Under the pieces are notes generated by a model. That model searched no databases, was not told where the DNA came from, and saw nothing but the letters and a program-made list of their open reading frames with translations. 64,000 nt of DNA from Natrinema salinisoli (lineage in GTDB: Archaea; Halobacteriota; Halobacteria; Halobacteriales; Natrialbaceae): assembly GCF_020405205.1 (NCBI RefSeq), contig NZ_CP084469.1:3658001-3722000 (forward strand). Direction: 5' to 3'. Of this stretch, positions 1-64,000 are shown piece by piece. A program made the position numbers and the translations under genes. Position 1 is the first letter of the stretch, and every line of letters starts with the position of its first letter.

Positions 1-16
1 CGGTGGATGGACCCGT

Positions 17-1237
17 TCATCCGTTCGCGCCCGTCGGAAGCCGACCGGCGGCGGCGAGCGCGAGCATGACGAGCAGGACGACCGCGATACCGACCGCGAG
101 GAGCCGGAAGGAGTCGTCGAAGGTGATGCCGGCGTCGACCATCGCCCCCAGGATCGCGCTCCCGGTGGCCTGAATCGGCATCATTAGCCCGCTGAACAGC
201 GCGTAGGCGCTCGCGCGGTTCTCGTCCGGAACGGACGCGAGGACGTAGGTGTCGGAGGCGGGGAAGATGCTGTGAATGATGTAGCCCATGCACGCCGTGA
301 CGGCGAGGATCGCCACCGTCCCCTCGACGACGGTCAGCGCGAGCAGGGAGACGAGAAACGCGCCGACGATGCCCAGCAAGAGCGGCAGGAACCGGACCCG
401 GTCGGCGATCCAGCCGGTGACGGCGAACGCGGGGACGCCGGCCAGAAAGAGCAGCGTCAGGACCGATCGCGAAAAGCCCTCGGGGAACTCCTTGACCTCG
501 ACGAGATATGTCACGTAGAAGTTGAACACGCCGTTCCAGACCAGCATCGCCGTACTGACGATCGCCACGGCCGTCGCGACGATCGGCCACTGGCGCCGGA
601 ACGCGCCGATGAGATCGCGATCCAGTTTCCCGGCCTCCGGTAGCGTCGCGCGCCTCGCGGCGACGAAGAGGGCGACCGTCGATCCGATTGCCACCACCGC
701 GATCGCGAGAAAGAGCGCGCGCCACGCCGCGATCGGCCACGTCACCGCGAAGAACGCGCCGACCAGCAACGGCGCGACCACCGCGGCGGTCTGGCTCGAG
801 GTCCCGTGGATCCCGATCGCGCGCCCGACGCGAGACGGGTAGAGTTCGCTGACCAGCGGGTTCGCCGCGACGAAGTAGGCGCTGCTCGCGATCCCCATAC
901 AGAGCGCGCCGACGTAGAGCACCTCGAGACTCCCCGCGGTGGCCGCGAACGCCGACCCGGCGGCCAACAGCCCGCCCGAGGCGAGGATCAGCCAGTGACG
1001 GGGCACTCGCGTCAGGAGGTACCCCGTCGGTATCTGGAGCGCCGCGGCCCCGAGCCAGGCCAGCGTCGCCAACAGTCCGACTGCGGCGGCGCTCGCGTCG
1101 AACGTCGTCCGGAACGGCTCGAGCAGCGGCGCGTAGATCACTCGGCCGAGGTTCACCAGGAAGACCATCGCACACAGCGTCCCGAAGACGCCCGTCCGAC
1201 CGGCGTGCTGTCGTCGTCCGCTCGCCGTCTCGTTCAC
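17..1237 (-). CDS. MFS family transporter
   Basis: This encodes a 406-residue polytopic membrane protein of the major facilitator superfamily. About twelve hydrophobic segments run through its length, with a basic loop (RRATLPEAGKLDRD, near residue 195) in the middle that separates two six-helix halves, as in the family. Short motifs resembling the MFS loop 2-3 signature occur twice (GYLLTRVPRHW and GWIADRVRF). The start is a GTG, which places a short Arg-rich cytoplasmic tail before helix 1; no in-frame ATG precedes helix 1. The substrate cannot be inferred. The neighbouring gene on the other strand is unrelated, so it is probably monocistronic. Confidence 0.85.
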   Translation of the reverse strand: MNETASGRRQHAGRTGVFGTLCAMVFLVNLGRVIYAPLLEPFRTTFDASAAAVGLLATLAWLGAAALQIPTGYLLTRVPRHWLILASGGLLAAGSAFAATAGSLEVLYVGALCMGIASSAYFVAANPLVSELYPSRVGRAIGIHGTSSQTAAVVAPLLVGAFFAVTWPIAAWRALFLAIAVVAIGSTVALFVAARRATLPEAGKLDRDLIGAFRRQWPIVATAVAIVSTAMLVWNGVFNFYVTYLVEVKEFPEGFSRSVLTLLFLAGVPAFAVTGWIADRVRFLPLLLGIVGAFLVSLLALTVVEGTVAILAVTACMGYIIHSIFPASDTYVLASVPDENRASAYALFSGLMMPIQATGSAILGAMVDAGITFDDSFRLLAVGIAVVLLVMLALAAAGRLPTGANG

Positions 1238-1375
1238 ACTGCGGCTGTCTCGTCGAGGGGGTCAACCCTTACGAATCGCAGCGGGGGAGTCACGTCGGCG
1301 CCCGGAGGCGAGGGCCGCGGCCGAGACCGGATAAAGCACCGGTCTTTTTCTTCCCCTCCTCCCTACAGGGTGAAC

Positions 1376-1546
1376 ATGAAATCAGTCCGGAAGGCACTCC
1401 GTGCCGGCGACCTCGAGAAGGACACCTACGATCGACTCGTCTGTGGCGAGTGCGAGAAGCCGCTGAAGACCGAAAACGACCCGGACGAGATCAAGACGGT
1501 TCGTATCTGTCCGGAGTGCGGGGCCGAGTGGAAGGAGATCCGCTAG
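1376..1546 (+). CDS. Small zinc-finger protein (HVO_0758-like)
   Basis: This is a 56-residue protein with two CxxC knuckles (C23/C26 and C45/C48), enough for one zinc-binding site. The spacing and the surrounding sequence (RLVCGECEKPL and RICPECGAEW) resemble the haloarchaeal zinc-finger micro-proteins typified by HVO_0758 of Haloferax. Its molecular role is not known; a regulatory or nucleic-acid-binding role is only an inference. The ATG was chosen because the conserved-looking MKSVRKALRAGDLEKD segment begins there; the frame stays open upstream, but that stretch has no such character. Confidence 0.8.
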   Translation: MKSVRKALRAGDLEKDTYDRLVCGECEKPLKTENDPDEIKTVRICPECGAEWKEIR

Positions 1547-1656
1547 GCATCCGGCAGCCGTCGGTAGGGGGCCTGCGAGTCAGCACAGCACAGACGCGCA
1601 GGTGTGGGTCCGTAACAAACATACGCCATAGTCTGGCGCTTCGGTGCGACGCTGCA

Positions 1657-2847
1657 TCACCGTTCGCCGGCCATCGCGGAAAAGAGCCGTTCTTCGAATT
1701 CTTCGCGGCTGATCCCGTCGGAGGGGCCGATTCCGTTCATGTGATCGACCGAGAGCTGTCCGCCGCCCATTCGCGCGTGGCCGCCCGCGCTGGCCATCGG
1801 AATGTCGCTGATCGCGTGGCGCAGCGTCTCGCCCATGTGGACCCGATCGTCGCGCGAGCGCCCGGACATATGTAACGTCCCGTCGTGTTCGCCGTAGACG
1901 ACGACCGCCGTGACGCCCTCGAGTTGCATCAGTTCGTCCGCGGCCTGCGGAATCGCGTCGACGTTGCCGATCTCGCCGACGTCGCAGGTGGCGAAGGGGC
2001 CCTCGACCCGCTTTTGCGTGATCGCCGTCGCCTTGACCTGTAGTACGTCGTCGCTGACCTGCGGATTGGCAATCCGATCGAGCAGGTCCTCGTCGATCCC
2101 GGAAAACAGCGTCGCACAGGCGTCGAACTCGGCCCGCGAACACCCGTTCGTCAGGTGGTTCGTATCGGACTGGATGCCGTAGAGGAGGCCGGTCGCCAGC
2201 TCCGGCGAGATTTCGAAGTCGCTCGAGCCGTCCTCGCCGGCCATCGTCGCACCGATGTCGTTCAGGTACTCGACGATGATCGTCGACGCCGCGCCGTAGT
2301 CCGTTCGCACGTCGGTGAACTCCGTCCCGGCCCCGTTACCGGGATGGTGGTCGACGACCGCGATCGGCTCGACGGTCTGGGCACCGGTGAATCCCCGCGG
2401 CGTGTTGTGATCGACCAGCACCACCGGACCCGCGGCGAGCTGGGAGCTCGCGTCGATGGACTCGAGGTCCAGATCGAGGACCGTTCGGAACGCGCGGTTC
2501 TCCTGATGGCGAATTTCGCCCGAGAACTGCAACGTGGTGTCGGTGTCGACGGAGTCCGCGATCGCCGCGACGCCCATCGCACACGACATGGCGTCGGGAT
2601 CGGGGTTCGGATGCATCAAGACGGTCACTTCGTCGTGACCGGCGAGCATGCGCTGGAGCCGGACGCCCGGCGGTCGACGAAACCAGCGAATCAGCCACCA
2701 GCCACCGAGAGCGAGCCCCACGACGACGAGAACGAGAAGCGAGAGAACGAGCGGATCGAGAGAACGGACCGAGTCGCTTACTGACTCGGTTACCAACGGG
2801 GTTGCCCCGACGAAGGCACCTCCCGTCGGAGCGCGCCGATAGCTCAT
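1657..2847 (-). CDS. Membrane-anchored DHH-family phosphoesterase
   Basis: A 396-residue protein with one N-terminal transmembrane helix (about residues 33-55, followed by the basic RWFRRPP), then a DHH domain and a DHHA1 domain. The metal-binding motifs are visible: HPNPDPDAM (motif I), VLVDHNTP (motif II), and AVVDHHPG (the DHH triad). The C-terminal half contains the glycine-rich SAGGHARMGGGQ of the DHHA1 substrate-binding domain. DHH/DHHA1 proteins hydrolyse phosphodiester bonds in short oligoribonucleotides, pAp or cyclic dinucleotides; which one applies here is not visible. The membrane anchor makes a nanoRNase or cyclic-dinucleotide phosphodiesterase at the membrane face the most natural guess. 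Confidence 0.85.
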   Translation of the reverse strand: MSYRRAPTGGAFVGATPLVTESVSDSVRSLDPLVLSLLVLVVVGLALGGWWLIRWFRRPPGVRLQRMLAGHDEVTVLMHPNPDPDAMSCAMGVAAIADSVDTDTTLQFSGEIRHQENRAFRTVLDLDLESIDASSQLAAGPVVLVDHNTPRGFTGAQTVEPIAVVDHHPGNGAGTEFTDVRTDYGAASTIIVEYLNDIGATMAGEDGSSDFEISPELATGLLYGIQSDTNHLTNGCSRAEFDACATLFSGIDEDLLDRIANPQVSDDVLQVKATAITQKRVEGPFATCDVGEIGNVDAIPQAADELMQLEGVTAVVVYGEHDGTLHMSGRSRDDRVHMGETLRHAISDIPMASAGGHARMGGGQLSVDHMNGIGPSDGISREEFEERLFSAMAGER

Positions 2848-3004
2848 ACCATGAGATCAAATCGAATCACCAAGAAATTTCCCCCGATTACCCCCGCTAC
2901 GGCCGGTGGACCCCCAGTCTGCTGACTCGTCCGGGTATCGTGGCCGGTAACAGTCGACGGACACCGAGTCGAACGACTACCTCGCGAGTAGCGTGTACAT
3001 CGGG

Positions 3005-3895
3005 TCAGTGGCCGCGATAGGCGTCGATCGCGTCGCGATACCCCTCACGGAAAGTGGGGTAGACGAACTCGTAGCCGAGCGCCCGCAGTTTCTCGTTCGA
3101 GCAGCGCTTGCTCGTCAGGATCCGGCGACGGCCCGCCTCGGAGAGCTCGTCGTCCGCGAGCCGCTCGGACTTCGTCCGCTTCGGCGGCCGCTCGACGTCG
3201 CACTCGTCTGCCAGCCAGTCCGCGAACTCCCACTTCGAAACCGGCTCGTCGTCGACCACCTGGACGACCTCGCCGCGAGCGAGATCCTCCTCGAGCAGGA
3301 ACCGAACCGCGCCGGCGGCGTCGTCCCGGTGGACCATGTTCAGATAGCCTTCCGTCACCGGTCCCTCGAGGTAGCGCTCGAGCCGGTATCGATCCGGACC
3401 GTACAGGCCGGCATAGCGCGCCACGGTCCCGTCGAAGCCGTATCGCTCGGGGTGCTCGAGGGCGATCCGCTCGGCCTCGACGAGCACCTCGGTCTTTTCG
3501 GTAGTAGGATCGAGCGACGTCTCCTCGTCGACCCAGTCACCGTCGTGGTCGCCGTGGACGCCGGTCGAGGAGGTGTACACCAGCCGATCGGGCGCGTTCT
3601 CGCGGTCACCGAACGCCTCGATCGCCGTTCGCAATCCGTCGACGTAGACCTCTCGAGCGGCCGCGGCACCTCGCCCGCCGCTGCTCGCGGCGAAGACGAT
3701 CGCGTCGACGTCCGGAACCGCCGCGAGCGCCTCGCGGTCGGTGACGTCCGCCCGAACCCCGTCGAACCCGGCGCTCTCGATCCGCTCGATGCCCTCGTCA
3801 GACCGGCGGACGCCGATCGGCTCGTGACCGCGAGCCGCGAGCTGTCGGCCCAGTTCGATACCGACGTGCCCGCAGCCGAGAATTGCAACGTTCAT
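3005..3895 (-). CDS. NAD-dependent epimerase/dehydratase-like SDR protein
   Basis: A 296-residue extended short-chain dehydrogenase-like protein. The N-terminus (MNVAILGCGHVGIELG) is a Rossmann dinucleotide-binding motif. A YTSSTGVHG segment matches the region of the catalytic Ser/Thr in the YeeZ-like nucleoside-diphosphate-sugar epimerase group, and a YAGLYGPDR segment follows as in that group. A classical YxxxK is not obvious. The ATG is preferred to a TTG two codons upstream because the Rossmann strand begins directly after it. Substrate unknown. Confidence 0.8.
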   Translation of the reverse strand: MNVAILGCGHVGIELGRQLAARGHEPIGVRRSDEGIERIESAGFDGVRADVTDREALAAVPDVDAIVFAASSGGRGAAAAREVYVDGLRTAIEAFGDRENAPDRLVYTSSTGVHGDHDGDWVDEETSLDPTTEKTEVLVEAERIALEHPERYGFDGTVARYAGLYGPDRYRLERYLEGPVTEGYLNMVHRDDAAGAVRFLLEEDLARGEVVQVVDDEPVSKWEFADWLADECDVERPPKRTKSERLADDELSEAGRRRILTSKRCSNEKLRALGYEFVYPTFREGYRDAIDAYRGH

Positions 3896-4068
3896 GGCCA
3901 AACTCGCGGTCGGTTACACATAATTTCACCGCTCGAGGCTACGTTCCGGTCCTCTTCCCGAGAATTGTCGACCGAACCGATAGTCGATCGGGAGGGTCCG
4001 GTTGCGGACTGCTCTCGAGGTCCGCGGTCGATGGCCGGTTATCCGGCGATGCTGACCGCCGGTCCGAC

Positions 4069-4494
4069 TCAGGGAGCCCCGTCCGCGATCACGTACTGGA
4101 TGTGGACGAACTCGTCGAACGACATCGGCGCTCGTCCCTCGATCTTCTGATGGACTTCCTTCGCGTCCAGATCGATCTCGAGCTCGGTCTCGACGGCGTC
4201 GACGTCGAGCACCGCCGTCGACATCCCGAGGAGCAGGTGCTCGAGGGCCATCGTGACCATCGTCTCCGGATCGGGCTCGCCCTCGGCGAGCGACTGGATC
4301 CGGGCCGCGTCCTCGAGTGCGAGATCGGGGGAGTCGCCCGCGGTGAGCGACTCGAGCGTCTCCCGATCGACGTCGGTTTCGGCTGCGACGGCCGCGGCGC
4401 CGCGGTCGTCGACGATCGCTGCGAGATCGTCCTCGTACTCGGCCCGGAGATCGGCGGGGGAGCCGGGGACGGTCATCCGCTGTTCGTAGAACAT
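4069..4494 (-). CDS. DUF5791 family protein
   Basis: A 141-residue acidic soluble protein beginning MFYEQRMTVPGSP and resembling the haloarchaea-specific DUF5791 family. It appears mostly helical, with a middle segment rich in Glu, Asp and Ala (residues about 35-95) and a hydrophobic C-terminal stretch (SFDEFVHIQYVIAD). The function is unknown. ATG at 4494 was chosen over a GTG three codons upstream. It lies head-to-head with the CetZ gene, with about 170 bp between the two starts, so the two may share a regulatory region; that is only positional evidence. Confidence 0.75.
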   Translation of the reverse strand: MFYEQRMTVPGSPADLRAEYEDDLAAIVDDRGAAAVAAETDVDRETLESLTAGDSPDLALEDAARIQSLAEGEPDPETMVTMALEHLLLGMSTAVLDVDAVETELEIDLDAKEVHQKIEGRAPMSFDEFVHIQYVIADGAP

Positions 4495-4662
4495 ACGGGA
4501 CACGAGGGGAATGCGGCAGAAATGTATTGTGACCTTCGCCGGCGGGCCTCCGGTTGCATGTCACTTTCTCTCGGTACCGATGGCCGAACGCGGCCCCGAT
4601 CCCTCCGAGCGGCGTATCAGATTACCGGAACGTTCAACAGGCCCCACTCGCATGTAAGTGGT

Positions 4663-5745
4663 ATGAAAGTAGCCCTGATCGGAGTCGGTCAGGCCGGCGG
4701 AAACGTCACCGAACGGCTCGCCCGGTTCGACGCGAACATGGGGTACGGAGCCGTGCAGGGTGCGCTGGCCGTTAACTCCGCGGAGGCCGACCTCGAGTCG
4801 CTCGAGTTCGTCGACACGCAGCTGATCGGTGCCGACCGCGTCAACGGCCACGGCGTCGGCGCCGATAACGAACTCGGGACGGAAGTCATGCAGTCGGATA
4901 TCCAGCAGGTCCTCGACGGCCTCGACGGCCGCGTCACGTCGAAGGCCGAGGCGATCTTCGTGGTCGCCGGCCTCGGCGGCGGGACGGGCAGCGGCGGTGC
5001 GCCGGTCCTCGTTCACCACCTCCAGCAGATCTACGACATCCCCGTCTACGCGCTCGGCGTGTTGCCGGGCCGCAACGAGGGGGCGCTCTATCAGGCCAAC
5101 GCCGGTCGGTCCCTGAAGACGCTCCTCCGGGAGGCCGATTCGACGCTGCTGATCGACAACGACGCCTGGCACGAACAGGGCGAGAGCGTCGAGGGAGCCT
5201 TCGAGAGGATCAACGAGAAGATCGCAAAGCGGGTCGGCCTTCTCTTCGCGTCCGGCGAAGCCGTCGAGGGCGTCGGCGAAAGCGTCGTCGACTCGAGCGA
5301 AGTCATCAACACCCTCCGCGCGGGCGGCGTCGCGGCGCTCGGCTACGCGACCGAGATCGCGAGCGATGACAGCAGCGAGAACATCAACACGGCCATGACC
5401 GTCTCGAGACAGGCGCTGCTCACCGGGACGAGCCTGCCGGAGGCGACGACGGCCGACTCGGCGCTGCTGGTCGTCGCGGGCCGGCCCGATGCGATCCCGC
5501 GCAAGGGCGTCGAGAAGGCGCGCCACTGGCTCGAGGACGAGACCGGGAGCATGCAGGTCCGCGGCGGCGACTTCCCGATCGATAGCGACCGACTCGGCGC
5601 GCTGGTACTGCTCGGCGGCGCCGAACGATCCGACCGAGTGCAGTCGTTCATGGAACGGGCTCGCGAAGCGACGGAAGAGGCGGAGTCGGAATCGACCGAC
5701 CACGCCGACCAACTTACCGACGACCGGCTCGAGAACCTGTTCTAG
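4663..5745 (+). CDS. cetZ: CetZ-family tubulin-like GTPase
   Basis: A 360-residue protein of the tubulin/FtsZ superfamily. The N-terminus (KVALIGVGQAGGN) and the nucleotide-binding T4 loop (GLGGGTGSGGAPVL, about residues 104-117) identify it. Compared with FtsZ1 also in this window, it has the CetZ hallmarks: GQAGG rather than GGAGG at the first loop, a long distance to the T4 loop, and an NDAWHEQGESVEGAFERIN region. Haloarchaeal CetZ proteins polymerise with GTP and control cell shape, motility-associated rod formation or related envelope functions rather than division itself. The C-terminal tail (about 30 residues) is Glu/Asp-rich and ends RLENLF, a possible partner-binding peptide. Which paralogue it is cannot be decided here. 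Confidence 0.92.
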   Translation: MKVALIGVGQAGGNVTERLARFDANMGYGAVQGALAVNSAEADLESLEFVDTQLIGADRVNGHGVGADNELGTEVMQSDIQQVLDGLDGRVTSKAEAIFVVAGLGGGTGSGGAPVLVHHLQQIYDIPVYALGVLPGRNEGALYQANAGRSLKTLLREADSTLLIDNDAWHEQGESVEGAFERINEKIAKRVGLLFASGEAVEGVGESVVDSSEVINTLRAGGVAALGYATEIASDDSSENINTAMTVSRQALLTGTSLPEATTADSALLVVAGRPDAIPRKGVEKARHWLEDETGSMQVRGGDFPIDSDRLGALVLLGGAERSDRVQSFMERAREATEEAESESTDHADQLTDDRLENLF

Positions 5746-5798
5746 TCCGTTCTGAAACGTCGGAAGGGCTTTTTACTTCGGGCGCACTGACGGTGGTA

Positions 5799-7733
5799 AT
5801 GACTGACGAGTGGACTGGGGGGATCGTCACGGACCGCGGGGGTGACGGGCCGCCGACCGTCGAGGAGTGGGTCCCGGTTTCGGGCCCCGAACGACCGTCG
5901 GGATTCGGTGACGAGGGGACGATCGCGTATCGAACGACGGTCGCGGATCCGCGGGACGACGAGACCGACCGCGCGCTGCTCGAACTCCGCGGGGTCTCCG
6001 GCCGCGCGGAGATCTGGCTGAACGGCACGCGGCTGGGGACCCACGACTCACCCGTCGTCCCGGGCCGGTTCGAGTTCGACCCCTGCTCCGAGAACGAACT
6101 GCTACTCGTCTGCGAGCGGCCCGAGTCGTTCGCCGGAATCGACGAGACCGACGCGGTTCCGGACCACTTCGGAACGCCGGGGATCCGGTGGGGTATCGAG
6201 GTCGAGTCGCGCCCGCGGAGCTTTATTCGGCGATTCGACGTCCAGCCTCGCCTGGGAACGGATTCCGAATCGGACGCGAGCGCGGATGCGTCCACGGCCT
6301 CGGCCGCGAACGCGGCGGCGGACGGTGCGGGTGCTGCGATCGACGTCACGCTCGAGATCGACGCGGGGGCGGCGATCGACGACGCGGTGACGCTGTCGCT
6401 TCGGCCCGAGGGGTTTCGCGGCGGTGCCGCCATGGAACGCGTCCCAGTCACGGCCAAAGCGGGCGAACGGGTGACGGTATCGAGGACGCTCTCGGTCAGG
6501 GAGCCCTCGCTGTGGTGGCCTCGGGAGTACGGTCCCCAGGATCGGTACACGGTGCGGGCGAAACTCGGCGGCGATAGCGCCGAACGAACCGTCGGACTCC
6601 GCCACGTCGAGCGCGAGGAGGACGGTCTCCTGGTCAACGGTCGGCGTGTCCGAGCCCGCGGATTCACGCGGTTGCCCGGCGGCGATCCCGAGGCGGACGT
6701 TCGTCGGGCTGTCGACGCGAACGCGACGCTGCTTCGGGCGCGCGCACACGTCCCACCGCGATCGTTCTACGAGGCCTGCGACGAGGCCGGGATCCTCGTC
6801 TGGCAGGACCTGCCCGCCAGCGGATCGGAGCTTCCGGTCGAGCGGGGGACGGAACTGGCGACCGCTCTCGCCGAGACGTACGGTCACCATCCCAGTCTCG
6901 CGATGTACGGCGTACAGGATCGGCCGACGGACCCGTACGCGGAGCCCCTCGGAAGCGGTCTGCTCGCGAAACTCGCCGTTCGGTATCGGGCGTGGCGGAC
7001 GTCGGTCGACCACGATCCCGCCGCGGACGTCGCCGACGCCTTCCCCGGCGACCTGCCGGTCGTCCCGGTGACGGGTCCGCCGGGAACCGACCCCGACGCC
7101 GCCCATCTCTTTCCCGGCTGGCGGTATCTCGCTGCCGGGGACGTCGACTGGCTGCTCGAGACCTATCCGTCGCTCGGCGACGTCGTCGGCGGCTTCGGTG
7201 CCGGCTCGCTGACCGACGACGACGCCGATCCGGCGACGATTCCCGGGCTCGAGCCGGCGCTGCTCGAACGGCAGGCGGGCACTGGCGGGATCACACCCGA
7301 ATCCTCACAGGCGTCACAGGCCGACACGCTCAAGACGGTCGCGGAGGCGCTTCGCCGGCGAGAATCCGGCATCTTCGCGGCGTCGACGCTCCGAGATACC
7401 GCGCCGGGCGGTGGGATGGGAGTCTACACTATCGACGGCGATTCGAAACCGGCGTCGGAGGCGATCGCACAGTCCTACGAGCCTATTCAGGCCGTTCTCG
7501 ACGGGCCGACGAGCCCCGGAACGGTCGGCATCACCCTCTGCAACGACACCCGCGATACGCTCGAGGCGATCGTCGGCTGGCGGGCCGGCGACGAGACGGA
7601 CACCGAACGGGTGAGCGTCGACCCGCTCGAAACCGTCCCCGCCGGAACGGCGCGGATTCCCCGGGACGCAGAGCGAGTCGACCTCGAGGTGGCGGTCGAC
7701 GATCGGACGATTCGCAATCGATACGATTTATAA
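5799..7733 (+). CDS. GH2-like protein, probable pseudo-glycosidase
   Basis: A 644-residue protein with the layout of glycoside hydrolase family 2. A jelly-roll sugar-binding domain comes first (about 1-140, including GRAEIWLNGTRLG), then an Ala/Asp-rich insert (about 155-190), an immunoglobulin-like domain (to about 265, ending SLWWPREYG), and a TIM-barrel-like region (DANATLLRARAHVPPRSFYEACDEAG, then VWQDLPASG). The two catalytic positions do not match active family members. Where beta-mannosidases have the acid/base motif GNNE, this has GVQD (near residue 374); where they have the nucleophile motif SEFG, this has GGFG (residues 464-467). A non-catalytic carbohydrate-binding or regulatory role is therefore inferred. 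The ATG at 5799 follows a GTG two codons upstream. No signal peptide is seen, so it should be cytoplasmic. Confidence 0.75.
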   Translation: MTDEWTGGIVTDRGGDGPPTVEEWVPVSGPERPSGFGDEGTIAYRTTVADPRDDETDRALLELRGVSGRAEIWLNGTRLGTHDSPVVPGRFEFDPCSENELLLVCERPESFAGIDETDAVPDHFGTPGIRWGIEVESRPRSFIRRFDVQPRLGTDSESDASADASTASAANAAADGAGAAIDVTLEIDAGAAIDDAVTLSLRPEGFRGGAAMERVPVTAKAGERVTVSRTLSVREPSLWWPREYGPQDRYTVRAKLGGDSAERTVGLRHVEREEDGLLVNGRRVRARGFTRLPGGDPEADVRRAVDANATLLRARAHVPPRSFYEACDEAGILVWQDLPASGSELPVERGTELATALAETYGHHPSLAMYGVQDRPTDPYAEPLGSGLLAKLAVRYRAWRTSVDHDPAADVADAFPGDLPVVPVTGPPGTDPDAAHLFPGWRYLAAGDVDWLLETYPSLGDVVGGFGAGSLTDDDADPATIPGLEPALLERQAGTGGITPESSQASQADTLKTVAEALRRRESGIFAASTLRDTAPGGGMGVYTIDGDSKPASEAIAQSYEPIQAVLDGPTSPGTVGITLCNDTRDTLEAIVGWRAGDETDTERVSVDPLETVPAGTARIPRDAERVDLEVAVDDRTIRNRYDL

Positions 7734-8044
7734 GTGCCTTCCGGACCATGTCACAGCCCGACATGGGAGGATGAGGCCCCTGCTAACGGTTTTCAGGGGT
7801 GTGGTGACCGGTACATTTAAATTATAGGCGCCAATAGTATCAGTCACCAGAACGCCACCGGGGCGCGTATCGCTCGACGATCGATGACAGGAAATCTTAT
7901 TCACCGAGGTTTCGCAGATCGTGAGCAGTCGCTTCGAACGGTCAGTCGGCTATCCCTGACTCTCCCGTCGAGCCGTCGGCGAGGGATTCGGGCCGCCGTC
8001 CGATCGGTTCTCCGGTGCGGGTATGGCACAGAGGATTAACTAAC
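7734..8044 (+). other. Gene-free spacer with two perfect hairpins
   Basis: No protein gene is seen in this 311-bp spacer. It begins with two back-to-back hairpins: 7746-7752 pairs with 7760-7766 (7 bp, 7-nt loop), and 7776-7782 pairs with 7794-7800 (7 bp, 11-nt loop, one G-U pair on the plus strand). A TATA-like ATTTATAA lies over the preceding stop codon (7726-7733), about 25 nt before the first hairpin. A small RNA gene or a terminator are both possible. A second TATA-like stretch near 7893-7899 may serve the next gene. Confidence 0.35.
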
Positions 8045-8926
8045 ATGGTAGACGAATCGAAAAACATCGAACTGACAGAGGACGACCTAGAAAACAAATC
8101 GAAAGGACAGCTCATCAAAATGGCCGGGCAACTGCGAGACCGGCGAAACGAGCTGAACCAGATGGCTTCCGACCGCGCTTCCAAGCGCGACGATCTCAAC
8201 GCGAAGACTCGCGAGAAAGTCGACGAAGCCCAGGAGCACCGCGAGAAACGCGACGAGCTCAACGAGAAGGTCCAGGAGCACAAGGAGAGCCGCAACGAGC
8301 TCAACGCCGAAGCCAACGAGCTCTTCGACAAAGTCGAGCAGCTCAAATCGGACATGGAGCTCGACGAGGGCAAGGACCTCGAGGAGCTCGAGTCGGAGAT
8401 CGAAGACCTCGAGTTCAAACAGCAGACCGAGGTCCTCTCGAGCGAGGAAGAAAAGGAGCTCATCGAGAAGATCGAGGGAAAGCGTGAGGAGTACGAGGAG
8501 CGCAAGCAGAAGCTCGATCAGAACGAGGACTTAGAGGAGCTCGTCGAGGAAGCCGAGGAAGTGCGATCGGACGCCTCCCAGCACCACCAGAAGGTCACGG
8601 AACTCGCCGACAAGGCCCAGGAACATCACAACCAGATGATCGAGGCCTATCGAGAGGCCGACGACATCCGCGACGAGGCCGACGAGATGCACGAGAAGTT
8701 CGTCGAGGCTCAGGAGGCGGCCGACCGCCACCACGAGGACTTCGTCCGCGTCCAGAAGCGCCTGCGCGAACTGGACAAGAAGGAAGAAGAGGAGCGCAAG
8801 TCCGAGCGGGACAAGAAGAAAGAGGAGGCCAAAGAAGAGGCCGAGGAGATCTACCAGAAGTTCAAGGAAGGCGAAACCCTCGAGACCGAGGACCTGATGA
8901 AGCTTCAGAAGACGGGACTGCTCTAA
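8045..8926 (+). CDS. Coiled-coil protein (COG1340-like)
   Basis: A 293-residue, highly charged protein that is almost entirely heptad-patterned helix, dominated by Glu, Lys, Asp, Gln and Arg. Short elements repeat (RRNELNQ, KRDELNEK, SRNELNAE), which suggests internal duplication of a helical unit. The C-terminal part is Lys/Glu-rich (KKEEEERKSERDKKKEEAKE) and ends in a compact EDLMKLQKTGLL segment. It has no membrane segment and no ATPase motifs, so it is not an SMC protein. It fits the archaeal COG1340 coiled-coil group, which is often discussed with phosphoserine-phosphatase-like neighbours but has no proven role. Multimeric scaffold is an inference. Confidence 0.75.
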   Translation: MVDESKNIELTEDDLENKSKGQLIKMAGQLRDRRNELNQMASDRASKRDDLNAKTREKVDEAQEHREKRDELNEKVQEHKESRNELNAEANELFDKVEQLKSDMELDEGKDLEELESEIEDLEFKQQTEVLSSEEEKELIEKIEGKREEYEERKQKLDQNEDLEELVEEAEEVRSDASQHHQKVTELADKAQEHHNQMIEAYREADDIRDEADEMHEKFVEAQEAADRHHEDFVRVQKRLRELDKKEEEERKSERDKKKEEAKEEAEEIYQKFKEGETLETEDLMKLQKTGLL

Positions 8927-9129
8927 GTCGATTCCGTCTACCGCGACTTTCTCCCCGAATTTTCGGGTTTCTCGAGCGTTCGTGTAGTCCTTTCTCTCCC
9001 GATGTGACTGCTCGAGCAGAGCGTGAACTGCCGGTCGGGACCTGGGACTCCCAGTGGGTAGTCGTCCGTTCATCCGCTACACCCTCGTAATAGTCCCCCG
9101 GCTGTTCTCACCGGTCACGTTTTCGCGGA

Positions 9130-9430
9130 TCGGGCCCGAGTGGACGAACTGGCATCGAGTCCGGCCGACGACAGCACCTGGATCGACGCCGCGAGCGGTA
9201 CTCGCTCCGACCGAATCCGCCCGGCATCGTCACCGTCCTCGAGTACGTGGTGTCGGCGTCGGGATGGCGAGCAGATCACGCTCGGACGCACCCGAGACGG
9301 GTCGTCGATGCGGGCGAAACGATCGTCGTAACGGGAACTTACGTCTGGACTGTCGATGGGGTCGCCTTCGATATCGTGTTCGTCCTCCGAGAGGGACGAA
9401 TACGGGATGGACGGGGGACAGAGAGACGGC
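9130..9430 (+). pseudogene. Degraded NTF2/SnoaL-like gene fragment (tentative)
   Basis: The spacer from 8927 to 9548 has no intact gene. In one frame around 9310-9420 it reads VDAGETIVVTGTYVWTVDG followed by a FDIVFVLREGRI segment, a pattern typical of the final beta strands of the nuclear transport factor 2/SnoaL-like fold. Upstream pieces of similar character (WIDAASG) sit in another frame, so at least one frameshift separates them and no start codon is apparent. The rest of the spacer shows nothing recognisable. The call rests on a short match by eye and could be wrong. Confidence 0.25.
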
Positions 9431-9548
9431 CCTCGAACGGTAGCTATTCGGATCCTACCGTCGCAAAACCGGGGCGTAATCGCAGGAGGGATCGGCGGCG
9501 AAGCGTAGCTGATCCATAACAATGCGACGCGGCCCCGAGGTATCACTC

Positions 9549-10904
9549 ATGCAACGTCAGAGGGACGACGCGAGCGTGCTCGTGCCGGGAATCGACGCGC
9601 CGAGCACCGTTGCCTGTCTCCGCTCACTGCATCCGCGTGGCGTCCGAACCATCGTGGGTTCCGAGTCGCGGTCGACTCCGGCAGCCACCTCGACGTATCG
9701 CGATGCGTTCGTTCATCTGCCGGATCCGGATACGGAACTCGCTGCGTACGGGGATGCCTTGCTCTCGCTCGCAAAACAGCCGGCGGTACGGACGATCGTT
9801 CCGGTCCGTGAGGAAGACGTCTACGTTCTCGCGAAGCGCAGAGACGCGTTCGCCGACGAGATCGCGACGCCGTGGCCGGCGTTCGAGACCCTTCGACGCG
9901 TTCAGGACCGCGTCGAACTCTTCGACGCCGCCGACGCGGCCGGTGTCGGCGTCCCCGAAACCGAACTCCTCGATCAGTGGGACGACTGGGACCGGGAGGT
10001 CATCGTCAAGCCACGCTACACCGTGGCCGCGCCCGCCTATCTCGGCTCCCGGTTCGACGATGCGGAGATCGGCTCGACCGAATACCAGCAGCCTGGCACG
10101 CGACCGGACCCGCAGGCGGCCGCCGAGAAACGCGGCCACGTCCCGATCGTTCAGGAGCTGATCCCCGATTCGCGGGAGTTCGGCTTCTTCGCGCTCTACG
10201 ACCGCGGCGAGCCGGTCGCGACGTTTCAGCACTGTCAACGCCGGGGCTGGAAGTACTGCGGCGGGCCCAGCGCGTACCGGGAGTCGGTTCACATTCCGGA
10301 GCTCGAGGCCGCCGGGCGTGCCCTGCTGGACGAACTCGAGTGGCACGGGCTGGCGATGGTCGAGTTCCTCCGCGATCCGGCCGACGGCGAGTTCAAGCTA
10401 ATGGAGATCAACCCGCGGTTCTGGTCGTCGCTCCCGTTTTCGGTCCGTGCGGGTGCCGACTTTCCCAACTATTACTGGCAGTTGGCGACGGACGAACCGA
10501 TCACGTCGGAGCCGACCTACGAAGTCGGGATGGGGGGTCATCTCCTCCGCGGGGAACTCAGCTACCTTCACAGCGTGGTCACCGAGGAGTACCCGCTCGT
10601 GGACCGGCCGTCGTTCGGAACCGCCGCGCGCGAGGTCGCTACATCGCTCGTTTGCCACCCCCGATTCGATTATGCAGTCGCGGACGATCCGATACCGTTC
10701 GTTCAGGACGGCGTGAACCTCCTGCGGGAGTGGTTCGACGGCGGGTCGGGCGAGGGAGCCGCCGAGGCCGAACCGACGCTCGAGCCGGACATCGAGACCG
10801 AGATCGCCGACGACGGGGCGGAGTCGGCCGAGACGAGTCCGGCCGCAGACGGCGAGCCGACGCGATCGGCCCAGACCGACGGCGGCGGTCGATCCGACTC
10901 GTAG
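9549..10904 (+). CDS. ATP-grasp carboxylate-amine ligase family protein
   Basis: A 451-residue ATP-grasp protein. An N-terminal pre-ATP-grasp alpha/beta domain (SVLVPGIDAPSTVACLRSL) is followed by the ATP-grasp fold (residues about 125-330), with REVIVKPR as the ATP-binding lysine strand, VQELIPD, and MEINPRFWSS as the magnesium-binding E-x-N-P-R motif. The C-terminal 70 residues are an Asp/Glu/Ser-rich disordered tail. Members join a carboxylate to an amine with ATP; in haloarchaea such enzymes are often linked to surface sugar or peptide modification, but the substrate is not visible here. A start at 9522 is an alternative; 9549 removes a poorly conserved-looking nonapeptide. Confidence 0.8.
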   Translation: MQRQRDDASVLVPGIDAPSTVACLRSLHPRGVRTIVGSESRSTPAATSTYRDAFVHLPDPDTELAAYGDALLSLAKQPAVRTIVPVREEDVYVLAKRRDAFADEIATPWPAFETLRRVQDRVELFDAADAAGVGVPETELLDQWDDWDREVIVKPRYTVAAPAYLGSRFDDAEIGSTEYQQPGTRPDPQAAAEKRGHVPIVQELIPDSREFGFFALYDRGEPVATFQHCQRRGWKYCGGPSAYRESVHIPELEAAGRALLDELEWHGLAMVEFLRDPADGEFKLMEINPRFWSSLPFSVRAGADFPNYYWQLATDEPITSEPTYEVGMGGHLLRGELSYLHSVVTEEYPLVDRPSFGTAAREVATSLVCHPRFDYAVADDPIPFVQDGVNLLREWFDGGSGEGAAEAEPTLEPDIETEIADDGAESAETSPAADGEPTRSAQTDGGGRSDS

Positions 10905-11023
10905 CGACCCTGACGCGACCGGGGCCGTGAACGTCCGGAATCGGCGGGCCCGCGTCTTATCTCAGACCGGCAACCCTTAACGGGAACCGGGCCCAGGTAC
11001 GGATATGACTCGAGGTGCTGTCC

Positions 11024-12019
11024 GTGGTCAGTAGTGAGGGTATCGAACGACTCGCGGTCGTCGTCGGCGGCGGCCTCGCGTTCGCGGTCATCGGCGTCGT
11101 CCTGTTTCTCCTCGTTCCGGACACGCTGTCGGAGCTGCTGGGCGTCGTGCTCGCGCTCGTCGTCGCCCTCGTCGGCCTGCGGTTCGCGAGCAACGCCGCC
11201 GATTCGCTGTTTCCGACCTACGACGTCGCCGAGGTCGCCGTCGAGGGGCCGATCAGTCGAGACGGCGGCGGGGGTCCGCTCCCGACGAGCCCGGGTTCGA
11301 CCCCGGCCGACGACGTCGTCGAGCAGATAGATCGTGCAGACGAGGACGACAACGTCCGAGCGCTGCTGGTGAAGCTGAACACGCCCGGCGGCGAGGTCGT
11401 CCCCAGCGACGACATCCGGCTCGCGGCCGAGCGGTTCGACGGGCCGACCGTCGCCTACGCGACCGACGTCTGCGCCAGCGGCGGCTACTGGATCGCCAGC
11501 GGCTGTGACGAACTCTGGGCCCGCGAGGGCTCGATCGTCGGCTCGATCGGCGTCATCGGCTCGCGGGTCAACGCGAGCGACCTCGCCGAGAAGGTCGGCC
11601 TCTCCTACGAACGGTTCGCCGCCGGCGACTTCAAGGACGCCGGCACCCCGCTGAAGGAACTCGAGGACGAGGAACGCGAGTACCTCCAGGGACTGATCGA
11701 CGATTACTACGACACCTTCGTCGAGCGGGTCAGCGACGGGCGCGATCTCGAGCCGGAGTTCGTCCGGGACACCGAGGCGCGGATCTACCTCGGTGAGGAG
11801 GCCCACGAGATGGAGTTGGTCGATCATCTCGGCACCCGTCGGGAGATCGAGGACGAACTCGCGGATCGGCTCGACACCGACGAGGTCAGGATCGAGGAGT
11901 TCGAGCCCGAGCGGCCGCTGATGGCCCGCGTCGGTGCGGGAGCGAAGAGCATCGCGTACGCGTTCGGCGCCGGTATCGCCGGTGTCGCCGACGAGCGCGG
12001 GTTCCGACTCCGGACCTGA
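11024..12019 (+). CDS. sppA: Signal peptide peptidase SppA-type serine protease
   Basis: A 331-residue membrane protease of the S49 (SppA) family. Two hydrophobic helices occupy about residues 8-55, placing the protease domain on the outer face or tethered in the membrane. The nucleophile Ser lies in the CASGGYWIAS motif and the general-base Lys in GDFKDAGTPLKE, giving the Ser-Lys dyad of the family; LNTPGGEV matches the oxyanion-region motif. It degrades signal peptides or membrane-protein fragments after secretion. No in-frame ATG precedes the first helix; a GTG at 11024 (VVSSEGIERLAVVV) or at 11015 must be used. The neighbouring ATG at 11005 is in another frame and hits a stop. Confidence 0.88.
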   Translation: MVSSEGIERLAVVVGGGLAFAVIGVVLFLLVPDTLSELLGVVLALVVALVGLRFASNAADSLFPTYDVAEVAVEGPISRDGGGGPLPTSPGSTPADDVVEQIDRADEDDNVRALLVKLNTPGGEVVPSDDIRLAAERFDGPTVAYATDVCASGGYWIASGCDELWAREGSIVGSIGVIGSRVNASDLAEKVGLSYERFAAGDFKDAGTPLKELEDEEREYLQGLIDDYYDTFVERVSDGRDLEPEFVRDTEARIYLGEEAHEMELVDHLGTRREIEDELADRLDTDEVRIEEFEPERPLMARVGAGAKSIAYAFGAGIAGVADERGFRLRT

Positions 12020-12190
12020 GGGCCGGACTCGAGAGCGCACGAACGTCCGATAGAACAGTTCGCTATCGGTCGGGAGCGCCCGTCGACGCGGTCGCCGGCT
12101 GCGATCGAAACGCGTTCGAGCCGTTACCGATCGGCCCGTCGACGAGCCGCACCGTTTTGCTGTGGACCGACTTCGATTCGTCCCTGCTGC

Positions 12191-15100
12191 TCAGGGCGGG
12201 CTCGCTCCTGGCTCCTCGACGGCCAGCGCCCAGCCCTCGAGCCACTCGCGCAGGCCCGAGTCGGGAACGGACAGCGAGTGCGTGTTCTCGGGAAGCGTGG
12301 GGTAGCCACCGATCTCGTCGGGATGACCGAGCCAGTAGTCGTACGGCGAGTCGAGTCGGTCGTTGCCCGCACGCTCCGTGATCTCACGGATGATTCGCTC
12401 GTCGTTGACCGTCCGGTCGGCCGGCCGCGCGCCGGCGTATCGGAGGTTGTGGCTCTCGACCTCGCTCGAGGGCATCGTCTCGAGCCCGTCGGGCCACAGG
12501 GGCGGGGAACGCAGCGAGTCGGTCTCGGCGAACGACTGGTCGTCGTCCAGCGATGGATCGGCGGTGACGTTGTCCTCGTGATAGGCGGATCCGCCCTCGA
12601 GCGGCGCGTCTCCGGTGTCGAGGAGGCCGGTGTAGACGTTACCGACGAAGCTCGTGACGGCCGATCCGTCGGTGGCTGCTGCGTAGTCGTAGAAGTACGC
12701 GAGGTTGTTGACGGCGACGGACTCCGTGTCGCTTTTGAGTCGCGGAACGCGGCCGCGGACCTTCGCCCAGACGTTGCCCGCCATGGTAACGTTCGAAGCA
12801 CCGTCACCGACGAGCGTGCCGTAGTTGTGGTCGGACTCGTCGCCGTAGGGATTGTACAGCCCCTCGTAGATCAGGTTGTTCGTGTAGGTGGTTCTGTCCG
12901 TGTCGTAGCCGATGGACATGCATTCGTCGGTCCCCCACGACGCCGTCACGTGATCGACGACGTTGTTCGTCGTGTCGTCCTGGGTGTTGAACGAGTCGTT
13001 GCCCTGAATGTTCCCGTCGGCGCCGGGGCCGATGCGCGAACGGACGTGCTGGACGACGCAGTTGTTGGCGTCGACTTGGAGCATGCCGTTTATGAACGTA
13101 ATCCCCGGTGACGGGGCCGTCTGTCCGGCGATCCAGCAGTTGTCCTCGGTGACTTGCAACCTGTCGCCGCCGAGGTCGATGACGCCGCTCGTCTCGAAGA
13201 CGACCACGCGCGGGCCGCTCGCCTGGAACGGCCCTTCGACCGCGCTCCGGGTCGCTTCCTGCACCCGGTAGACGTCGACGTCCCCGTCCTCGAGCCACGG
13301 TGCCGGCGTGGTGAAGCCGTCGGTGTAGTCGTAGTGTGACCCGCCCTCGTTGAGCGCTTCCTCGGTCGTGAACGTCGCGATATCGCCGGTGGCGGTGTCG
13401 CCGTCGTCCGCCTCGGCGACCGCGCGATACTCGTAGTCGGTCTCGCCCGAGAGCCCGACGACGTCTCCGCGGAACTCGCCGGGTTCCTCGAGCGTCTCGG
13501 AGTTCGAGCGCATCCACTCGGCGTCGTCCTCGTCGTCGTCGGTGACGGGACGAACCTCGAACGCGATCTCCGCCGAGGAGGCCTCGGTTCCGATCCGCTC
13601 GAGGTGGCCGTTCAGGGTGGCCGACGTGGCGTCGATCTCCGTCGCCTCGCCGGTCGTGACGACGGGAGCCGTGTCCGGCCCGTTGGTCGTAAACGTGGCG
13701 ACCGCGCCGGTATCGGTGTCGCCGTCGCTGGCCTCTACGACCGCGCGGAACTCGTAGTCGGTCTCGTTCGAGAGGTCGGTGATCTCGGCGTCGAACGAAC
13801 CGGGGTCGGACACGGTCTGACCGTCCGTTGCGGTCCACGACCCGGCGCTGGCCGCACGGTACTCGAACCCGACTATCGCCGAGGACGCCCGTCCCAGCGA
13901 GTCGAGCTGTCCGGTGAGGGTCGCCGTCGTCGCAGATACGTCCGCGGGCGATCCCGTCGCGACCACCGGGTTCGTGTCGACGGGCGCGCCGTCGTCCCCG
14001 GAGACGCTCCCGGCGACGTCGACGTCGCCGATATCCCGATTGTGGGTCGGGGAGACGCCATCGAGCTCCGAGAACTCGGCGGCACAGAGGGTCCCCGCGT
14101 TGTGGCTCGTGACCGCGAGCCCGAGATAGCCGCTCTCCGCGAGGTCGATCGCGTCGCTCGAAAGCGCCGCCATGCGCGCCCAGTCCCGGCCGTCCGTCGA
14201 CGCGTACGCCTCGAGCGTGTCGCCGCTCCGGACGAGTCGCTGATAGTTCGCGTCGATCGTTCCGTCGGATATCTCGCTCTCTCCGTCGCCCGCCTCGGAG
14301 GTCAGGCTCGTCGACTCGCTGCCGCTCTCGGGACGCCACTGCACGGACGTGTCGTGGCCGGGGGTCCGTCGGATCATGACGTTCTTCGCCTCGGGATCGA
14401 GCGATTCGCGGAGCATCAACCCGGCCTTGGCGTACGCGTCGGTGTCCTCGAGTCCGTCGACCTCGACGGTGACGTCGAAGTCGCCGCTGACGTCGGTGAA
14501 GTAGTAGTGGCCCTCGTCCGACTGGTTCCAGATGTCGGCACCGGCACCCTCGACGACGAATCCGTCCGTCTCGTCGACCGCGGTCTCGACCGTATTGATC
14601 GATCCCCTGTCTCCGTCGCCGTCGTCCGCCTCGAGGACCGCGCGGAACTCGTAGGTCGTGTCACTCGAGAGGTCGCCGACCTGGTAGCTGAACGATCCCG
14701 TCGAGGAGAGCGTCTGTGACGGGGTCGCGGTCCACGACCGCGCGCCGCGCGGGCGGTACTCGAAGTATGCGGTCGCCGAGTCGTCAGCGGCCAGTTCGTC
14801 GACGGCACCGCCGAGGCTGGCCGACGACGCGGTGACGTTCGAGGCCGATCCCGTCGAGACGACCGGAGCGGGGTCCCTGCCGCCGGAACCGCCGTCGCTG
14901 GTAGTGACGCTGCCGGGAACCTCGACGTCGCCGACGTCGGCGTTGCTGGACGGTGACAGCCCCGACAGGTTCGAGAACGTCGCCGTCGCGAGGGTTCCCT
15001 CGTCGTGGCTCGTGACCGCGAGCCCGACGTAGGCGCTGCCGGCGAAGTCGATCGTTCCCGCCGATGGCGATAATTCCGCGATGAGCGTCCAGTTTTCACC

Positions 15101-15553
15101 GTCTTTGGAGCCGTACGACCGGATCGTCTCCCCCGTGCGGACGATGCGTTGCCACTCGGCCGCCATCGTTCCGCCCGAGACTTCGCGAAGGTGTTCGCCG
15201 CTGCCCGACGTCGTACTTTCGGCCTCGTCGCCCCCGTCCGAGCGCCACTGAACCGAGGTCTCGTTTCCGGGCGTCTTTCGGATCATCGCGTGCTCCTCGT
15301 CGTCCGCGAGCGTCTGCCGGACCATCAGGCCGGCCTTGGCCCATCCGTCGGTGTTCTCGAGGTCGTCGATCTTGACCGTGACGTCGAAGTCGCCGTCGAC
15401 TTCCTCGTAGTAGTAGTGGAACGCGTCGGTATCGCTCCAGATGTCGTGTCCACCCCCCTCGATCGCGATCGTCGTCGTCGCCGCTGCACTCCCGACCGCC
15501 CCGAGGGTACCGAGTCCCCCCGCGCCGACCGCCTGCATGAACGTTCTGCGCAT
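12191..15553 (-). CDS. Secreted modular pectate-lyase-like protein
   Basis: A 1120-residue secreted protein. The N-terminus has a short Tat-like signal (MRRTFMQAVGAGGLG, cleavage after about residue 25). Two copies of a DUF1349/concanavalin-like domain follow (about 28-215 and 332-510; both contain HYYY/HYYF, KAGLM, SVQWR and YLGLAVTSH or YVGLAVTSH). Three fibronectin-III-like modules are interspersed (about 233-323, 527-620, 625-728; each with YEFRAV or YEYRAV). The C-terminal 380 residues are a right-handed beta-helix resembling polysaccharide lyase family 1 (GVIDLGGDRLQV, WIAGQTAPSPGITF, VDHVTASWGTDE). It probably degrades pectin-like plant polymer. An SD-like GGAG lies about 8 nt before the ATG, in an AT-rich promoter region shared with the divergent DUF373 gene. 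Confidence 0.85.
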   Translation of the reverse strand: MRRTFMQAVGAGGLGTLGAVGSAAATTTIAIEGGGHDIWSDTDAFHYYYEEVDGDFDVTVKIDDLENTDGWAKAGLMVRQTLADDEEHAMIRKTPGNETSVQWRSDGGDEAESTTSGSGEHLREVSGGTMAAEWQRIVRTGETIRSYGSKDGENWTLIAELSPSAGTIDFAGSAYVGLAVTSHDEGTLATATFSNLSGLSPSSNADVGDVEVPGSVTTSDGGSGGRDPAPVVSTGSASNVTASSASLGGAVDELAADDSATAYFEYRPRGARSWTATPSQTLSSTGSFSYQVGDLSSDTTYEFRAVLEADDGDGDRGSINTVETAVDETDGFVVEGAGADIWNQSDEGHYYFTDVSGDFDVTVEVDGLEDTDAYAKAGLMLRESLDPEAKNVMIRRTPGHDTSVQWRPESGSESTSLTSEAGDGESEISDGTIDANYQRLVRSGDTLEAYASTDGRDWARMAALSSDAIDLAESGYLGLAVTSHNAGTLCAAEFSELDGVSPTHNRDIGDVDVAGSVSGDDGAPVDTNPVVATGSPADVSATTATLTGQLDSLGRASSAIVGFEYRAASAGSWTATDGQTVSDPGSFDAEITDLSNETDYEFRAVVEASDGDTDTGAVATFTTNGPDTAPVVTTGEATEIDATSATLNGHLERIGTEASSAEIAFEVRPVTDDDEDDAEWMRSNSETLEEPGEFRGDVVGLSGETDYEYRAVAEADDGDTATGDIATFTTEEALNEGGSHYDYTDGFTTPAPWLEDGDVDVYRVQEATRSAVEGPFQASGPRVVVFETSGVIDLGGDRLQVTEDNCWIAGQTAPSPGITFINGMLQVDANNCVVQHVRSRIGPGADGNIQGNDSFNTQDDTTNNVVDHVTASWGTDECMSIGYDTDRTTYTNNLIYEGLYNPYGDESDHNYGTLVGDGASNVTMAGNVWAKVRGRVPRLKSDTESVAVNNLAYFYDYAAATDGSAVTSFVGNVYTGLLDTGDAPLEGGSAYHEDNVTADPSLDDDQSFAETDSLRSPPLWPDGLETMPSSEVESHNLRYAGARPADRTVNDERIIREITERAGNDRLDSPYDYWLGHPDEIGGYPTLPENTHSLSVPDSGLREWLEGWALAVEEPGASPP

Positions 15554-15735
15554 TTATTTCTCCATTTCGGATCACTATAATAACTATATCCGGAATAAAT
15601 AAATCTATTTGATTCGTAATTTACACTAGTTCTCGTAGTTCGGCCACCTCGGTGGGGCGGTGTTCCGAACGACGGGGGAGGGTCCACCGCTTCCGAGTGA
15701 GTGGATTTATCGTCGCAGGGATTCCAACGCCTATC

Positions 15736-17040
15736 GTGACAACGCTGGTCGTCTGCCTCGACCGGACCGACGACGTGGGCCGCAAGACCGGCCTCCGCTC
15801 GCCCGTCGTCGGCTGGGAGGCAGTCCGCGCGCTCGTGACCGACGTCGGCCTCGCGGATCCGGAGGACTCGGGCGTCAATACCCTGCTCGAGTCGCTACGG
15901 GTCGCCCAGAACCTGCGCGACGAGAGCGAAGAGGTCGTCGTCGCGGTGGTCTCGGGGGACCACGAGTCGATGGTGTCGGCCGATCGGGCGGTCGCCGAAC
16001 AGCTCGACGATCTCATCGCCGACTACGAACCGGAGTCGGCGATCGTGGTAACGGACAGCGCGGAGGACGAACGGCTGATCCCGATCGTCGAGAGCCGCGT
16101 CCGCGTCGACTCCGTCGATCGCGTCGTCGTCCGGCAGGCCCGCGATATCGAATCGACGTACTACCTGCTCAAACAGTTCCTCGCGGACGAGGAGCTCCGG
16201 CAGACGGTGCTGGTCCCGATCGGGCTGACCCTGCTCGTTTTCCCGCTCCTCGCAACCACCGTCGGGCCCGCGACGGGCGCAGCCGCGATCACCACCGTCA
16301 TCGGCCTGTTCCTGCTCTATAAGGGCTTCAACGTCGACGAGATCCTGGCCAGACTGGCCCACCAGACCCAGGAATCGCTGTACTCCGGGCAGGTATCGGT
16401 CGTCACCTACGTCGTCGCCGCCGGACTGACGTTCGTCGGACTGTTCGTGGGCGCGCTCGGCGTCTCGAACGTCGGGGAGACGCCCGGCGTGGTGATCCCC
16501 GCGACCCGGTTCGCCTTCGACAGCATCCCCTGGCTCGCGATGGCCGCGCTGACCGCCAGCGCCGGTCGACTGCTCGACGAGGCGATCAGCGACGAGCCGA
16601 TCCGAACCTCGTTCCTCAACCTGCCGTTCATCGTCGTCGCCGTCAGTCTGGTCGTTCGCGGCTTCTCCGCGTACTTCCTCGAGCAACAGGACGCGATCGA
16701 GCCGTTCATCGTCCCGGCCCATACACTCTGGGTCCTCTCGAACGAGCGGTTCGCGATGGGTGCCGGCCAGCGACTCGCGCTGTTCGTCATCACCGCGATC
16801 GTGGTGAGTCTGGTCGGTGCCCGGATCGCGTCCTCGCTCAGCGGCCAGCGCGACGACCTCGACCGTGCCGACGGCGGGGCACCGTCCGACACCGGTGCCG
16901 ACCGCGAACCCGAGGCCACCGCCGACGCGACCGGGACGCCCGACTCCGAGCCAGCAGCGGACCGGACCGACCCCGAGCTCACGGACGGCGGTGCCGACGC
17001 GGGCACGAACCTCGACTCGTCCGAGGAGCACACCCCCTGA
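15736..17040 (+). CDS. DUF373 family membrane protein
   Basis: A 434-residue protein of the archaeal DUF373 family. The first about 145 residues are soluble (TTLVVCLDRTDDVGRKTG, then SGDHESMVSADRAVAEQLD), followed by about seven hydrophobic segments between residues 155 and 385 and an Asp/Pro/Thr-rich tail of about 50 residues. The GTG at 15736 is chosen because the family N-terminus begins with this strand; the open frame extends upstream without similarity. Function unknown; the soluble domain looks like a nucleotide-binding or phosphoesterase-like alpha/beta domain but no catalytic motif is certain. It is transcribed divergently from the pectate-lyase-like gene and about 50 bp upstream of the Dph6-like gene. 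Confidence 0.85.
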   Translation: MTTLVVCLDRTDDVGRKTGLRSPVVGWEAVRALVTDVGLADPEDSGVNTLLESLRVAQNLRDESEEVVVAVVSGDHESMVSADRAVAEQLDDLIADYEPESAIVVTDSAEDERLIPIVESRVRVDSVDRVVVRQARDIESTYYLLKQFLADEELRQTVLVPIGLTLLVFPLLATTVGPATGAAAITTVIGLFLLYKGFNVDEILARLAHQTQESLYSGQVSVVTYVVAAGLTFVGLFVGALGVSNVGETPGVVIPATRFAFDSIPWLAMAALTASAGRLLDEAISDEPIRTSFLNLPFIVVAVSLVVRGFSAYFLEQQDAIEPFIVPAHTLWVLSNERFAMGAGQRLALFVITAIVVSLVGARIASSLSGQRDDLDRADGGAPSDTGADREPEATADATGTPDSEPAADRTDPELTDGGADAGTNLDSSEEHTP

Positions 17041-17089
17041 ACCCGCTCGGACTCGGTACCCATTTAGCCCTCCCCGGCAACGACCGACC

Positions 17090-17815
17090 ATGAGCGACGC
17101 AGACGGCGCGTGGGTGAGCCTCTTTTCGGGCGGCAAAGACTCGTCGTGGGCACTCTTCCGGGCCCTCGAGCGGGGGCTCCCGGTCGAACGCCTCGTCACC
17201 GTCCACCCGACCGGCGACTCGTACATGTACCACGTGCCCGCGACGGAGCTGGCCGCGCTGGCGGCCGAGAGCATCGGGATCGAACTGGTCGACGTCGAAC
17301 CCGACGACTTCGCGGCCGACGCGGCGACCGACTCGAGCGCGCAGGGCGACGACGAACTCGAGCCCCTCGAGGCGGCGCTCGAGGAGCTCGCTCGCGACCT
17401 CCCGGGCGGTATCGCCGGCGTCACGGCGGGGGCCGTCGAGAGCGAGTACCAGACGAGCCGGATTCGGGGGATGTGCGACCGCCTCGAGTGCGACCTGTTC
17501 GCCCCGCTCTGGCAGGAGAACCCCCGCGATCTGGCCGACGCGATGCTCGAGGCGGGGTTCGAAATCACCATCATTCAGGTCGCAGCGCACGGACTGGACG
17601 AGTCGTGGCTCGGCCGAACGCTCGATCGGGAGGCGATCGCGGAACTCGAGGCGCTCAACGACGAGTACGGCGTCCACATTCTGGGTGAGGGCGGCGAGTT
17701 CGAAACGTTCGTGGTGGACGGGCCGCACATGGATCGTCGGATCGATCTCGAGTACGATACGGAATGGGACGGGACGCGGGGGCGGTTGCGGATTACGGAT
17801 GCGCAGTTGGAGTAG
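17090..17815 (+). CDS. dph6: Diphthine--ammonia ligase (Dph6-like PP-loop ATPase)
   Basis: A 241-residue protein of the N-type ATP pyrophosphatase family. The PP-loop SGGKDSSWAL (about residues 13-22) binds ATP. The EGGEFETFVVDGP segment near the C-terminus is characteristic of the archaeal/eukaryotic diphthine-ammonia ligase group, which carries out the last step of diphthamide formation on translation elongation factor 2. The last about 37 codons are duplicated downstream (17923-18039). Their codon use (several TTG, CGG, GGG) differs from the GC-ending codons of the rest of the gene. Confidence 0.88.
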   Translation: MSDADGAWVSLFSGGKDSSWALFRALERGLPVERLVTVHPTGDSYMYHVPATELAALAAESIGIELVDVEPDDFAADAATDSSAQGDDELEPLEAALEELARDLPGGIAGVTAGAVESEYQTSRIRGMCDRLECDLFAPLWQENPRDLADAMLEAGFEITIIQVAAHGLDESWLGRTLDREAIAELEALNDEYGVHILGEGGEFETFVVDGPHMDRRIDLEYDTEWDGTRGRLRITDAQLE

Positions 17816-17880
17816 TTATTGTCCCGCGAGCGAACGGAGTGAGCGAGCGGAGTTTTTTGGTCCAGATTTTTTGCTCGAGC

Positions 17881-17899
17881 GGTCAGCCGGAGGCTGACC
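17881..17899. terminator. Hairpin in spacer after dph6
   Basis: An 8-bp perfect stem (17881-17888 with 17892-17899) with a three-base loop, flanked by CTCG and CGAG that could extend it. It follows two T-runs (17852-17857 and 17867-17872) downstream of the dph6 stop, so the whole spacer looks like a transcription end region. Confidence 0.45.
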
Positions 17900-17922
17900 C
17901 GAGAGGAAAAAAGGTGGTTCTT

Positions 17923-18039
17923 GAGACGTTCGTGGTGGACGGGCCGCACATGGATCGTCGGATCGATCTCGAGTACGACACGGAATGGGACGGGACGCGA
18001 GGGCGGTTGCGGATTACAGATACGAAGTTGAGTGAGTAA
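17923..18039 (+). pseudogene. Duplicate of the dph6 3' end
   Basis: This stretch repeats the last part of dph6 (17702-17815). The first 33 codons are the same amino acids, with four base differences, all at third positions and all synonymous; the last few codons differ (ends TKLSE instead of AQLE). There is no plausible start codon, so it is a remnant and not a gene. The following spacer also repeats: the 17-mer CAGATTTTTTGCTCGAG occurs after both copies (17863-17879 and 18130-18146). It is best read as the old tail of the gene left behind when a diverged allele recombined in, or as an imperfect tandem duplication. Confidence 0.85.
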
Positions 18040-18156
18040 AGGGCGTGTACCGCGAGTGAACGAGCGGGGTTTTTGGTTTCTTCGCGAACAGCGTGAGCGA
18101 AGGTCAGCGAAACCGAAGCTCTCGCCAGACAGATTTTTTGCTCGAGAAAGGGGAAG

Positions 18157-18897
18157 CTACCCGTCAGAGCCTGGGGGCGCGTCGCTCCCAGGCTCCCTCT
18201 CGTGTATTGCTCTCACCGCTTCGCGATCGGCCTCGTCCGTGAACGTCCACCACGCGATGCGATCGATCTGGAGCGGCGAGTACGATGACAGGAACGACAG
18301 CCACTCGCCGGACGCGATCGTCCGCAGATCGGTCGCCGTGTCGAGCGGTGAGTCCTCGAGGTCGTCGGCGACGGCGTCGATCAGGGCCACGACCTGCGGG
18401 AGCGGCCTGATCGTCTCGACGCCGGCGAGCTGGCGGAGGTACTGGTAACTCGAGGGACCGACGCCGGCGATCGAGCCGATCGGGTCCTCGTCGTACCGGT
18501 AATGGTCGGCGGCGCTCGCCCACGCGATCAGCGCGTCCAGATCGTCGTCTTCGGGTCGGTCGGCGAGGACGCGGGCGATCTCGAGGAGGACGTGTCGCTT
18601 TCGCTTGGCACCGAAAACGGCCACCAGTTCGTCGTCCGCGAGCTCGAGCGCAGCGAGATCCGCGAACGAATCGACGCGGTCGGTCTCGATGAACGCGTCG
18701 CGAAACCGGCTGACGGTCGGTTCGATGCCGCCGACGAAGCTCTGTCCGGTGGTCGAGGCAGCGGCCTCGGCGATCAGCAACAACGGATCGTCACCGGTCC
18801 AGCGTCGGTGCTCGTGGAACGCCGCTGCGAGCTCCCGAACCGGCACGCCGTCGGCGTAGGGGTCGAGGACCGCCCGGACCGTCTGCTCGCTGCTCAT
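18157..18897 (-). CDS. Uncharacterised protein with HhH-like motif
   Basis: A 246-residue soluble acidic protein, mostly helical. Around residues 145-185 it reads SIAGVGPSSYQYLRQLAGVETIRPLPQV, which resembles the helix-hairpin-helix of the HhH-GPD base-excision glycosylases (GVGP, then the position where those enzymes place KPD). The catalytic Asp of that motif is not present (RPLPQV), so enzyme activity is doubtful. No other motif is recognised. The ATG at 18897 follows a near-palindrome (CCCAC, 7 nt, GTGGG at about 18910-18926), which could be an operator. Function unknown. Confidence 0.65.
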   Translation of the reverse strand: MSSEQTVRAVLDPYADGVPVRELAAAFHEHRRWTGDDPLLLIAEAAASTTGQSFVGGIEPTVSRFRDAFIETDRVDSFADLAALELADDELVAVFGAKRKRHVLLEIARVLADRPEDDDLDALIAWASAADHYRYDEDPIGSIAGVGPSSYQYLRQLAGVETIRPLPQVVALIDAVADDLEDSPLDTATDLRTIASGEWLSFLSSYSPLQIDRIAWWTFTDEADREAVRAIHEREPGSDAPPGSDG

Positions 18898-19042
18898 GTG
18901 CGTTGTCCCCACGTATCATGTGGGAGACTGATAGCTGTATCGACTGCTTCGGGATCGCTGCGATGTACTGTTTACGTGCCGCTACAGGCCCGTACAAGAG
19001 TGTGTAGTGATATCGACGGCAAACCCGAACCGCAACTCGCGG

Positions 19043-20017
19043 CTACTCGTCCGTTCCGTTCGTGATCGTCGTGTGGGCTCCGATGAGCGCCCCCGCGAGG
19101 TCCAGGTCCTCGATGTGGGTTCCTCGGTCGATAATCGAGCGACGGATATCGCCGTTCCGGACCGTCGCGTCCGAGAAGATGACCGTATGGTCGAGGTCGG
19201 TGCCCTCGAGCGTCGCGCCGTCCATCACGTGGACGTTGTCCCCGATCGTGGCGTCCTCGAGCGTGGCCGAGTCGGCGACCAGCGATTCCCCGTCGAGGTG
19301 CCAGGCGACCGCATCGAGGTAACTTTCGGGGGTTCCGATGTCGAACCACGCGTCCTCGAACGTGTAGGCGTACGTGTCCTCGCGGTTCTGCAGCCACTGG
19401 ACGAACCAGCCCGGTTCGTCGGGGTTGTTGCCGTCCTCGAGGTAGGTCGGCAGCAAGTCGAGCGACTCCTCGGGGAACGCGTAGCAGGCGATCGAGACGA
19501 GCGTGCTCTTGGGGTCGTCGGGTTTTTCCTGAAAGTCGACGACGCGGTCGCCCTCGAGTTCGACGAGCCCGTAGGACTTGGCCTTCTCGCGGGAGCCGAC
19601 GTCGTAGGCGGCGAGGGTGGGCGCATCGCGGTCCTGGAAGTAGTCGAGGAAGTCGGACACGTCGAAACTGATCAGGTTGTCGCCGGCGATGACCAGCAGG
19701 TCCTCGTCGACGTTCTCGCGGTCGATCAACTGTGCGAGCGCGCCGACGACGCCGAACTTGTCGTCTTCCTCGGTCGTCTCCTCGACGGAGAGCCGGGGCT
19801 TGTCGAACTCGCTGTCGGCGAGGTGGGCCTCGAAGTCGGGGGCGAACCGCTCGTTCGTGCTGACGTAGACCTCCTCGATTCGGTCGTCAGCCTCGAGTTC
19901 CGTGAAGATGCGATCGATGACGGTCGATTCACCGATTGGGAGGAACATCTTGGGCCGGTGTTTGGTAATCGGCCACATTCGCGTCGCGTACCCGCCTGCG
20001 AGGACGACGGCCTTCAT
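19043..20017 (-). CDS. Sugar nucleotidyltransferase (NDP-sugar synthase)
   Basis: A 324-residue protein. The N-terminal nucleotidyltransferase domain has the signature VVLAGGYATRMWPITKHRPK (GG plus Lys that binds nucleoside triphosphate), the metal-binding VIAGDNL, and VDFQEKP. The C-terminal about 80 residues form a left-handed beta-helix-like repeat (SATLEDATIGDNVHVMDGATLEG). It forms an NDP-sugar from sugar-1-phosphate and NTP; by its N-terminus it resembles glucose-1-phosphate thymidylyl/uridylyltransferases used for surface glycans. It starts back-to-back with the HTH/zinc-ribbon gene at 20154. The exact sugar is not visible. Confidence 0.9.
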   Translation of the reverse strand: MKAVVLAGGYATRMWPITKHRPKMFLPIGESTVIDRIFTELEADDRIEEVYVSTNERFAPDFEAHLADSEFDKPRLSVEETTEEDDKFGVVGALAQLIDRENVDEDLLVIAGDNLISFDVSDFLDYFQDRDAPTLAAYDVGSREKAKSYGLVELEGDRVVDFQEKPDDPKSTLVSIACYAFPEESLDLLPTYLEDGNNPDEPGWFVQWLQNREDTYAYTFEDAWFDIGTPESYLDAVAWHLDGESLVADSATLEDATIGDNVHVMDGATLEGTDLDHTVIFSDATVRNGDIRRSIIDRGTHIEDLDLAGALIGAHTTITNGTDE

Positions 20018-20153
20018 AGCCCGGTGTTCACCTGCGGGGGGTAAGTTACTTGCCCTTTCACTGAAATCGAAACTGTCGACGGATTCTCCGAGGCGACGAG
20101 CCGGTCGCTGAAAGAGCAAAACGGTAAAACCGCGCCCCCTCGTGGCGTACCGT

Positions 20154-20444
20154 ATGCGAGAGGCCGACGAAACGACGCGGCAGAAACTCGCCGACGCGCT
20201 TCGTGCCGAGCCGGCGACGCCCAGCGAACTGGCCACCCAGTTCGATCTCACGCCCCACGCGGTGGTCGGCCACGTCGAACACGTCTCCCAGTCGGTCGAC
20301 GGATCGGACGAACGACTGCTCGTCGCGCCGCCAGCGTGTCGAGAGTGTGGATTCGACGACTACGACGACCTCTTGAACCTCCCCTCGCGGTGTCCCGACT
20401 GCAAGAGCGAGTCGATCGACGAACCCACGTTCACGATCGAGTAA
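20154..20444 (+). CDS. HTH and zinc-ribbon transcriptional regulator (COG3357-like)
   Basis: A 96-residue protein. The first half is a winged helix (TRQKLADALRAEPATPSELATQFDLTPHAVVGHVEHV) and the second a zinc ribbon (CRECGFDDYDD and CPDCKSES). This matches the archaeal family of predicted regulators with an HTH fused to a zinc ribbon (COG3357). It starts 137 bp from the divergent sugar nucleotidyltransferase gene and may autoregulate or control that intergenic region; that is inference from position. Confidence 0.85.
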   Translation: MREADETTRQKLADALRAEPATPSELATQFDLTPHAVVGHVEHVSQSVDGSDERLLVAPPACRECGFDDYDDLLNLPSRCPDCKSESIDEPTFTIE

Positions 20445-20639
20445 CGGTGTCTGATCGTCATCGAGGGCGGAGTGTCAGCGACGACTGATAATTCCGGCAC
20501 AGATTCGACACTAATATTTAGGCTGCCGGCGAGAACCCGATACGAACCCTCGAGCGAACGCGGACTCGGCTTCGATCGACGGCGACTGACAACTCCGTTC
20601 TCAGTCGCAACCGTTCGACTCGAGGAATAGGGACCACAC

Positions 20640-21008
20640 ATGACTTCCGACTCTCACCCGGAGCACGACTGCGTCGAGTTCGTGCAGACGGCACTCGACT
20701 GGCTCGACGAGACGGACGAGCCCGACGCGTCGGCCGAATCACTCGACGACGCGTTCGCCCTCCTCGCCGATCAGCGCCGCCGGCTACTGCTGGCGGTCAT
20801 GCGCACCTACGGGGAGGCGCTGACGCTCCCGGACGCGGCCGAGGAAGTCGCGGTTCGCGAAACGGGACATAACGTGACCGAGATCTCGGCGGAACGAGTC
20901 AGAGAGGTGTATCTCTCACTGTATCACGATCACCTCCCGCGGCTGGTCGACGCCGGCTTGCTCGAGTACGATCAGGAGCGGGATCTGGTCGCGCCGGACG
21001 CGGTCTAG
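20640..21008 (+). CDS. DUF7344-type winged-helix protein
   Basis: A 122-residue acidic protein with a central segment (LDDAFALLADQRRRLLLAVMRTYGEALTLPDAAEEVAVRE, then VREVYLSLYHDHLPRLVDAGLLEYD) typical of the haloarchaeal DUF7344 winged-helix domain, predicted DNA-binding. Its 3' end overlaps the converging Rieske gene by 4 bp. A TATA-like TAATATTTA lies at about 20511-20519, which would give a leader of about 100 nt. Confidence 0.8.
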   Translation: MTSDSHPEHDCVEFVQTALDWLDETDEPDASAESLDDAFALLADQRRRLLLAVMRTYGEALTLPDAAEEVAVRETGHNVTEISAERVREVYLSLYHDHLPRLVDAGLLEYDQERDLVAPDAV

Positions 21009-21472
21009 AACTCCACGTTCGAGGTCGACGCCCGATCGAGATCGTCGCTTTCGATCGGCCCCATCCCGACGAACTCGTACTCGTCGTCGGTCAGGTAGGC
21101 GTCGCCCTCGGAGACGGTGATCTCGACGTCGGTGAGGTAGGCGCCCTCGCAGGGGCCGTAGCTACAGTAGCCGGTGTCGGCCTCGAAGTACGCACCGTGG
21201 TTCGCACAGATGAGTTCGCCGTCTCGCATCGGCGCGCCCGAGCCCTTGTCCAGTTTGATGTGGGTGAGGTGCTGACAGTAGTTCAACCAGCAAGCGACGC
21301 CGTCGTCGCTCGTCTCCGGTTCCGACCCGGATGGTTCGCCGCCGTCCGTCGCTGCCGCGCCGTCGGCGACGAGAATCGCCTCCCGTTCCTCGCCGGAGTC
21401 GTCGGCGACGCGAAACAGTACCGTCGAGTCCTCGGGCACGTCCGCGAGCGCCGTGATCCGTCCTGCGTCCAT
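21005..21472 (-). CDS. Rieske [2Fe-2S] domain protein
   Basis: A 155-residue protein with the two Rieske cluster motifs: CQH (Cys-x-His) in WLNYCQHLTHIKL and CANH (Cys-x-x-His) in GELICANHGAYFEAD, with the additional cysteines of the disulfide-like pair in GYCSYGPCEG. No transmembrane helix or oxygenase domain is present, so it is a soluble Rieske ferredoxin-like protein. Its electron partner is not apparent from neighbours. The stop codon overlaps the converging regulator gene by 4 bp. Confidence 0.88.
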   Translation of the reverse strand: MDAGRITALADVPEDSTVLFRVADDSGEEREAILVADGAAATDGGEPSGSEPETSDDGVACWLNYCQHLTHIKLDKGSGAPMRDGELICANHGAYFEADTGYCSYGPCEGAYLTDVEITVSEGDAYLTDDEYEFVGMGPIESDDLDRASTSNVEF

Positions 21473-21566
21473 TGCCCCTCCGTTACCAGCCGGTCGTCCT
21501 GAACGTTTCGACAGCGGGCGCGAATGTCTGACGGAGTTTTAACCCCCTCTCCCTCCAACGCCGCCT

Positions 21567-22676
21567 ATGGACTCCCTTCTCGTCTACGGTTCCTACGGCT
21601 ACACGGGGCGGCTGATCGCACGCGAGGCCGTCGCGCGAGGCGGCTCGCCCGTCGTCGCCGGCCGCAACGGCCGCGCGGTCGCCGAGCAAGCCGACGCACT
21701 CCGCGTCGAAGGGCGGACGTTCGACCTCGACGCTGCCGACCTCGGCTCCAAGCTGGCACGGTTCGACGCCGTCCTGAACTGTGCGGGGCCGTTCGTCGAG
21801 ACGGCCGAGCCGCTCGTCGAGGCCTGCCTCGAGACGAACACGGACTATCTCGATATCACGGGCGAGTTTTCGGTGTTCGAGTGCCTTCGCCAGCACGACG
21901 CCGCCGCTCGCGACGCGGGGATCACGCTGCTTCCCGGCGTCGGCTTCGACGTCGTTCCGTCGGACTGTCTGGCCGCGTTTCTCGCCGATCAGGTTCCCGA
22001 CGCGGACCGGCTGGCCCTCGGAATCAAGGGGAGCCTCGATTTTTCGCGGGGCACCGCTCGGACGCTCGTCGAACAGCTCGGTGTCGGCGGCGTCGTTCGG
22101 CGCAACGGCCGACTCCTTCAGGTGCCGACGGCGTTCCGATCCCGCGAGGTCGACTTCGGCGACGGCCCCGAACACGCCGTCACGGTACCGTGGGGCGACG
22201 TCGTCACGGCGGCCCACTCCACCGGCATCGAGTCGATCGAGGTCTACGCCGCCGCGCCGTCGTGGGCGAGCAAAGCACTGTCGGCGGTCGATTCCCTCGA
22301 GTGGCTCCTCGACAGCCGACCCGCCGAGCGCCTGTTGAAGCGCCTGATCGACGCCCGACTCGACGGCCCGGACGAACGAGAACTGGCGACTGGCAGCGCC
22401 GTCGTCTGGGGTGAAGTCCGTAAAGAGGGCGGCGACCAGCGCGCCCGCGCCCGACTCCGGACGCCGAACCCGTACGCGCTCACCGCCGAGTCGGCGGTGC
22501 TGGCCGCCGAGCGGGTGCTCAAGGGCGGGGACCGAATTTCAACGGGGTTTCAGACGCCGGCCTCGGTCTTCGGGAGCGAGTTCGCGCTCGAGTTGACGGG
22601 GACCGAGCGAGAACTGCTGGAGGCGCCAGCCGATGCGAGCGATCCGGCGCGGTCGGCCGTCGAGTCCGCCGACTGA
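21567..22676 (+). CDS. Saccharopine dehydrogenase-like (trans-acting enoyl reductase-like) protein
   Basis: A 369-residue protein with an N-terminal Rossmann motif (LLVYGSYGYTGRLIA), then DAVLNCAGPFVETAEPLVEACLE and YLDITGEFSVFE, which characterise the saccharopine-dehydrogenase-like NAD(P)-binding family. Lysine-pathway function is unlikely: the catalytic half (GVGFDVVPSDCLAAFLADQ) is that of the Mycobacterium trans-acting enoyl reductase/LeuC-like subgroup. Substrate unknown. Monocistronic by appearance. Confidence 0.85.
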   Translation: MDSLLVYGSYGYTGRLIAREAVARGGSPVVAGRNGRAVAEQADALRVEGRTFDLDAADLGSKLARFDAVLNCAGPFVETAEPLVEACLETNTDYLDITGEFSVFECLRQHDAAARDAGITLLPGVGFDVVPSDCLAAFLADQVPDADRLALGIKGSLDFSRGTARTLVEQLGVGGVVRRNGRLLQVPTAFRSREVDFGDGPEHAVTVPWGDVVTAAHSTGIESIEVYAAAPSWASKALSAVDSLEWLLDSRPAERLLKRLIDARLDGPDERELATGSAVVWGEVRKEGGDQRARARLRTPNPYALTAESAVLAAERVLKGGDRISTGFQTPASVFGSEFALELTGTERELLEAPADASDPARSAVESAD

Positions 22677-22887
22677 GCCGCTACAATCGGACACCGCCGA
22701 GTAACATTCATTACGAATGATTTTCACGGCGTCTTTCTCGAGCACGGATGCTGTGGGTCGAGAGATTCTGCCACCTCGCATCGATTCGAGATTGCTCTAT
22801 AGCACTACCACCTGACGGTCGGGCGACAGTAATCGGGGGCGTTGCGGTCACTGGTTCGATCGCTTGGAACCCGACATATGGCCGGTA

Positions 22888-22896
22888 TTTTTAATA
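22888..22896 (+). promoter_or_regulatory. TATA box of the kaiC-like gene
   Basis: A TTTTTAATA stretch stands out in GC-rich surroundings and lies 29-37 nt before the ATG at 22925, which predicts a transcript with almost no leader. Further upstream, CATTC (22705-22709) and GAATG (22715-22719) form an inverted repeat around a 5-nt spacer. Confidence 0.5.
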
Positions 22897-22924
22897 ACAA
22901 ATTCCCTCGATTGCTAGATAATTC

Positions 22925-24406
22925 ATGGAAATCGGAGGAGACCCGTTGGATCAGCTCTCGAGCGGTATTTCGGGTCTCAATTCGCTTCTCAACGGCGGCT
23001 TCGTCGACGGGCGGCTGTATCTCGTTCTCGGGTCCCCCGGGACCGGAAAAACCACGCTTGGGATGGAGTTCCTCAGGACGGGGATCGACACCGACGAAAC
23101 GGTCCTCTTCATCCACGGTGAAGAATCCCGTGAGGGATTGCTCACCAACGCGGCGCAGTTCGACATCGATCTCGCTGACGCGAATTTCCTCGATATCGGC
23201 CCCGAATCGGAGTTCTTCACTCAGTCGCAGACATACGACGTCGTCGATCCGAAAGACATCGAGGACGACAGCCTGATTGGCGACATCCGCGACACCATCG
23301 ACGAGGTCGACCCCGACCGCGCACTCATCGATCCGATCACGCAGTTTCAGTACCTCGAATCGGACGAGTACCAGTTCCGAAAGCGCATCATCTCGTTCGC
23401 TCGCTTCCTCAAATCCCGCGGCACGACCGTCCTCGCCACGAAGACGCCGGACGCGCAGTTCGACGAACAGCTGAAGTCACTCAGCGACGGCGTGATCTCC
23501 CTCGAATACGAGTCGGAAGGTCGTCGAATCACCGTCTCGAAACACCGCGGGGTCGGCCAACGAGACGGAACCCACGGCCTGGAAATTCGCTCGGCCGGCC
23601 TCGACGTCTATCCGGCCCTTCGACCGGATCGCCACTCTCGATCGTTCGAACCGATCCAGCTCGCGTCCGGTATCGACGGGATCGATTCCCTGCTCGGCGG
23701 CGGCCTCGAGCAGGGGACCGTCACCATCATCAGCGGGCCCTCCGGCGTCGGCAAGACGACGATCGCCACGGAGTTCCTCCAGACGGCTGCGGCGAACGGC
23801 GGCGGGGCGCTCACCTACCTCTTCGAAGAATCGCTCGAGACCTTCACGTATCGGTCGGAAGGGTTCGGCATTCCGGTGACACGGCTGCGCGAGAACGGCT
23901 CGCTGACGGTCGAACCGATCGTGCCGTCAGCGCGATCACCGGAGGAGTTCGCGCAACTGGTCAAGACGCAGGTCGAAGACCAGAACAGCGACCTCGTCGT
24001 CATCGATGGGATCCAGGGCTACAAAACCGCAATCAAGGGCGGCGTTGAGGACGTCGATCTGCGACGCCGACTGCACGCGCTGACGGAATATCTGACGAAC
24101 ATGAACGTCTCGGTGTTGCTCATCGATCAACGACACGAGGTGACCGGTCTCCCGCAACCGACGAGTGCCAACGTCAGCTACCTTGCCGACAATCTCGTCT
24201 ACCAGCAGTACATCGAACTCGAGGGCGAGCTCCAGCGGATCATCGGCGTGCTCAAAAAGCGCGTCGGAGACTTCGAGACCGTCCCCCGCCAGTTTACGAT
24301 TACTGCGGACGGACTGACGGTGGGCGAGTCGATGGCAGGCTACCACGGCGTTCTGACGGGACTCCCGGAACAGAGCGAGAGCGGACGGTCGTCCCAGGTC
24401 GAGTGA
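22925..24406 (+). CDS. Tandem KaiC-domain ATPase
   Basis: A 493-residue protein with two KaiC/RecA-like ATPase domains. Domain 1 has Walker A GSPGTGKTT (about residues 37-45), the paired catalytic region FIHGEES, and a Walker B ending RALIDPI. Domain 2 has Walker A GPSGVGKTT (about 271-279), YLFEES, and DLVVIDGI. Such archaeal KaiC homologues are not clock proteins by default; they act as ATP-driven signalling switches. The gene is followed 9 bp later by a histidine kinase gene on the same strand, so the two should form an operon and a signalling pair. Confidence 0.9.
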   Translation: MEIGGDPLDQLSSGISGLNSLLNGGFVDGRLYLVLGSPGTGKTTLGMEFLRTGIDTDETVLFIHGEESREGLLTNAAQFDIDLADANFLDIGPESEFFTQSQTYDVVDPKDIEDDSLIGDIRDTIDEVDPDRALIDPITQFQYLESDEYQFRKRIISFARFLKSRGTTVLATKTPDAQFDEQLKSLSDGVISLEYESEGRRITVSKHRGVGQRDGTHGLEIRSAGLDVYPALRPDRHSRSFEPIQLASGIDGIDSLLGGGLEQGTVTIISGPSGVGKTTIATEFLQTAAANGGGALTYLFEESLETFTYRSEGFGIPVTRLRENGSLTVEPIVPSARSPEEFAQLVKTQVEDQNSDLVVIDGIQGYKTAIKGGVEDVDLRRRLHALTEYLTNMNVSVLLIDQRHEVTGLPQPTSANVSYLADNLVYQQYIELEGELQRIIGVLKKRVGDFETVPRQFTITADGLTVGESMAGYHGVLTGLPEQSESGRSSQVE

Positions 24407-24415
24407 GACAGAATA

Positions 24416-25420
24416 ATGGCCGATATACAGCTGTTGTTCGCCGACGACGGAAATCAGGAGGCCGTCGCCTCTCTGGTGACCGAGCACCACACGCCGATCA
24501 CGGACGAGGAACTCCGGGAGTGCGATCTCTACCTCGTGGATGAAGCCCTCTTTCCTCGGTACCGGGATCGGTTAGAGGCCCAAAAGAACGAGCAGTTCCC
24601 GGTGTTTCGCCCGGTCGTTCTCGTCCGCCGCGAACGGACGCCGATCACGGTTTCTCTTCCGGACCCCGTTACGAGTGACCTTCCGCTCCTCGTCAACGCC
24701 GTCGTGAACGCACCGGTCGAGAAACAGGCGCTGTTCCGAACTATCTCTAACCTCCTGGCGCGACGGAGTCAGAGCGAGGGGCTCACCACCGAGCTCCGGA
24801 ACCGAAACGCGCGACTCGAGCAGTTCGCGAGCACGCTGCGCCACGAACTCCGCAATCCGTTGAACGTACTCGATGGCTACCTCGATCGCGCGCGGGAACG
24901 AGGCGATCCCGAGTCGTTCGACGCGTGCGAGGAGTCCGTCGATCAAATGAGCCAGTTGCTCGAAGATACGTTGCTGATCATCGACGGCGGCGATATTCGA
25001 ACGGACCCCGAACTTATCGATCTTGCGGCCATCTGTGATACCTGTTGGGACGTTATGTCTGCGGACGGCGCTCAGTTGGAGATCGGAACGACGACGCACG
25101 TCGTCGCCGACGAGGTTCGGCTGAAGCAGTTGCTGGGGAACCTGTTTCGCAACGCGGTCGAACACGCGGGAACCGACGTCTCCGTCTCGGTCGGCGACCT
25201 CCCGAACGGGTTTTACGTTGAAGACGACGGGCCGGGAATATCCACCGAGGAGCACGACCGCGTGTTCGAAGAGGGACATTCGGTAAACAGTGCGGGAACG
25301 GGACTCGGCCTCGCAGTCGTGCAAGCGGTCGTCGACGGACACGGCTGGGACGTTCGAATTACTGACAGCGATAGCGGCGGCGCTCGATTCGAAATTACGG
25401 GCGTCGACTGCGTCCGGTGA
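24416..25420 (+). CDS. Histidine kinase partner of the KaiC-like protein
   Basis: A 334-residue protein. The first about 115 residues form a receiver-like alpha/beta domain (DIQLLFADDGNQEAVASLV, CDLYLVDEALFPRY), without a clearly conserved phosphorylation pocket, so it is probably a pseudo-receiver. A HisKA region follows with the H-box LRHELRNPLNVLDGYL (phosphorylated His near residue 143), then a HATPase_c domain with the N box (LLGNLFRNAVEHAG), G1 (VEDDGPGI) and G2 (GTGLGLAVV). It is soluble, with no transmembrane helix. It is transcribed with the upstream kaiC-like gene and no response regulator is adjacent; the phosphoryl acceptor is unknown. Confidence 0.9.
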   Translation: MADIQLLFADDGNQEAVASLVTEHHTPITDEELRECDLYLVDEALFPRYRDRLEAQKNEQFPVFRPVVLVRRERTPITVSLPDPVTSDLPLLVNAVVNAPVEKQALFRTISNLLARRSQSEGLTTELRNRNARLEQFASTLRHELRNPLNVLDGYLDRARERGDPESFDACEESVDQMSQLLEDTLLIIDGGDIRTDPELIDLAAICDTCWDVMSADGAQLEIGTTTHVVADEVRLKQLLGNLFRNAVEHAGTDVSVSVGDLPNGFYVEDDGPGISTEEHDRVFEEGHSVNSAGTGLGLAVVQAVVDGHGWDVRITDSDSGGARFEITGVDCVR

Positions 25421-25507
25421 GGTATCGAGAACGCGTTCTCGAAACGGGTCGCGAGCGGTAGCCGCGTGCGTCCCGTCGATCCAAATTCACCCCGCCACGA
25501 CCGATTT

Positions 25508-26380
25508 CTACCGGTAACACGTGTCTTCGACGTGCTCGTCGTACGAGCGGGACAGCTGCTCCGTGATCAAGCCGCCGCCAATATCGCGGCCGTCGAGCGT
25601 CGCGATCGGACGGAGCTCCCACGTTCGGTTCGTGAGGAACGCCTCGTCGGCCCCGAGCACGTCGGCCGGCTCGTAGCGTCCCTCGCGGACCGATACGCCG
25701 TCCTCGCGTGCGAGTTCGAGCACGATTTCCCGAGTAATCCCTGGCAGGACCGGGCCGTCAGTGGTCGGCGTGTGAAGGGTCCCGTCGCGGACGAAAAACA
25801 GGTTGCTCGTCGCGCCTTCCGTGATCTCGCCCTCGAGATCGCACATGAGCGCTTCGTCAGCCTCGTCGCCGAGTTCCGCGCGCGCGAGGATTCCGTTCAG
25901 GTAGTTGTGCGTCTTCGCCGCCGCAGGAAGCGATTCGTTGGGGATCCGTCGCGTCTCGACCGTCCCGACCGTCGCCGGCCCGTCCCAGACGGGATCGCCC
26001 TTGAGCCCGCCCCGCGGGAGCGGTTTCACGTAGATCACGACCGTCGGATCGACCTCGGGCTGTGGTGTGAGTTTCCCGGGCTGGACGCCGCGGGTGATCG
26101 AGAGCCGGACGTAGGCGTCCGCGAGGTCATTCGCCGCCAGCGTCTCGTCGATGCGCTCGCGGAGGTCGCTCGCGTCGAGGCCGTGCTCGAGCGAGAGGGT
26201 CTCGCAGGTTCGCTCGAGGCGCTCGACGTGCTCGTCCCAGGCGAAGATCGTGCCGCCGTAGGCGCGCATCGTTTCGAACGCCGCGTCACCGTAGCGAAAG
26301 CCCCGGTCGTCGACGCTAACGGTCGCCTCGCTGGCGGGGACGAGCTCGCCGTCAACGTGGTAGATGTGGTCGTCGGTCAT
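25508..26380 (-). CDS. pabC: Aminodeoxychorismate lyase / class IV aminotransferase
   Basis: A 290-residue fold-type IV PLP enzyme. VDDRGFRYGDAAFETMR is the family N-terminal motif, the Schiff-base Lys lies in PAAAKTHNYLNGILAR, and EGATSNLFFV is the PLP-phosphate-binding segment. With pabA and pabB 1.1-2 kb upstream on the same strand it is called aminodeoxychorismate lyase, which releases p-aminobenzoate and pyruvate from 4-amino-4-deoxychorismate. Sequence alone cannot exclude a branched-chain or D-amino-acid aminotransferase. The separation from pabA by accessory DNA means it must have its own promoter or read-through. Confidence 0.82.
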   Translation of the reverse strand: MTDDHIYHVDGELVPASEATVSVDDRGFRYGDAAFETMRAYGGTIFAWDEHVERLERTCETLSLEHGLDASDLRERIDETLAANDLADAYVRLSITRGVQPGKLTPQPEVDPTVVIYVKPLPRGGLKGDPVWDGPATVGTVETRRIPNESLPAAAKTHNYLNGILARAELGDEADEALMCDLEGEITEGATSNLFFVRDGTLHTPTTDGPVLPGITREIVLELAREDGVSVREGRYEPADVLGADEAFLTNRTWELRPIATLDGRDIGGGLITEQLSRSYDEHVEDTCYR

Positions 26381-26397
26381 GGCGGTGCGCTCGGTTT

Positions 26398-26613
26398 GGA
26401 GTTATCTCGTCGTGGCACTCGGAGGAGTATGAACTTGCTGTCTCGTGGGAGGAATACGCTGAACGACACGAAGCACATTGCATCGAATTCGCCGAGGAAC
26501 TGGCTATTCGAGGGGGAGACGTAAACCTCGTTCAGGAGCCAGCGCTGTCCGAAGACGTGTTCGTGGAGTTCCTGCGTTCGGAAAACGGCAGTTCCGGAAT
26601 TGAAACGGAGTAA
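26398..26613 (+). pseudogene. C-terminal remnant of an unknown gene
   Basis: In the frame ending at 26611-26613 (TAA) the sequence from about 26398 reads as protein-like and hydrophilic: SWEEYAERHEAHCIEFAEELAIRGGD then a LVQEPALSEDVFVEFL segment. This has the balance of a real haloarchaeal protein, but no ATG or GTG start precedes it; an ATG at 26429 is in another frame. It starts directly after the pabC start codon on the opposite strand. It is probably the 3' end of a gene whose 5' part was lost. Family not recognised. Confidence 0.4.
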
Positions 26614-26616
26614 CGA

Positions 26617-26721
26617 TTAGTCTCGAAGGTGGGCGTTCGACCGCGCCAGCTCCCGGAGCCGCTCGTTGTCCGGGATATCGTACTGTTCACTGACGTCGCG
26701 AACAGCTTCTTGAAGCGTCAT
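26617..26721 (-). CDS. Tiny 34-residue protein with its own promoter
   Basis: This 35-codon frame reads MTLQEAVRDVSEQYDIPD followed by NERLRELARSNAHLRD, a charged amphipathic helix-like peptide. It is too short to recognise. Support comes from a TATA box (TTTTAT on the minus strand, 26751-26756) about 30-35 nt before the ATG, the expected spacing for a leaderless haloarchaeal gene. It converges on the remnant at 26398-26613, with the two stop codons 3 nt apart. It could be one half of a decayed toxin-antitoxin pair or a free-standing micro-protein. Confidence 0.45.
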   Translation of the reverse strand: MTLQEAVRDVSEQYDIPDNERLRELARSNAHLRD

Positions 26722-26750
26722 TGGTGTACGCACTTATGTGGTTGGGTGGA

Positions 26751-26756
26751 ATAAAA
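26751..26756 (-). promoter_or_regulatory. TATA box of the 34-residue gene
   Basis: TTTTAT on the minus strand, in a locally AT-rich patch, 30-35 nt upstream of the ATG at 26721. The spacing predicts a transcript starting at or next to the start codon. Confidence 0.5.
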
Positions 26757-26882
26757 CTTCTCAACGGACCCCTGCGTTCCGAGACTGTCTGATAGACCGT
26801 TGGGCGTTCCGAATTATCGCCTGAGTCTCGCCTCCCAGAGCGACACCTCTCCGACCAACAATTCAGCATCCTAACGTTTTTC

Positions 26883-26994
26883 AGGATAGATTGCGTACCG
26901 CACGGATGCGCACGAAAGTGCGCAAGAGCCGGAGTCCAGCCACCAAGCTAACACTCCGGCTCACACACAGCCCCCGCGTAGCGGGAGCAATCCA
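26883..26994 (-). ncRNA. Candidate structured RNA in the pabA-pabC insert
   Basis: Several perfect stems fold this stretch into a closed multi-branch shape. The outer stem pairs 26889-26894 with 26987-26992 (GATTGC/GCAATC). Inside are a 7-bp stem with a GAAA tetraloop (26907-26924), a 10-bp stem (26926-26935 with 26953-26962, 17-nt loop), and a short stem with a three-base loop (26971-26987). On the minus strand the last stem is 8 bp including a G-U pair that is a mismatch on the plus strand, which favours minus-strand transcription. A minus-strand TATA-like CTTTATTT at 27010-27017 lies at about promoter distance from the outer stem. RNA family not recognised; a piece of a mobile element's terminal structure is an alternative. 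Confidence 0.5.
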
Positions 26995-27107
26995 CCGTTG
27001 ACGGTGACGAAATAAAGAAGTGCCGACGTTCCGCCGACCAGTCGCTCCTGTCGCCGACTCGTTCGCTGGGTTGCGTACCGCCGCGCCGGGGCCAGACAGA
27101 ACGACCC

Positions 27108-27287
27108 ATGGTCTCGAGCATCACCATCCACTGCACCTGTGGGACGGACGTTCGTATCGAGACGACGACTGACCCGGCCGCGTGTCCGGACTGCGAGACG
27201 ACGTTCGAATGCACGCTCGTCGAACACGTCGAGGATAACAATGTACCCAGCACTCGCTACGGCACTGAGACGTATCGCGGCCCGTGA
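27108..27287 (+). CDS. Small cysteine-rich zinc-binding protein
   Basis: A 59-residue protein with CTC (C9, C11), CPDC (C26, C29) and C35, suggesting a zinc ribbon-like site (TIHCTCGTDVRIETTTDP, ACPDCETTFEC). The ATG has no Shine-Dalgarno-like sequence and follows a possible promoter region with no clear TATA box. Its last 47 bp overlap the next gene in another frame, which is longer than usual for overlapping genes and suggests that the C-terminal tail arose by frameshift. Function unknown. Confidence 0.55.
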   Translation: MVSSITIHCTCGTDVRIETTTDPAACPDCETTFECTLVEHVEDNNVPSTRYGTETYRGP

Positions 27288-27459
27288 GGACCGTCGCGTG
27301 ACGGGCCTGCCACCCCTGTCCGAGGCGGTGGACCCCGAGGCCCTCACCGCGGTCCTCGAGTCGAACCCGACCGTCACCGTCCGCTTCGAGTACGAGGGCT
27401 ATCGCATCGTGCTCGGTCCCGGACCTGACGAGGTCGCGGTGAGCGATCGGGAGCGGTGA
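27241..27459 (+). CDS. HalOD1 output-domain protein
   Basis: A 72-residue protein consisting almost only of a HalOD1 output domain: an N-terminal helix (ALATALRRIAAREDRRV), LPPLSEAVDPEALTAVLES, then a small beta sheet (TVTVRFEYEGYRIVLGPG). HalOD1 domains occur in haloarchaeal signalling proteins and as free small proteins; the molecular role is undetermined. It starts inside the 3' end of the upstream small zinc protein gene. Confidence 0.75.
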   Translation: MYPALATALRRIAAREDRRVTGLPPLSEAVDPEALTAVLESNPTVTVRFEYEGYRIVLGPGPDEVAVSDRER

Positions 27460-27504
27460 CGGACCGCCGATCGGCCCGCCCGAGCGACGATTCGGGCGGC
27501 CCGA

Positions 27505-28203
27505 TTACGCGTCGACTCGAGCGGCGAACCGACAGAAATTCCCGATCATCCGCTTGCCCAGCTCGAGCGAAATGTCGTCGCCGGTCCCGTCCTCGGCTGC
27601 CCCGGTCTCCCCGTCCGGTACCGCCCGCGTGAGGATGCTTTCGGGGTGGAACTGCACGCCGATGTGTGGCTTCTCGCGGTGGCGGACAGCCATCAGGACG
27701 CCGCGTTCGTCCGCCGTTCGAGCGGTCTCCTCGAGCGCGGCGGGCAGATCCGCCCGCTCGACGGCGAGCGAGTGGTAGCGGCCGACCTGAAACGCGTCGG
27801 GGAGGCCGTCGAACAACCCCACGCCGTCGTGGCTGACCGTCGAGGGCTTTCCGTGGACGACGTCCGGCGCGCGGACGACCGGCGCACCGTTGGCCGCACA
27901 CAGCGCCTGATGGCCGAGACAGACGCCCAGAATCGGATACTCGGTTTCCGCGAACAGCGGGATCGAGATCCCGGCTTCCCGTGGCGTCCCCGGTCCCGGC
28001 GAGACGACGATCCCCGTCGGCTCGAGGTCGCGAACGCCCTCGAGGTCGAGCTCGTCGTTTCGTCGGACGATCACCTCGTCCGCGACCTCGCCTACGTACT
28101 GGACGAGATTGTAGACGAACGAATCGTAATTGTCGACGACGAGCAACCGTTTGCTGCGGTCACTCGCGTTCGCTCGCTCGCGGGTGCGATGCTCGTCACT
28201 CAC
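27505..28203 (-). CDS. pabA: Aminodeoxychorismate/anthranilate synthase glutamine amidotransferase subunit
   Basis: A class I glutamine amidotransferase of about 232 residues. The nucleophile Cys is in [10 protein letters not shown], the His and Glu of the triad in VQFHPESIL, and the early strand [16 protein letters not shown] and oxyanion motif [11 protein letters not shown] are present. It supplies ammonia to the PabB subunit. A GTG at 28203 overlaps the 3' end of pabB (stop at 28196-28198), the coupled arrangement expected for the two subunits; a GTG at 28212 is an alternative start. PabA and TrpG cannot be told apart by sequence; the neighbouring lyase favours PabA. Confidence 0.88.
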
Positions 28204-29848
28204 ACTCTTCACCTCCGTGTTCCGCCTCGAGCCCCAGCTCGGCCCGCTCGCCCAGCGCGTCGTCGACCGCCGTAATGAGCGCGCGGGCCTTGTCGAGGGT
28301 CTCGTCGTACTCGCGGGTCAGATCGGAGTCGTGGACGATCCCCGCACCGACGCGGAGGTGGTACTCCTCGGCGTGGCGGACCAGCGTCCGAATGACGATG
28401 TTCAACGTCGCGCGCCCGTCGAAGCCGAAGATCCCGACGCTTCCCGTGTAGGGGCCGCGTCGGGTCGCCTCGAGTTCGTCGATGATCGCCATCGTCCGCG
28501 GCTTCGGCGCGCCGGTGATCGTCCCGCCGGGGAACGTCGCGGCGATCGCGTCGGACAGCGTTTTCTCCGGCCGAAGCCGCCCGGTGACGTTCGAGACCAG
28601 ATGCATGACCTCGGAGTAGCGGTCGATTCGGCGGTACTCCTCGACGTCGACGGAGCCGTACTCGCAGACCTTCCCGAGGTCGTTGCGCTCGAGGTCGACC
28701 AGCATCGCGTGCTCGGCCCGTTCCTTCGCGTCCGTCAGCAGATCCTCCTCGAGCGCGGCGTCCGCCTCGGGCGTCTCGCCGCGGGGGCGCGTACCGGCGA
28801 TCGGCTCCGTTCGGACGAAGTCGCCGTCGCGCTCTCGCGGACACGGTCCGCTCGAAGACGTCGAGGTGCCCGGCCCCTCGCGCTCGAGCAGTAACTCGGG
28901 ACTCGCGCTCACCAGATCGGCCGAGCGGAACTCGAGGAGACAGGAGTACGGCGCGGGGTTGACCCGCCGCAGGGCGTCGTAGGCCGCGACGGGGTGGACG
29001 GCGGCGGGCGCGACCAGCCGCTGGGAGATGTTCGCCTGAAAGGTGTCGCCGTCGCGGATGTAGTCCTTGACTCGGCGCACCCGGTCGGCGAAGGCCTCGC
29101 GACCGCAGTCGCTCTCGAAGGTCGCTTCCGAGCGCGAGACGGGCGGCTCGCCGATCTCTGGATTTCCGGAGAGCGCGGCGCGGGCGAGTTCGAGCGCGCG
29201 CTCCCGGCCGCGATCGTAGGCCGTCTCGAGGTCAGCGTCTGTCGGGTCTGCGCCGTTCTCGGGATCGAACTCGGCGTCGGGACCGCCGATCCGCGGGCAG
29301 GCCGTAATCCGCAGCGTTACGTCTCCATCCGCTGGTTCCTCCCAGGCGACGAGCCGGTCGTAGACCGCGACCTCGAGGCGGGGCAGCTCCCGGTCGTCGA
29401 CCGCCGAGTCGGGCACGTCCTCGAGTTCGCGGGCGATATCGTAGGCGAGCCAGCCGACGGCTCCGCAGGGGTAGGGGACGTCGCACTCGCCCCGGGCGAG
29501 CCGATCGCCGGCGAGCAGCCCCTCGAGTGCGGCGAGGCTCGGCGATCGGTCCTCGGTCGCGTCGCGGAGGGCGGCATCGGAGCCGACGGTGAGTCCGTCG
29601 ACCGGATCGACGCCGAAGTATCCCCAGCCGGGCTGGCCGCCGGTCGTCTCGAGGAAGACCGAGCCCTCGCGTCCGTCGCGCGCCCGCCGATAGGCGAGAA
29701 ACGGATCCGAAACGGTGACGCGGACTTCGACGGGGACCCGGAGTCCGGTACGCGTCGTCGGCTGGGAAGTCGTCGCGTCCGACGCGCCGCTGTCGCGGAC
29801 GGCGTCGCGAAACGAGTCCAGCGTCGTGACGACACGCGGATCGCTCAT
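28196..29848 (-). CDS. pabB: Aminodeoxychorismate synthase component I (chorismate-binding)
   Basis: A 550-residue chorismate-binding enzyme of the TrpE/PabB family. The C-terminal half carries [43 protein letters not shown], and [14 protein letters not shown], the family active-site motifs. The PIAGT variant is seen in anthranilate synthases and some aminodeoxychorismate synthases; the lysine nucleophile of PIKGT enzymes is absent. Assignment to p-aminobenzoate synthesis rests on the pabA and pabC neighbours. The N-terminal 50 residues include a Ser/Thr-rich extension. It is translationally coupled to pabA. Confidence 0.85.
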
Positions 29849-29992
29849 ACTCCTCGAGAGGGATCGGATGAGTAATCCTCTTGCGATTTCGGGGCATCGA
29901 CGATCGGGTACTGGACCGAACGCGTCCGGAAAAGAGTCCCTCGGGGGCGGTGTCTCGAACTCGAGAGCGGGGGCCGATAGTCGGGCGACGGG

Positions 29993-30742
29993 TTAGCGTA
30001 CTTCGGCGCGATCGATCCAGCCCTGCAGCCGCTTCTCGGAGATATCGGTCTCCTCGGACAGCTCGGCGGCGTCGGCGGCCGCGAGGTCGCCGACGGTCTC
30101 GACGTCCGCAGCTGTGAGTCGGTCGGCGTAGGCCGGGCCGATCCCTTTGATCACGTCGACGGATTCCTGACTGTCTTCGTCGGCCTCCGCCTCGTCAGCA
30201 TCGGATTCCTCGGATTCGGCCTCGACTTCCTCGTCGACCGCGGATTCCGCGTCGGTGTCGGTATCCGCGGATTCCGCGTCGACAGCAGCCGCTTCGTCGT
30301 CGGCCGGTGTCGAGTCCGACTCCGGTTCCGGTTCGGATTCCGCCTCGTTCTCGACGTCCGCGGACGCGTCGTCCGTCTCGGACGCAGCGGCCGAGTCGTC
30401 GTCGGGTTCGGCCTCCTCGACCGGTGCTGATGGTTCGGACTCCGCCGACGTCGCCGCGTCCTCGGTCTCCGATTCGGTCGCATCCGCCGGTTCGGAGGCC
30501 TCATCCTCCGATTCCGTCTCCGCCGACTCTGTCGAGCTCGAGCCGGCCGTCGCCGATTGCGGCGGTTCGGCGATCCCGCCTTCGGTCGTCGTCTCCTCGC
30601 GATCGGACTCCGCGGCGGCGTCGGGTCCGTCGTCCGTCGACCCTTCCCGTTCGACCGTGACCCCCACCTCTCGAGTGCCCCCGCGATCCGAGTTCGACTC
30701 GCCGAACCCGAACAGGGACTTCAGCTTTTGCAAGATTGCCAT
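29993..30742 (-). CDS. Acidic-linker protein with C-terminal helix-hairpin-helix
   Basis: A 249-residue protein. The N-terminus (MAILQKLKSLFGFGE) is a short amphipathic helix, and residues about 35-190 are a low-complexity Glu/Asp/Ser/Ala tract. The last 60 residues contain a helix-hairpin-helix pair (VIKGIGPAYADRLTAADVETVGDLAAAD, then LSEETDISEKRLQGWIDRA) of the kind found in DUF4332/RNA polymerase alpha-C-terminal-like domains. It may bind DNA or RNA; the long acidic spacer is a disordered tether. Monocistronic; function unknown. Confidence 0.75.
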   Translation of the reverse strand: MAILQKLKSLFGFGESNSDRGGTREVGVTVEREGSTDDGPDAAAESDREETTTEGGIAEPPQSATAGSSSTESAETESEDEASEPADATESETEDAATSAESEPSAPVEEAEPDDDSAAASETDDASADVENEAESEPEPESDSTPADDEAAAVDAESADTDTDAESAVDEEVEAESEESDADEAEADEDSQESVDVIKGIGPAYADRLTAADVETVGDLAAADAAELSEETDISEKRLQGWIDRAEVR

Positions 30743-30821
30743 TATCTCGTGGTAGTGGGTTCCATTACTTAAATTCGCCTGATACTGACAGCGCGCCCGG
30801 AGTTCTGCCCCTCGCGGCCGC

Positions 30822-31625
30822 TCACAGCCGCGAGCGGAGCGCCTCGTTCATCGCGTCGACCGGTGCGTCCCGGTCCGTCCAGATCTCGAACGCCTCGACG
30901 CCCTGATACAACAGCATCCACGCGCCGTCGACCGTCGTCGCTCCCGCGTCGGCGGCGTCGCGCAACAGTCGCGTCTCGAGGGGCCGATAGACCGCGTCGA
31001 GCACCGCGAGATCACCGTGGAGCGCGTCGGCGGGCACCGGCGTCGCGTCCTCTTCCATCCCCACGCTCGTGGCGTTGACGAGCACGTCGGCACCGGCCAC
31101 CAGCTGTTCGATGTCCGCGAGCCTGTGACCGGTCGCGCGGGGGACTTCGTCGGCCAGGTCGTGTGCCTTCGGCTCGGTTCGGTTGGCGATCGCGACCGTC
31201 GCGCCGGCGTCCGCGAGGCCGAACGCGACCGCTCGACCGGCACCGCCGGCTCCGACGACGACCGCTCGAGCGCCGTCGATCTCGACGTCGTGATCGCGAA
31301 ACGCGCGCAACGCGCCCACGGCGTCGGTGTTGTATCCCGTCGGCGGTCCCGATCCCGAGAAGTCGATCGTGTTGACCGCGCCGATCCGGGTCGCCAGGTC
31401 CTCGGGCGCGACGATCTCGAGGGCGTCCTGCTTGAACGGGATCGTCACGTTCAGTCCCGCGATGCCGAGCGCGTCGGCCCCGCGAATCGCGTCGTCGATC
31501 TCCTCCCGTTCGGGCTCGAAGGTCACGTAGCGCGCCTCGAGTCCGAGTTCGTCGTAGGCGGCCTCGTGCATCGGCGGCGACAGCGAGTGGCCGACCGGGT
31601 TGCCGAGGAGGCCGTATACGTCCAT
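30822..31625 (-). CDS. aroE: Shikimate dehydrogenase
   Basis: A 267-residue enzyme that reduces 3-dehydroshikimate to shikimate with [24 protein letters not shown] is the substrate-binding signature, [12 protein letters not shown] carries the catalytic Lys, NTDAVG the catalytic Asp, and [16 protein letters not shown] the NADP Rossmann loop; IANRTEPKA follows the NADP-specific pattern. The ATG at 31625 follows a second possible ATG two codons upstream. It feeds the chorismate pathway used by PabB in the same neighbourhood. Confidence 0.95.
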
Positions 31626-31833
31626 AGCCATTGGTCTCCCTGTCACTCGTCGCGGCGGGGATATAATGGGTCTGGCTTCGGTGGGGTGTTCGACCGTCCG
31701 ATCGACATGCGTTCGTCCCTCGAGGCGCCCTCCGGTCGCACCTCGCCGTCTTCACCGCGACACGGAAGCGGCCGCCACTGAACGCATCGCTCGTTTCGCG
31801 TCACTTTTGGGGGCCACCTGAGTAGCCGCTTCC

Positions 31834-32778
31834 ATGCTCTCAGGGACGCCGTTGTTTCTCCTCTTGCTGGTGGCCGGAATCGTCGCGCTGTACGGCGGTG
31901 CCGAGTTACTGGTTGCGGGCGCGCGGCGGCTCGCGCTGGGGATCGGTCTCCGGGCGACGACGGTCGGGGTGACCGTGATCGCGTTCGCGACGACCGCGCC
32001 GGAACTGTTCGTCTCGGTGATCGGCGCGCTGAACGTCTCGAGCGACGTCGGCCTTGGAACGGTCGTCGGTTCGAACATCGCGAACATCGGGCTGGTCCTC
32101 GGGGCCGCCGCGCTGATCAAACCGCTCTCGATCGGGGACCGGGTCATGCGCCGGCACGTCCCCACGATGGTGCTCGCGGCGATTCTGCTCGTCGTGATGG
32201 GCGCGAACGGCCGAATCGGTCGGCTCGAGGGGGTGATTTTCCTGCTCGTCCTCGCTGGATTCACGGTGTTTCTCCTCCACTACGCCAACGTCGATCCCGC
32301 GCCGATGGCCGACGACCCGGACGCGGGAACGGGCATCTCACTGCGCGACGTCGGACTCGTCGTCGGCGGGCTGATCGCGCTCGTGGTCGGGTCGCGGTGG
32401 CTGGTCGCCGGCGGGACCGGGTTGCTGTCGGCGCTCGGCGTTCCGGACCTCGTTATCGGGCTGACGGTGCTCGCACTCGGGACGTCGCTGCCGGAACTGG
32501 CGGCCTCGGTCGTCGGTGCCATCCGGGGGCAAACCGAGTTCGCTATCGGCAACGTCGTCGGGTCGAACATCTACAACGTTCTCGCCGTACTGGGTATCGT
32601 AGCCCTGATCACTCCGATCGAAATCGAACCGGCGACGCTCAGGTTCGAACTTCCGATCATGATCGGATTCACCCTCGTTCTGGTCGGGATGATGGCGTAC
32701 GGTCGGCGGCTCACGCGACTCGACGGCGCGATCCTCGTCGTCGGCTACGTCGGATTCATTTATTTACTCGTTCCGTGA
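31834..32778 (+). CDS. Calcium/sodium antiporter family protein
   Basis: A 314-residue protein of the Ca2+:cation antiporter (CaCA) family. It has about ten hydrophobic helices and the two repeated alpha motifs: GGAELLVAGARRLALGIGL with TTAPELFVSVIGAL, and GSRWLVAGGTGLLSALGV with LGTSLPELAASVVGAI. Each includes GSNIAN or GSNIYN, the ion-binding core. The gene is monocistronic and divergent from aroE. Confidence 0.92.
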   Translation: MLSGTPLFLLLLVAGIVALYGGAELLVAGARRLALGIGLRATTVGVTVIAFATTAPELFVSVIGALNVSSDVGLGTVVGSNIANIGLVLGAAALIKPLSIGDRVMRRHVPTMVLAAILLVVMGANGRIGRLEGVIFLLVLAGFTVFLLHYANVDPAPMADDPDAGTGISLRDVGLVVGGLIALVVGSRWLVAGGTGLLSALGVPDLVIGLTVLALGTSLPELAASVVGAIRGQTEFAIGNVVGSNIYNVLAVLGIVALITPIEIEPATLRFELPIMIGFTLVLVGMMAYGRRLTRLDGAILVVGYVGFIYLLVP

Positions 32779-32812
32779 TTCGGCCCCGTTGGTAGGGAGG
32801 ACGGTCGGTAGT

Positions 32813-34159
32813 TCACATCGGTAGCGGCGTTTTGCTTTGCCCGTCGCGCTCGTCCCGAACGGCCGCGAGCCGCTCGATGCGCGGACCGAGCTGCTCGCGA
32901 ACGAGCGAGACCAGCGGGTTCTCCCGTCCGTCGCCGGTGATCGCAACCATGCGGCCCTCCCCGTCGGATCTCGTCCCTTCGGCTGCCACGAGCAGGGCCG
33001 TCTCGCGATCGGCGAAGACGACGTGTCCGTGGTGTGCCTCCGTGGTCGAGAAATTGAGCCAGTCGAACTGGGGCTCGCAGACGGTCGCCTTCGGAACCGC
33101 CGATCGTATCGTATCGCGAACTCGCGGCGATCGGGAGCCGACGTACACGTCGATACCCCGCTCGGCCGCCGCGTGCCAGCGCTCGAGACACGTTGCGCCG
33201 ATCCGATCGCCGTCCGGAATCGTCACGAACAGTTCGTCCTCGGCGTGATCGGCGATTTCGTGGCCCCGGGCGAAGACGTTCTCCACGCCGTCGATCGTCC
33301 TGCACGTGTTTCCTCGGGCGTCCGTTTCATCGGGCCCGCTCCCCGCGGTCGGTTGGTTCGTTGCCGATCCGTTCGGTGCCACCCTGTTATCGGACGAGAC
33401 AGCGGCGGGCGTCCGCAGCTCCCGGACGAGAGCGGCCATATCCGCGAGCGGCCCCTCGACTACCCAGTCGCTTTCCCACTGCGGGGCGTCGGGTGCGATC
33501 CCTGCCCGTCTCGTCGTCTCGTCGTACGTGAGAAGCCCCGCATCGGACAGTGCGGGGAGGTGGTGGTGAACGAGCGTCGCGGCGACGGACGCACACGCCG
33601 CCTCGGTGACGTCGACCAGCCGGGTTTCGTCTCCGCCCTCTCGCGCGACGACTGTGGCGGCGAGATCGGACACGGGAACGGCTCCTCGCCGGGTCGCGAG
33701 TACGGTAACGACAGTTCGCGCGCGCGGATTCCGAAGCACCTCGAGCGTCCGGTTCAGGGTCGCCTCGTCGGCGGCAAACGCGTCGCCAGCGGGGTCGTCG
33801 AGGAGGGTTCGCACCCACTCGATCTCGAGGATCGGGTGGTCGGCGAGCGCAACTGTCGTGACTGCTCCGTCGTCGTTCCGGATCACGACGCCGCTATCGA
33901 CGAGCCGGGGGACGTGGGCGTGTACCAGGCCGACGTGGCTCTGTTCGAACTGATCGTTCGTGACGATCGGGCAATCGTGTTCCCAGGTCGCGACCTCGGT
34001 GGCGAGCGCGGTGATCGACATCGGCTCCGACTCCGGCGAAGGATCGACGGTGGAGGTGTCCTCGCGCTCGAGGAGTGCGGCGAGCAGATACCGCCGGCAC
34101 GGGTTCGCGAGACTGTCCAGCGCAGCTGTCGTCATCTCGGCGTTCGGAGGAGAACTCAT
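32813..34159 (-). CDS. DUF7344-type winged-helix regulator with C-terminal sensor-like domain
   Basis: A 448-residue protein. Two winged-helix DUF7344-type domains occupy the first half (LDSLANPCRRYLLAALLERE, about residues 12-115, and LRNPRARTVVTVLATRRGAVPVSDLAATVVARE, about 130-240). After a Ser/Gly linker the C-terminal 200 residues (IADHAEDELFVTIPDG, RWHAAAERGIDVYVGSRSPRVRD, HHGHVVFADRETALLVA) resemble the DUF7342/phospholipase-D-like sensing module of TrmB-type regulators. It is predicted to be a DNA-binding regulator; target unknown. It lies in tandem downstream of the PAS-GAF-HTH gene, 67 bp away. Confidence 0.7.
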   Translation of the reverse strand: MSSPPNAEMTTAALDSLANPCRRYLLAALLEREDTSTVDPSPESEPMSITALATEVATWEHDCPIVTNDQFEQSHVGLVHAHVPRLVDSGVVIRNDDGAVTTVALADHPILEIEWVRTLLDDPAGDAFAADEATLNRTLEVLRNPRARTVVTVLATRRGAVPVSDLAATVVAREGGDETRLVDVTEAACASVAATLVHHHLPALSDAGLLTYDETTRRAGIAPDAPQWESDWVVEGPLADMAALVRELRTPAAVSSDNRVAPNGSATNQPTAGSGPDETDARGNTCRTIDGVENVFARGHEIADHAEDELFVTIPDGDRIGATCLERWHAAAERGIDVYVGSRSPRVRDTIRSAVPKATVCEPQFDWLNFSTTEAHHGHVVFADRETALLVAAEGTRSDGEGRMVAITGDGRENPLVSLVREQLGPRIERLAAVRDERDGQSKTPLPM

Positions 34160-34226
34160 TACTAGCGAGTGACGATGGGGAGGTGAAAGGAGCATACCAG
34201 CATGCTCTGGTATCGCCGAGTGGTCG

Positions 34227-36293
34227 TCAATCGATCGTCCCGAAATACGCGGAGAGCACCTTCGCCTGTGCGACGCGGAGGTGCTGGTGGAACGTTTGCC
34301 GAGCAATCCCGAGTCGATCGGCGACCTCGCCGGCGTCGCTGTTCCGCGTCGGCCACTCGAAGTACCCACCGTGGTACGCCGCCTCGAGCGCCAGTTGCTG
34401 TTTCTCGGTCAGCGCGGACTCGACGCTGCGCCGGAAATCGCTCCGCGTTTCGACGGGGCGATCGGCGGTCCGTTTCGAAACGAGCCTGGTGTCGGGGTAG
34501 GCGGATGTGATCGCGCCGACGAGTTCGCGAAGGTTCGTATCCGGGCTCACCTGGACGGTCAGCTCGGCGACGCCGTCGCGAACGACCTGTGACTGCAGCC
34601 GTGCGCCGTACTCTCCGAGCAGCTCTGTGATCGTCGAGTCGCGAACGACGGCCTCCCAGTAGCTCTCCTCGCCACCGGCGTCGATGAGGCGCAGTTCCGT
34701 GATATCGGGGATCTCTCCCACGAGGTCTCGAATCACGTCGGAGTCGATCCCGGAGACGGTGAGATAGAAAATGAACACCTCGTCGGTCAGCGGCAACACG
34801 TGATCGATCGAGAGGTCACAGCCGGCTTCCTGGGAGAGCTCGATACAGACGTCCCCGCGGTCCGTGGACTCGAACTCGAGTTCGATGACGGTGTCCCTGT
34901 AGAGGAGTCGGCGGACCGCCATCGCGTTGATCGCGTGGCCGATAGTCCCCCCGAACTCTTGGAGTGCCTCTCGCTCCCCGTCGACGAACGCTGATGGCTC
35001 GTCGGCGGCGATCACGAGCGCGCCCAACAGCCGATCGGTCGCGACGATCGGAACGACCGCGACGGACCCGTAGCCGCGGTCGCAGGCGTCGGATTGCCAC
35101 TCGTCGACGGCGCTCTCGCGGAGCGTCCGGTATCGCTGAACGGTTCGCGTTTCGAACGGCGACTCACCGGACGCATCGTCCGGCGAATCGATGAACAACG
35201 AGAACACCTCCTCGGACGCCGTCGCGTCGATCCCCGCCTGAGTTGCGGGCTCCCACGGATCGTTGTCAATCGTCGCGACCGGATCCCCGCGCCCGATGAT
35301 CGCGAACTGATACCCGTCGACGGCCGCAAACTCCTCGACGACCGTCGTCTCGATCTCGTCGCGGGTTTCCGCGGCGACCAACGTTTCGTCGATCGCCCGG
35401 ATGATCGCGTTGACCCGCTCGAGACGCTCGAGTTCCCGCTCCCGAGCCGTCCGCTCGCGGATGTCGCGGCCGATGCCGGTAAATCCGTGGACGGTGCCGT
35501 CGTCGCCGGTAATAGTGGCGCTGTTGAACTCGTACGGGATCCGGGAGCCGTCGCTGGTGAGTATCCGTCCCTCGGCTGTCACGCGCTCGTCCTCCTCGAG
35601 GATTCGATCGATCGCCGCAGCAATGTGCTCCCGGTCCGGGGATGCGATGAACCGAAGCGGGTGCATACCAGTGAGTTCGTCCGGGTCGTAACCGAACACG
35701 CGCTCGAACCGGTCGTTCCACTCGATTAGGTTCAGATCGGTGTCGAACGCGTAGAGGATGTCCGGCTGCGCTGCGAGGATACTATCGACGAACGCTTTCT
35801 CCTCGCGTAACTCCCGTTCGCGCTCGCGTGACTCGGTCCGGTCGTGAACGAACCACGCGTAGCCTCGCAGCTCGTCGTCTTCGATTGGGTTGTCGACCTG
35901 AACAGTCCCATCTTCGCGGATCGGTACAATGACGTCGCGGACCCAGAATCGGCGCTCATCGCTCCCGACGCGCCAGCCGTCGTGCTGGCTCCGTCCCTTC
36001 GACCGCGCTCGCTCGAGAAACCGATCCGGGACGCCGGCCTCGCGGGCGTCTGCCGGGAAGAACTCTCGGTAATGCGATCCCACGATTTCGTCCCTACTGA
36101 ACCCCGTGAGACGTCGGATCCCGTCGTTCCACGTGACGACGGTGCCGTCGGAATCGAACAGCGTGGCTGCGTGATCGCTGACCAGCGAGCTCAGTTCGCG
36201 GACATCGAACCCGCAGTCGACCGTCTCGTCGTCCGTCGCACCGCGATCCGTCTCGGCCGACGACCCGGCTTTATCGGACGGATCGTCGCTCAT
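34227..36293 (-). CDS. PAS-PAS-GAF sensor with bacterioopsin-activator HTH
   Basis: A 688-residue soluble regulator of the haloarchaeal Bat family. Two PAS domains come first (about residues 30-155 and 165-285; FGYDPDELTGMHPL and FTGIGRDIRERT mark the second), then a GAF domain (about 300-450), a bacterioopsin-activator coupling domain (about 460-610) and a C-terminal HTH_10 (LTEKQQLALEAAYHGGYFEWPT, then DRLGIARQTFHQHLRVAQAKVL). It probably senses a small ligand or redox state and binds DNA. The target genes are not adjacent. The start ATG at 36293 lies 165 bp from the divergent dtdA gene. Confidence 0.88.
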   Translation of the reverse strand: MSDDPSDKAGSSAETDRGATDDETVDCGFDVRELSSLVSDHAATLFDSDGTVVTWNDGIRRLTGFSRDEIVGSHYREFFPADAREAGVPDRFLERARSKGRSQHDGWRVGSDERRFWVRDVIVPIREDGTVQVDNPIEDDELRGYAWFVHDRTESRERERELREEKAFVDSILAAQPDILYAFDTDLNLIEWNDRFERVFGYDPDELTGMHPLRFIASPDREHIAAAIDRILEEDERVTAEGRILTSDGSRIPYEFNSATITGDDGTVHGFTGIGRDIRERTARERELERLERVNAIIRAIDETLVAAETRDEIETTVVEEFAAVDGYQFAIIGRGDPVATIDNDPWEPATQAGIDATASEEVFSLFIDSPDDASGESPFETRTVQRYRTLRESAVDEWQSDACDRGYGSVAVVPIVATDRLLGALVIAADEPSAFVDGEREALQEFGGTIGHAINAMAVRRLLYRDTVIELEFESTDRGDVCIELSQEAGCDLSIDHVLPLTDEVFIFYLTVSGIDSDVIRDLVGEIPDITELRLIDAGGEESYWEAVVRDSTITELLGEYGARLQSQVVRDGVAELTVQVSPDTNLRELVGAITSAYPDTRLVSKRTADRPVETRSDFRRSVESALTEKQQLALEAAYHGGYFEWPTRNSDAGEVADRLGIARQTFHQHLRVAQAKVLSAYFGTID

Positions 36294-36458
36294 CGTGGTC
36301 ACCTCGGTGTACTGATGTGTGCTACCACTCCACGGCTCAAAAACCAGCGGTCGGCCGTTGCCGCGTCTTTTTCCGCTCGAGATCCGACCGGCAATGATGG
36401 ATCGCGGCAGCTGGTGGAAACCGGCGACGTTAACGGCCGCAAACTCCGAGCGCGTGGT

Positions 36459-37823
36459 ATGACGACGCTCGCGATCGTCGAGAGTCACGCCGACCGCGCC
36501 TCCGAGCACATCTGTGATCACGTCCGTGAGTACGCCGACTGGGAGCGACGGACCGACGACGCTCGGCCCGCGGCCGACGGCGGCGGCAGCTACTATCGGA
36601 CCGACGGCGCCGAACTCCGCTCGTTCGACGACCTCCACATCGAACTCGAGCGCCCGGCCGATGCGTTCGATTGCGACCCCGATCTGCTCGTCTTCGCCTC
36701 GCGACACTCCGGGGACACCGGTGCCCTGCTGACGGGCCACTTCACGGGCAACTTCGGTCCGGCAGAGTTCGGGGGCGAACCCGACGCGCTGGCCGACGCC
36801 GCACCGAACGCGTTGGCCCGCCTCCTCGCGGCCTTCGACGAGTACGCACCCGAAGCGTACGAGGTAGGAATGGAAGGGACCCACCACGGCCCCACCGACG
36901 TCGGCTGTCCCTCCCTGTTCGCGGAACTCGGGAGCGGCGACGAGCAGTGGGACGATCCCGCCGGTGCGGAAGCGGTCGCTCGCGCCATCCTCGAGCTTCG
37001 AGACGTCGATCCACACCGCTCGAGACAGCTCGTCGGCTTCGGCGGCAACCACTACGCTCCGCGATTCGAGCGGATCGTCCGCAACACGTCGTGGGCGGTC
37101 GGCCACGTCGCGCCCGACTGGGCGCTCGAGGCGATGGACCACCCGACGGCCCACCGCGACGTCATCGAGCGCGCGTTCGAGGCCAGCGAGGCCGATATCG
37201 CACTGCTCGACGGCGAGTGGCCGGTTCTCGAGGAGACCCTCGCGGACGTCGATTGCCGCGTCGTCAGCGAGACCTGGTTACGGGAGGTCGACGACCGCCC
37301 GCTCGCGGTCGTCGACGCGGTGGAATCCGAACTGGGGGCCGTCGACGAGGGGATTCGGTTCGGCGACCGCCTCGCGGAGTCGGTTGCCGTCGTCGACCTC
37401 CCCGCGGACCTCCTCGGGACGGCACAGGGGATCGACCCCGATCGCGTTCGAGCGATCGTCGAGGACCACACCGTCGCCTTCACCACCGACAACGGCGGGA
37501 GTCGGGTCGGATCGCGGGCCGCGATTCCCGACGACGGCGAGAGTGCGACCGAATCCGAGGGGGACGACTCGAGCGGCCCCCGGATGCGGATCGTGGAAGA
37601 ACTGGCTGGCCTCCTCGAGACGAAGTACGAGACGGTACGAATCGAGGACGACGCCGTCGTCGCCGAAGAGACCGCGTTCGACCCCGCACTCGCACACCAG
37701 GTTGGCGTTCCCGAGGGACCGAAGTTCGGCGCGCTCGCCGACGGTGACCCGGTGACCGTCGACGGACAAACGATCAGTCCCGAGAGGGTTCGGACCGAAC
37801 GGACCCACCGATTTCCGATCTGA
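36459..37823 (+). CDS. dtdA: D-aminoacyl-tRNA deacylase, archaeal type
   Basis: A 454-residue protein of the archaeal/plant DTD2 (GEK1) family, which hydrolyses D-aminoacyl-tRNA to protect translation. Recognisable motifs are FASRHSGDTGALLTGHFTGNFG, MEGTHHGPTDVGCPSLFAELGS and GFGGNHYAPRFERI, which bear the catalytic His and metal-binding residues. It is longer than typical archaeal members (about 270 aa) because of a C-terminal extension of about 150 residues seen in haloarchaeal versions. It precedes ftsZ1 on the same strand, 158 bp away. Confidence 0.9.
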   Translation: MTTLAIVESHADRASEHICDHVREYADWERRTDDARPAADGGGSYYRTDGAELRSFDDLHIELERPADAFDCDPDLLVFASRHSGDTGALLTGHFTGNFGPAEFGGEPDALADAAPNALARLLAAFDEYAPEAYEVGMEGTHHGPTDVGCPSLFAELGSGDEQWDDPAGAEAVARAILELRDVDPHRSRQLVGFGGNHYAPRFERIVRNTSWAVGHVAPDWALEAMDHPTAHRDVIERAFEASEADIALLDGEWPVLEETLADVDCRVVSETWLREVDDRPLAVVDAVESELGAVDEGIRFGDRLAESVAVVDLPADLLGTAQGIDPDRVRAIVEDHTVAFTTDNGGSRVGSRAAIPDDGESATESEGDDSSGPRMRIVEELAGLLETKYETVRIEDDAVVAEETAFDPALAHQVGVPEGPKFGALADGDPVTVDGQTISPERVRTERTHRFPI

Positions 37824-37948
37824 CCGGACCGGCGGCCGACAGTAATATGTGTCTACTCTTCGTATTCCGCCGGATTCGACGTATACTATTTCCAACACAT
37901 AATAATATATTACTATGTCAGACAGGCGACTGACGTGTAGGGGAAAGG

Positions 37949-37955
37949 TAATTAT
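37949..37955 (+). promoter_or_regulatory. TATA box of ftsZ1
   Basis: TAATTAT, preceded by the purine-rich GGGAAAGG that resembles a BRE, lies 27-33 nt before the ftsZ1 ATG, which predicts leaderless transcription. Upstream is an unusually AT-rich stretch with a near-perfect inverted repeat: 37843-37852 against 37895-37904, nine of ten positions matching. It may be a regulatory site for division-gene expression. Confidence 0.55.
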
Positions 37956-37981
37956 GCTCCATCTTTTAGACATGGCCAAGA

Positions 37982-39154
37982 ATGGACTCTATAATCGACG
38001 ACGCAATCGACGAGGCCGAAGAGGGGGAGGGCGCGGTCCCCGACGACGGCTCGCCACAGGACGGGGGCTCCCCCGACGGCGATCCGTCGAACGGTCGACA
38101 GACCGGGACCATGACCGACGACGAGCTTGAAGACGTCCTTCAGGACCTCCAGACCGACATTACGGTCGTCGGCTGCGGCGGTGCCGGCGGTAACACGATC
38201 GACCGCATGCACGAGGAGGGTATCCACGGCGCGAAGCTCGTCGCCGCCAACACCGACGTCCAGCACCTCGTGGAGATCGAGGCCGACACCAAGATCCTCA
38301 TGGGCGAAGAGAAGACCGGCGGCCGCGGCGCCGGCTCGCTCCCCCAGGTCGGCGAGGAAGCCGCCCTCGAGAGCCAGCAGGACATCTACGACGCCATCGA
38401 CGGCTCCGACATGGTCTTCGTCACGGCCGGCCTCGGCGGCGGCACCGGAACCGGATCCGCCCCGGTCGTCGCCAAGGCCGCCCGCGAGGCCGGCGCGCTG
38501 ACGATCTCGATCGTCACGACGCCCTTCACCGCGGAGGGCGAGGTCCGCCGGACCAACGCGGAAGCCGGCCTCGAGCGCCTGCGCGACGTTTCGGATACCG
38601 TGATCGTCGTCCCCAACGACCGCCTGCTCGACTCCGTGGGCAAACTGCCCGTTCGACAGGCGTTCAAAGTGAGCGACGAGGTGCTGATGCGCTCGGTGAA
38701 AGGGATCACGGAACTCATCACGAAGCCCGGCCTCGTCAACCTGGACTTCGCTGACGTCCGAACCGTCATGGAGCGGGGCGGCGTCGCGATGATTGGCCTC
38801 GGTGAAGCCGACTCCGAAGCGAAGGCCGAGGATTCCGTCAAGACGGCACTCCGCTCGCCGCTGCTCGACGTCGACATCTCCGGCGCGAGCTCCGCGCTCG
38901 TCAACGTCACCGGCGGCAACGACATGGCCATCGAGGAGGCCGAAGGCGTCGTCGAGGAGATCTACGACCGGATCGACCCCGACGCCCGTATCATCTGGGG
39001 GACCTCGATCGACGAGAGCCTCGAGGGCAGCATGCGAACGATGATCGTCGTCACGGGCGTCCAGTCGCCCCAGATCTACGGCCGACCCAACGGCGAGGAG
39101 CCCGTCCAGCCCGAAGCGCCCGCGGACGGCGAGGATATCGACTTCGTCGAATAG
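37982..39154 (+). CDS. ftsZ1: Cell division GTPase FtsZ1
   Basis: A 390-residue Fts[16 protein letters not shown] is the N-terminal nucleotide-binding loop and [15 protein letters not shown] the tubulin signature (T4 loop). [21 protein letters not shown] and [12 protein letters not shown] (T7 loop) are also typical. An N-terminal extension of about 55 residues begins [14 protein letters not shown], the pattern of haloarchaeal FtsZ1 (FtsZ2 begins MQDIVQDAL-like). FtsZ1 and FtsZ2 together build the division ring, FtsZ1 being recruited first as a platform. The C-terminal tail is Glu/Pro-rich. Confidence 0.95.
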
Positions 39155-39296
39155 TCGACTCGCCCCCGCGTCGGCGATTCGAGTCCCGGTTCCCGTTTTC
39201 ATCCGTTTCCTCTGCTATCGGCGACAGCGTCCCGAGAGCCAACAGGACATCTACGTAGCGTCGGGTTCGGATTGACAAGGTGGGGTCGTCTCCGCC

Positions 39297-39929
39297 TCAA
39301 CAGATCGGCTTCGGATCGATGCCGAGATCGTCCAGCGAACCCGCGTACGCCTCGTACGCGATGTCGATCACGTCTTCGGCGACTGCCCGCGCACGATCCC
39401 AGTCGTCGTTCTCCGCACAGACTTCCTCGAGCACCTCGACCGCACGATCGACCTGGGCGGCGGTTTCGCTCCGGAGCTCTCGGAAGACGTCAGCGCGGCG
39501 TTCGTCGCCCTCGTTGACGAAGAAGTTTATCAGTTGCAGGTGCGTTCGGTCGCTGACCAGCGCTCGCCCGACGATCCCGCCGAGGCGTTCCGCTGTTGAC
39601 TCGAGCGATCGAAGCTCCGCGTGCATCGCATCGGGCTCCTCGGAGTCGATCTCCTCGTCCTCGAACATGGCCGTGATCCGGTCGTAGTGTTCGCGTTCCC
39701 GGTCGCGATACTCGCCGAAGAGCTCGCGAGCGCCGTCGTGGTCCTCGTCGTCGGCCCACCTCTCCAGCGTCTCCGTCGCGGCCAGTTCGCTCGCCGCGGC
39801 GGTCCGAAGGACCGTCTCCTCCGACAGATCCGCGTCAGTGAGCGCGACGAGGAGCTTCGACGACCCGAGGCGCTCGAGTTCGGTGGCCATCGATTCCTCG
39901 ATCGACTGCTGGAAGTCGGCGGCGTCCAT
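39297..39929 (-). CDS. Rubrerythrin-like haloarchaeal protein
   Basis: A 210-residue all-helical acidic protein (DAADFQQSIEESMATELERLGSSKLLVAL, EYRDREREHYDRITAMFEDEE). It resembles the ferritin-like/rubrerythrin-type family of haloarchaea, once annotated as a transcription anti-termination factor. The EYRDREREHYDRI helix offers ligands (E, H) for a metal site, but a full di-iron motif is not certain. Function not established. The window contains no obvious partner; the next gene is divergent. Confidence 0.65.
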   Translation of the reverse strand: MDAADFQQSIEESMATELERLGSSKLLVALTDADLSEETVLRTAAASELAATETLERWADDEDHDGARELFGEYRDREREHYDRITAMFEDEEIDSEEPDAMHAELRSLESTAERLGGIVGRALVSDRTHLQLINFFVNEGDERRADVFRELRSETAAQVDRAVEVLEEVCAENDDWDRARAVAEDVIDIAYEAYAGSLDDLGIDPKPIC

Positions 39930-40017
39930 ACCGGCACGACAACGCGATCCGTGTTGAACGTTGGTGACGGGATCACCCGGCAGCGACTTTACCCGACTCG
40001 AGCGCGAATCGATCGGT

Positions 40018-41202
40018 ATGACCGACCGGACCGACGCCGACGAGCCGACCGACGAGGCCCCCTCGATCGGCCCCGAGGAACTGGCCGAGCGACTGCGCTC
40101 GGGCGACGAGCTGACCGTACTCGACGTTCGTAACCGCGACGAGTTCGACCGCTGGCACCTCACCGGTGACGGGGTCGACGCCGTACAGGTCCCACACGCG
40201 AAGTTCATCCAGGCGCAGGCTACCGGTCGCGTTACCGACCTCGTGGCCGACCTCGAGGAACCGATCCTCGCGGTCTGCGGCCGCGGGGAAGCGAGCGCAC
40301 ACGCCGTCGGTCTCCTCCGGGAGGCGGGGATCGACGCATCCAACCTCGCCGGCGGGATGGACGCGTGGGCCGAGCTGTACACCGCCCGGGAACTCGCGGT
40401 CGACGCGCCCGCGACCGTCGTCCAGTACGACCGGCCGTCCAGCGGGTGTCTCGCCTACGCGGTCTACAGCGGCGGCGAGGCGGCGGTGATCGATCCCCTT
40501 CGAGCGTTCGCCGACCGGTACGCCGAAGATGCAGACGACCGGGGCGCAGCCCTGACGTACGCCATCGACACGCACGTCCACGCCGATCACGTCAGCGGCG
40601 TCCGGACACTCGCGGAGCGAACCGGTTCGGAAGCGGTCGTCCCGGCCGGCGCGACGGATCGCGGGCTCGCGTTCGACACCGCGACGCTCGAGGACGGCGA
40701 CGAACTCCGCGTCGGCGACGCGACGCTGACAGCGCTGGCGACGCCGGGCCACACGACCGAATCGGTCTCGCTTCGGCTCGAGGGCGACGACGCCGATACC
40801 CTATTTACCGGCGATACGCTGTTTCTCGAGGGCGTCGGCCGGCCGGATCTGGAACGCGGCGACGAGGGCGCAGCCGACGCTGCGCGGCGATTGTACGGGA
40901 GCATTCAGAACCGCATCCTCGCACAGCCAAAGGAGACAACTATCGCGCCGGGACACTACAGCGACGCCGCGGAACCGCGGGCGGATGGAACGTACGCGAC
41001 GACGCTCGCGAACCTCCGCGACCGACTCGCAGCGCTCTCGATGGACGAGGCCGCGTTCGTCGAGCACGCGACGAGCGACCTCCCGCCGCGACCGGAAAAC
41101 CACGAGCGCATCGTGGCGGCGAACCTCGGCCTCGAGGACGTCGATCAGGAGACGGCGTTCGAACTCGAGCTCGGGCCGAACAACTGCGCGGTCGCCGACT
41201 GA
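40018..41202 (+). CDS. Rhodanese-MBL fusion (persulfide dioxygenase-like)
   Basis: A 394-residue two-domain enzyme. Residues about 15-125 are a rhodanese domain with the active-site Cys in VCGRGEASA. Residues about 130-380 are a metallo-beta-lactamase domain with THVHADHVSG (H-x-H-x-D-H), ATPGHTTESVS, FTGDTLFLEGVGRPDL, and APGHY, the pattern of persulfide dioxygenase/ETHE1-like enzymes, which oxidise glutathione- or other low-molecular-weight persulfides to sulfite. The domain order, rhodanese first, is the reverse of the common PDO-rhodanese fusion. A role in sulfide or persulfide detoxification is likely. The 2Fe-2S ferredoxin gene lies just beyond, on the opposite strand. Confidence 0.85.
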   Translation: MTDRTDADEPTDEAPSIGPEELAERLRSGDELTVLDVRNRDEFDRWHLTGDGVDAVQVPHAKFIQAQATGRVTDLVADLEEPILAVCGRGEASAHAVGLLREAGIDASNLAGGMDAWAELYTARELAVDAPATVVQYDRPSSGCLAYAVYSGGEAAVIDPLRAFADRYAEDADDRGAALTYAIDTHVHADHVSGVRTLAERTGSEAVVPAGATDRGLAFDTATLEDGDELRVGDATLTALATPGHTTESVSLRLEGDDADTLFTGDTLFLEGVGRPDLERGDEGAADAARRLYGSIQNRILAQPKETTIAPGHYSDAAEPRADGTYATTLANLRDRLAALSMDEAAFVEHATSDLPPRPENHERIVAANLGLEDVDQETAFELELGPNNCAVAD

Positions 41203-41208
41203 CTGCGG

Positions 41209-41541
41209 TCAGTCGTCCGCGACCGCGCCGTCGGTTTCGCCTCCGGTCAGGTCGCCTTCGATGCTCGGCGGGTACTTCCCGCGGTCGAGTTTCAGGTCCG
41301 ACTGGGGTCGCGCCATGCAGGTCAGCGCGTAGTTTTCGGCCTCTTCGTCCGTCAGTCCGCGAGCGGCGGGCTGGGTGACCTCACCCGCGACGATCTCGGC
41401 CGAACACGCCAGGCACATCCCGACTCGGCAGGAGTACTCCTGGGCGATGCCCTCCTCGAGACACCGGCTCAGGATCGTCTCTTTGTCGGTACAGGTGATC
41501 GTCTCACCCGTCCCGACGAACTCGATGGTGTACTCTGTCAT
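41209..41541 (-). CDS. Plant-type [2Fe-2S] ferredoxin
   Basis: A 110-residue ferredoxin. The cluster cysteines are in EYSCRVGMCLACSAEIVAG (C-x4-C-x2-C) and the fourth in YALTCMARPQSD. The C-terminal tail (GGETDGAVADD) is acidic. It is a small one-electron carrier and would be compatible with many halophilic oxidoreductases; the neighbouring rhodanese-MBL gene converges from the other strand and ends 6 bp away. Confidence 0.92.
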   Translation of the reverse strand: MTEYTIEFVGTGETITCTDKETILSRCLEEGIAQEYSCRVGMCLACSAEIVAGEVTQPAARGLTDEEAENYALTCMARPQSDLKLDRGKYPPSIEGDLTGGETDGAVADD

Positions 41542-41733
41542 ACGGGCAGATACGGACGACCTCACTAAAACTCTTTATTCCTACCTGTCGTGACTGTTCC
41601 GACGGAAACCGGCGTACTGGCCGCGATGAGTCGTTACTTTCCGCTTCGATTATCGTGACCGATTGTGCCACAGACTATTGTTATTAATCATCGGAGTTTT
41701 TATTTTTCGCCAATACTGACGATTATCGTAGCG

Positions 41734-43485
41734 ATGTCACTGCGACGCAAACAGGTGGGGCTGTTCGCGCTCTCGTTGCTGCTCGTCTTCAGCGGGAGCG
41801 CGCTCGCCCACTGGGGGCAGACGGCGGGGGGAGAGATCGACGTTCGACAGGTCGAAATAGAAACCGACGACGGGGGAACCATCGACGGCTATCTCTACGT
41901 TCCGGAGGGGGTCAGCGCCGACGACCCCGCACCCGGCGTCCTCGCGATTCACGGCTACATCAACTCCAAGGAAACCCAGTCGAGTTTCGCGATCGAGTAC
42001 GCCCGCCGGGGCCACGTCGTCCTCGCAATCGACCAACCCGGCCACGGCTACTCCGATCCACCGGCGTTTGCAAACGGCTGGGGCGGCCCGCCGGCGCTCG
42101 AGTACCTCGCGAACCACGAACTCGTCGACGAGGACAACGTCGGACTCGAGGGGCACTCGATGGGCGGCTGGTCGGCAGTCTCGGCCGCTGCTGAACACCC
42201 GAACAGCTACGAATCGATCGTTCTCGTGGGCTCGTCGACGGGGTCGGCCGGTGCGCCCGAGGGCAACGAGACGTTCCCGCGCAACCTCGGGGTCGTCTTC
42301 GCCGACTACGACGAATTCCACTGGCTGATGTGGGAGTCCCCGACTGCGACGGCAACGCCGGAAAGCGAGAAACTGCGGTCGGTCGTCGGCACCGACGAGG
42401 ACATCGAAGAGGGAACCGTCTACGGAAGCGCCAGCGAGGGGACCGCGAGAGCGCTGTACACGCCGACGACGACACATCCCGGCGCGACCCACTCGACAGC
42501 TGCGGTCTCCGATGCCGTCGGCTGGACGCAGATGACCCTCGATGGCGGCGACGAGGGACCGGACGATCACATCTGGTACTGGAAGAAGATCGGCACGGCA
42601 CTCGCGCTGTTCGGCGGGTTCCTCTTCCTGTTGCCCGCCGGCTCCGTCCTGAGCCGTCCGGAACCGCTCGCCGACGCGACGCGGTCGGTGCCCGACGCAG
42701 TCACCGAGCACGATCGGGGCTGGTACGTCTCGGCCCTGCTTGCGGCCCTGATTCCGGTCGTCCTCTATTACCCGACGATGCTCCTTGGCAGCCAGCGGAT
42801 GCCGGTGACGGGGGTCACACCACAGGGCGAGACGAACGGCATCGTCCTCTGGGCGCTCGCGAACGTCCTCGTCATCGTGGGCCTCGTCGGGCTGTGGCAC
42901 CGCAACACCGGCCGATCGCCGCTCGACGAACGGTACGGGCTCGACGTCGGCGACGGCGCCGCGACGATCGCGAAGTCACTCGCGGTCGCGGTCGCCACCG
43001 TCGGCGGCCTCTACCTCCTGCTGTGGGTCGTCGACACGCTGTTCATGACCGACTTCCGCGTCTGGGTCCTCGGACTGAAACTCATGTCCGCCGTCCACGC
43101 CCGGATCTTCGTAACCTACCTGCCGGCCTTCCTCGCCTTCTTCCTCGCGCTCGAGGTCCTGTTGCACGGTCGGCTTCGAACGCCGGAGACGACCGAGTCC
43201 CTCCCACGGGCGATGGCGACGAACGCGGTCGTCCTGACCGGCGGGTTCGCACTCTTGCTCGTCGTTCAGTACGGCGTCCTGTTCGCCACCGGCGCGCTCG
43301 CGATCCCGATCACGGCGTTGCAGACGATCATCGCGCTGCAGTTCCTCGGCCTGCTGCCGGTCATCGCGGTGGTCTCGACGTACTTCTTCCACCGCACCGG
43401 ACGGATCTGGACGGGTGCGTTCGTCAACGCCCTCCTGATTACGTGGCTGATCGTCGCCTCGCAGGCGACTCACTACCCGTTCTAG
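41734..43485 (+). CDS. Alpha/beta hydrolase fused to a multi-helix membrane domain
   Basis: A 583-residue protein. The N-terminus is a signal-anchor (FALSLLLVFSGSALAHW), then a roughly 230-residue alpha/beta hydrolase domain with VLAIHGYINSKETQ and the nucleophile elbow LEGHSMGGWSA, on the extracytoplasmic side. From about residue 285 eight hydrophobic helices follow to the C-terminus (ALFGGFLFLLPAG, WALANVLVIVGLVGL, YLPAFLAFFLALEVLLHG). It may be a surface-facing lipid or ester hydrolase. No partner gene is apparent. Confidence 0.8.
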   Translation: MSLRRKQVGLFALSLLLVFSGSALAHWGQTAGGEIDVRQVEIETDDGGTIDGYLYVPEGVSADDPAPGVLAIHGYINSKETQSSFAIEYARRGHVVLAIDQPGHGYSDPPAFANGWGGPPALEYLANHELVDEDNVGLEGHSMGGWSAVSAAAEHPNSYESIVLVGSSTGSAGAPEGNETFPRNLGVVFADYDEFHWLMWESPTATATPESEKLRSVVGTDEDIEEGTVYGSASEGTARALYTPTTTHPGATHSTAAVSDAVGWTQMTLDGGDEGPDDHIWYWKKIGTALALFGGFLFLLPAGSVLSRPEPLADATRSVPDAVTEHDRGWYVSALLAALIPVVLYYPTMLLGSQRMPVTGVTPQGETNGIVLWALANVLVIVGLVGLWHRNTGRSPLDERYGLDVGDGAATIAKSLAVAVATVGGLYLLLWVVDTLFMTDFRVWVLGLKLMSAVHARIFVTYLPAFLAFFLALEVLLHGRLRTPETTESLPRAMATNAVVLTGGFALLLVVQYGVLFATGALAIPITALQTIIALQFLGLLPVIAVVSTYFFHRTGRIWTGAFVNALLITWLIVASQATHYPF

Positions 43486-43576
43486 CCGAAGCCCCGTTCT
43501 GACGCGCGGTTTCGGCTTCGTCCGGGCAACGAACGACCATAAAACGTTTTCTTACCGCGGTGTCCACAGTGTTGGT

Positions 43577-44983
43577 ATGAGTACGCAGGAGCAGTCGGCT
43601 ACCACCGCGGCCGCGACGACGCAGTCGCCGGACGCAGTCGTCGTCGGCGCCGGAACGTCAGGGTGCTACGCCGCAGCGACCATCGCCCGAGAGGGGTACG
43701 ACGTCGTCGTCCTCGAGCGGAAAGACGAGGACGAGGCGGGCCACATCGCCTGTGGTGACGCGCTGAAAGGTGCCGACGCCTTCCCCGAGGCGATTCCGAA
43801 GTCCAAACTCGAGCCGGCCTTTACCAACACCGGCGTCGATCACGGTCGATTCGAGATTCCACAAGAAGATACCGTCCTCGAGATTCCGGTCCCGGGCGAG
43901 CTCGCCGTCATCGACCGCTGGGAGTACGGCCGCCGAATCATCGACGGCGCCGAGGACGTCGGCGTCGAGTTCCACTACGATACGGTCGTCAAAAACGTCG
44001 TCCAGGCCGACGATGGCCGCGTCACGGGCGTCGAGGCCATCCGGAAGGGCGACGCGCTGACCTACGAGGCCGACATCGTCATCGACGCCGCGGGCTCGCT
44101 CTCCGTCCTGCAGGACAACGTCGACTTCTCGGCGTCGACCTTCGACACGAACGTCGACTACAGCCACTTCTGTTCGGCCTACCGCGAGATCGTCCACGTC
44201 GAGGAGCCGGTCGAATGGGACGACGCGCTCGTCTTCAAACCCACCGAGCGAGCCGCGGGCTACCTCTGGTACTTCCCGCGGACCGACACCGAGATCAACG
44301 CCGGGCTGGGCTTCCAGATGACCGAAGAGCCGATGCAGCTCGTCGACGACCTCAAGCGCGACCTCGAGAACCGCCCCGAGTTCGAGGGCGCGGAGGTCGA
44401 GGACAAACTCGGCGCTGCGCTGCCGACCCGGCGACCCTACGACTCCGCCGTCCATCCGGGCTACATGGCCATCGGCGACGCCGCGGGCCACGTCAACCCC
44501 ACGACCGGCGGCGGCATCGCCGGCGCCGCCTACGGCGGCAAGTACGCCGCCGAGCGCGCCATCGAGGCCCTCGAGACCGGCGACTACGGCGAGGCGACCC
44601 TCTGGGAGTACAACGAGAAGGTGATGGACCACTTCGGCGCGCGTTACGCCGCGCTGGACGTCTACAACATCCTCTCGACGGCCGTCGACGTCGACGACCT
44701 GATGGGCTTGCTCGCCGCGATGCCCGGCGACAAGCTCGCCGAGGCGCTGTACTCCGGCAGTACGGACATCGGACTCAAGCTCAAACTCGAGGCGCTGGTC
44801 AAGAGCCGCGGCCACTGGGGCACCATCTGGAATCTCTACAAGACCAAGCGCCGGGCTGACGAATTGCTCGCCCACTACGAAAACTACCCGACGAGTCCCG
44901 AGGGCCTCGCGGGCTGGCAGGACCGCCGCGACGAACTGATGGAGAAGGTCTACGAGACGACCGGGGCGGATCCCAAGTACTAG
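43577..44983 (+). CDS. Geranylgeranyl reductase family flavoprotein
   Basis: A 468-residue FAD-dependent reductase. The dinucleotide motif is VVVGAGTSGCYAAATIAREGYDVVVLERK, and the second FAD motif is HPGYMAIGDAAGHVNPTTGGGI. These are typical of archaeal geranylgeranyl reductases, which saturate the isoprenoid chains of membrane ether lipids (digeranylgeranylglycerophospholipid reductase). The haloarchaeal family has more than one copy, and some members act on menaquinone or other isoprenoids, so the exact substrate is uncertain. No signal peptide; it is membrane-associated in the family. Confidence 0.88.
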   Translation: MSTQEQSATTAAATTQSPDAVVVGAGTSGCYAAATIAREGYDVVVLERKDEDEAGHIACGDALKGADAFPEAIPKSKLEPAFTNTGVDHGRFEIPQEDTVLEIPVPGELAVIDRWEYGRRIIDGAEDVGVEFHYDTVVKNVVQADDGRVTGVEAIRKGDALTYEADIVIDAAGSLSVLQDNVDFSASTFDTNVDYSHFCSAYREIVHVEEPVEWDDALVFKPTERAAGYLWYFPRTDTEINAGLGFQMTEEPMQLVDDLKRDLENRPEFEGAEVEDKLGAALPTRRPYDSAVHPGYMAIGDAAGHVNPTTGGGIAGAAYGGKYAAERAIEALETGDYGEATLWEYNEKVMDHFGARYAALDVYNILSTAVDVDDLMGLLAAMPGDKLAEALYSGSTDIGLKLKLEALVKSRGHWGTIWNLYKTKRRADELLAHYENYPTSPEGLAGWQDRRDELMEKVYETTGADPKY

Positions 44984-45296
44984 AACCGACCTTTTTTCCG
45001 CTCGGGTTCACTGCGTTCACCTCTCGCGCAGAAAATCTCGACCAAAAAAGGCCGCTCGCTCACTCCGTTCGCTCGCGGTCGGTGATCTGATAAGGGCCTG
45101 CCCTCCCCCGAGTCGCGGACTCCTCGCGATGCTCGGAGCCCGCTCCCGGCCGGTTAGCGTTCGGTCAATCCCCTCGAGAAACCGATTACCAGACGATTAC
45201 AGAATCGATCTAGTCTAATCTAACATACCAATTCTCGTGATTACACCCCTACGTCGTTAGGGAATTTCGATTTTCCTGTCCGTCAAATAACGGGAT
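44984..45296. other. Gene-free spacer with low-complexity and repeat sequence
   Basis: No protein gene is seen in these 313 bases. The sequence just after the geranylgeranyl reductase gene is dense in self-complementary CGCTCACTCCGTTCGCTCG-type motifs common at haloarchaeal gene ends, then the dispersed repeat at 45096-45151. The last 80 bases before the lipoprotein gene are AT-rich and probably contain its promoter, though no single clear TATA box stands out. Confidence 0.5.
45096..45151. repeat. Dispersed intergenic repeat, copy 1
   Basis: This 56-base stretch is nearly identical to 56657-56713: it starts GCCTGCCCTCCCCCGAGTC and ends GCTCGGAGCCCGCTCCCGGCC. The copies differ at a few positions (one G/A in the loop, and a GAT against AGCT block). 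It contains GAGTC/GACTC and CCGAG/CTCGG complementary pairs. Both copies lie downstream of a convergent or same-direction gene end, next to the CGCTC-rich palindromic sequence. Confidence 0.8.
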
Positions 45297-46109
45297 ATGA
45301 TGGCACAAGACCACACACGACGACGCGCACTCGCAGTGATCGGGACCGCGGGCGGTATCGCACTCGCCGGCTGTACGGGTGGCGGTAACGGCGGCGACGG
45401 CAACGAGACGAACAACCAGTCGGGCGACGGAATGGGTGATGGAGAGATGGACGACGGTGGGATGGACGACGACGAAACCGAGGACGAGACGGACGAGTCG
45501 ATGGCGAACGTCCGCGTCGCTCACCTCTCCCCGGACGCGCCGAACGTCGACGTCTACGTCGGCGGCGATCCCGTCCTCGAGGACGTGCCCTACCGCGCGG
45601 TCAGCGACTACCTCGAGCTCGCGCCCGACACGTACGAGGTGATGATCACGGCGGCGGGCGACGCCGATACCGTCGTCTACGACGACGAACTCGAGATCGC
45701 GGCGGGCGAGTTCACCATCGCCGCGCTAGGCGAACTGGCCGACGAGAACCAGCCCTTCGCGCCGTCGGTCTTCGAGGACGACGTCAGCGATCCCGGCGAC
45801 AACGCGCGAGTGCGGCTGGTCCACGCGTCGCCGGACGCCCCAGCGGTCGACGTGACGGTCGGCGACGGCGAGACGGTGCTGTTCGAGGGCGCCGAGTTCG
45901 GCGACGCGGCGACGACCGAGGTCCCGGGCGGCGAGTACACCCTCGAGGTCCGGCCCGCAACTGAGAACAACGACGGCGACGTCGTCGGCACGTTCGACGT
46001 CGCACCCGAGGGCGGAAGCGTCTACACGGCCTTTGCCGTCGGCTACCTCGAGCCCTCTTCGGCTCCGGCCGACGAGGCTTTCGACCTCGAGGTCGTGACG
46101 GACGCCTGA
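45297..46109 (+). CDS. DUF4397 lipoprotein
   Basis: A 270-residue secreted lipoprotein. A Tat-type signal (RRRALAVIGTAGG) ends in the lipobox LAGC with C26 as the lipid anchor. A Gly/Asp/Glu-rich linker (about 27-68) leads to two DUF4397-type repeats, recognisable from VRVAHLSPDAPNVDVYVGG and VRLVHASPDAPAVDVTVGDG. Surface exposed; function unknown. Halophilic lipoproteins of this type are typical of the cell envelope. Confidence 0.88.
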   Translation: MMAQDHTRRRALAVIGTAGGIALAGCTGGGNGGDGNETNNQSGDGMGDGEMDDGGMDDDETEDETDESMANVRVAHLSPDAPNVDVYVGGDPVLEDVPYRAVSDYLELAPDTYEVMITAAGDADTVVYDDELEIAAGEFTIAALGELADENQPFAPSVFEDDVSDPGDNARVRLVHASPDAPAVDVTVGDGETVLFEGAEFGDAATTEVPGGEYTLEVRPATENNDGDVVGTFDVAPEGGSVYTAFAVGYLEPSSAPADEAFDLEVVTDA

Positions 46110-46121
46110 TCGGGCGGTCGA

Positions 46122-47606
46122 TCACGATCGCTCGACGGCAGCCCCGAGCCGCTCGATTCGTTTTTCCGTATCGGGATGCGTCCCGAACAGCTTCCGAGCG
46201 ACGATCCGCCGAGTCCGATCGAAGAAGCGGTGCTCCTCCCACGGCGGCGGGACGATCGAAAACGCCGCCGCGGAGCGGTGGTCGCGCAGATCGGTCGCGG
46301 GCCGCCGCTCGAGGTCGCGATCGAGCGTCTCGAGGGCGCTCGCGAGGGCGGCGGGGTCGCCCGTGATCGCGACGGCACCGTCGTCGGCGACGTACTCCCG
46401 ATAGCTCGAGACGAGCGCGACGCACCAGCGACTCACCGCGTACGCGACGGCCGCGGGAACGGCGAGAACCGGGTTCGCGACGTGACGATCGACCGTTGCA
46501 CTCGCGCTGGCCGCGGGGACGGCGAGGAACGTCATCACGGCCGCGTCCCGGTTCGCGATGTGTGCGACTTCATGTGCCAGCACCGCCTCGAGTTCCGGAT
46601 CGTCGAGCGTCTCGATCAGCCCGCGGGAGACGACGATCGTCGACGTCGCGGGCCGATAGCCGGCGGTGACGGCCCGCGGGGTGGCGCTCGAGGCGAGCCG
46701 AATCGCGGGCGAGGGAACGTCGGCTTGTGCCGCGAGGCGACCGACCGTCGCTCGCAGCGTCGTCAGTTCTCGCTCGTCCGTCGCGGCCCGCGACTCCACG
46801 CGCTCGGTTTGCTCGAGGTGGCGGAGTACTGCGGGCTCACCGGTGAACTCGGATCGAACTGTGCTCCCGACGTGTAACCCGACGATGCAGACGCTGCCGA
46901 CCGCCGCTAGACCTGGCAGATGGTACTCGATCGGAAGGACTGTCGCGGCCGTGTAGAGCGATCCGAGGACGATAATCGCTGCGAGTGCGACGCCGAGATA
47001 GCCGTACACCGGCCTGGCCGTCAGATTTCCGACCGACTCGAGCACCCGGCGCATTTCGGTCGTGATCCCGACGGAATCGTCGCTTGCCGCGGTGTCTATG
47101 GCATCATCGGTATCGACGCCCCAATCTTCTGACCGGTCCGCTTCGTCCCGGTTCGACCAGTCGAGCGCCGCGTAGAGGAGCCAGCCGACGACTGCGGTGG
47201 CGACGAGAATCCCGCAGACGAGTATCGCCGCTTTGACCGGGAACTCGAGGACGGAAACGAGAAGGTAGCCAGTTGCGACGAGCGACGATACGAGTACCAG
47301 CAGATAGGTTACCGCGACGACTTCCTCGGTCGTCTCCGAGGGGTTCGGTTCCGTTCGCATCACGCGAACGGCAGACCACGCCGTGAACACCAGCCCACTA
47401 TAGATTGCCGCGGTGGGGATCAGGGCGAGCGGGGAACTCTCGAGTGCGATCGCGAAAAGGCCGTACGGAGCGATCGCCGCCATCCCGGAGGCGAGGCCGA
47501 TCAACACGACTTCGACCGCGACGAGGAGCCCCATCGCGAGCGCGAGGAGTACCACCGAGAGTGCCATGCGACTCCAGAGTGCGGCCCGAATGCGGGTTAT
47601 TCTCAC
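46122..47606 (-). CDS. M48-family membrane metalloprotease
   Basis: A 494-residue protein. The N-terminal half contains about seven hydrophobic helices. The zinc motif is in EAVLAHEVAHIANRD (HExxH), followed by further hydrophobic segments, EYVADDGAVAITGD (third zinc ligand region) and the C-terminal FGTHPDTEKRIERL. This is the M48/HtpX layout, but about 220 residues longer than HtpX at the N-terminus. It probably cleaves membrane proteins. A GTG at 47606 or ATG at 47567 can start it; GTG 47606 keeps the positive N-terminal segment RITRIRAALWSR. The window contains a second, compact HtpX at 60695-61519. Confidence 0.85.
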   Translation of the reverse strand: MRITRIRAALWSRMALSVVLLALAMGLLVAVEVVLIGLASGMAAIAPYGLFAIALESSPLALIPTAAIYSGLVFTAWSAVRVMRTEPNPSETTEEVVAVTYLLVLVSSLVATGYLLVSVLEFPVKAAILVCGILVATAVVGWLLYAALDWSNRDEADRSEDWGVDTDDAIDTAASDDSVGITTEMRRVLESVGNLTARPVYGYLGVALAAIIVLGSLYTAATVLPIEYHLPGLAAVGSVCIVGLHVGSTVRSEFTGEPAVLRHLEQTERVESRAATDERELTTLRATVGRLAAQADVPSPAIRLASSATPRAVTAGYRPATSTIVVSRGLIETLDDPELEAVLAHEVAHIANRDAAVMTFLAVPAASASATVDRHVANPVLAVPAAVAYAVSRWCVALVSSYREYVADDGAVAITGDPAALASALETLDRDLERRPATDLRDHRSAAAFSIVPPPWEEHRFFDRTRRIVARKLFGTHPDTEKRIERLGAAVERS

Positions 47607-47747
47607 GGCCGGACCACCTCGAGACGTGACCCTTGTCTCCGCCAGCACACGTCGAGTCGACGATCCACTCCCGACAATCGACCGGACATCGTGACACTGG
47701 TTTCGGTTCGATTAGTAACACAGTTTGGATTCCCGGAACCCGCCCGG

Positions 47748-49028
47748 TCAATCCGCGGTCCGTCCCAGTCGCTCGATCGAACCCGCCAGCACGTCGATCC
47801 CGTGACCGATGCTCGCCTCGTCGACGTCGAACGTCGCGGTGTGGTGGCCGCCCGGGTGGTCGGTGCCGACACCGACGTAGCAGGCCGTCCCACCGTGTTC
47901 CTGTACTTCCTTCATCAGGAACGTCGCGTCCTCGCTACCGCCGAGTTCGTCGCGCTCGAGGACGCGTTCGACGCCCGCGGTGTCGCCCGCCACGTCGGCC
48001 ACGATCGAGACGAGTTCCCCGTCGCTGGTCGCACTGGGTGCCTCGGCTCCGGTTTCGATCGATACCTCGCAGTCGTGCATCTCGGCGGCGCTCCGGAGGA
48101 CCTGACGGGTCCGTCGCTTCATGTACTCCATCAGCTCGGTCGTCTCGCCTCGAACCTCAGCCACGATTCTGGCTTCGTCGGGGATCACGTTCGCCGCGCT
48201 GCCGCCCTCGACGACGCCCGCATTGACTCGCGTCGCACCGTCGTTGTGGCGGGGGATTCCGTAGAGGTTCTGGACGGCCGTCGCCATCGCCTGAACTGCA
48301 TTTCGCCCCTGTTCGGGGTGTCCGCCCGCGTGGGCCGATTCGCCCGTGAACTCCGCCTCGAGGTGCGACACCGCCAGAAAGCCGTCGATCCCCGCAACGA
48401 TCTCGCCGGTCGGGTGGTCGAGACCGATGTGGACCGCGAGCAGGGCGTCGACGTCCCGGATGTGTTCGCTCTCGGCCATCGACTTCCCGCCGCCGACGAC
48501 CTCCTCGGCGGGCTGGAAGAACACCTTCAGCGTGCCCGAGAAGTCGCTCTCGGCGATTCGCTCGAGCACGCCGATCCCGATCGTCGCGTGGGCGTCGTGG
48601 CCGCAGGCGTGCATCGCACCGTCGTGTTCGGACCGAAAGCCCTCGGCGACGGGCTGGTGGGAGGCATCGTCGGATTCCTTTCGTGGCAGGGCGTCGATGT
48701 CGACTCGGAGGCCGACCGTGGGTCCCTCGCCGCGCTCGAGGACGGCGACCGCGCCCGTGTAGCCGCCCTCGAGTCGCTCGAGCACGTCCTCGTCGACGCC
48801 CGCGTTCCGTGCTCGTTCGTACCAGTGAGTGAGGTCCGTGTCGTCGGGAACTGCCATTCGGTGGTCGCCCGCGATGGCGTCCGGACCGACGTGGAGGGCT
48901 GCGAGGTCGTCGCCGAGTCGGGACTCGAGTTCGTCGACGATCCGTGCGGTCGTGTAGAATTCGCGCCAGGCCGGTTCCGGTTTTCGATGGAGATCTCGGC
49001 GCAACGAAACGAGGTCGTCTGCAGTCAT
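47748..49028 (-). CDS. M20-family amidohydrolase
   Basis: A 426-residue zinc hydrolase of peptidase family M20 (amidohydrolase/IAA-amino-acid hydrolase type). DIDALP and MHACGHDAHATIGIG are the metal-binding and catalytic motifs, followed by VFFQPAEEVVGGG with the catalytic Glu pair. The dimerisation lid carries GESAHAGGHPEQGRNA. It removes acyl or amino-acid groups from amides, for example N-acyl amino acids. The substrate is not visible. It starts about 225 bp from the uS10-like gene, on the same strand. Confidence 0.9.
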   Translation of the reverse strand: MTADDLVSLRRDLHRKPEPAWREFYTTARIVDELESRLGDDLAALHVGPDAIAGDHRMAVPDDTDLTHWYERARNAGVDEDVLERLEGGYTGAVAVLERGEGPTVGLRVDIDALPRKESDDASHQPVAEGFRSEHDGAMHACGHDAHATIGIGVLERIAESDFSGTLKVFFQPAEEVVGGGKSMAESEHIRDVDALLAVHIGLDHPTGEIVAGIDGFLAVSHLEAEFTGESAHAGGHPEQGRNAVQAMATAVQNLYGIPRHNDGATRVNAGVVEGGSAANVIPDEARIVAEVRGETTELMEYMKRRTRQVLRSAAEMHDCEVSIETGAEAPSATSDGELVSIVADVAGDTAGVERVLERDELGGSEDATFLMKEVQEHGGTACYVGVGTDHPGGHHTATFDVDEASIGHGIDVLAGSIERLGRTAD

Positions 49029-49118
49029 ATTTTGTCCTCAGCGGGAACGGTAAAAAGCCCTGCTGCTGATTTCAGGTGAAACGGACCGCCGACCCGGGTC
49101 GTCGGTGTCGTCGTGTGG

Positions 49119-49252
49119 CTATTCCTCGCCGGCGATCGCGTCGACGAACTCGTCGATACTACTGTCGATCGTGGTCACGGGCTTGCCCTCGGAGACGACG
49201 AAGAGAGATCGCGACAGAGATCCGCAATCGGAACTGCGTCCTTGAGCCGGCC
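49119..49252 (-). other. Possible short coding remnant beyond the uS10-like gene
   Basis: Downstream of the uS10-like gene, one minus-strand frame ends LFVVSEGKPVTTIDSS followed by IDEFVDAIAGEE and stop at 49119. It looks protein-like and acidic, but no ATG, GTG or TTG start is in frame within the segment, so it may be a small protein using an unusual start, a remnant, or chance. Not assigned to a family. Confidence 0.25.
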
Positions 49253-49588
49253 TCAGTTCCCGCGACCCGCGCCGTGGATCTGTTCGACTTCGGCCTCGAT
49301 GTGGACCGAGTCGGGGAAACTCTGCGAGGCGATGTTGCGCGCGAGGCTGTCGTGGCCGTGAATCTCGAGTTCGCGGGTGAAGACGGTGTACTCCCACGAG
49401 GAGAACTGTCGGTCGTCGTCGGCGTGGAGTCGACAGCGCTGGGGGACGGAGAGCTTCTCCGGCGGGTGAGAGTGGGGCCCTTTCAGCGCTGCCCCCTTTC
49501 GTTCGGCGTTGGCTTTGATGTCCTCGACGATACCATCGAGCGCGGCGCGATCGCCGCTCTGGAGCGTGAGACGGGTGACGAAGGTCAT
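49253..49588 (-). CDS. uS10/mL48-family ribosomal protein-like
   Basis: A 111-residue protein resembling ribosomal protein uS10: TFVTRLTLQSGDRAALDGIVEDIKANAER is the first beta-alpha unit, KGPHSHPPEKLSVPQ the loop, and YTVFTRELEIHGHDSLARN the last strand-helix pair. It is not the main RpsJ (which begins MQQARVRLAGT-like and sits near EF-1alpha in haloarchaea), so it is a paralogue of unknown role. The ATG at 49588 is the only start matching the family N-terminus. Confidence 0.82.
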   Translation of the reverse strand: MTFVTRLTLQSGDRAALDGIVEDIKANAERKGAALKGPHSHPPEKLSVPQRCRLHADDDRQFSSWEYTVFTRELEIHGHDSLARNIASQSFPDSVHIEAEVEQIHGAGRGN

Positions 49589-49775
49589 GGCTGGTGGTGT
49601 CGAATACGTCCACGGTGTGCGCGTAAAAGCCTGCTGAGATACGCCGATACCTCTCACTGTCAGTAAACGACTGCAGCCGATTGGCCGACGACAGCGCGAA
49701 AACCGGAGTCGGAATCAGTGTACGTTGGACGAACAGTCCGATATTCTCTTAACGTCGCATCTATTAGTCCACTTA

Positions 49776-50216
49776 ATGGCAGTCGAAGCTACGAGCGCAG
49801 GCGCGATCCTCTTCCGCGATACGCGGGGCCGGCGCGAGTATCTTCTACTCAAGAGCCGCCCAGGCGATTGGGAGTTTCCCAAGGGCGGTGTCGAAGGAGA
49901 TGAAGAGCTACAACAGACGGCGATCCGCGAAGTAACGGAAGAGGCAGGTATCGAACAGTTCAGACTACTCGACGGCTTCCGCAAGGACTACGACTACGTC
50001 TTCGAGGCGAACGGCAAGACGATCCACAAGACCGTTCACCTCTTCATCGCGAAGTCGTTCGAGGCCAGCGCGGAACTGTCCAACGAGCATCGCGACCTCC
50101 AGTGGCGCGATTACGAGCAGGCGATCAACACCGTCACGCAGGACGGCCCCCGAGAGATCCTCGAGGACGCCCACGAGTTCTTAGACGAACGCGAGGAGGA
50201 AGAAGACGAGGAATAG
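49776..50216 (+). CDS. Nudix hydrolase (Ap4A hydrolase-like)
   Basis: A 146-residue Nudix protein with a complete Nudix box (GGVEGDEELQQTAIREVTEEAGI). SAGAILFRDTRGRREYLLLKS before it matches diadenosine tetraphosphate hydrolases, which convert Ap4A to ATP and AMP. The C-terminal tail is Glu-rich. TATTAG-like and TTAA-rich sequence before the start (49741-49775) is the probable promoter. Confidence 0.88.
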   Translation: MAVEATSAGAILFRDTRGRREYLLLKSRPGDWEFPKGGVEGDEELQQTAIREVTEEAGIEQFRLLDGFRKDYDYVFEANGKTIHKTVHLFIAKSFEASAELSNEHRDLQWRDYEQAINTVTQDGPREILEDAHEFLDEREEEEDEE

Positions 50217-50500
50217 TCCCCTCACATACCTCCCGAAGCGATCAGCGGCGGCGCGTTCTCTCTGACGACCGTCGCTAGCTGCTGTTCATCGGTTGTTCCT
50301 CCAGTGACGACTCTCGTGGCAGGTCCCGTCCGTGAACCGACTTCGGATCAGGACTCGTGACCGTTCCTCACACTGCTGTAAAATACGCAGTTGGTAGCCG
50401 TAATCAGAACAGTATCGAACGTTATATTAACAAAAATATGATTTGTCAGACACAAGAACTTATATCCTCGACTGAGTTCTCGGCGTGTGGTGGAACTAAT

Positions 50501-51190
50501 ATGTTAGAAGACGGACTGTCGTATCCGGTTCGAGGCGACTGGGTCGGACGAATACTCATCGGTGGCGTGCTCGGATTCCTCTCCGTTCTGCTGTTCCCCG
50601 TATTCCTCCTGATGGGATACTGGGTACGAGTGCTCGAGAAGACGGTTGCGGGAGACGACGAACCACCGGAGTTCGACGAGTGGGGAGACCTCTTCGTGAA
50701 GGGAGTGATCGGGACGGTGATCGGACTGGCGTACGCGATCGTTCCGACGATCGTCTATTCCGTCGTCGTGTTCGGGTTGATCGGCGTCGGTATCGGAATC
50801 GGCGGGGACGGTGGCGGTCTCCTCGCTGGTCTCGGGTTCGTGACGATATTCGCGAGCATTCCCCTCGTGCTGCTGATCTACTATATCGTTCCCGCGGCAC
50901 TGACTAACTACGCCCGCGAGGGCACGATCGGCGCGGCGTTCGACATCGGCGCGATCAAGCCCGTCCTGCTGAGCGTCGACTATCTGCTGGCGACGCTCTT
51001 CCCGATGGGAGTTGCCCTCGCCCTCACGATCGTCAATTCGATTCTGGCGGCCACCGTTATCGGCGTGGTACTCGTGCCGTTCGTCGGGTTCTACGCGAAC
51101 GTCGCGATCTTCCGCATGTTCGGCAACGCGTTCGCCAAAGTCAGTGCGACCGCTACGTCGCAGTCGGCCACGGCGTCCGCGTCCGTCTGA
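50501..51190 (+). CDS. DUF4013 membrane protein
   Basis: A 229-residue protein with about five or six hydrophobic helices and the DUF4013 pattern: SYPVRGDWVGRILIGGVLGFLS at the N-terminus, PPEFDEWGDLFVKGVIG between helices, and REGTIGAAFDIGAIKPVLLS later. The family is common in haloarchaea and methanogens, function unknown. A TATA-like CTTATATC at about 50458-50465 lies 36-43 nt before the ATG. Confidence 0.85.
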   Translation: MLEDGLSYPVRGDWVGRILIGGVLGFLSVLLFPVFLLMGYWVRVLEKTVAGDDEPPEFDEWGDLFVKGVIGTVIGLAYAIVPTIVYSVVVFGLIGVGIGIGGDGGGLLAGLGFVTIFASIPLVLLIYYIVPAALTNYAREGTIGAAFDIGAIKPVLLSVDYLLATLFPMGVALALTIVNSILAATVIGVVLVPFVGFYANVAIFRMFGNAFAKVSATATSQSATASASV

Positions 51191-51301
51191 ACCCGACTGA
51201 AACAGCCGAACTCATTTTTTGCTGTTACCGATACCCGATCCCGATACGCTCAGTGGCGACCGTCGGAAACGGACGCCCACACCGTCACACACATATCGTC
51301 C

Positions 51302-52375
51302 GTGTCCCTACGGAGGACAGTGACGCGGGACCTCGAGACCGAATTCGAGTTCGAGCTCCGGACTTGCCGGTGGGCCGAACTCGAGTGGCCCCCGGCCGGC
51401 GATCCCACGAGCGACGACACCGCGATCGTCGTCGCCCGCCAGCTCGGCACGAAGCGCCGCCGCTGGGACACCATCGTCCTCGAGTGCGACCCCGAAGCCC
51501 TCCGCCGACGCGCGAACTTCGGCCTCGAACGGCTCGACGGCGACCTCCTTCACGTCGTCCGCAACGCCCCCGCAGAGTGGAGCTACTACCGCGACGCCCT
51601 GCCGCATCCGGGCTACCCATGGCGGTACGTCCGCGAGGCGATCCACCGCGCCGACGACCGGGGAATCCTCGAGACCCGAAAGAACGGCAATCGCATCGAA
51701 ATCCGTCGGAAATGGCCCTATCCCGACTGGCTCGAGCGGATCGTCGCGATCGAGAACAAACCGGACCTCGACGCCAGCGCGGCCCGCGCGCTCGCCTCGC
51801 AACTCGAGTACGACGTCGCGATGGGCTTGGCCGACGAGGTCTGGGTCGCGACCCGGAAAACCGGCGACCGCGTCGCACCCGCCCTCTTCGAGGACCTGCC
51901 GGTAGAGGCGGGGATCCTCGCGCTCGAGCCCGCGGCCCTGACCGCCGACGTCGCGTGGCACCCCCGCACGCTCGCGGTCGACGAGCCGGGGACGCGGATC
52001 CTCGAGCGGCCCGACGGCGGAGCCAGGGACAGTTCCGCCGCGCAATTCGAATACGTCGATCCCGACTGGAAAGCCGACAGGCGACTCGCGATCGCCGAGC
52101 GCGCCTACGAACGCGGCTGGCGCTCGTTCGTCGAGACGATGCGCCCCGACTGTCGGGGCTTCGAGTTGCGCGCCCGCGACGCGAGTCAGGCGGTGCCCTA
52201 CTGCGCCGCGAAGGGACGCTGCCAGACGGCGGCCGAGTGTGCCGGCTCCTGTGGCGAGTTCGAACCCGAGCCGCCGGCCTGGCGCACCCGCGGCTGGCCG
52301 ATCGAGGGTGGTCCCGGAAAACGGGTGCAGCGGATTCTCGAGGAGCGCCGGCGGCGACGGCGACCGGGGGTATAG
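51302..52375 (+). CDS. DUF5787 protein with nuclease-like motif and cysteine cluster
   Basis: A 357-residue haloarchaeal DUF5787 protein. Around residues 144-153 it reads PDWLERIVAIENKPD, giving the PD and E-x-K (E151, K153) spacing of the PD-(D/E)XK nuclease fold, followed by a QLEYDVAMGLADEVWVAT strand-helix as in that fold. The C-terminal region has clustered cysteines (C284, C301, C307, C313, C317), with a further Cys at position 22 near the N-terminus. This distribution recalls the Fe-S 'iron staple' of Cas4/AddB-type nucleases, with one N-terminal and three or more C-terminal cysteines, but the exact spacing differs. Enzyme activity is inferred. GTG start at 51302. Confidence 0.7.
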   Translation: MSLRRTVTRDLETEFEFELRTCRWAELEWPPAGDPTSDDTAIVVARQLGTKRRRWDTIVLECDPEALRRRANFGLERLDGDLLHVVRNAPAEWSYYRDALPHPGYPWRYVREAIHRADDRGILETRKNGNRIEIRRKWPYPDWLERIVAIENKPDLDASAARALASQLEYDVAMGLADEVWVATRKTGDRVAPALFEDLPVEAGILALEPAALTADVAWHPRTLAVDEPGTRILERPDGGARDSSAAQFEYVDPDWKADRRLAIAERAYERGWRSFVETMRPDCRGFELRARDASQAVPYCAAKGRCQTAAECAGSCGEFEPEPPAWRTRGWPIEGGPGKRVQRILEERRRRRRPGV

Positions 52376-52423
52376 CGCGTCAGTAGCTCGCGACAAGCAT
52401 CCGCGAGCGAAGCGAGCGGTTCA

Positions 52424-52512
52424 CCGACGGCGGGGCCGAAGGCCGAGCCGTCGGCCGTTTTCATCGGCGTTTTCCGCGAGTGGTTCGCCGCAGGTGAACC
52501 CGGCGCGGAAAA
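52424..52512. terminator. Two hairpins between converging genes
   Basis: Between the DUF5787 and DUF5797 genes, 52424-52431 pairs with 52447-52454 (8 bp, CCGACGGC/GCCGTCGG), and 52470-52478 pairs with 52504-52512 (9 bp, TTTTCCGCG/CGCGGAAAA) around an inner GGTTC/GAACC arm. T- and A-runs at the second stem suit termination from either direction. Confidence 0.5.
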
Positions 52513-52522
52513 ACTTCGGTAG

Positions 52523-53026
52523 TCAGTCGGAGACGGCGACCTCGAGGTCGTCGCGCTCGACGGTCAGTCGGAACGTCGGGACGGTGCGGTACTCGACCTC
52601 GACGACGCCCTTGCGGCGCAGGCTCTGGAGGCCCGAGCGGACGTCCTCGGCCTCGGGATCGGCGTCGTACTCGTCTCGGAGCTTGTGCAGCACCGAGACG
52701 ACGCTCTCGGATTTGTCGTCGGGACCGGCCAGCACCGCGACGATCTGCGCCTGTAATTCGGGGACCCGAATCTTCGAGGGCGCGCCGTCGTCGTCGGGAT
52801 CGCTGACGAGCCCCGGCTCGACGTCGACCAGGTCGGCCGCCTCCGCGGTCGCCCGGATCAGGCTGTTGTCGTCCCGGAAGTAGTAGTCGCCGAGTTCGTT
52901 CTCGAGGTACTGGTGGACCTCGCTGCCGCTGTCCATCTCCCATCGGTCCTGGAGCTCGGAATTCTTCGTCGGCTGTAGCTCCACCACGTCCGCCAACCGG
53001 TCCTGGGCCTCCTCCGAGAGCGTCAT
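52523..53026 (-). CDS. DUF5797 family protein
   Basis: A 167-residue haloarchaeal protein. The N-terminal half (SEEAQDRLADVVELQPTKNSELQDRWEMDSGSEVHQYLENEL) looks like a winged helix, as does the second half (VVSVLHKLRDEYDADPEAEDVRSGLQSLRRKGVVEVEY). Two winged helices in series suggest DNA binding. The family role is unknown; it is predicted to be a transcription regulator. Confidence 0.78.
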   Translation of the reverse strand: MTLSEEAQDRLADVVELQPTKNSELQDRWEMDSGSEVHQYLENELGDYYFRDDNSLIRATAEAADLVDVEPGLVSDPDDDGAPSKIRVPELQAQIVAVLAGPDDKSESVVSVLHKLRDEYDADPEAEDVRSGLQSLRRKGVVEVEYRTVPTFRLTVERDDLEVAVSD

Positions 53027-53100
53027 CGTCGAACCGTATGCGGATCCGGTACTTTTGCGTTGCGTCCCGGTGCGGAACCGGCCGCTGGCGGGCCGCCCCC

Positions 53101-54267
53101 TCAGCCGAATTCACCGACGAACGTCCGCAAGTCGTCGACGAACAGGTCCGGCACTTCCATCGCCGCGAAGTGGCCGCCCGCCGGCATTTCGTTCCAGTGA
53201 CGGATATCGTAGATCTCCTCCGCCCAGGCGCGAGGCGTCTTGTAAACCTCCGCCGGATAGCGGGCGTGGCCGGTGGGCACGTCGACGGCGTCCGGCGTCG
53301 CCGCTCCCACGTCGGTTTCGTAGTAGAGCCGCATCGAGGCGTTGATCGTCCCCGTGAGCCAGTAGACGCTGAGGTTGTCGAGCAACCGGTCGCGATCGAA
53401 GTGGGCATCGAGATCGCCGTCGCAGTCGCTCCAGGTCCGGAACTTCTCGAGGATCCACCCCGCGAGCCCGGCCGGCGAGTCGGTGAGTCCGTACGCCAGG
53501 CTCTGCGGTTTCGTCGCCTGAATCTCGTGGTACGCGGTTTCCCCGTCGCGGAACTCGGCGGTCGCCTCGTAGTCGGCCCACCCCTGTTCGTCGAGGAGGT
53601 CCGTCGGGTCCTCGGCCTCGAGCGAGGAGGGGTTCAGGAAGAGCATGTTCGTGTGGATCGCGTCGACGCGATCGGGGTAGTTTGCACCCAACAAGGCGGT
53701 GACCAGCGCGCCCCAGTCGCCGCCCTGTGCAACGTACCGATCGTAGCCGAGTCGGTCCATCAGTTGGGCAACGGTGTCGGCCACGCGCGGCACGTCGTAC
53801 CCTTGCTCGCTGGTCGGGCCGGAGAAGCCGAATCCCGGGAGCGACGGGGCGACGACGTGGAACGCGTCCGCCGGATCGCCGCCGTGGGCCGCCGGATCCG
53901 CGAGCGGGCCGAGAACGTCGAGAAACTCCGCGACAGAGCCCGGCCAGCCGTGGCTCAGGACGAGCGGCGTCGCGTCCGGCTCGGGCGAGCGCACGTGATA
54001 GAAGTGGAGCCGCTGGCCGTCGATCCCCGTCACGTACTGCTCGAATTCGTTGAGTCGATCCTCGAACGCCCCCCAGTCGAACTCCTCGCGCCAGTACTCG
54101 CAGATCTCTCGTAGATGGGTCAACTCGGCCCCGTACTCCCAGCCCGCGTCGGGGAGTTGATCCGGCCAGCGCGTCCGCTCCAGCCGCGTTCGAAGATCGG
54201 ACACGTCGTCCCGATCGATCGCGACCTCGAACGGACGAATCGAGCCGTCGCCGTGGTCCGTCGTCAT
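53101..54267 (-). CDS. Microsomal-type epoxide hydrolase
   Basis: A 388-residue alpha/beta hydrolase of the microsomal epoxide hydrolase family (EHN N-terminal domain). The oxyanion motif is LSHGWPGSVAEF, the nucleophile Asp lies in AQGGDWGALVTALLG, and the catalytic His is in PAGGHFAAMEVPDL. Tyr residues in the cap (TNMLFLNPSS region and YWLTGTINASMRLYYE) could activate the epoxide. It would open epoxides to diols. The organism's substrate is unknown. It may have come by lateral transfer, since such enzymes are commoner in bacteria, but base use is not unusual. Confidence 0.88.
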   Translation of the reverse strand: MTTDHGDGSIRPFEVAIDRDDVSDLRTRLERTRWPDQLPDAGWEYGAELTHLREICEYWREEFDWGAFEDRLNEFEQYVTGIDGQRLHFYHVRSPEPDATPLVLSHGWPGSVAEFLDVLGPLADPAAHGGDPADAFHVVAPSLPGFGFSGPTSEQGYDVPRVADTVAQLMDRLGYDRYVAQGGDWGALVTALLGANYPDRVDAIHTNMLFLNPSSLEAEDPTDLLDEQGWADYEATAEFRDGETAYHEIQATKPQSLAYGLTDSPAGLAGWILEKFRTWSDCDGDLDAHFDRDRLLDNLSVYWLTGTINASMRLYYETDVGAATPDAVDVPTGHARYPAEVYKTPRAWAEEIYDIRHWNEMPAGGHFAAMEVPDLFVDDLRTFVGEFG

Positions 54268-54371
54268 GACCGGCCTCCGTCTTCAGCATAACCGTCCCGG
54301 ACTCCGTCGAACCTGAACTGCATGCGTCCGTCAACTCGGCCGGATCACAAAGTAGTAAGCCCCGCACGCTC

Positions 54372-55661
54372 TCAATCGTCTCCCACGACCGGCACCGGTG
54401 ACGTCGTCTCGAGCGTCTCCTCGATCTGCGTGTAGACGAGGATCGTCCCGAGGGCTGCGAGGGTCGTCCCGAAAACGAACGGGACCCTGAAGCCGTAGCT
54501 CACCAGCAGGCCCGAGGAGAGCGGCCCGAGGGCGATCCCGTAGCCGAAGGCCATCGTGAGCACCGACAGCTTCGATCCGGACTCGCCCGCGCCTGCAAGA
54601 TCACCGGCGAGCGCGAGCGACGGGGCGAACACCATCGCCGCCGCGATGCCCTGACACAACCGTGCGAGAAACATCAGCTCTGACGACAGCACGAACCCCT
54701 GCACGAGCGTCGTCGGGATCAGCAACGCCATCCCGGTGACGATGAACGGCCGACGGCCGTACCGGTCGCACGCACGCCCGATCGGCGTCTGCAGCGCCAC
54801 CTGCGCGATGATGAACGCCGCGAACTGCAGCCCGAACCAGGTCGCCCCCTGCTCGAGGCGGGCGTTGACCTGCGGCTGGATCGTCGCGAACAGCGCGATC
54901 GCGGTCGCCATGAACAGCGACGCGAGCCCGAGCGTGAAGACGGGATCGAGGGCGTTCGGTCCCGCTCGATCGCGGATCGGGATCGAGAGATCGGCGCCGG
55001 CGTTCGCCACCGTCGACTCGGGATCGGAGACGAGCACCGTCACCATCCCGTAGCTGATCGCCGCCGTGATCGTCGCGATCGAGAAGGCCGCATCGAAACC
55101 GCTGACCGTTATACCGCTCGGGAGCGGATACGGACCGCGACTCACGACCGCGCCGGCGACCACCGGACCGGCCCCGAACCCGATCAGTCGGAACGTGTTG
55201 TAGACACCCATGTTCCCGCCCCGATCGCCCGTCGTCGCGAGTTCGTTCACGAGCGCGATCGACGCCGGAATGATGAAGGCGACGCTGACGCCCTGGAGCC
55301 CGCGAATGACGAGCAAGGAAACGTACGTCTCCGCGAACACGTAGGCGACGTTCGTCGCCGCGAGGCCGGCGAGCCCGATCAGAATGAACGGCTTTCGCTT
55401 TCCCATCCGGTCCGACAGCCGGCCGGTAAACGGCTGCACGCTGCTGTTGAGGAAGCCGAACAGGGAGAGAATGAGCCCGATGATCATCGATTCCCCCAGC
55501 CCGAACGCCGTTCCGCTCACGACGCCGCTGGTCACGTACAGCGGGATGACGATGATCAGAAACGAGTTCCCGATTCCGTCCGCCATCCGGGCTCCCGCCA
55601 GCGCGAGTACCCGTCGATCGACGGCGAACGGCGCGACGACCCGGTCGAGGACTTCCCGCAT
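54372..55661 (-). CDS. MFS family transporter
   Basis: A 429-residue major facilitator with about twelve hydrophobic helices. GRLSDRMGKRKPFILIGLAG and GRACDRYGRRPFIVTGMALL are the two copies of the loop 2-3 motif (GxxxDRxGRRP), placing it with drug-resistance/efflux MFS proteins. Substrate unknown. It lies upstream of the epoxide hydrolase gene on the same strand, about 100 bp away. Confidence 0.9.
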   Translation of the reverse strand: MREVLDRVVAPFAVDRRVLALAGARMADGIGNSFLIIVIPLYVTSGVVSGTAFGLGESMIIGLILSLFGFLNSSVQPFTGRLSDRMGKRKPFILIGLAGLAATNVAYVFAETYVSLLVIRGLQGVSVAFIIPASIALVNELATTGDRGGNMGVYNTFRLIGFGAGPVVAGAVVSRGPYPLPSGITVSGFDAAFSIATITAAISYGMVTVLVSDPESTVANAGADLSIPIRDRAGPNALDPVFTLGLASLFMATAIALFATIQPQVNARLEQGATWFGLQFAAFIIAQVALQTPIGRACDRYGRRPFIVTGMALLIPTTLVQGFVLSSELMFLARLCQGIAAAMVFAPSLALAGDLAGAGESGSKLSVLTMAFGYGIALGPLSSGLLVSYGFRVPFVFGTTLAALGTILVYTQIEETLETTSPVPVVGDD

Positions 55662-55776
55662 CGACCCTATTTGTGTTATCCCGGCCGATTATAGTTTCGA
55701 ACCGAAATGTCGGACGTCGTGACAGTACGTCTGACCGTCGCAGAGCTACAAGCCAATCCGTTGCGTCCACCCATCC

Positions 55777-56031
55777 ATGTCCGAGATCAAACTCAGCCGA
55801 ATCGACGCCGCCTTCGAAGAACTCGAGTACCCGATCTCGCAGGACGACGCTGCCACCGAACTCGAGGACGTCACGCTCCTCCTCGCCGACGGCGAGCGAA
55901 ACCTGGGGCGGCTCGTCGAACAGAGCGGGCGCGATCGCTTCGAATCGATCGACGACCTCCGGGCGGAACTCCACAACGTCCTCCCGCGGGAAGCCGTCGG
56001 CGAGCCGTATCAGTCGGAGGGCGAGGGATAG
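55777..56031 (+). CDS. DUF5789 family protein
   Basis: An 84-residue acidic soluble protein (LSRIDAAFEELEYPISQDDAATELEDVTLLLADGERNLG) that matches the small haloarchaeal DUF5789 family. It contains two helices around a short strand pair, and has no cysteine. Function unknown. It lies about 115 bp from the divergent MFS gene, in front of the TFS gene. Confidence 0.8.
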   Translation: MSEIKLSRIDAAFEELEYPISQDDAATELEDVTLLLADGERNLGRLVEQSGRDRFESIDDLRAELHNVLPREAVGEPYQSEGEG

Positions 56032-56118
56032 TCCCCTCGAGAGGGATTCGATCCCGCGGCCGCTCGGCGAGCCTAAACAGGTCTCTTAAGTCGCTCGACC
56101 TCCGTAGCCCGGACAACG

Positions 56119-56427
56119 ATGGAATTCTGCGACGAATGCGGTTCGATGATGAAAGCCGAGGACGGCCTCTGGGAGTGTGGCAGCTGCGGCTACACGGAGC
56201 CGAAAGGCGACGCGGCCCAGTACACCGTCACCGACGATCAGGAGGCCGGCGAGATCATCGAGTCCTCCGGCGAGACCTCCCTTCCCGAGACCGACGCCAT
56301 CTGTCCCGAGTGCGGCAACGACCGCGCCCACTGGTACATGCAACAGATCCGCTCGGCCGACGAATCCGAGACGCGCTTCTTCATCTGTACCGAGTGCGAG
56401 CACAAGTGGCGCGAGGACGACAACTAG
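56119..56427 (+). CDS. tfs: Transcription factor S (archaeal TFIIS-like)
   Basis: A 102-residue protein with two zinc ribbons: CDECGSMMKAEDGLWECGSCGY at the N-terminus (RPB9-like) and CPECGNDRAHWYMQQIRSADESETRFFICTECEHKW at the C-terminus (TFIIS-like). The RSADE loop carries the acidic pair that stimulates RNA cleavage by RNA polymerase, so it rescues backtracked polymerase. The gene is preceded by DUF5789. Confidence 0.95.
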   Translation: MEFCDECGSMMKAEDGLWECGSCGYTEPKGDAAQYTVTDDQEAGEIIESSGETSLPETDAICPECGNDRAHWYMQQIRSADESETRFFICTECEHKWREDDN

Positions 56428-56801
56428 AACCGAAATTTTGCTCTGCGGTCTATCGCGCTGACGGCAGCGTAGCTGCCGCACAGCGCGACGTCCCTCGGCA
56501 AAATTTCGATCAAAAGCACTCCTCCTTCCCCTCCACTCGGCTCGCGGCTTCGCCGCTCGCTTCTCCGCGGCGCGAAGCGCCGCGCTCTCGTTCCGGGTCA
56601 GTCGTCGGCCCGCTCGCTCACCCTACGGGTTCGCTCGCGGTCATAACTGTGTAACCGCCTGCCCTCCCCCGAGTCACGGACTCCTCGCAGCTGCTCGGAG
56701 CCCGCTCCCGGCCACTGCTCTCTCGAGGTACTGGCCAAGCTAGAACTGATTGAAAGATCGTCTCGTTGAGCGTCGATGCACTCGAGCAAACGGAACCCGC
56801 G
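56428..56801. other. Gene-free spacer rich in inverted repeats
   Basis: No protein gene is seen in these 374 bases. Much of it is self-complementary sequence (GCGCTGACGGCAGCG against GCTGCCGCACAGCGC near 56456-56487, and GGCGCGAAGCGCC near 56570), then CGCTCACCCTACGGGTTCGCTCG and the dispersed repeat copy at 56657-56713. A transcription terminator for TFS is a plausible use of the first inverted repeat. Confidence 0.5.
56657..56713. repeat. Dispersed intergenic repeat, copy 2
   Basis: This is the second copy of the repeat at 45096-45151, one base longer, lying between the converging tfs and trmI genes. It again sits directly beyond a CGCTC-rich palindromic sequence. The two copies match at about 90 percent of positions and the complementary pairs within are kept. 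Confidence 0.8.
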
Positions 56802-57587
56802 CTACTCGTTGCGCGCGATGGTCAGATACCCGGTGTGGCCGACGGGAGCGGTCGACGGTCGCGAGCCGCGCTCGTCGAACTGCATCTCGCGTTGAATCGT
56901 CTCTCGAGTCGTCACGTTCGAGAGGCCGATCTCGCGGGCCGTTTCCGAGACCTCCCGAGTCGACTCGATGAACGGGCTGTAGACCGCGACGAACCCGCCG
57001 TCGACGAGCAGGTCCAGTGCGTGCTCGACCATCGCGGGCGCGTCGGCCGTATCGAGCGTGAGGACGTCGAACGACGACGGCTCGAGGTCGTCGAGCTGCT
57101 CGAGTACGTTACCGGTTCGAACGTCGACCGACTCCGAAACGCCGCCGAGTGCCATGTTCTCGCGGGCGACGTCGGCGAAGTCAGCGTCCTGCTCGTAGGT
57201 CACCACGTCGGCACCGGCGCGAGCCATCAGGGCCGCGAGCACGCCGGTTCCGGTTCCGGCGTCGAGTACACGGTCGCCGCGGGCGATGCCGGTCTCGCCG
57301 ATCACCAAGCCGATGTCGCGGGGGACCATCGGCGCACCGGTCCGCTCGAAGTGATGGAAGAGGTCCGGGCCGCGCAGTCGGCGCACCTGAAACTCGTCGC
57401 CCAGATGCGTCTCGAGCGTGTCGCCCGACGATACGTCTTCGGGGACCTCGAGTACGCCGAGGTCGGTCCCCTGTTCTCCGCCGGGTTCGACGAGATATTC
57501 GCGGTCGCCACGGACGAGCAAGACCGGGACGCGGCCGCTCTCGCCCTCGGCCGCGTCAGTGTCGTCCGCCGTGTCGTTGCCGCTCAC
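56802..57587 (-). CDS. trmI: tRNA (adenine-N1)-methyltransferase
   Basis: A 261-residue enzyme that makes 1-methyladenosine (m1A57/58) in the T loop of tRNA. The N-terminal beta-domain ([19 protein letters not shown]) leads to the SAM-binding motif [28 protein letters not shown], then [13 protein letters not shown], matching the TrmI family. The last codons of the NAC gene overlap its start by 4 bp (ATGA), so the two are cotranscribed. Confidence 0.88.
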
Positions 57588-57973
57588 TCGAGGGACTCGA
57601 CTGCTGCGGCGAGATCGCCGTCGTTGTCCTCGAGGGCCTCGCGGGCCTCGTCTTCGCCCACGCCTGCTCGCGTGGCGACGAGTTCGACGTCCTCGTCGGG
57701 GATCGACGAGCTCGCATCGCTCCCGTCGTCAGCGCCACCGGCGCTGCCGCCGGCGGAGCCGGCCTCGACCTCTTCGGGCGTCCCGATTACCTGGTACGTC
57801 TCCTGCCCGCGGGCGTCCATCTTGGTGACCTCGGCGTCGTCGAACACGAGGTCGTACTCGTCGGTTCGGATGATGACCTCTTCGGCGTCGATATCCTCGA
57901 CGTCGATGCCCATCTGTTCCATCATCTGCTCCATCTTGCGCGGGTTGAGTCCGCCGCCGCCTCCTCCAAACAT
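57584..57973 (-). CDS. nac: Nascent polypeptide-associated complex protein
   Basis: A 129-residue archaeal NAC: a Gly-rich N-terminus ([23 protein letters not shown]), a NAC beta-barrel domain ([34 protein letters not shown]), and after an Ala/Gly/Asp spacer a UBA-like domain ([32 protein letters not shown]). It binds nascent chains on the ribosome. The ATGA overlap with trmI indicates an operon that joins translation-linked functions. Confidence 0.93.
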
Positions 57974-58121
57974 ACTCGGCACGTCGCCGCGGGCGACCTT
58001 TTACTTTGTCGTTCCTCGAGGAGCGACGATCCGACGTCTGTGGGATGTGTTCGGCGCTCGGGAGTCGCTGGCGGCAGCCAGCGGAGAACGACGATCCCTC
58101 ATCGGGTTCGGACGCGACTCG

Positions 58122-58967
58122 TCACCGCGAGTAGTCCGGATCGAAAATCTGTGCGGACATCGGCGCCGGATCTCCCTCGGTGAGGTTGTACCGCGAGAAG
58201 TCCTCGACGCCGGCCTCGCGGAGGAAATCCTCGTCGTAAATGTGCTTTCCGGTGAACTCGGCGGGGTCGCGGTTCAGCATCTCCAGAACGGTATCGGAGA
58301 CGATCTCCGGCGTGCGCCAGTCGTCTTCGGTCCCCATCTCGAAGTAGCGGGTCGCGCGCGTATCGATGGCGGTCACCGGCCAGAAGGAGTTACAGCCGAT
58401 ATCGTCGTCCGCCAGTTCCCGGGCCAGCGACAGCGTGACGAACGACATCCCCATCTTCGACCAGGAGTAGGCCGCCTTCCCCGGTGCGCGGTCGATCTCG
58501 ACCGGCGGCGCGTTCGTCAGGATCCAGGCGTCCTCCTCGGTCTCTTTCAGGTGATTGATGAACCCTCGGGAGACGAGGTAGGTGCCGCGCACGTTGACCT
58601 CGTTCAGGAGGTCGTACCGGTTGGCCGGAATGTCCTCGACGTTCCCCATCTGGATTGCCGAGGCGTTGTTGACGACGATGTTGATCTCTCCCATCTCGTC
58701 GATCGCCTCCTCGATGGCCGCATCGACGCTGTCCTCGTCGCGCACGTTCAACTGGATCGCGTGCGTGTCGACGCCCTTCTCGGCGCACTCCTCGGCCGTC
58801 TCGTGAATCGTTCCCTCGAGATCGGAGTCCGAGTCGTCGACGGTCTTGCCCGTCGAGACGATGTTACAGCCCTGTTCGGCGAACGCGAGTGCCAGTTGTT
58901 TCCCGATTCCGCGCGTCGTCCCCGTTATGAACGCGGTCTGGCCGCTCAGATCTGGTTTCTGTAGCAT
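58122..58967 (-). CDS. SDR-family oxidoreductase (HSDL2-like)
   Basis: A 281-residue short-chain dehydrogenase. The NAD(P) motif is FITGTTRGIGKQLALAFAEQG, VVNNASAI follows, and the catalytic region reads ILTNAPPVEIDRAPGKAAYSWSKMGM (Tyr and Lys of YxxxK, here YSWSK). The long insert (DSDSDLEGTIHETAEECAEKG) resembles hydroxysteroid-dehydrogenase-like protein 2. Substrate unknown; it may act in fatty-acid or ketone metabolism. It lies about 150 bp upstream of nac on the same strand. Confidence 0.88.
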   Translation of the reverse strand: MLQKPDLSGQTAFITGTTRGIGKQLALAFAEQGCNIVSTGKTVDDSDSDLEGTIHETAEECAEKGVDTHAIQLNVRDEDSVDAAIEEAIDEMGEINIVVNNASAIQMGNVEDIPANRYDLLNEVNVRGTYLVSRGFINHLKETEEDAWILTNAPPVEIDRAPGKAAYSWSKMGMSFVTLSLARELADDDIGCNSFWPVTAIDTRATRYFEMGTEDDWRTPEIVSDTVLEMLNRDPAEFTGKHIYDEDFLREAGVEDFSRYNLTEGDPAPMSAQIFDPDYSR

Positions 58968-59103
58968 CCGTGCGTGTCACTCGCGTTCGCGTCACTAATA
59001 GTCCATGTCAAACACCCGGACATCCGACTGGCGTTTTCGACGGACGATTCGACCGGGAGAGACGGCAGGGGAGACGTAACCGGGGTGGCGACGCGACTAC
59101 GAC

Positions 59104-59592
59104 TTACGTTTCCGCAGGTGCGCCCTCGCGGACGTTCACCGCCATCCCCGTTTCGAAGTCCCGAATCGCGCCGGCGTCGAGCCGTGCCGTCCCGACCGCG
59201 AGCAACTCGCCGCGCTCGTGGACGACCAGCACTTCGTCGCCCGGCCTGATCTCGTCGCCCACCTCGAGGACGAACTTCGTGAAGACGTTCTTTTCCTCGC
59301 GGACGAACGGCTCGCTCTCGTCGTCGACGACGACGCGATAGGCGGGATGGGCGAGCGCGGTATCGAGACGACGGCCGCCCTCGAGTCCGAGGGTGAACCG
59401 GCCGTCGGTGCCGAAGGAGACGATCCGGCCCGCCTCGGCGTGGACCTGTTGTGGTCGTCCCGACGTCGTCCGTTTGACTGTCAGCGATTCGTCGGGCGGG
59501 AACAGTGCCGCGCCCGCTCCCGATCCGAACTGGTAGTCCGCGATGGTTCGGAGCTGTGGCAACCCCGCGCTCCCGTCTGCTGACTCGCTCAT
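59104..59592 (-). CDS. PUA-domain protein
   Basis: A 162-residue protein. The first half (IADYQFGSGAGAALFPPDESLTVKRTTSGRPQQVHAEAGRIVSFG) is the archaeal TGT-type pre-PUA segment, and the second half (EEKNVFTKFVLEVGDEIRPGDEVLVVHERGELLAVGTARLD) is a PUA RNA-binding domain. It is likely to bind tRNA or rRNA, alongside an archaeosine or pseudouridine enzyme, but no catalytic domain is attached. The ATG at 59592 matches the family N-terminus. Confidence 0.85.
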   Translation of the reverse strand: MSESADGSAGLPQLRTIADYQFGSGAGAALFPPDESLTVKRTTSGRPQQVHAEAGRIVSFGTDGRFTLGLEGGRRLDTALAHPAYRVVVDDESEPFVREEKNVFTKFVLEVGDEIRPGDEVLVVHERGELLAVGTARLDAGAIRDFETGMAVNVREGAPAET

Positions 59593-59788
59593 TGGCTGGG
59601 ATTCGATACGACGGGTCGAAAGCCCTTCGACCTGGCCGCGCGGATCGACGCCCACGGCGCTCCGCAACGGGGGACTGCCGTCGCTCGTCCGCCGGAGCGG
59701 TAATTCTACTTACACGACATGTGGTCGCGTATTGAGCGGAACAAGATGGTGAACGTTATAACAGTTGATTCAGTATTACCGGCATCGC

Positions 59789-59977
59789 ATGGACGTCACG
59801 CAAATCGGTCTCGGGGTCGCCCTGCTCGTTCTCGGCACCCTGACGCTCGCCGGTCCGGCCACGCTCGTCACGGGGCCGTTCGTCTATCTCCTGACGGCCG
59901 CGATCCTGCTCATCACGGGGTATGCACTGGTAATCGGTCTCTCGCAGCGCCGGCAGCCGAGCTACGGAAAGAACTGA
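59789..59977 (+). CDS. Small two-helix membrane protein
   Basis: A 62-residue protein with two hydrophobic helices (IGLGVALLVLGTLTLAG and VYLLTAAILLITGYALVIGL) joined by a short polar turn, and a basic C-terminus (RRQPSYGKN). Small double-spanning proteins of this kind are frequent in haloarchaea. Function unknown. The start ATG lies about 30 nt after an AT-rich GTTATAAC (59756-59763) that may contain its TATA box. Confidence 0.65.
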   Translation: MDVTQIGLGVALLVLGTLTLAGPATLVTGPFVYLLTAAILLITGYALVIGLSQRRQPSYGKN

Positions 59978-60110
59978 TTCCGTCAACACTCGATGCGGGG
60001 CCGTCGCGCGACTACGTTGGCACCGAGTCGCGACTACTGCACTCCGACGTCGAACCGCTCTCTTCTCGAGCCCGATCTCGATCGGAACGCACCGGCTCCA
60101 CGGCGAGCGC

Positions 60111-60608
60111 TCAGAGCAGGAACGTCTCGCCTCGATCGCCGAGATCGAGGAACGAATCGGCCGCTTCGATGAGCTCCTCGGCCGTCGAGGACTCGAAGGC
60201 CATCACTTCGACGCGGACACCCTCGTGGCGCAGGTGGGAACAGAGCCGCGAGAAGTCGCCGTCGCCCGTACAGAGCACGATCGTGTCGACGTGATTCGCC
60301 AGCGTCACCGCGTCGAGGCTCATCCCGACGTCCCAGTCGGCCTTCTTCGTACCGTCGGAGAACGTCTTGATGTCCTTGATCTTCGGCTCGAAGCCGATAT
60401 CGACCAGCGCATCGAAGAAGCTCTCCTCCTCGGGGGAGTCCGCGCGGATCACGTACGAAATCGCGCGCGTGAGCTGGCGGTCCTGAACGGCCTTCTCGAG
60501 CAGCGCGGAGTAGTCGATATTCCGGCTGTGCAAGCTCTGTGCGGTGTGGTACAGGTTCTGGGCGTCGACGAGGACGGCGACGCGCTGACCGGGATGAATT
60601 TCCGTCAT
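60111..60608 (-). CDS. NYN-domain (PIN-like) ribonuclease
   Basis: A 165-residue NYN-domain protein. Conserved acidic residues for metal-dependent RNA cleavage are visible in VAVLVDAQNLYHTAQ, DWDVGMSLDAV and LCTGDGDFSRL, with the C-terminal VMAFESSTAEELIEAADSFLDL. This is the LabA/DUF88 group, predicted nucleases acting on structured RNA. It is monocistronic and near htpX on the same strand. Confidence 0.88.
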   Translation of the reverse strand: MTEIHPGQRVAVLVDAQNLYHTAQSLHSRNIDYSALLEKAVQDRQLTRAISYVIRADSPEEESFFDALVDIGFEPKIKDIKTFSDGTKKADWDVGMSLDAVTLANHVDTIVLCTGDGDFSRLCSHLRHEGVRVEVMAFESSTAEELIEAADSFLDLGDRGETFLL

Positions 60609-60694
60609 GGGTTAGAATGGCGGGGGCCACCATAAAAAATCGCGGCGTTCGGCTCGGTCGCATCACCGACCGCCGGTCAGTCGCCGGTCAGTCT

Positions 60695-61519
60695 TCAGTT
60701 CCGGAGCTTCTGGATGCGCTTTTCGGTCGGCGGGTGCGTCGCGAACAGTTTCTGCAGGAGCCCCTTTTCCGAGTTGAAGATACACAGCGCGCTCATACTG
60801 TCGTCGAGCTGTGACTCCCGTCCCTGCGATCCCTGCGAGATCTTTTCGAGGGCACGAGCGAGCGGGTCGCCGCTGCCGATGTACTGGCGGGCGTCCTCGT
60901 CGGCGACGTACTCGCGGTATCGCGAGATGGCGAGGACGAAGACCATCACGAGCATTTGTGCGATGTTCGAGATGATCATCCCGACGATGAAACCGCCGAT
61001 ACCGCGCTCGCTGCTCATGATGTAGACCATGTACGCGACCCAGCCGACCATCATCGCGACGGAACTCCCGACGACCATCGCGAGGACGTCGCGGTTCTTG
61101 ATGTGGGCGAGTTCGTGGGCGATCACGCCCTCGAGTTCGTCGCGCTGGAGGAGTCGGATGAGTTCCGTCGAGACGACGACGACGCCATTGCCCTTCCGCC
61201 CGGTCGCGAAGGCGTTGGGGACGCCCATGTCCATGACCATCAGTTTGGGTTTCTTGATGTTCATGTCCCGACACAGCGAGTCGGTCATCTGATGTATTTC
61301 CTGGTACTGGCCGTCTTCGGGCATCTCCTCGGCGCGTCTGGTCGCCGACCACGTCCCGATCTTGTACTGAATAACGGGCAATACGACCAGCCCGAGCAGC
61401 ACTAACGGCCATGCACCGGTGCCGAGCCAGAGCAGTCCGAAGCCACCGACGAGCATGTAGAACGCGAACAGGATCGATCCAACGATCGCCATCCGCACCT
61501 TCAATCCGAAGTCTGTCAT
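60695..61519 (-). CDS. htpX: Heat-shock metalloprotease HtpX
   Basis: A 274-residue M48 protease. Two helices at the N-terminus (VGSILFAFYMLVGGFGLLWL and VLLGLVVLPVIQY) are followed by the substrate-side domain, LEGVIAHELAHIKNRD with the HExxH zinc site, two more helices, SRYREYVADEDA (third zinc ligand), and the LFATHPPTEKRIQKLRN tail. It degrades misfolded membrane proteins. The start is leaderless-type (see the TATA feature). Confidence 0.93.
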   Translation of the reverse strand: MTDFGLKVRMAIVGSILFAFYMLVGGFGLLWLGTGAWPLVLLGLVVLPVIQYKIGTWSATRRAEEMPEDGQYQEIHQMTDSLCRDMNIKKPKLMVMDMGVPNAFATGRKGNGVVVVSTELIRLLQRDELEGVIAHELAHIKNRDVLAMVVGSSVAMMVGWVAYMVYIMSSERGIGGFIVGMIISNIAQMLVMVFVLAISRYREYVADEDARQYIGSGDPLARALEKISQGSQGRESQLDDSMSALCIFNSEKGLLQKLFATHPPTEKRIQKLRN

Positions 61520-61874
61520 CGGGAGTAGTAAGTAACGACTGGGGATAAATTACGTGGAATTGTACGTCACTGGTTGTCATAATTAGTGGTTCGCGTCGAG
61601 CGAAGACACAACGGATAAGTCAGTTCAGTTCCCTCTGTCCCGTATGCGCCACGTCGCTCGCTCGACCGGTGGTCCCGTCGCGAGCGGCGTCTGCCCTCGT
61701 TTTCCGAAACGCAAACGTGTGTGAGTGTGCTCGTGGCGGGCTGGCACCCCGTTTCGGGTACGATCCGACCGCACGCGACGATTACCGCGCGGCTGACTAC
61801 TGCTCGTCCACCGATCGGAACCGATACACCCTACCGATTGGGGACCGACACACGACCCAACGAATACCAAACCC
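61520..61874. other. Gene-free spacer between htpX and dapA
   Basis: These 355 bases between the divergent htpX and dapA genes contain the htpX TATA box at the left end. No ORF with protein-like content, no tRNA and no strong terminator is seen. A short hairpin (CGTTT, TCCG, AAACG, about 61698-61711) stands in the dapA upstream region; its meaning is unclear. Confidence 0.5.
61545..61552 (-). promoter_or_regulatory. TATA box of htpX
   Basis: TAATTTAT on the minus strand is 26-33 nt from the htpX ATG at 61519, which predicts leaderless transcription. Confidence 0.5.
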
Positions 61875-62801
61875 ATGAGTTCAGATATCGACCTTTCGGG
61901 CGTCTTTCCGGCGATGTGCACGCCCTTCGACGACGACGAACGTATCGACTTCGAAACACTGCAGGCGGACGCCCAGCGCCTCGAAGCGGCGGGCGTCGAC
62001 GGCCTCGTCCCCGTCGGCTCGACCGGCGAATCGGCGACCCTGACCCACGACGAACACGTCCAGGTCGTCGAGGCGGTCATCGACGCCGTCGACGACGTCC
62101 CCGTCATCGCGGGCACCGGCTCGAACAACACGCGCGAGGCGCTCGAGTTGTCCGAACGCGCCGCCGACGCCGGTGCGGACGGCCTCCTGCTCATCTCGCC
62201 GTACTACAACAAGCCCGAGCAGCGCGGGCTGATCGAACACTACCGGACGATCGCGGACGCCGTCGATCTGCCACAGATCGTCTACAACGTGCCCTCGCGG
62301 ACGGGCCGGAACATCGAGCCCGACACGGCAGTCGAACTCGCGAGTCACGAGAACATCGCGGGCTTCAAGGCCGCGAGCGGCGATCTCGGCCAGATCGGGG
62401 AGATCGCCGAACGCACGGCGGACGAGGACTTCGCGGTTCTCTCGGGCGACGACGCGCTCACCCTGCCGGTCGTCTCCGTCGGCGGCACCGGAACGATCAG
62501 CGTCTCGGCGAACATCGAGCCCGAGCGAACCTGTGCGATGGTCGGCGCGGCGCTCGACGGCGACTACGAACGCGCGCGTAACCTCCACCACGAACTCGGG
62601 CCGCTGGTCCGCGAACTCTTCGTCGAGACCAATCCGATCCCGGTCAAGGAAGCCATGCAGATCCGCGGCTACGGGCCCGCCCGACTGCGCTCGCCGCTTT
62701 CCCGGCTGGCAGACGAGTACCGCGACGACCTCGAGGCGGTGCTCGCCGACCTCGAACGGGACGAGACGGAACTCGCCGACGCGGCGGAGGGTGATCGATG
62801 A
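61875..62801 (+). CDS. dapA: 4-hydroxy-tetrahydrodipicolinate synthase
   Basis: A 308-residue TIM-barrel enzyme that condenses pyruvate and aspartate semialdehyde, the first committed step of lysine synthesis. The Schiff-base Lys is in IAGFKAASGDL, the pyruvate-carboxylate GSTGESATL loop is present, and IVYNVPSRTGRN carries the catalytic Tyr. It begins the lysine operon; dapB starts 4 bp before its stop. Confidence 0.95.
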   Translation: MSSDIDLSGVFPAMCTPFDDDERIDFETLQADAQRLEAAGVDGLVPVGSTGESATLTHDEHVQVVEAVIDAVDDVPVIAGTGSNNTREALELSERAADAGADGLLLISPYYNKPEQRGLIEHYRTIADAVDLPQIVYNVPSRTGRNIEPDTAVELASHENIAGFKAASGDLGQIGEIAERTADEDFAVLSGDDALTLPVVSVGGTGTISVSANIEPERTCAMVGAALDGDYERARNLHHELGPLVRELFVETNPIPVKEAMQIRGYGPARLRSPLSRLADEYRDDLEAVLADLERDETELADAAEGDR

Positions 62802-63565
62802 CGACGCGGATCGGTGTCACAGGCGCAACTGGCCGCATGGGGCGGGAAGTGATCGCCGCCGCGGCGGGCCGGGAGGACTGCGAGGTCGTCTTCGCGGTCA
62901 ACCGGGAGCCGGGCGACGAGACGATCGCCGGCGTCGAGATCGAGCCCGCGGCCGAATTCGACTCGCTGGTCGTCGATCGCGAACCGACCGTCGTGATCGA
63001 CTTCACCGGACCGGAGTCGGCCGCCGACTACGCGCTGGCCTGTGCCGACGCCGGCGTCGCCTTCGTCACCGGCACGACCGGGTTCGACGACGACGAGTTC
63101 GAAGCCCTCGAGGCGGCGAGCGAGGACGTCGCCGTCCTCCACGCGCCGAACTTCGCCCGCGGCGTCCAGGCGCTGGTCAACGTCGTCGGCGAGGCCGTCC
63201 AGAACCTCCCGGGCTACGACGTCGAACTGGTCGAGACCCACCACAACGCCAAGCGCGATGCCCCGAGCGGGACGGCGAACCGCCTGCTCGAGGAGATCGA
63301 AGCGAACGGCGACTTCACCGAGCGCACGCACGGCCGCGAGGGCGAGGCGCCACGCGAAGACGGCGAGATCGGCGTCCACGCGCTGCGGGCGGGCGACGTT
63401 ACGGGTGAACACGAGATCATCCTCGCGGGCAACCACGAGGAAGTACGGCTCACGCATCGCGCGGAGGACCGCGGCGTCTTCGCCGCGGGCGCGGTCGACG
63501 CGGCGGTCTGGATCGCCGGACAGAAGGCGGGCTGGTACGAGTTTTCGGACGTGATCGCAGAATGA
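62798..63565 (+). CDS. dapB: 4-hydroxy-tetrahydrodipicolinate reductase
   Basis: A 255-residue NAD(P)H-dependent reductase. GATGRMGREVIAAA is the dinucleotide loop, VIDFTGPESAADYA and GTTGFDDDE follow, and THHNAKRDAPSGTA is the catalytic motif (HHNxKxDAPSGTA). It reduces HTPA to tetrahydrodipicolinate. It overlaps dapA by 4 bp and dapD by 4 bp (ATGA), showing a coupled operon. Confidence 0.95.
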   Translation: MTTRIGVTGATGRMGREVIAAAAGREDCEVVFAVNREPGDETIAGVEIEPAAEFDSLVVDREPTVVIDFTGPESAADYALACADAGVAFVTGTTGFDDDEFEALEAASEDVAVLHAPNFARGVQALVNVVGEAVQNLPGYDVELVETHHNAKRDAPSGTANRLLEEIEANGDFTERTHGREGEAPREDGEIGVHALRAGDVTGEHEIILAGNHEEVRLTHRAEDRGVFAAGAVDAAVWIAGQKAGWYEFSDVIAE

Positions 63566-64000
63566 GTACACTCGAAAGCGAAATCGACGAGCTGTGGGAG
63601 CGCAAACAGAACGACGACATCAGCGCGGAAACCGCCGGCGAGGACGCGCACGCGACCCTCGAGGCATTCCTCGACGCCCTCGAGGACGGCGAGGTCCGCG
63701 CCGCCGAGAAATCCGGCGGCGAGTGGGAGGCCAACGAGTGGGTCAAGCAGGGGATCCTGCTCAACTTCGGCCTCCGCGCGACCGAGCCCCGCGAGTACGG
63801 CGGCGTCACGTACAACGACGTCCTGCCGCTCGCGGACTCGAGCGGCTACGGCGACCGCGGGAGCCGAAACACGCCGGATGGCACCGTCGTCCGCCGCGGC
63901 GCCAACATCGGCTCCGATTGCATCCTGATGAGTCCCGCGTTCGTCAACATCGGCGCTCGCGTCGGCGACGGTACGCTGGTCGACTCCTGTGACACTGTCG
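63562..64000 (+). CDS. dapD: Tetrahydrodipicolinate N-succinyltransferase, partial
   Basis: The first 146 residues of DapD, cut by the window edge. It begins MSTLESEIDELWERK, then VRAAEKSGGEWEANEWVKQGILLNFGLR, and enters the left-handed beta-helix of hexapeptide repeats (GTVVRRGANIGSDCILMSPAFVNIGARVGDG). It succinylates tetrahydrodipicolinate, so this organism makes lysine by the succinylase variant of the diaminopimelate route. The start overlaps the dapB stop. Confidence 0.92.
   Translation, partial: MSTLESEIDELWERKQNDDISAETAGEDAHATLEAFLDALEDGEVRAAEKSGGEWEANEWVKQGILLNFGLRATEPREYGGVTYNDVLPLADSSGYGDRGSRNTPDGTVVRRGANIGSDCILMSPAFVNIGARVGDGTLVDSCDTV

Follow-up and report, generated by a model that had tools for sequence, protein, structure and literature searches.

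Between pabC and pabA of the haloarchaeon Natrinema salinisoli lies a stretch of DNA from which several stems can be drawn. Is it transcribed into a structured RNA, from which strand would that RNA be made, and what might it do? The original prediction placed here an RNA of about 110 nt, made from the minus strand and folded by four stems into a closed, clover-like shape. We analysed the element in the window, which is the whole 64,000-nt stretch of contig NZ_CP084469.1 under study (3,658,001 to 3,722,000), and in its haloarchaeal homologues. The explanation that we favour, at a probability of roughly 0.65, is that the plus strand encodes a cis-acting 5' leader RNA which can take either of two mutually exclusive folds and controls an operon of a zinc-ribbon gene and a HalOD1 gene. 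The features of the window copy are as follows.

26868-26882, plus strand: predicted basal promoter, a BRE-like ATCCTAACG (26868-26876) followed by a TATA-like TTTTTC (26877-26882)
26907-26924, plus strand: H1, a 7-bp hairpin with a GNRA (GAAA) loop, located where the transcript is predicted to begin
26926-26962, plus strand: H2, a hairpin of 10 bp (26926-26935 with 26953-26962) with a variable loop
26970-26988, plus strand: H3, the hairpin GCCCCCGC-GUA-GCGGGAGC, able over its full length to pair with 27068-27093 instead
27001-27029, plus strand: P5, in this copy an imperfect hairpin, with the AU-rich loop GAAAUAAAGANNU and containing the AT motif 27010-27017
27068-27093, plus strand: anti-H3 segment, the 3' partner of 26970-26994 in a long helix, with its end 14 nt short of the ATG
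27108-27287, plus strand: small zinc-ribbon protein of 59 aa, with four invariant Cys (CxC...CPxC)
27241-27459, plus strand: HalOD1-domain protein of 72 aa (Pfam PF18545, E 4.7e-13)

Hairpins, homologues and insertion site

The folding energy of the element stands out from dinucleotide shuffles on both strands (z of -6.3 on the plus and -5.5 on the minus strand), with none of 200 shuffles as good on either. The three hairpins H1-H3 occur about 90 times, in 14 Natrinema genomes and in other haloarchaea. The element has two copies in its own genome; 29 copies are found among same-genus genomes at 80-93% identity, and there are more in Natrialba, Natrarchaeobius, Halopiger and Halobiforma. Conservation, hairpins, strand, gene linkage and the competing helix described below are shown by comparing these sequences.

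Across 92 aligned homologues, H1 is paired in 98.5% of cells with 2 pairs changed on both sides, H2 in 96.5% with 4 and P5 in 84% with 2, and in H3 both sides have changed in 5 pairs. Taken together, the four hairpins keep 91% of their pairs, against 31-43% in slid controls. The compensating changes that the original prediction had called for amount to 13 double-sided pairs and 52 such cells, which 0 of 500 shuffles reach. A conserved structure with compensatory changes, one mark of a cis-regulatory leader, is present. The loop of H1 is GAAA, with GCAA, GCGA or pentaloops as rare variants, and in other families the arms of H2 read GAGAGGGAG/CTCCCTCTC instead of GAGCCGGAG/CTCCGGCTC. The H2 loop stands in opposite orientations in copies of the same genome, reading CCAAGCCTCCAAGCAGAGG in one and CCTCTGCTTGGAGGCGTGG in the other (L109:2001-2177 and L112:2001-2177, and several further pairs). 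The flipped motif is seen in about 17 of 87 copies and looks as if the hairpin arms had mediated DNA inversion.

Much of the originally predicted fold is recovered in this alignment. Its 7-bp stem with a GAAA loop (26907-26924) and its 10-bp stem (26926-26935 with 26953-26962) are H1 and H2, both conserved with compensatory changes in the 92 homologues. Its 8-bp stem is H3, likewise present and conserved, at 26970-26988 rather than one base to the left at 26969-26987. The stem that would close the shape, 26889-26894 with 26987-26992, can be drawn but lacks conservation, since of its six pairs four are mismatched in 9 to more than 20 homologues each. As it also shares two bases with the 8-bp stem, and has its 5' half upstream of the predicted plus-strand start, the closed four-stem shape is unsupported.

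How far does the element extend beyond the genus? A covariance-model search of other haloarchaeal genomes, which had been suggested along with the fold, was run with a model (R1) trained on same-genus copies only. It matched 35 genomes among the 392 of the order, belonging to 15 of 95 genera, and reached three other families with weak full-length matches (E 1e-5 to 3e-7); two partial matches had E near 2e-3 to 4e-3. A refined model (R2) found 37 genomes in four families, but for members of its own alignment the E-values are circular, and distant homology therefore rests on R1. At most seven candidates were scored per genome, so that a count of seven means at least seven, and some genomes carry at least seven leader copies. 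Leader-operon cassettes are tandem or closely spaced, about 1.5-5 kb apart, at four loci (L039, L100, L130 and L138). A pattern search for the divergent form of H1-H2 added no loci to the two already known. A sub-threshold match to the CRISPR repeat RF01357 (28.6 vs 35 bits) lies at L087:3489-3542, close to a divergent leader locus.

That the structure would match no known RNA family had been foreseen, and Rfam indeed gave nothing at gathering score nor at relaxed thresholds, the best chance match being Scr3202 (16.9 vs 52 bits). The description of the locus as an accessory insert also holds. Eight same-genus genomes that lack the element have pabA and pabC 17-59 bp apart; where it is present, the gap is 1.1 kb in the window and up to about 2.6 kb among loci with both genes present. 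The insert between pabC and pabA spans 26381-27504 here and varies in size among species. The DNA left of the leader is mostly unrelated from one site to the next, as though further insertions build up next to the cassette. Adjoining pabC, an open frame without a visible start (26401-26613, plus strand) resembles the 3' remnant of a truncated gene.

Linked genes, promoter and strand

Nearly all leader copies lie about 80 nt 5', on the plus strand, of a gene for a 42-60 aa CxC...CPxC zinc-ribbon protein, which is usually followed by a HalOD1 gene. Zinc-ribbon matches are found downstream of 80 of the 92 RNA copies and HalOD1 matches downstream of 79, almost all on the same strand, and several of the misses are contig gaps. 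The four Cys of the zinc-ribbon protein (9, 11, 26 and 29) are invariant in 18 aligned relatives. Its match to the A2L zinc-ribbon family of Pfam is weak and under the cut-off, and the nearest small archaeal-type PDB match, 6ydh, is also weak (E 0.005). A tblastn search with this protein in 125 genomes of the family returned almost only leader-bearing loci. In other families the RNA is still 5' of small CxxC proteins, of very different sequence, with HalOD1 genes in several cases. A fixed position and orientation 5' of a consistent gene, a second mark of a cis-regulatory leader, is thus observed. Leader-like matches at L087, L199 (genome G172) and L201 (G098), the last two in other families, have no recognised zinc-ribbon or HalOD1 gene. 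A coding function for the leader was rejected on its lack of a conserved start codon and on indels that are not in triplets.

Pairwise identity falls from 78% in the leader to 70% in the zinc-ribbon coding DNA and 52% in the linker. It is 73% in a promoter-like block before H1 and 20% in the preceding 60 nt, and conservation therefore starts abruptly at this block. The block consists of ATCC(T/G)AAC and then a TATA-like box about 30 nt 5' of H1, distant families included, in which CCGAAC and a canonical TATA occupy the same place. In relatives the box reads TTCTTTA, TTTTTTA, TATAAATA or TTTATAAT; the TTTTTC of the window copy is weak. As the haloarchaeal consensus is CGAAA for the BRE and TTWT for the TATA box (PMC4983044), the block matches it, and we infer its use as a promoter. 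A sigma-70 promoter scan was set aside as not applicable to archaea.

With a promoter-like block of its own for H1-H2, which begin at the predicted 5' end, with a leader better conserved than the coding region, and with the gene absent at some leader-like matches, the element could instead yield a stable plus-strand small RNA (H1-H2-H3) that acts in trans. Such an RNA would be released from the leader or terminated within it, and the gene would be its passenger or protein partner. We consider this improbable. Almost all copies are linked to the gene, and no intrinsic terminator (a hairpin with a U-run) was found on the plus strand of the leader, so that neither a terminator-like site for a small RNA nor the signature of an intrinsic attenuator is seen there. 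Furthermore, the helix to the segment before the ATG, described in the next section, is itself conserved and needs one continuous transcript. On the minus strand, 27038-27022 resembles a terminator, a hairpin with a T-rich run after it, and lies antisense to the leader. It is at chance level, and may stop transcripts entering from pabB-pabA.

Which strand, then, carries the RNA? Wobble counts within H1-H3 show more A-C mismatches than G-U pairs on the plus strand, which taken alone favours the minus strand. One pair of the last stem is C-A on the plus and G-U on the minus strand, as had been noticed in proposing a minus-strand RNA, and all eight H3 pairs are standard on the minus strand. The largest part of the A-C excess arises because both arms of H3 are also held by a partner segment downstream. 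Pairing of both arms with that segment explains better than minus-strand transcription why they are fixed at the C-A mismatch. A noncoding RNA of about 110 nt running leftward from 27010-27017 would also draw on the AT motif there, which reads TCTTTATTTCG on the minus strand and is conserved in Natrialbaceae. In most other families this motif is no TATA box, and the promoter that had been seen in it is better described as the loop of P5.

Further points favour the plus strand. The BRE/TATA-like block stands before H1, and the variation of the H1 loop (GAAA/GCAA/GCGA) fits a GNRA loop on this strand only. The RNA is fixed 5' of one gene pair. The second strand of the long helix reaches near the start codon, beyond the proposed minus-strand transcript, and G-U pairs exceed A-C there when read on the plus strand. 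With its closing stem not conserved as well, a minus-strand RNA is very unlikely, and both the strand and the extent of about 110 nt give way to a plus-strand 5' leader, a reading that is well supported by these comparisons.

A long-range helix that competes with H3

In the window copy, 26970-26994 and the anti-H3 segment form a duplex of about 24 bp at -39.9 kcal/mol. Across copies this segment ends 12-20 nt before the start codon. Over 48 sequence types, the helix energy of matched partners averaged -33.2 against -29.7 (sd 0.44) for permuted partners, a difference reached in 0 of 20000 permutations; these sequence types are related by descent and not fully independent, and the control segments gave the expected result. 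With minus-strand letters the whole-H3 test was positive as well (0/20000). Being positive on both strands, it shows pairing and not strand, so the strand has to be read from the tail test and from the G-U counts. The 10-nt tail core alone gave 3/20000 with plus letters vs 2427/20000 with minus letters, and control segments were negative.

An alignment of 67 Natrialbaceae copies supports the same helix. In it 84% of cells pair, against 37-49% when the strands are slid, and 28 cells are changed on both sides against 15.8 in shuffles (0/500). Read on the plus strand, the helix has 215 G-U pairs vs 88 A-C mismatches. H3 and the long helix are mutually exclusive, and each is conserved with covariation. 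Two mutually exclusive conserved folds, such as a riboswitch has, are thus found in the leader, and one of them would affect the expression platform.

These counts also bear on whether an RNA is involved at all. The element is multi-copy and dispersed, with tandem copies; it is inserted between pabA and pabC, and its H2 loop is inverted between copies. All this would suit the inverted repeats of a small mobile or duplicating cassette, acting as DNA in the form of a recombination site or a protein-binding cruciform, with no RNA function. Such a cassette does not account for the predominance of G-U pairs on one strand of the long helix or for the GNRA loop. Nor does it account for an orientation and spacing to the start codon that are fixed in all lineages, with conservation starting at the promoter-like block. 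In addition, the plasmid and phage collections searched contain nothing similar, and viral contigs gave no exact match to the leader pattern. We regard a DNA-level element as very unlikely.

How would the two folds of the plus-strand leader be balanced? An ensemble calculation over 78 leaders put the probability of the long helix at about 0.7 and that of H3 at 0.17, with energy parameters not designed for molar KCl. Given the high stability computed for it, the long helix may be the sole fold rather than one of two.

Proposed mechanism and known systems

In the proposed mechanism, transcription probably starts near 26905, beside H1, and would give a leader of about 205 nt with H1, H2, H3 and P5 ahead of the zinc-ribbon and then the HalOD1 gene. 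When the long helix forms, the region just 5' of the start codon would be locked in a stable duplex; when H3 forms, that region would be free. We infer a switch between the two folds, the balance of which sets translation or stability of the mRNA. These levels appear likelier than attenuation because the plus strand has no terminator, and the operon is probably controlled at translation. The most likely trigger would be the zinc-ribbon protein binding its own leader (autoregulation), or else a change in ions, metal or salt. HalOD1 is predicted to bind metal ions (PMC5847659), and a Haloferax HalOD1 gene is up about 10-fold in low salt (PMC12852389); neither report concerns this operon directly.

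More tentatively, the leader could belong to an unrecognised class of haloarchaeal riboswitch. It would itself sense a metal ion, the salt or ionic state or a small signal, flip between H3 and the long helix and so control a multi-copy zinc-ribbon/HalOD1 signalling operon. We hold this to be unlikely.

In archaea the known cis-regulatory RNAs are few. Most mRNAs of haloarchaea are leaderless (PMC4983044), and structured leaders have been described as not typical in haloarchaea (PMC4983044; PMC8241225; PMC7247131). A conserved, folded mRNA start with two competing shapes suggests an unrecognised RNA switch in these organisms. A covarying two-fold leader 5' of a HalOD1 signal-transduction domain, in as many as seven copies per genome or more, would make a testable case of haloarchaeal RNA-based control, and offers a way into the question of which signals HalOD1 proteins answer.

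Several known systems resemble parts of this one. Stand-alone HalOD1 (PF18545) proteins of haloarchaea (PMC5847659) form a multicopy family to which the second gene of the operon, of 72 aa, corresponds; the excerpted text of that paper describes the HalOD1 protein domain only and leaves leader RNA and zinc-ribbon partner unmentioned. Leaders of the riboswitch or protein-binding type, such as the ribosomal-protein leaders of Halobacteria and Methanomicrobia (PMC7247131) and the archaeal fluoride riboswitch (cited in PMC8241225), are likewise structured, covarying 5' leaders fixed 5' of one gene family, with competing pairing near the start codon. Unlike such riboswitch-type and protein-binding leaders, the present one has no sequence or structure match in Rfam, the genes that it would regulate are a zinc-ribbon/HalOD1 pair, and any ligand binding is presumptive. 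The first gene product recalls the small haloarchaeal zinc-finger proteins of about 40-60 aa with two Cys pairs. Haloferax HVO_2753 is one such small CxC/CPxC zinc-finger protein. Compared with these, the zinc-ribbon protein described here is a distinct family, which falls under all Pfam cut-offs and is linked to the leader.
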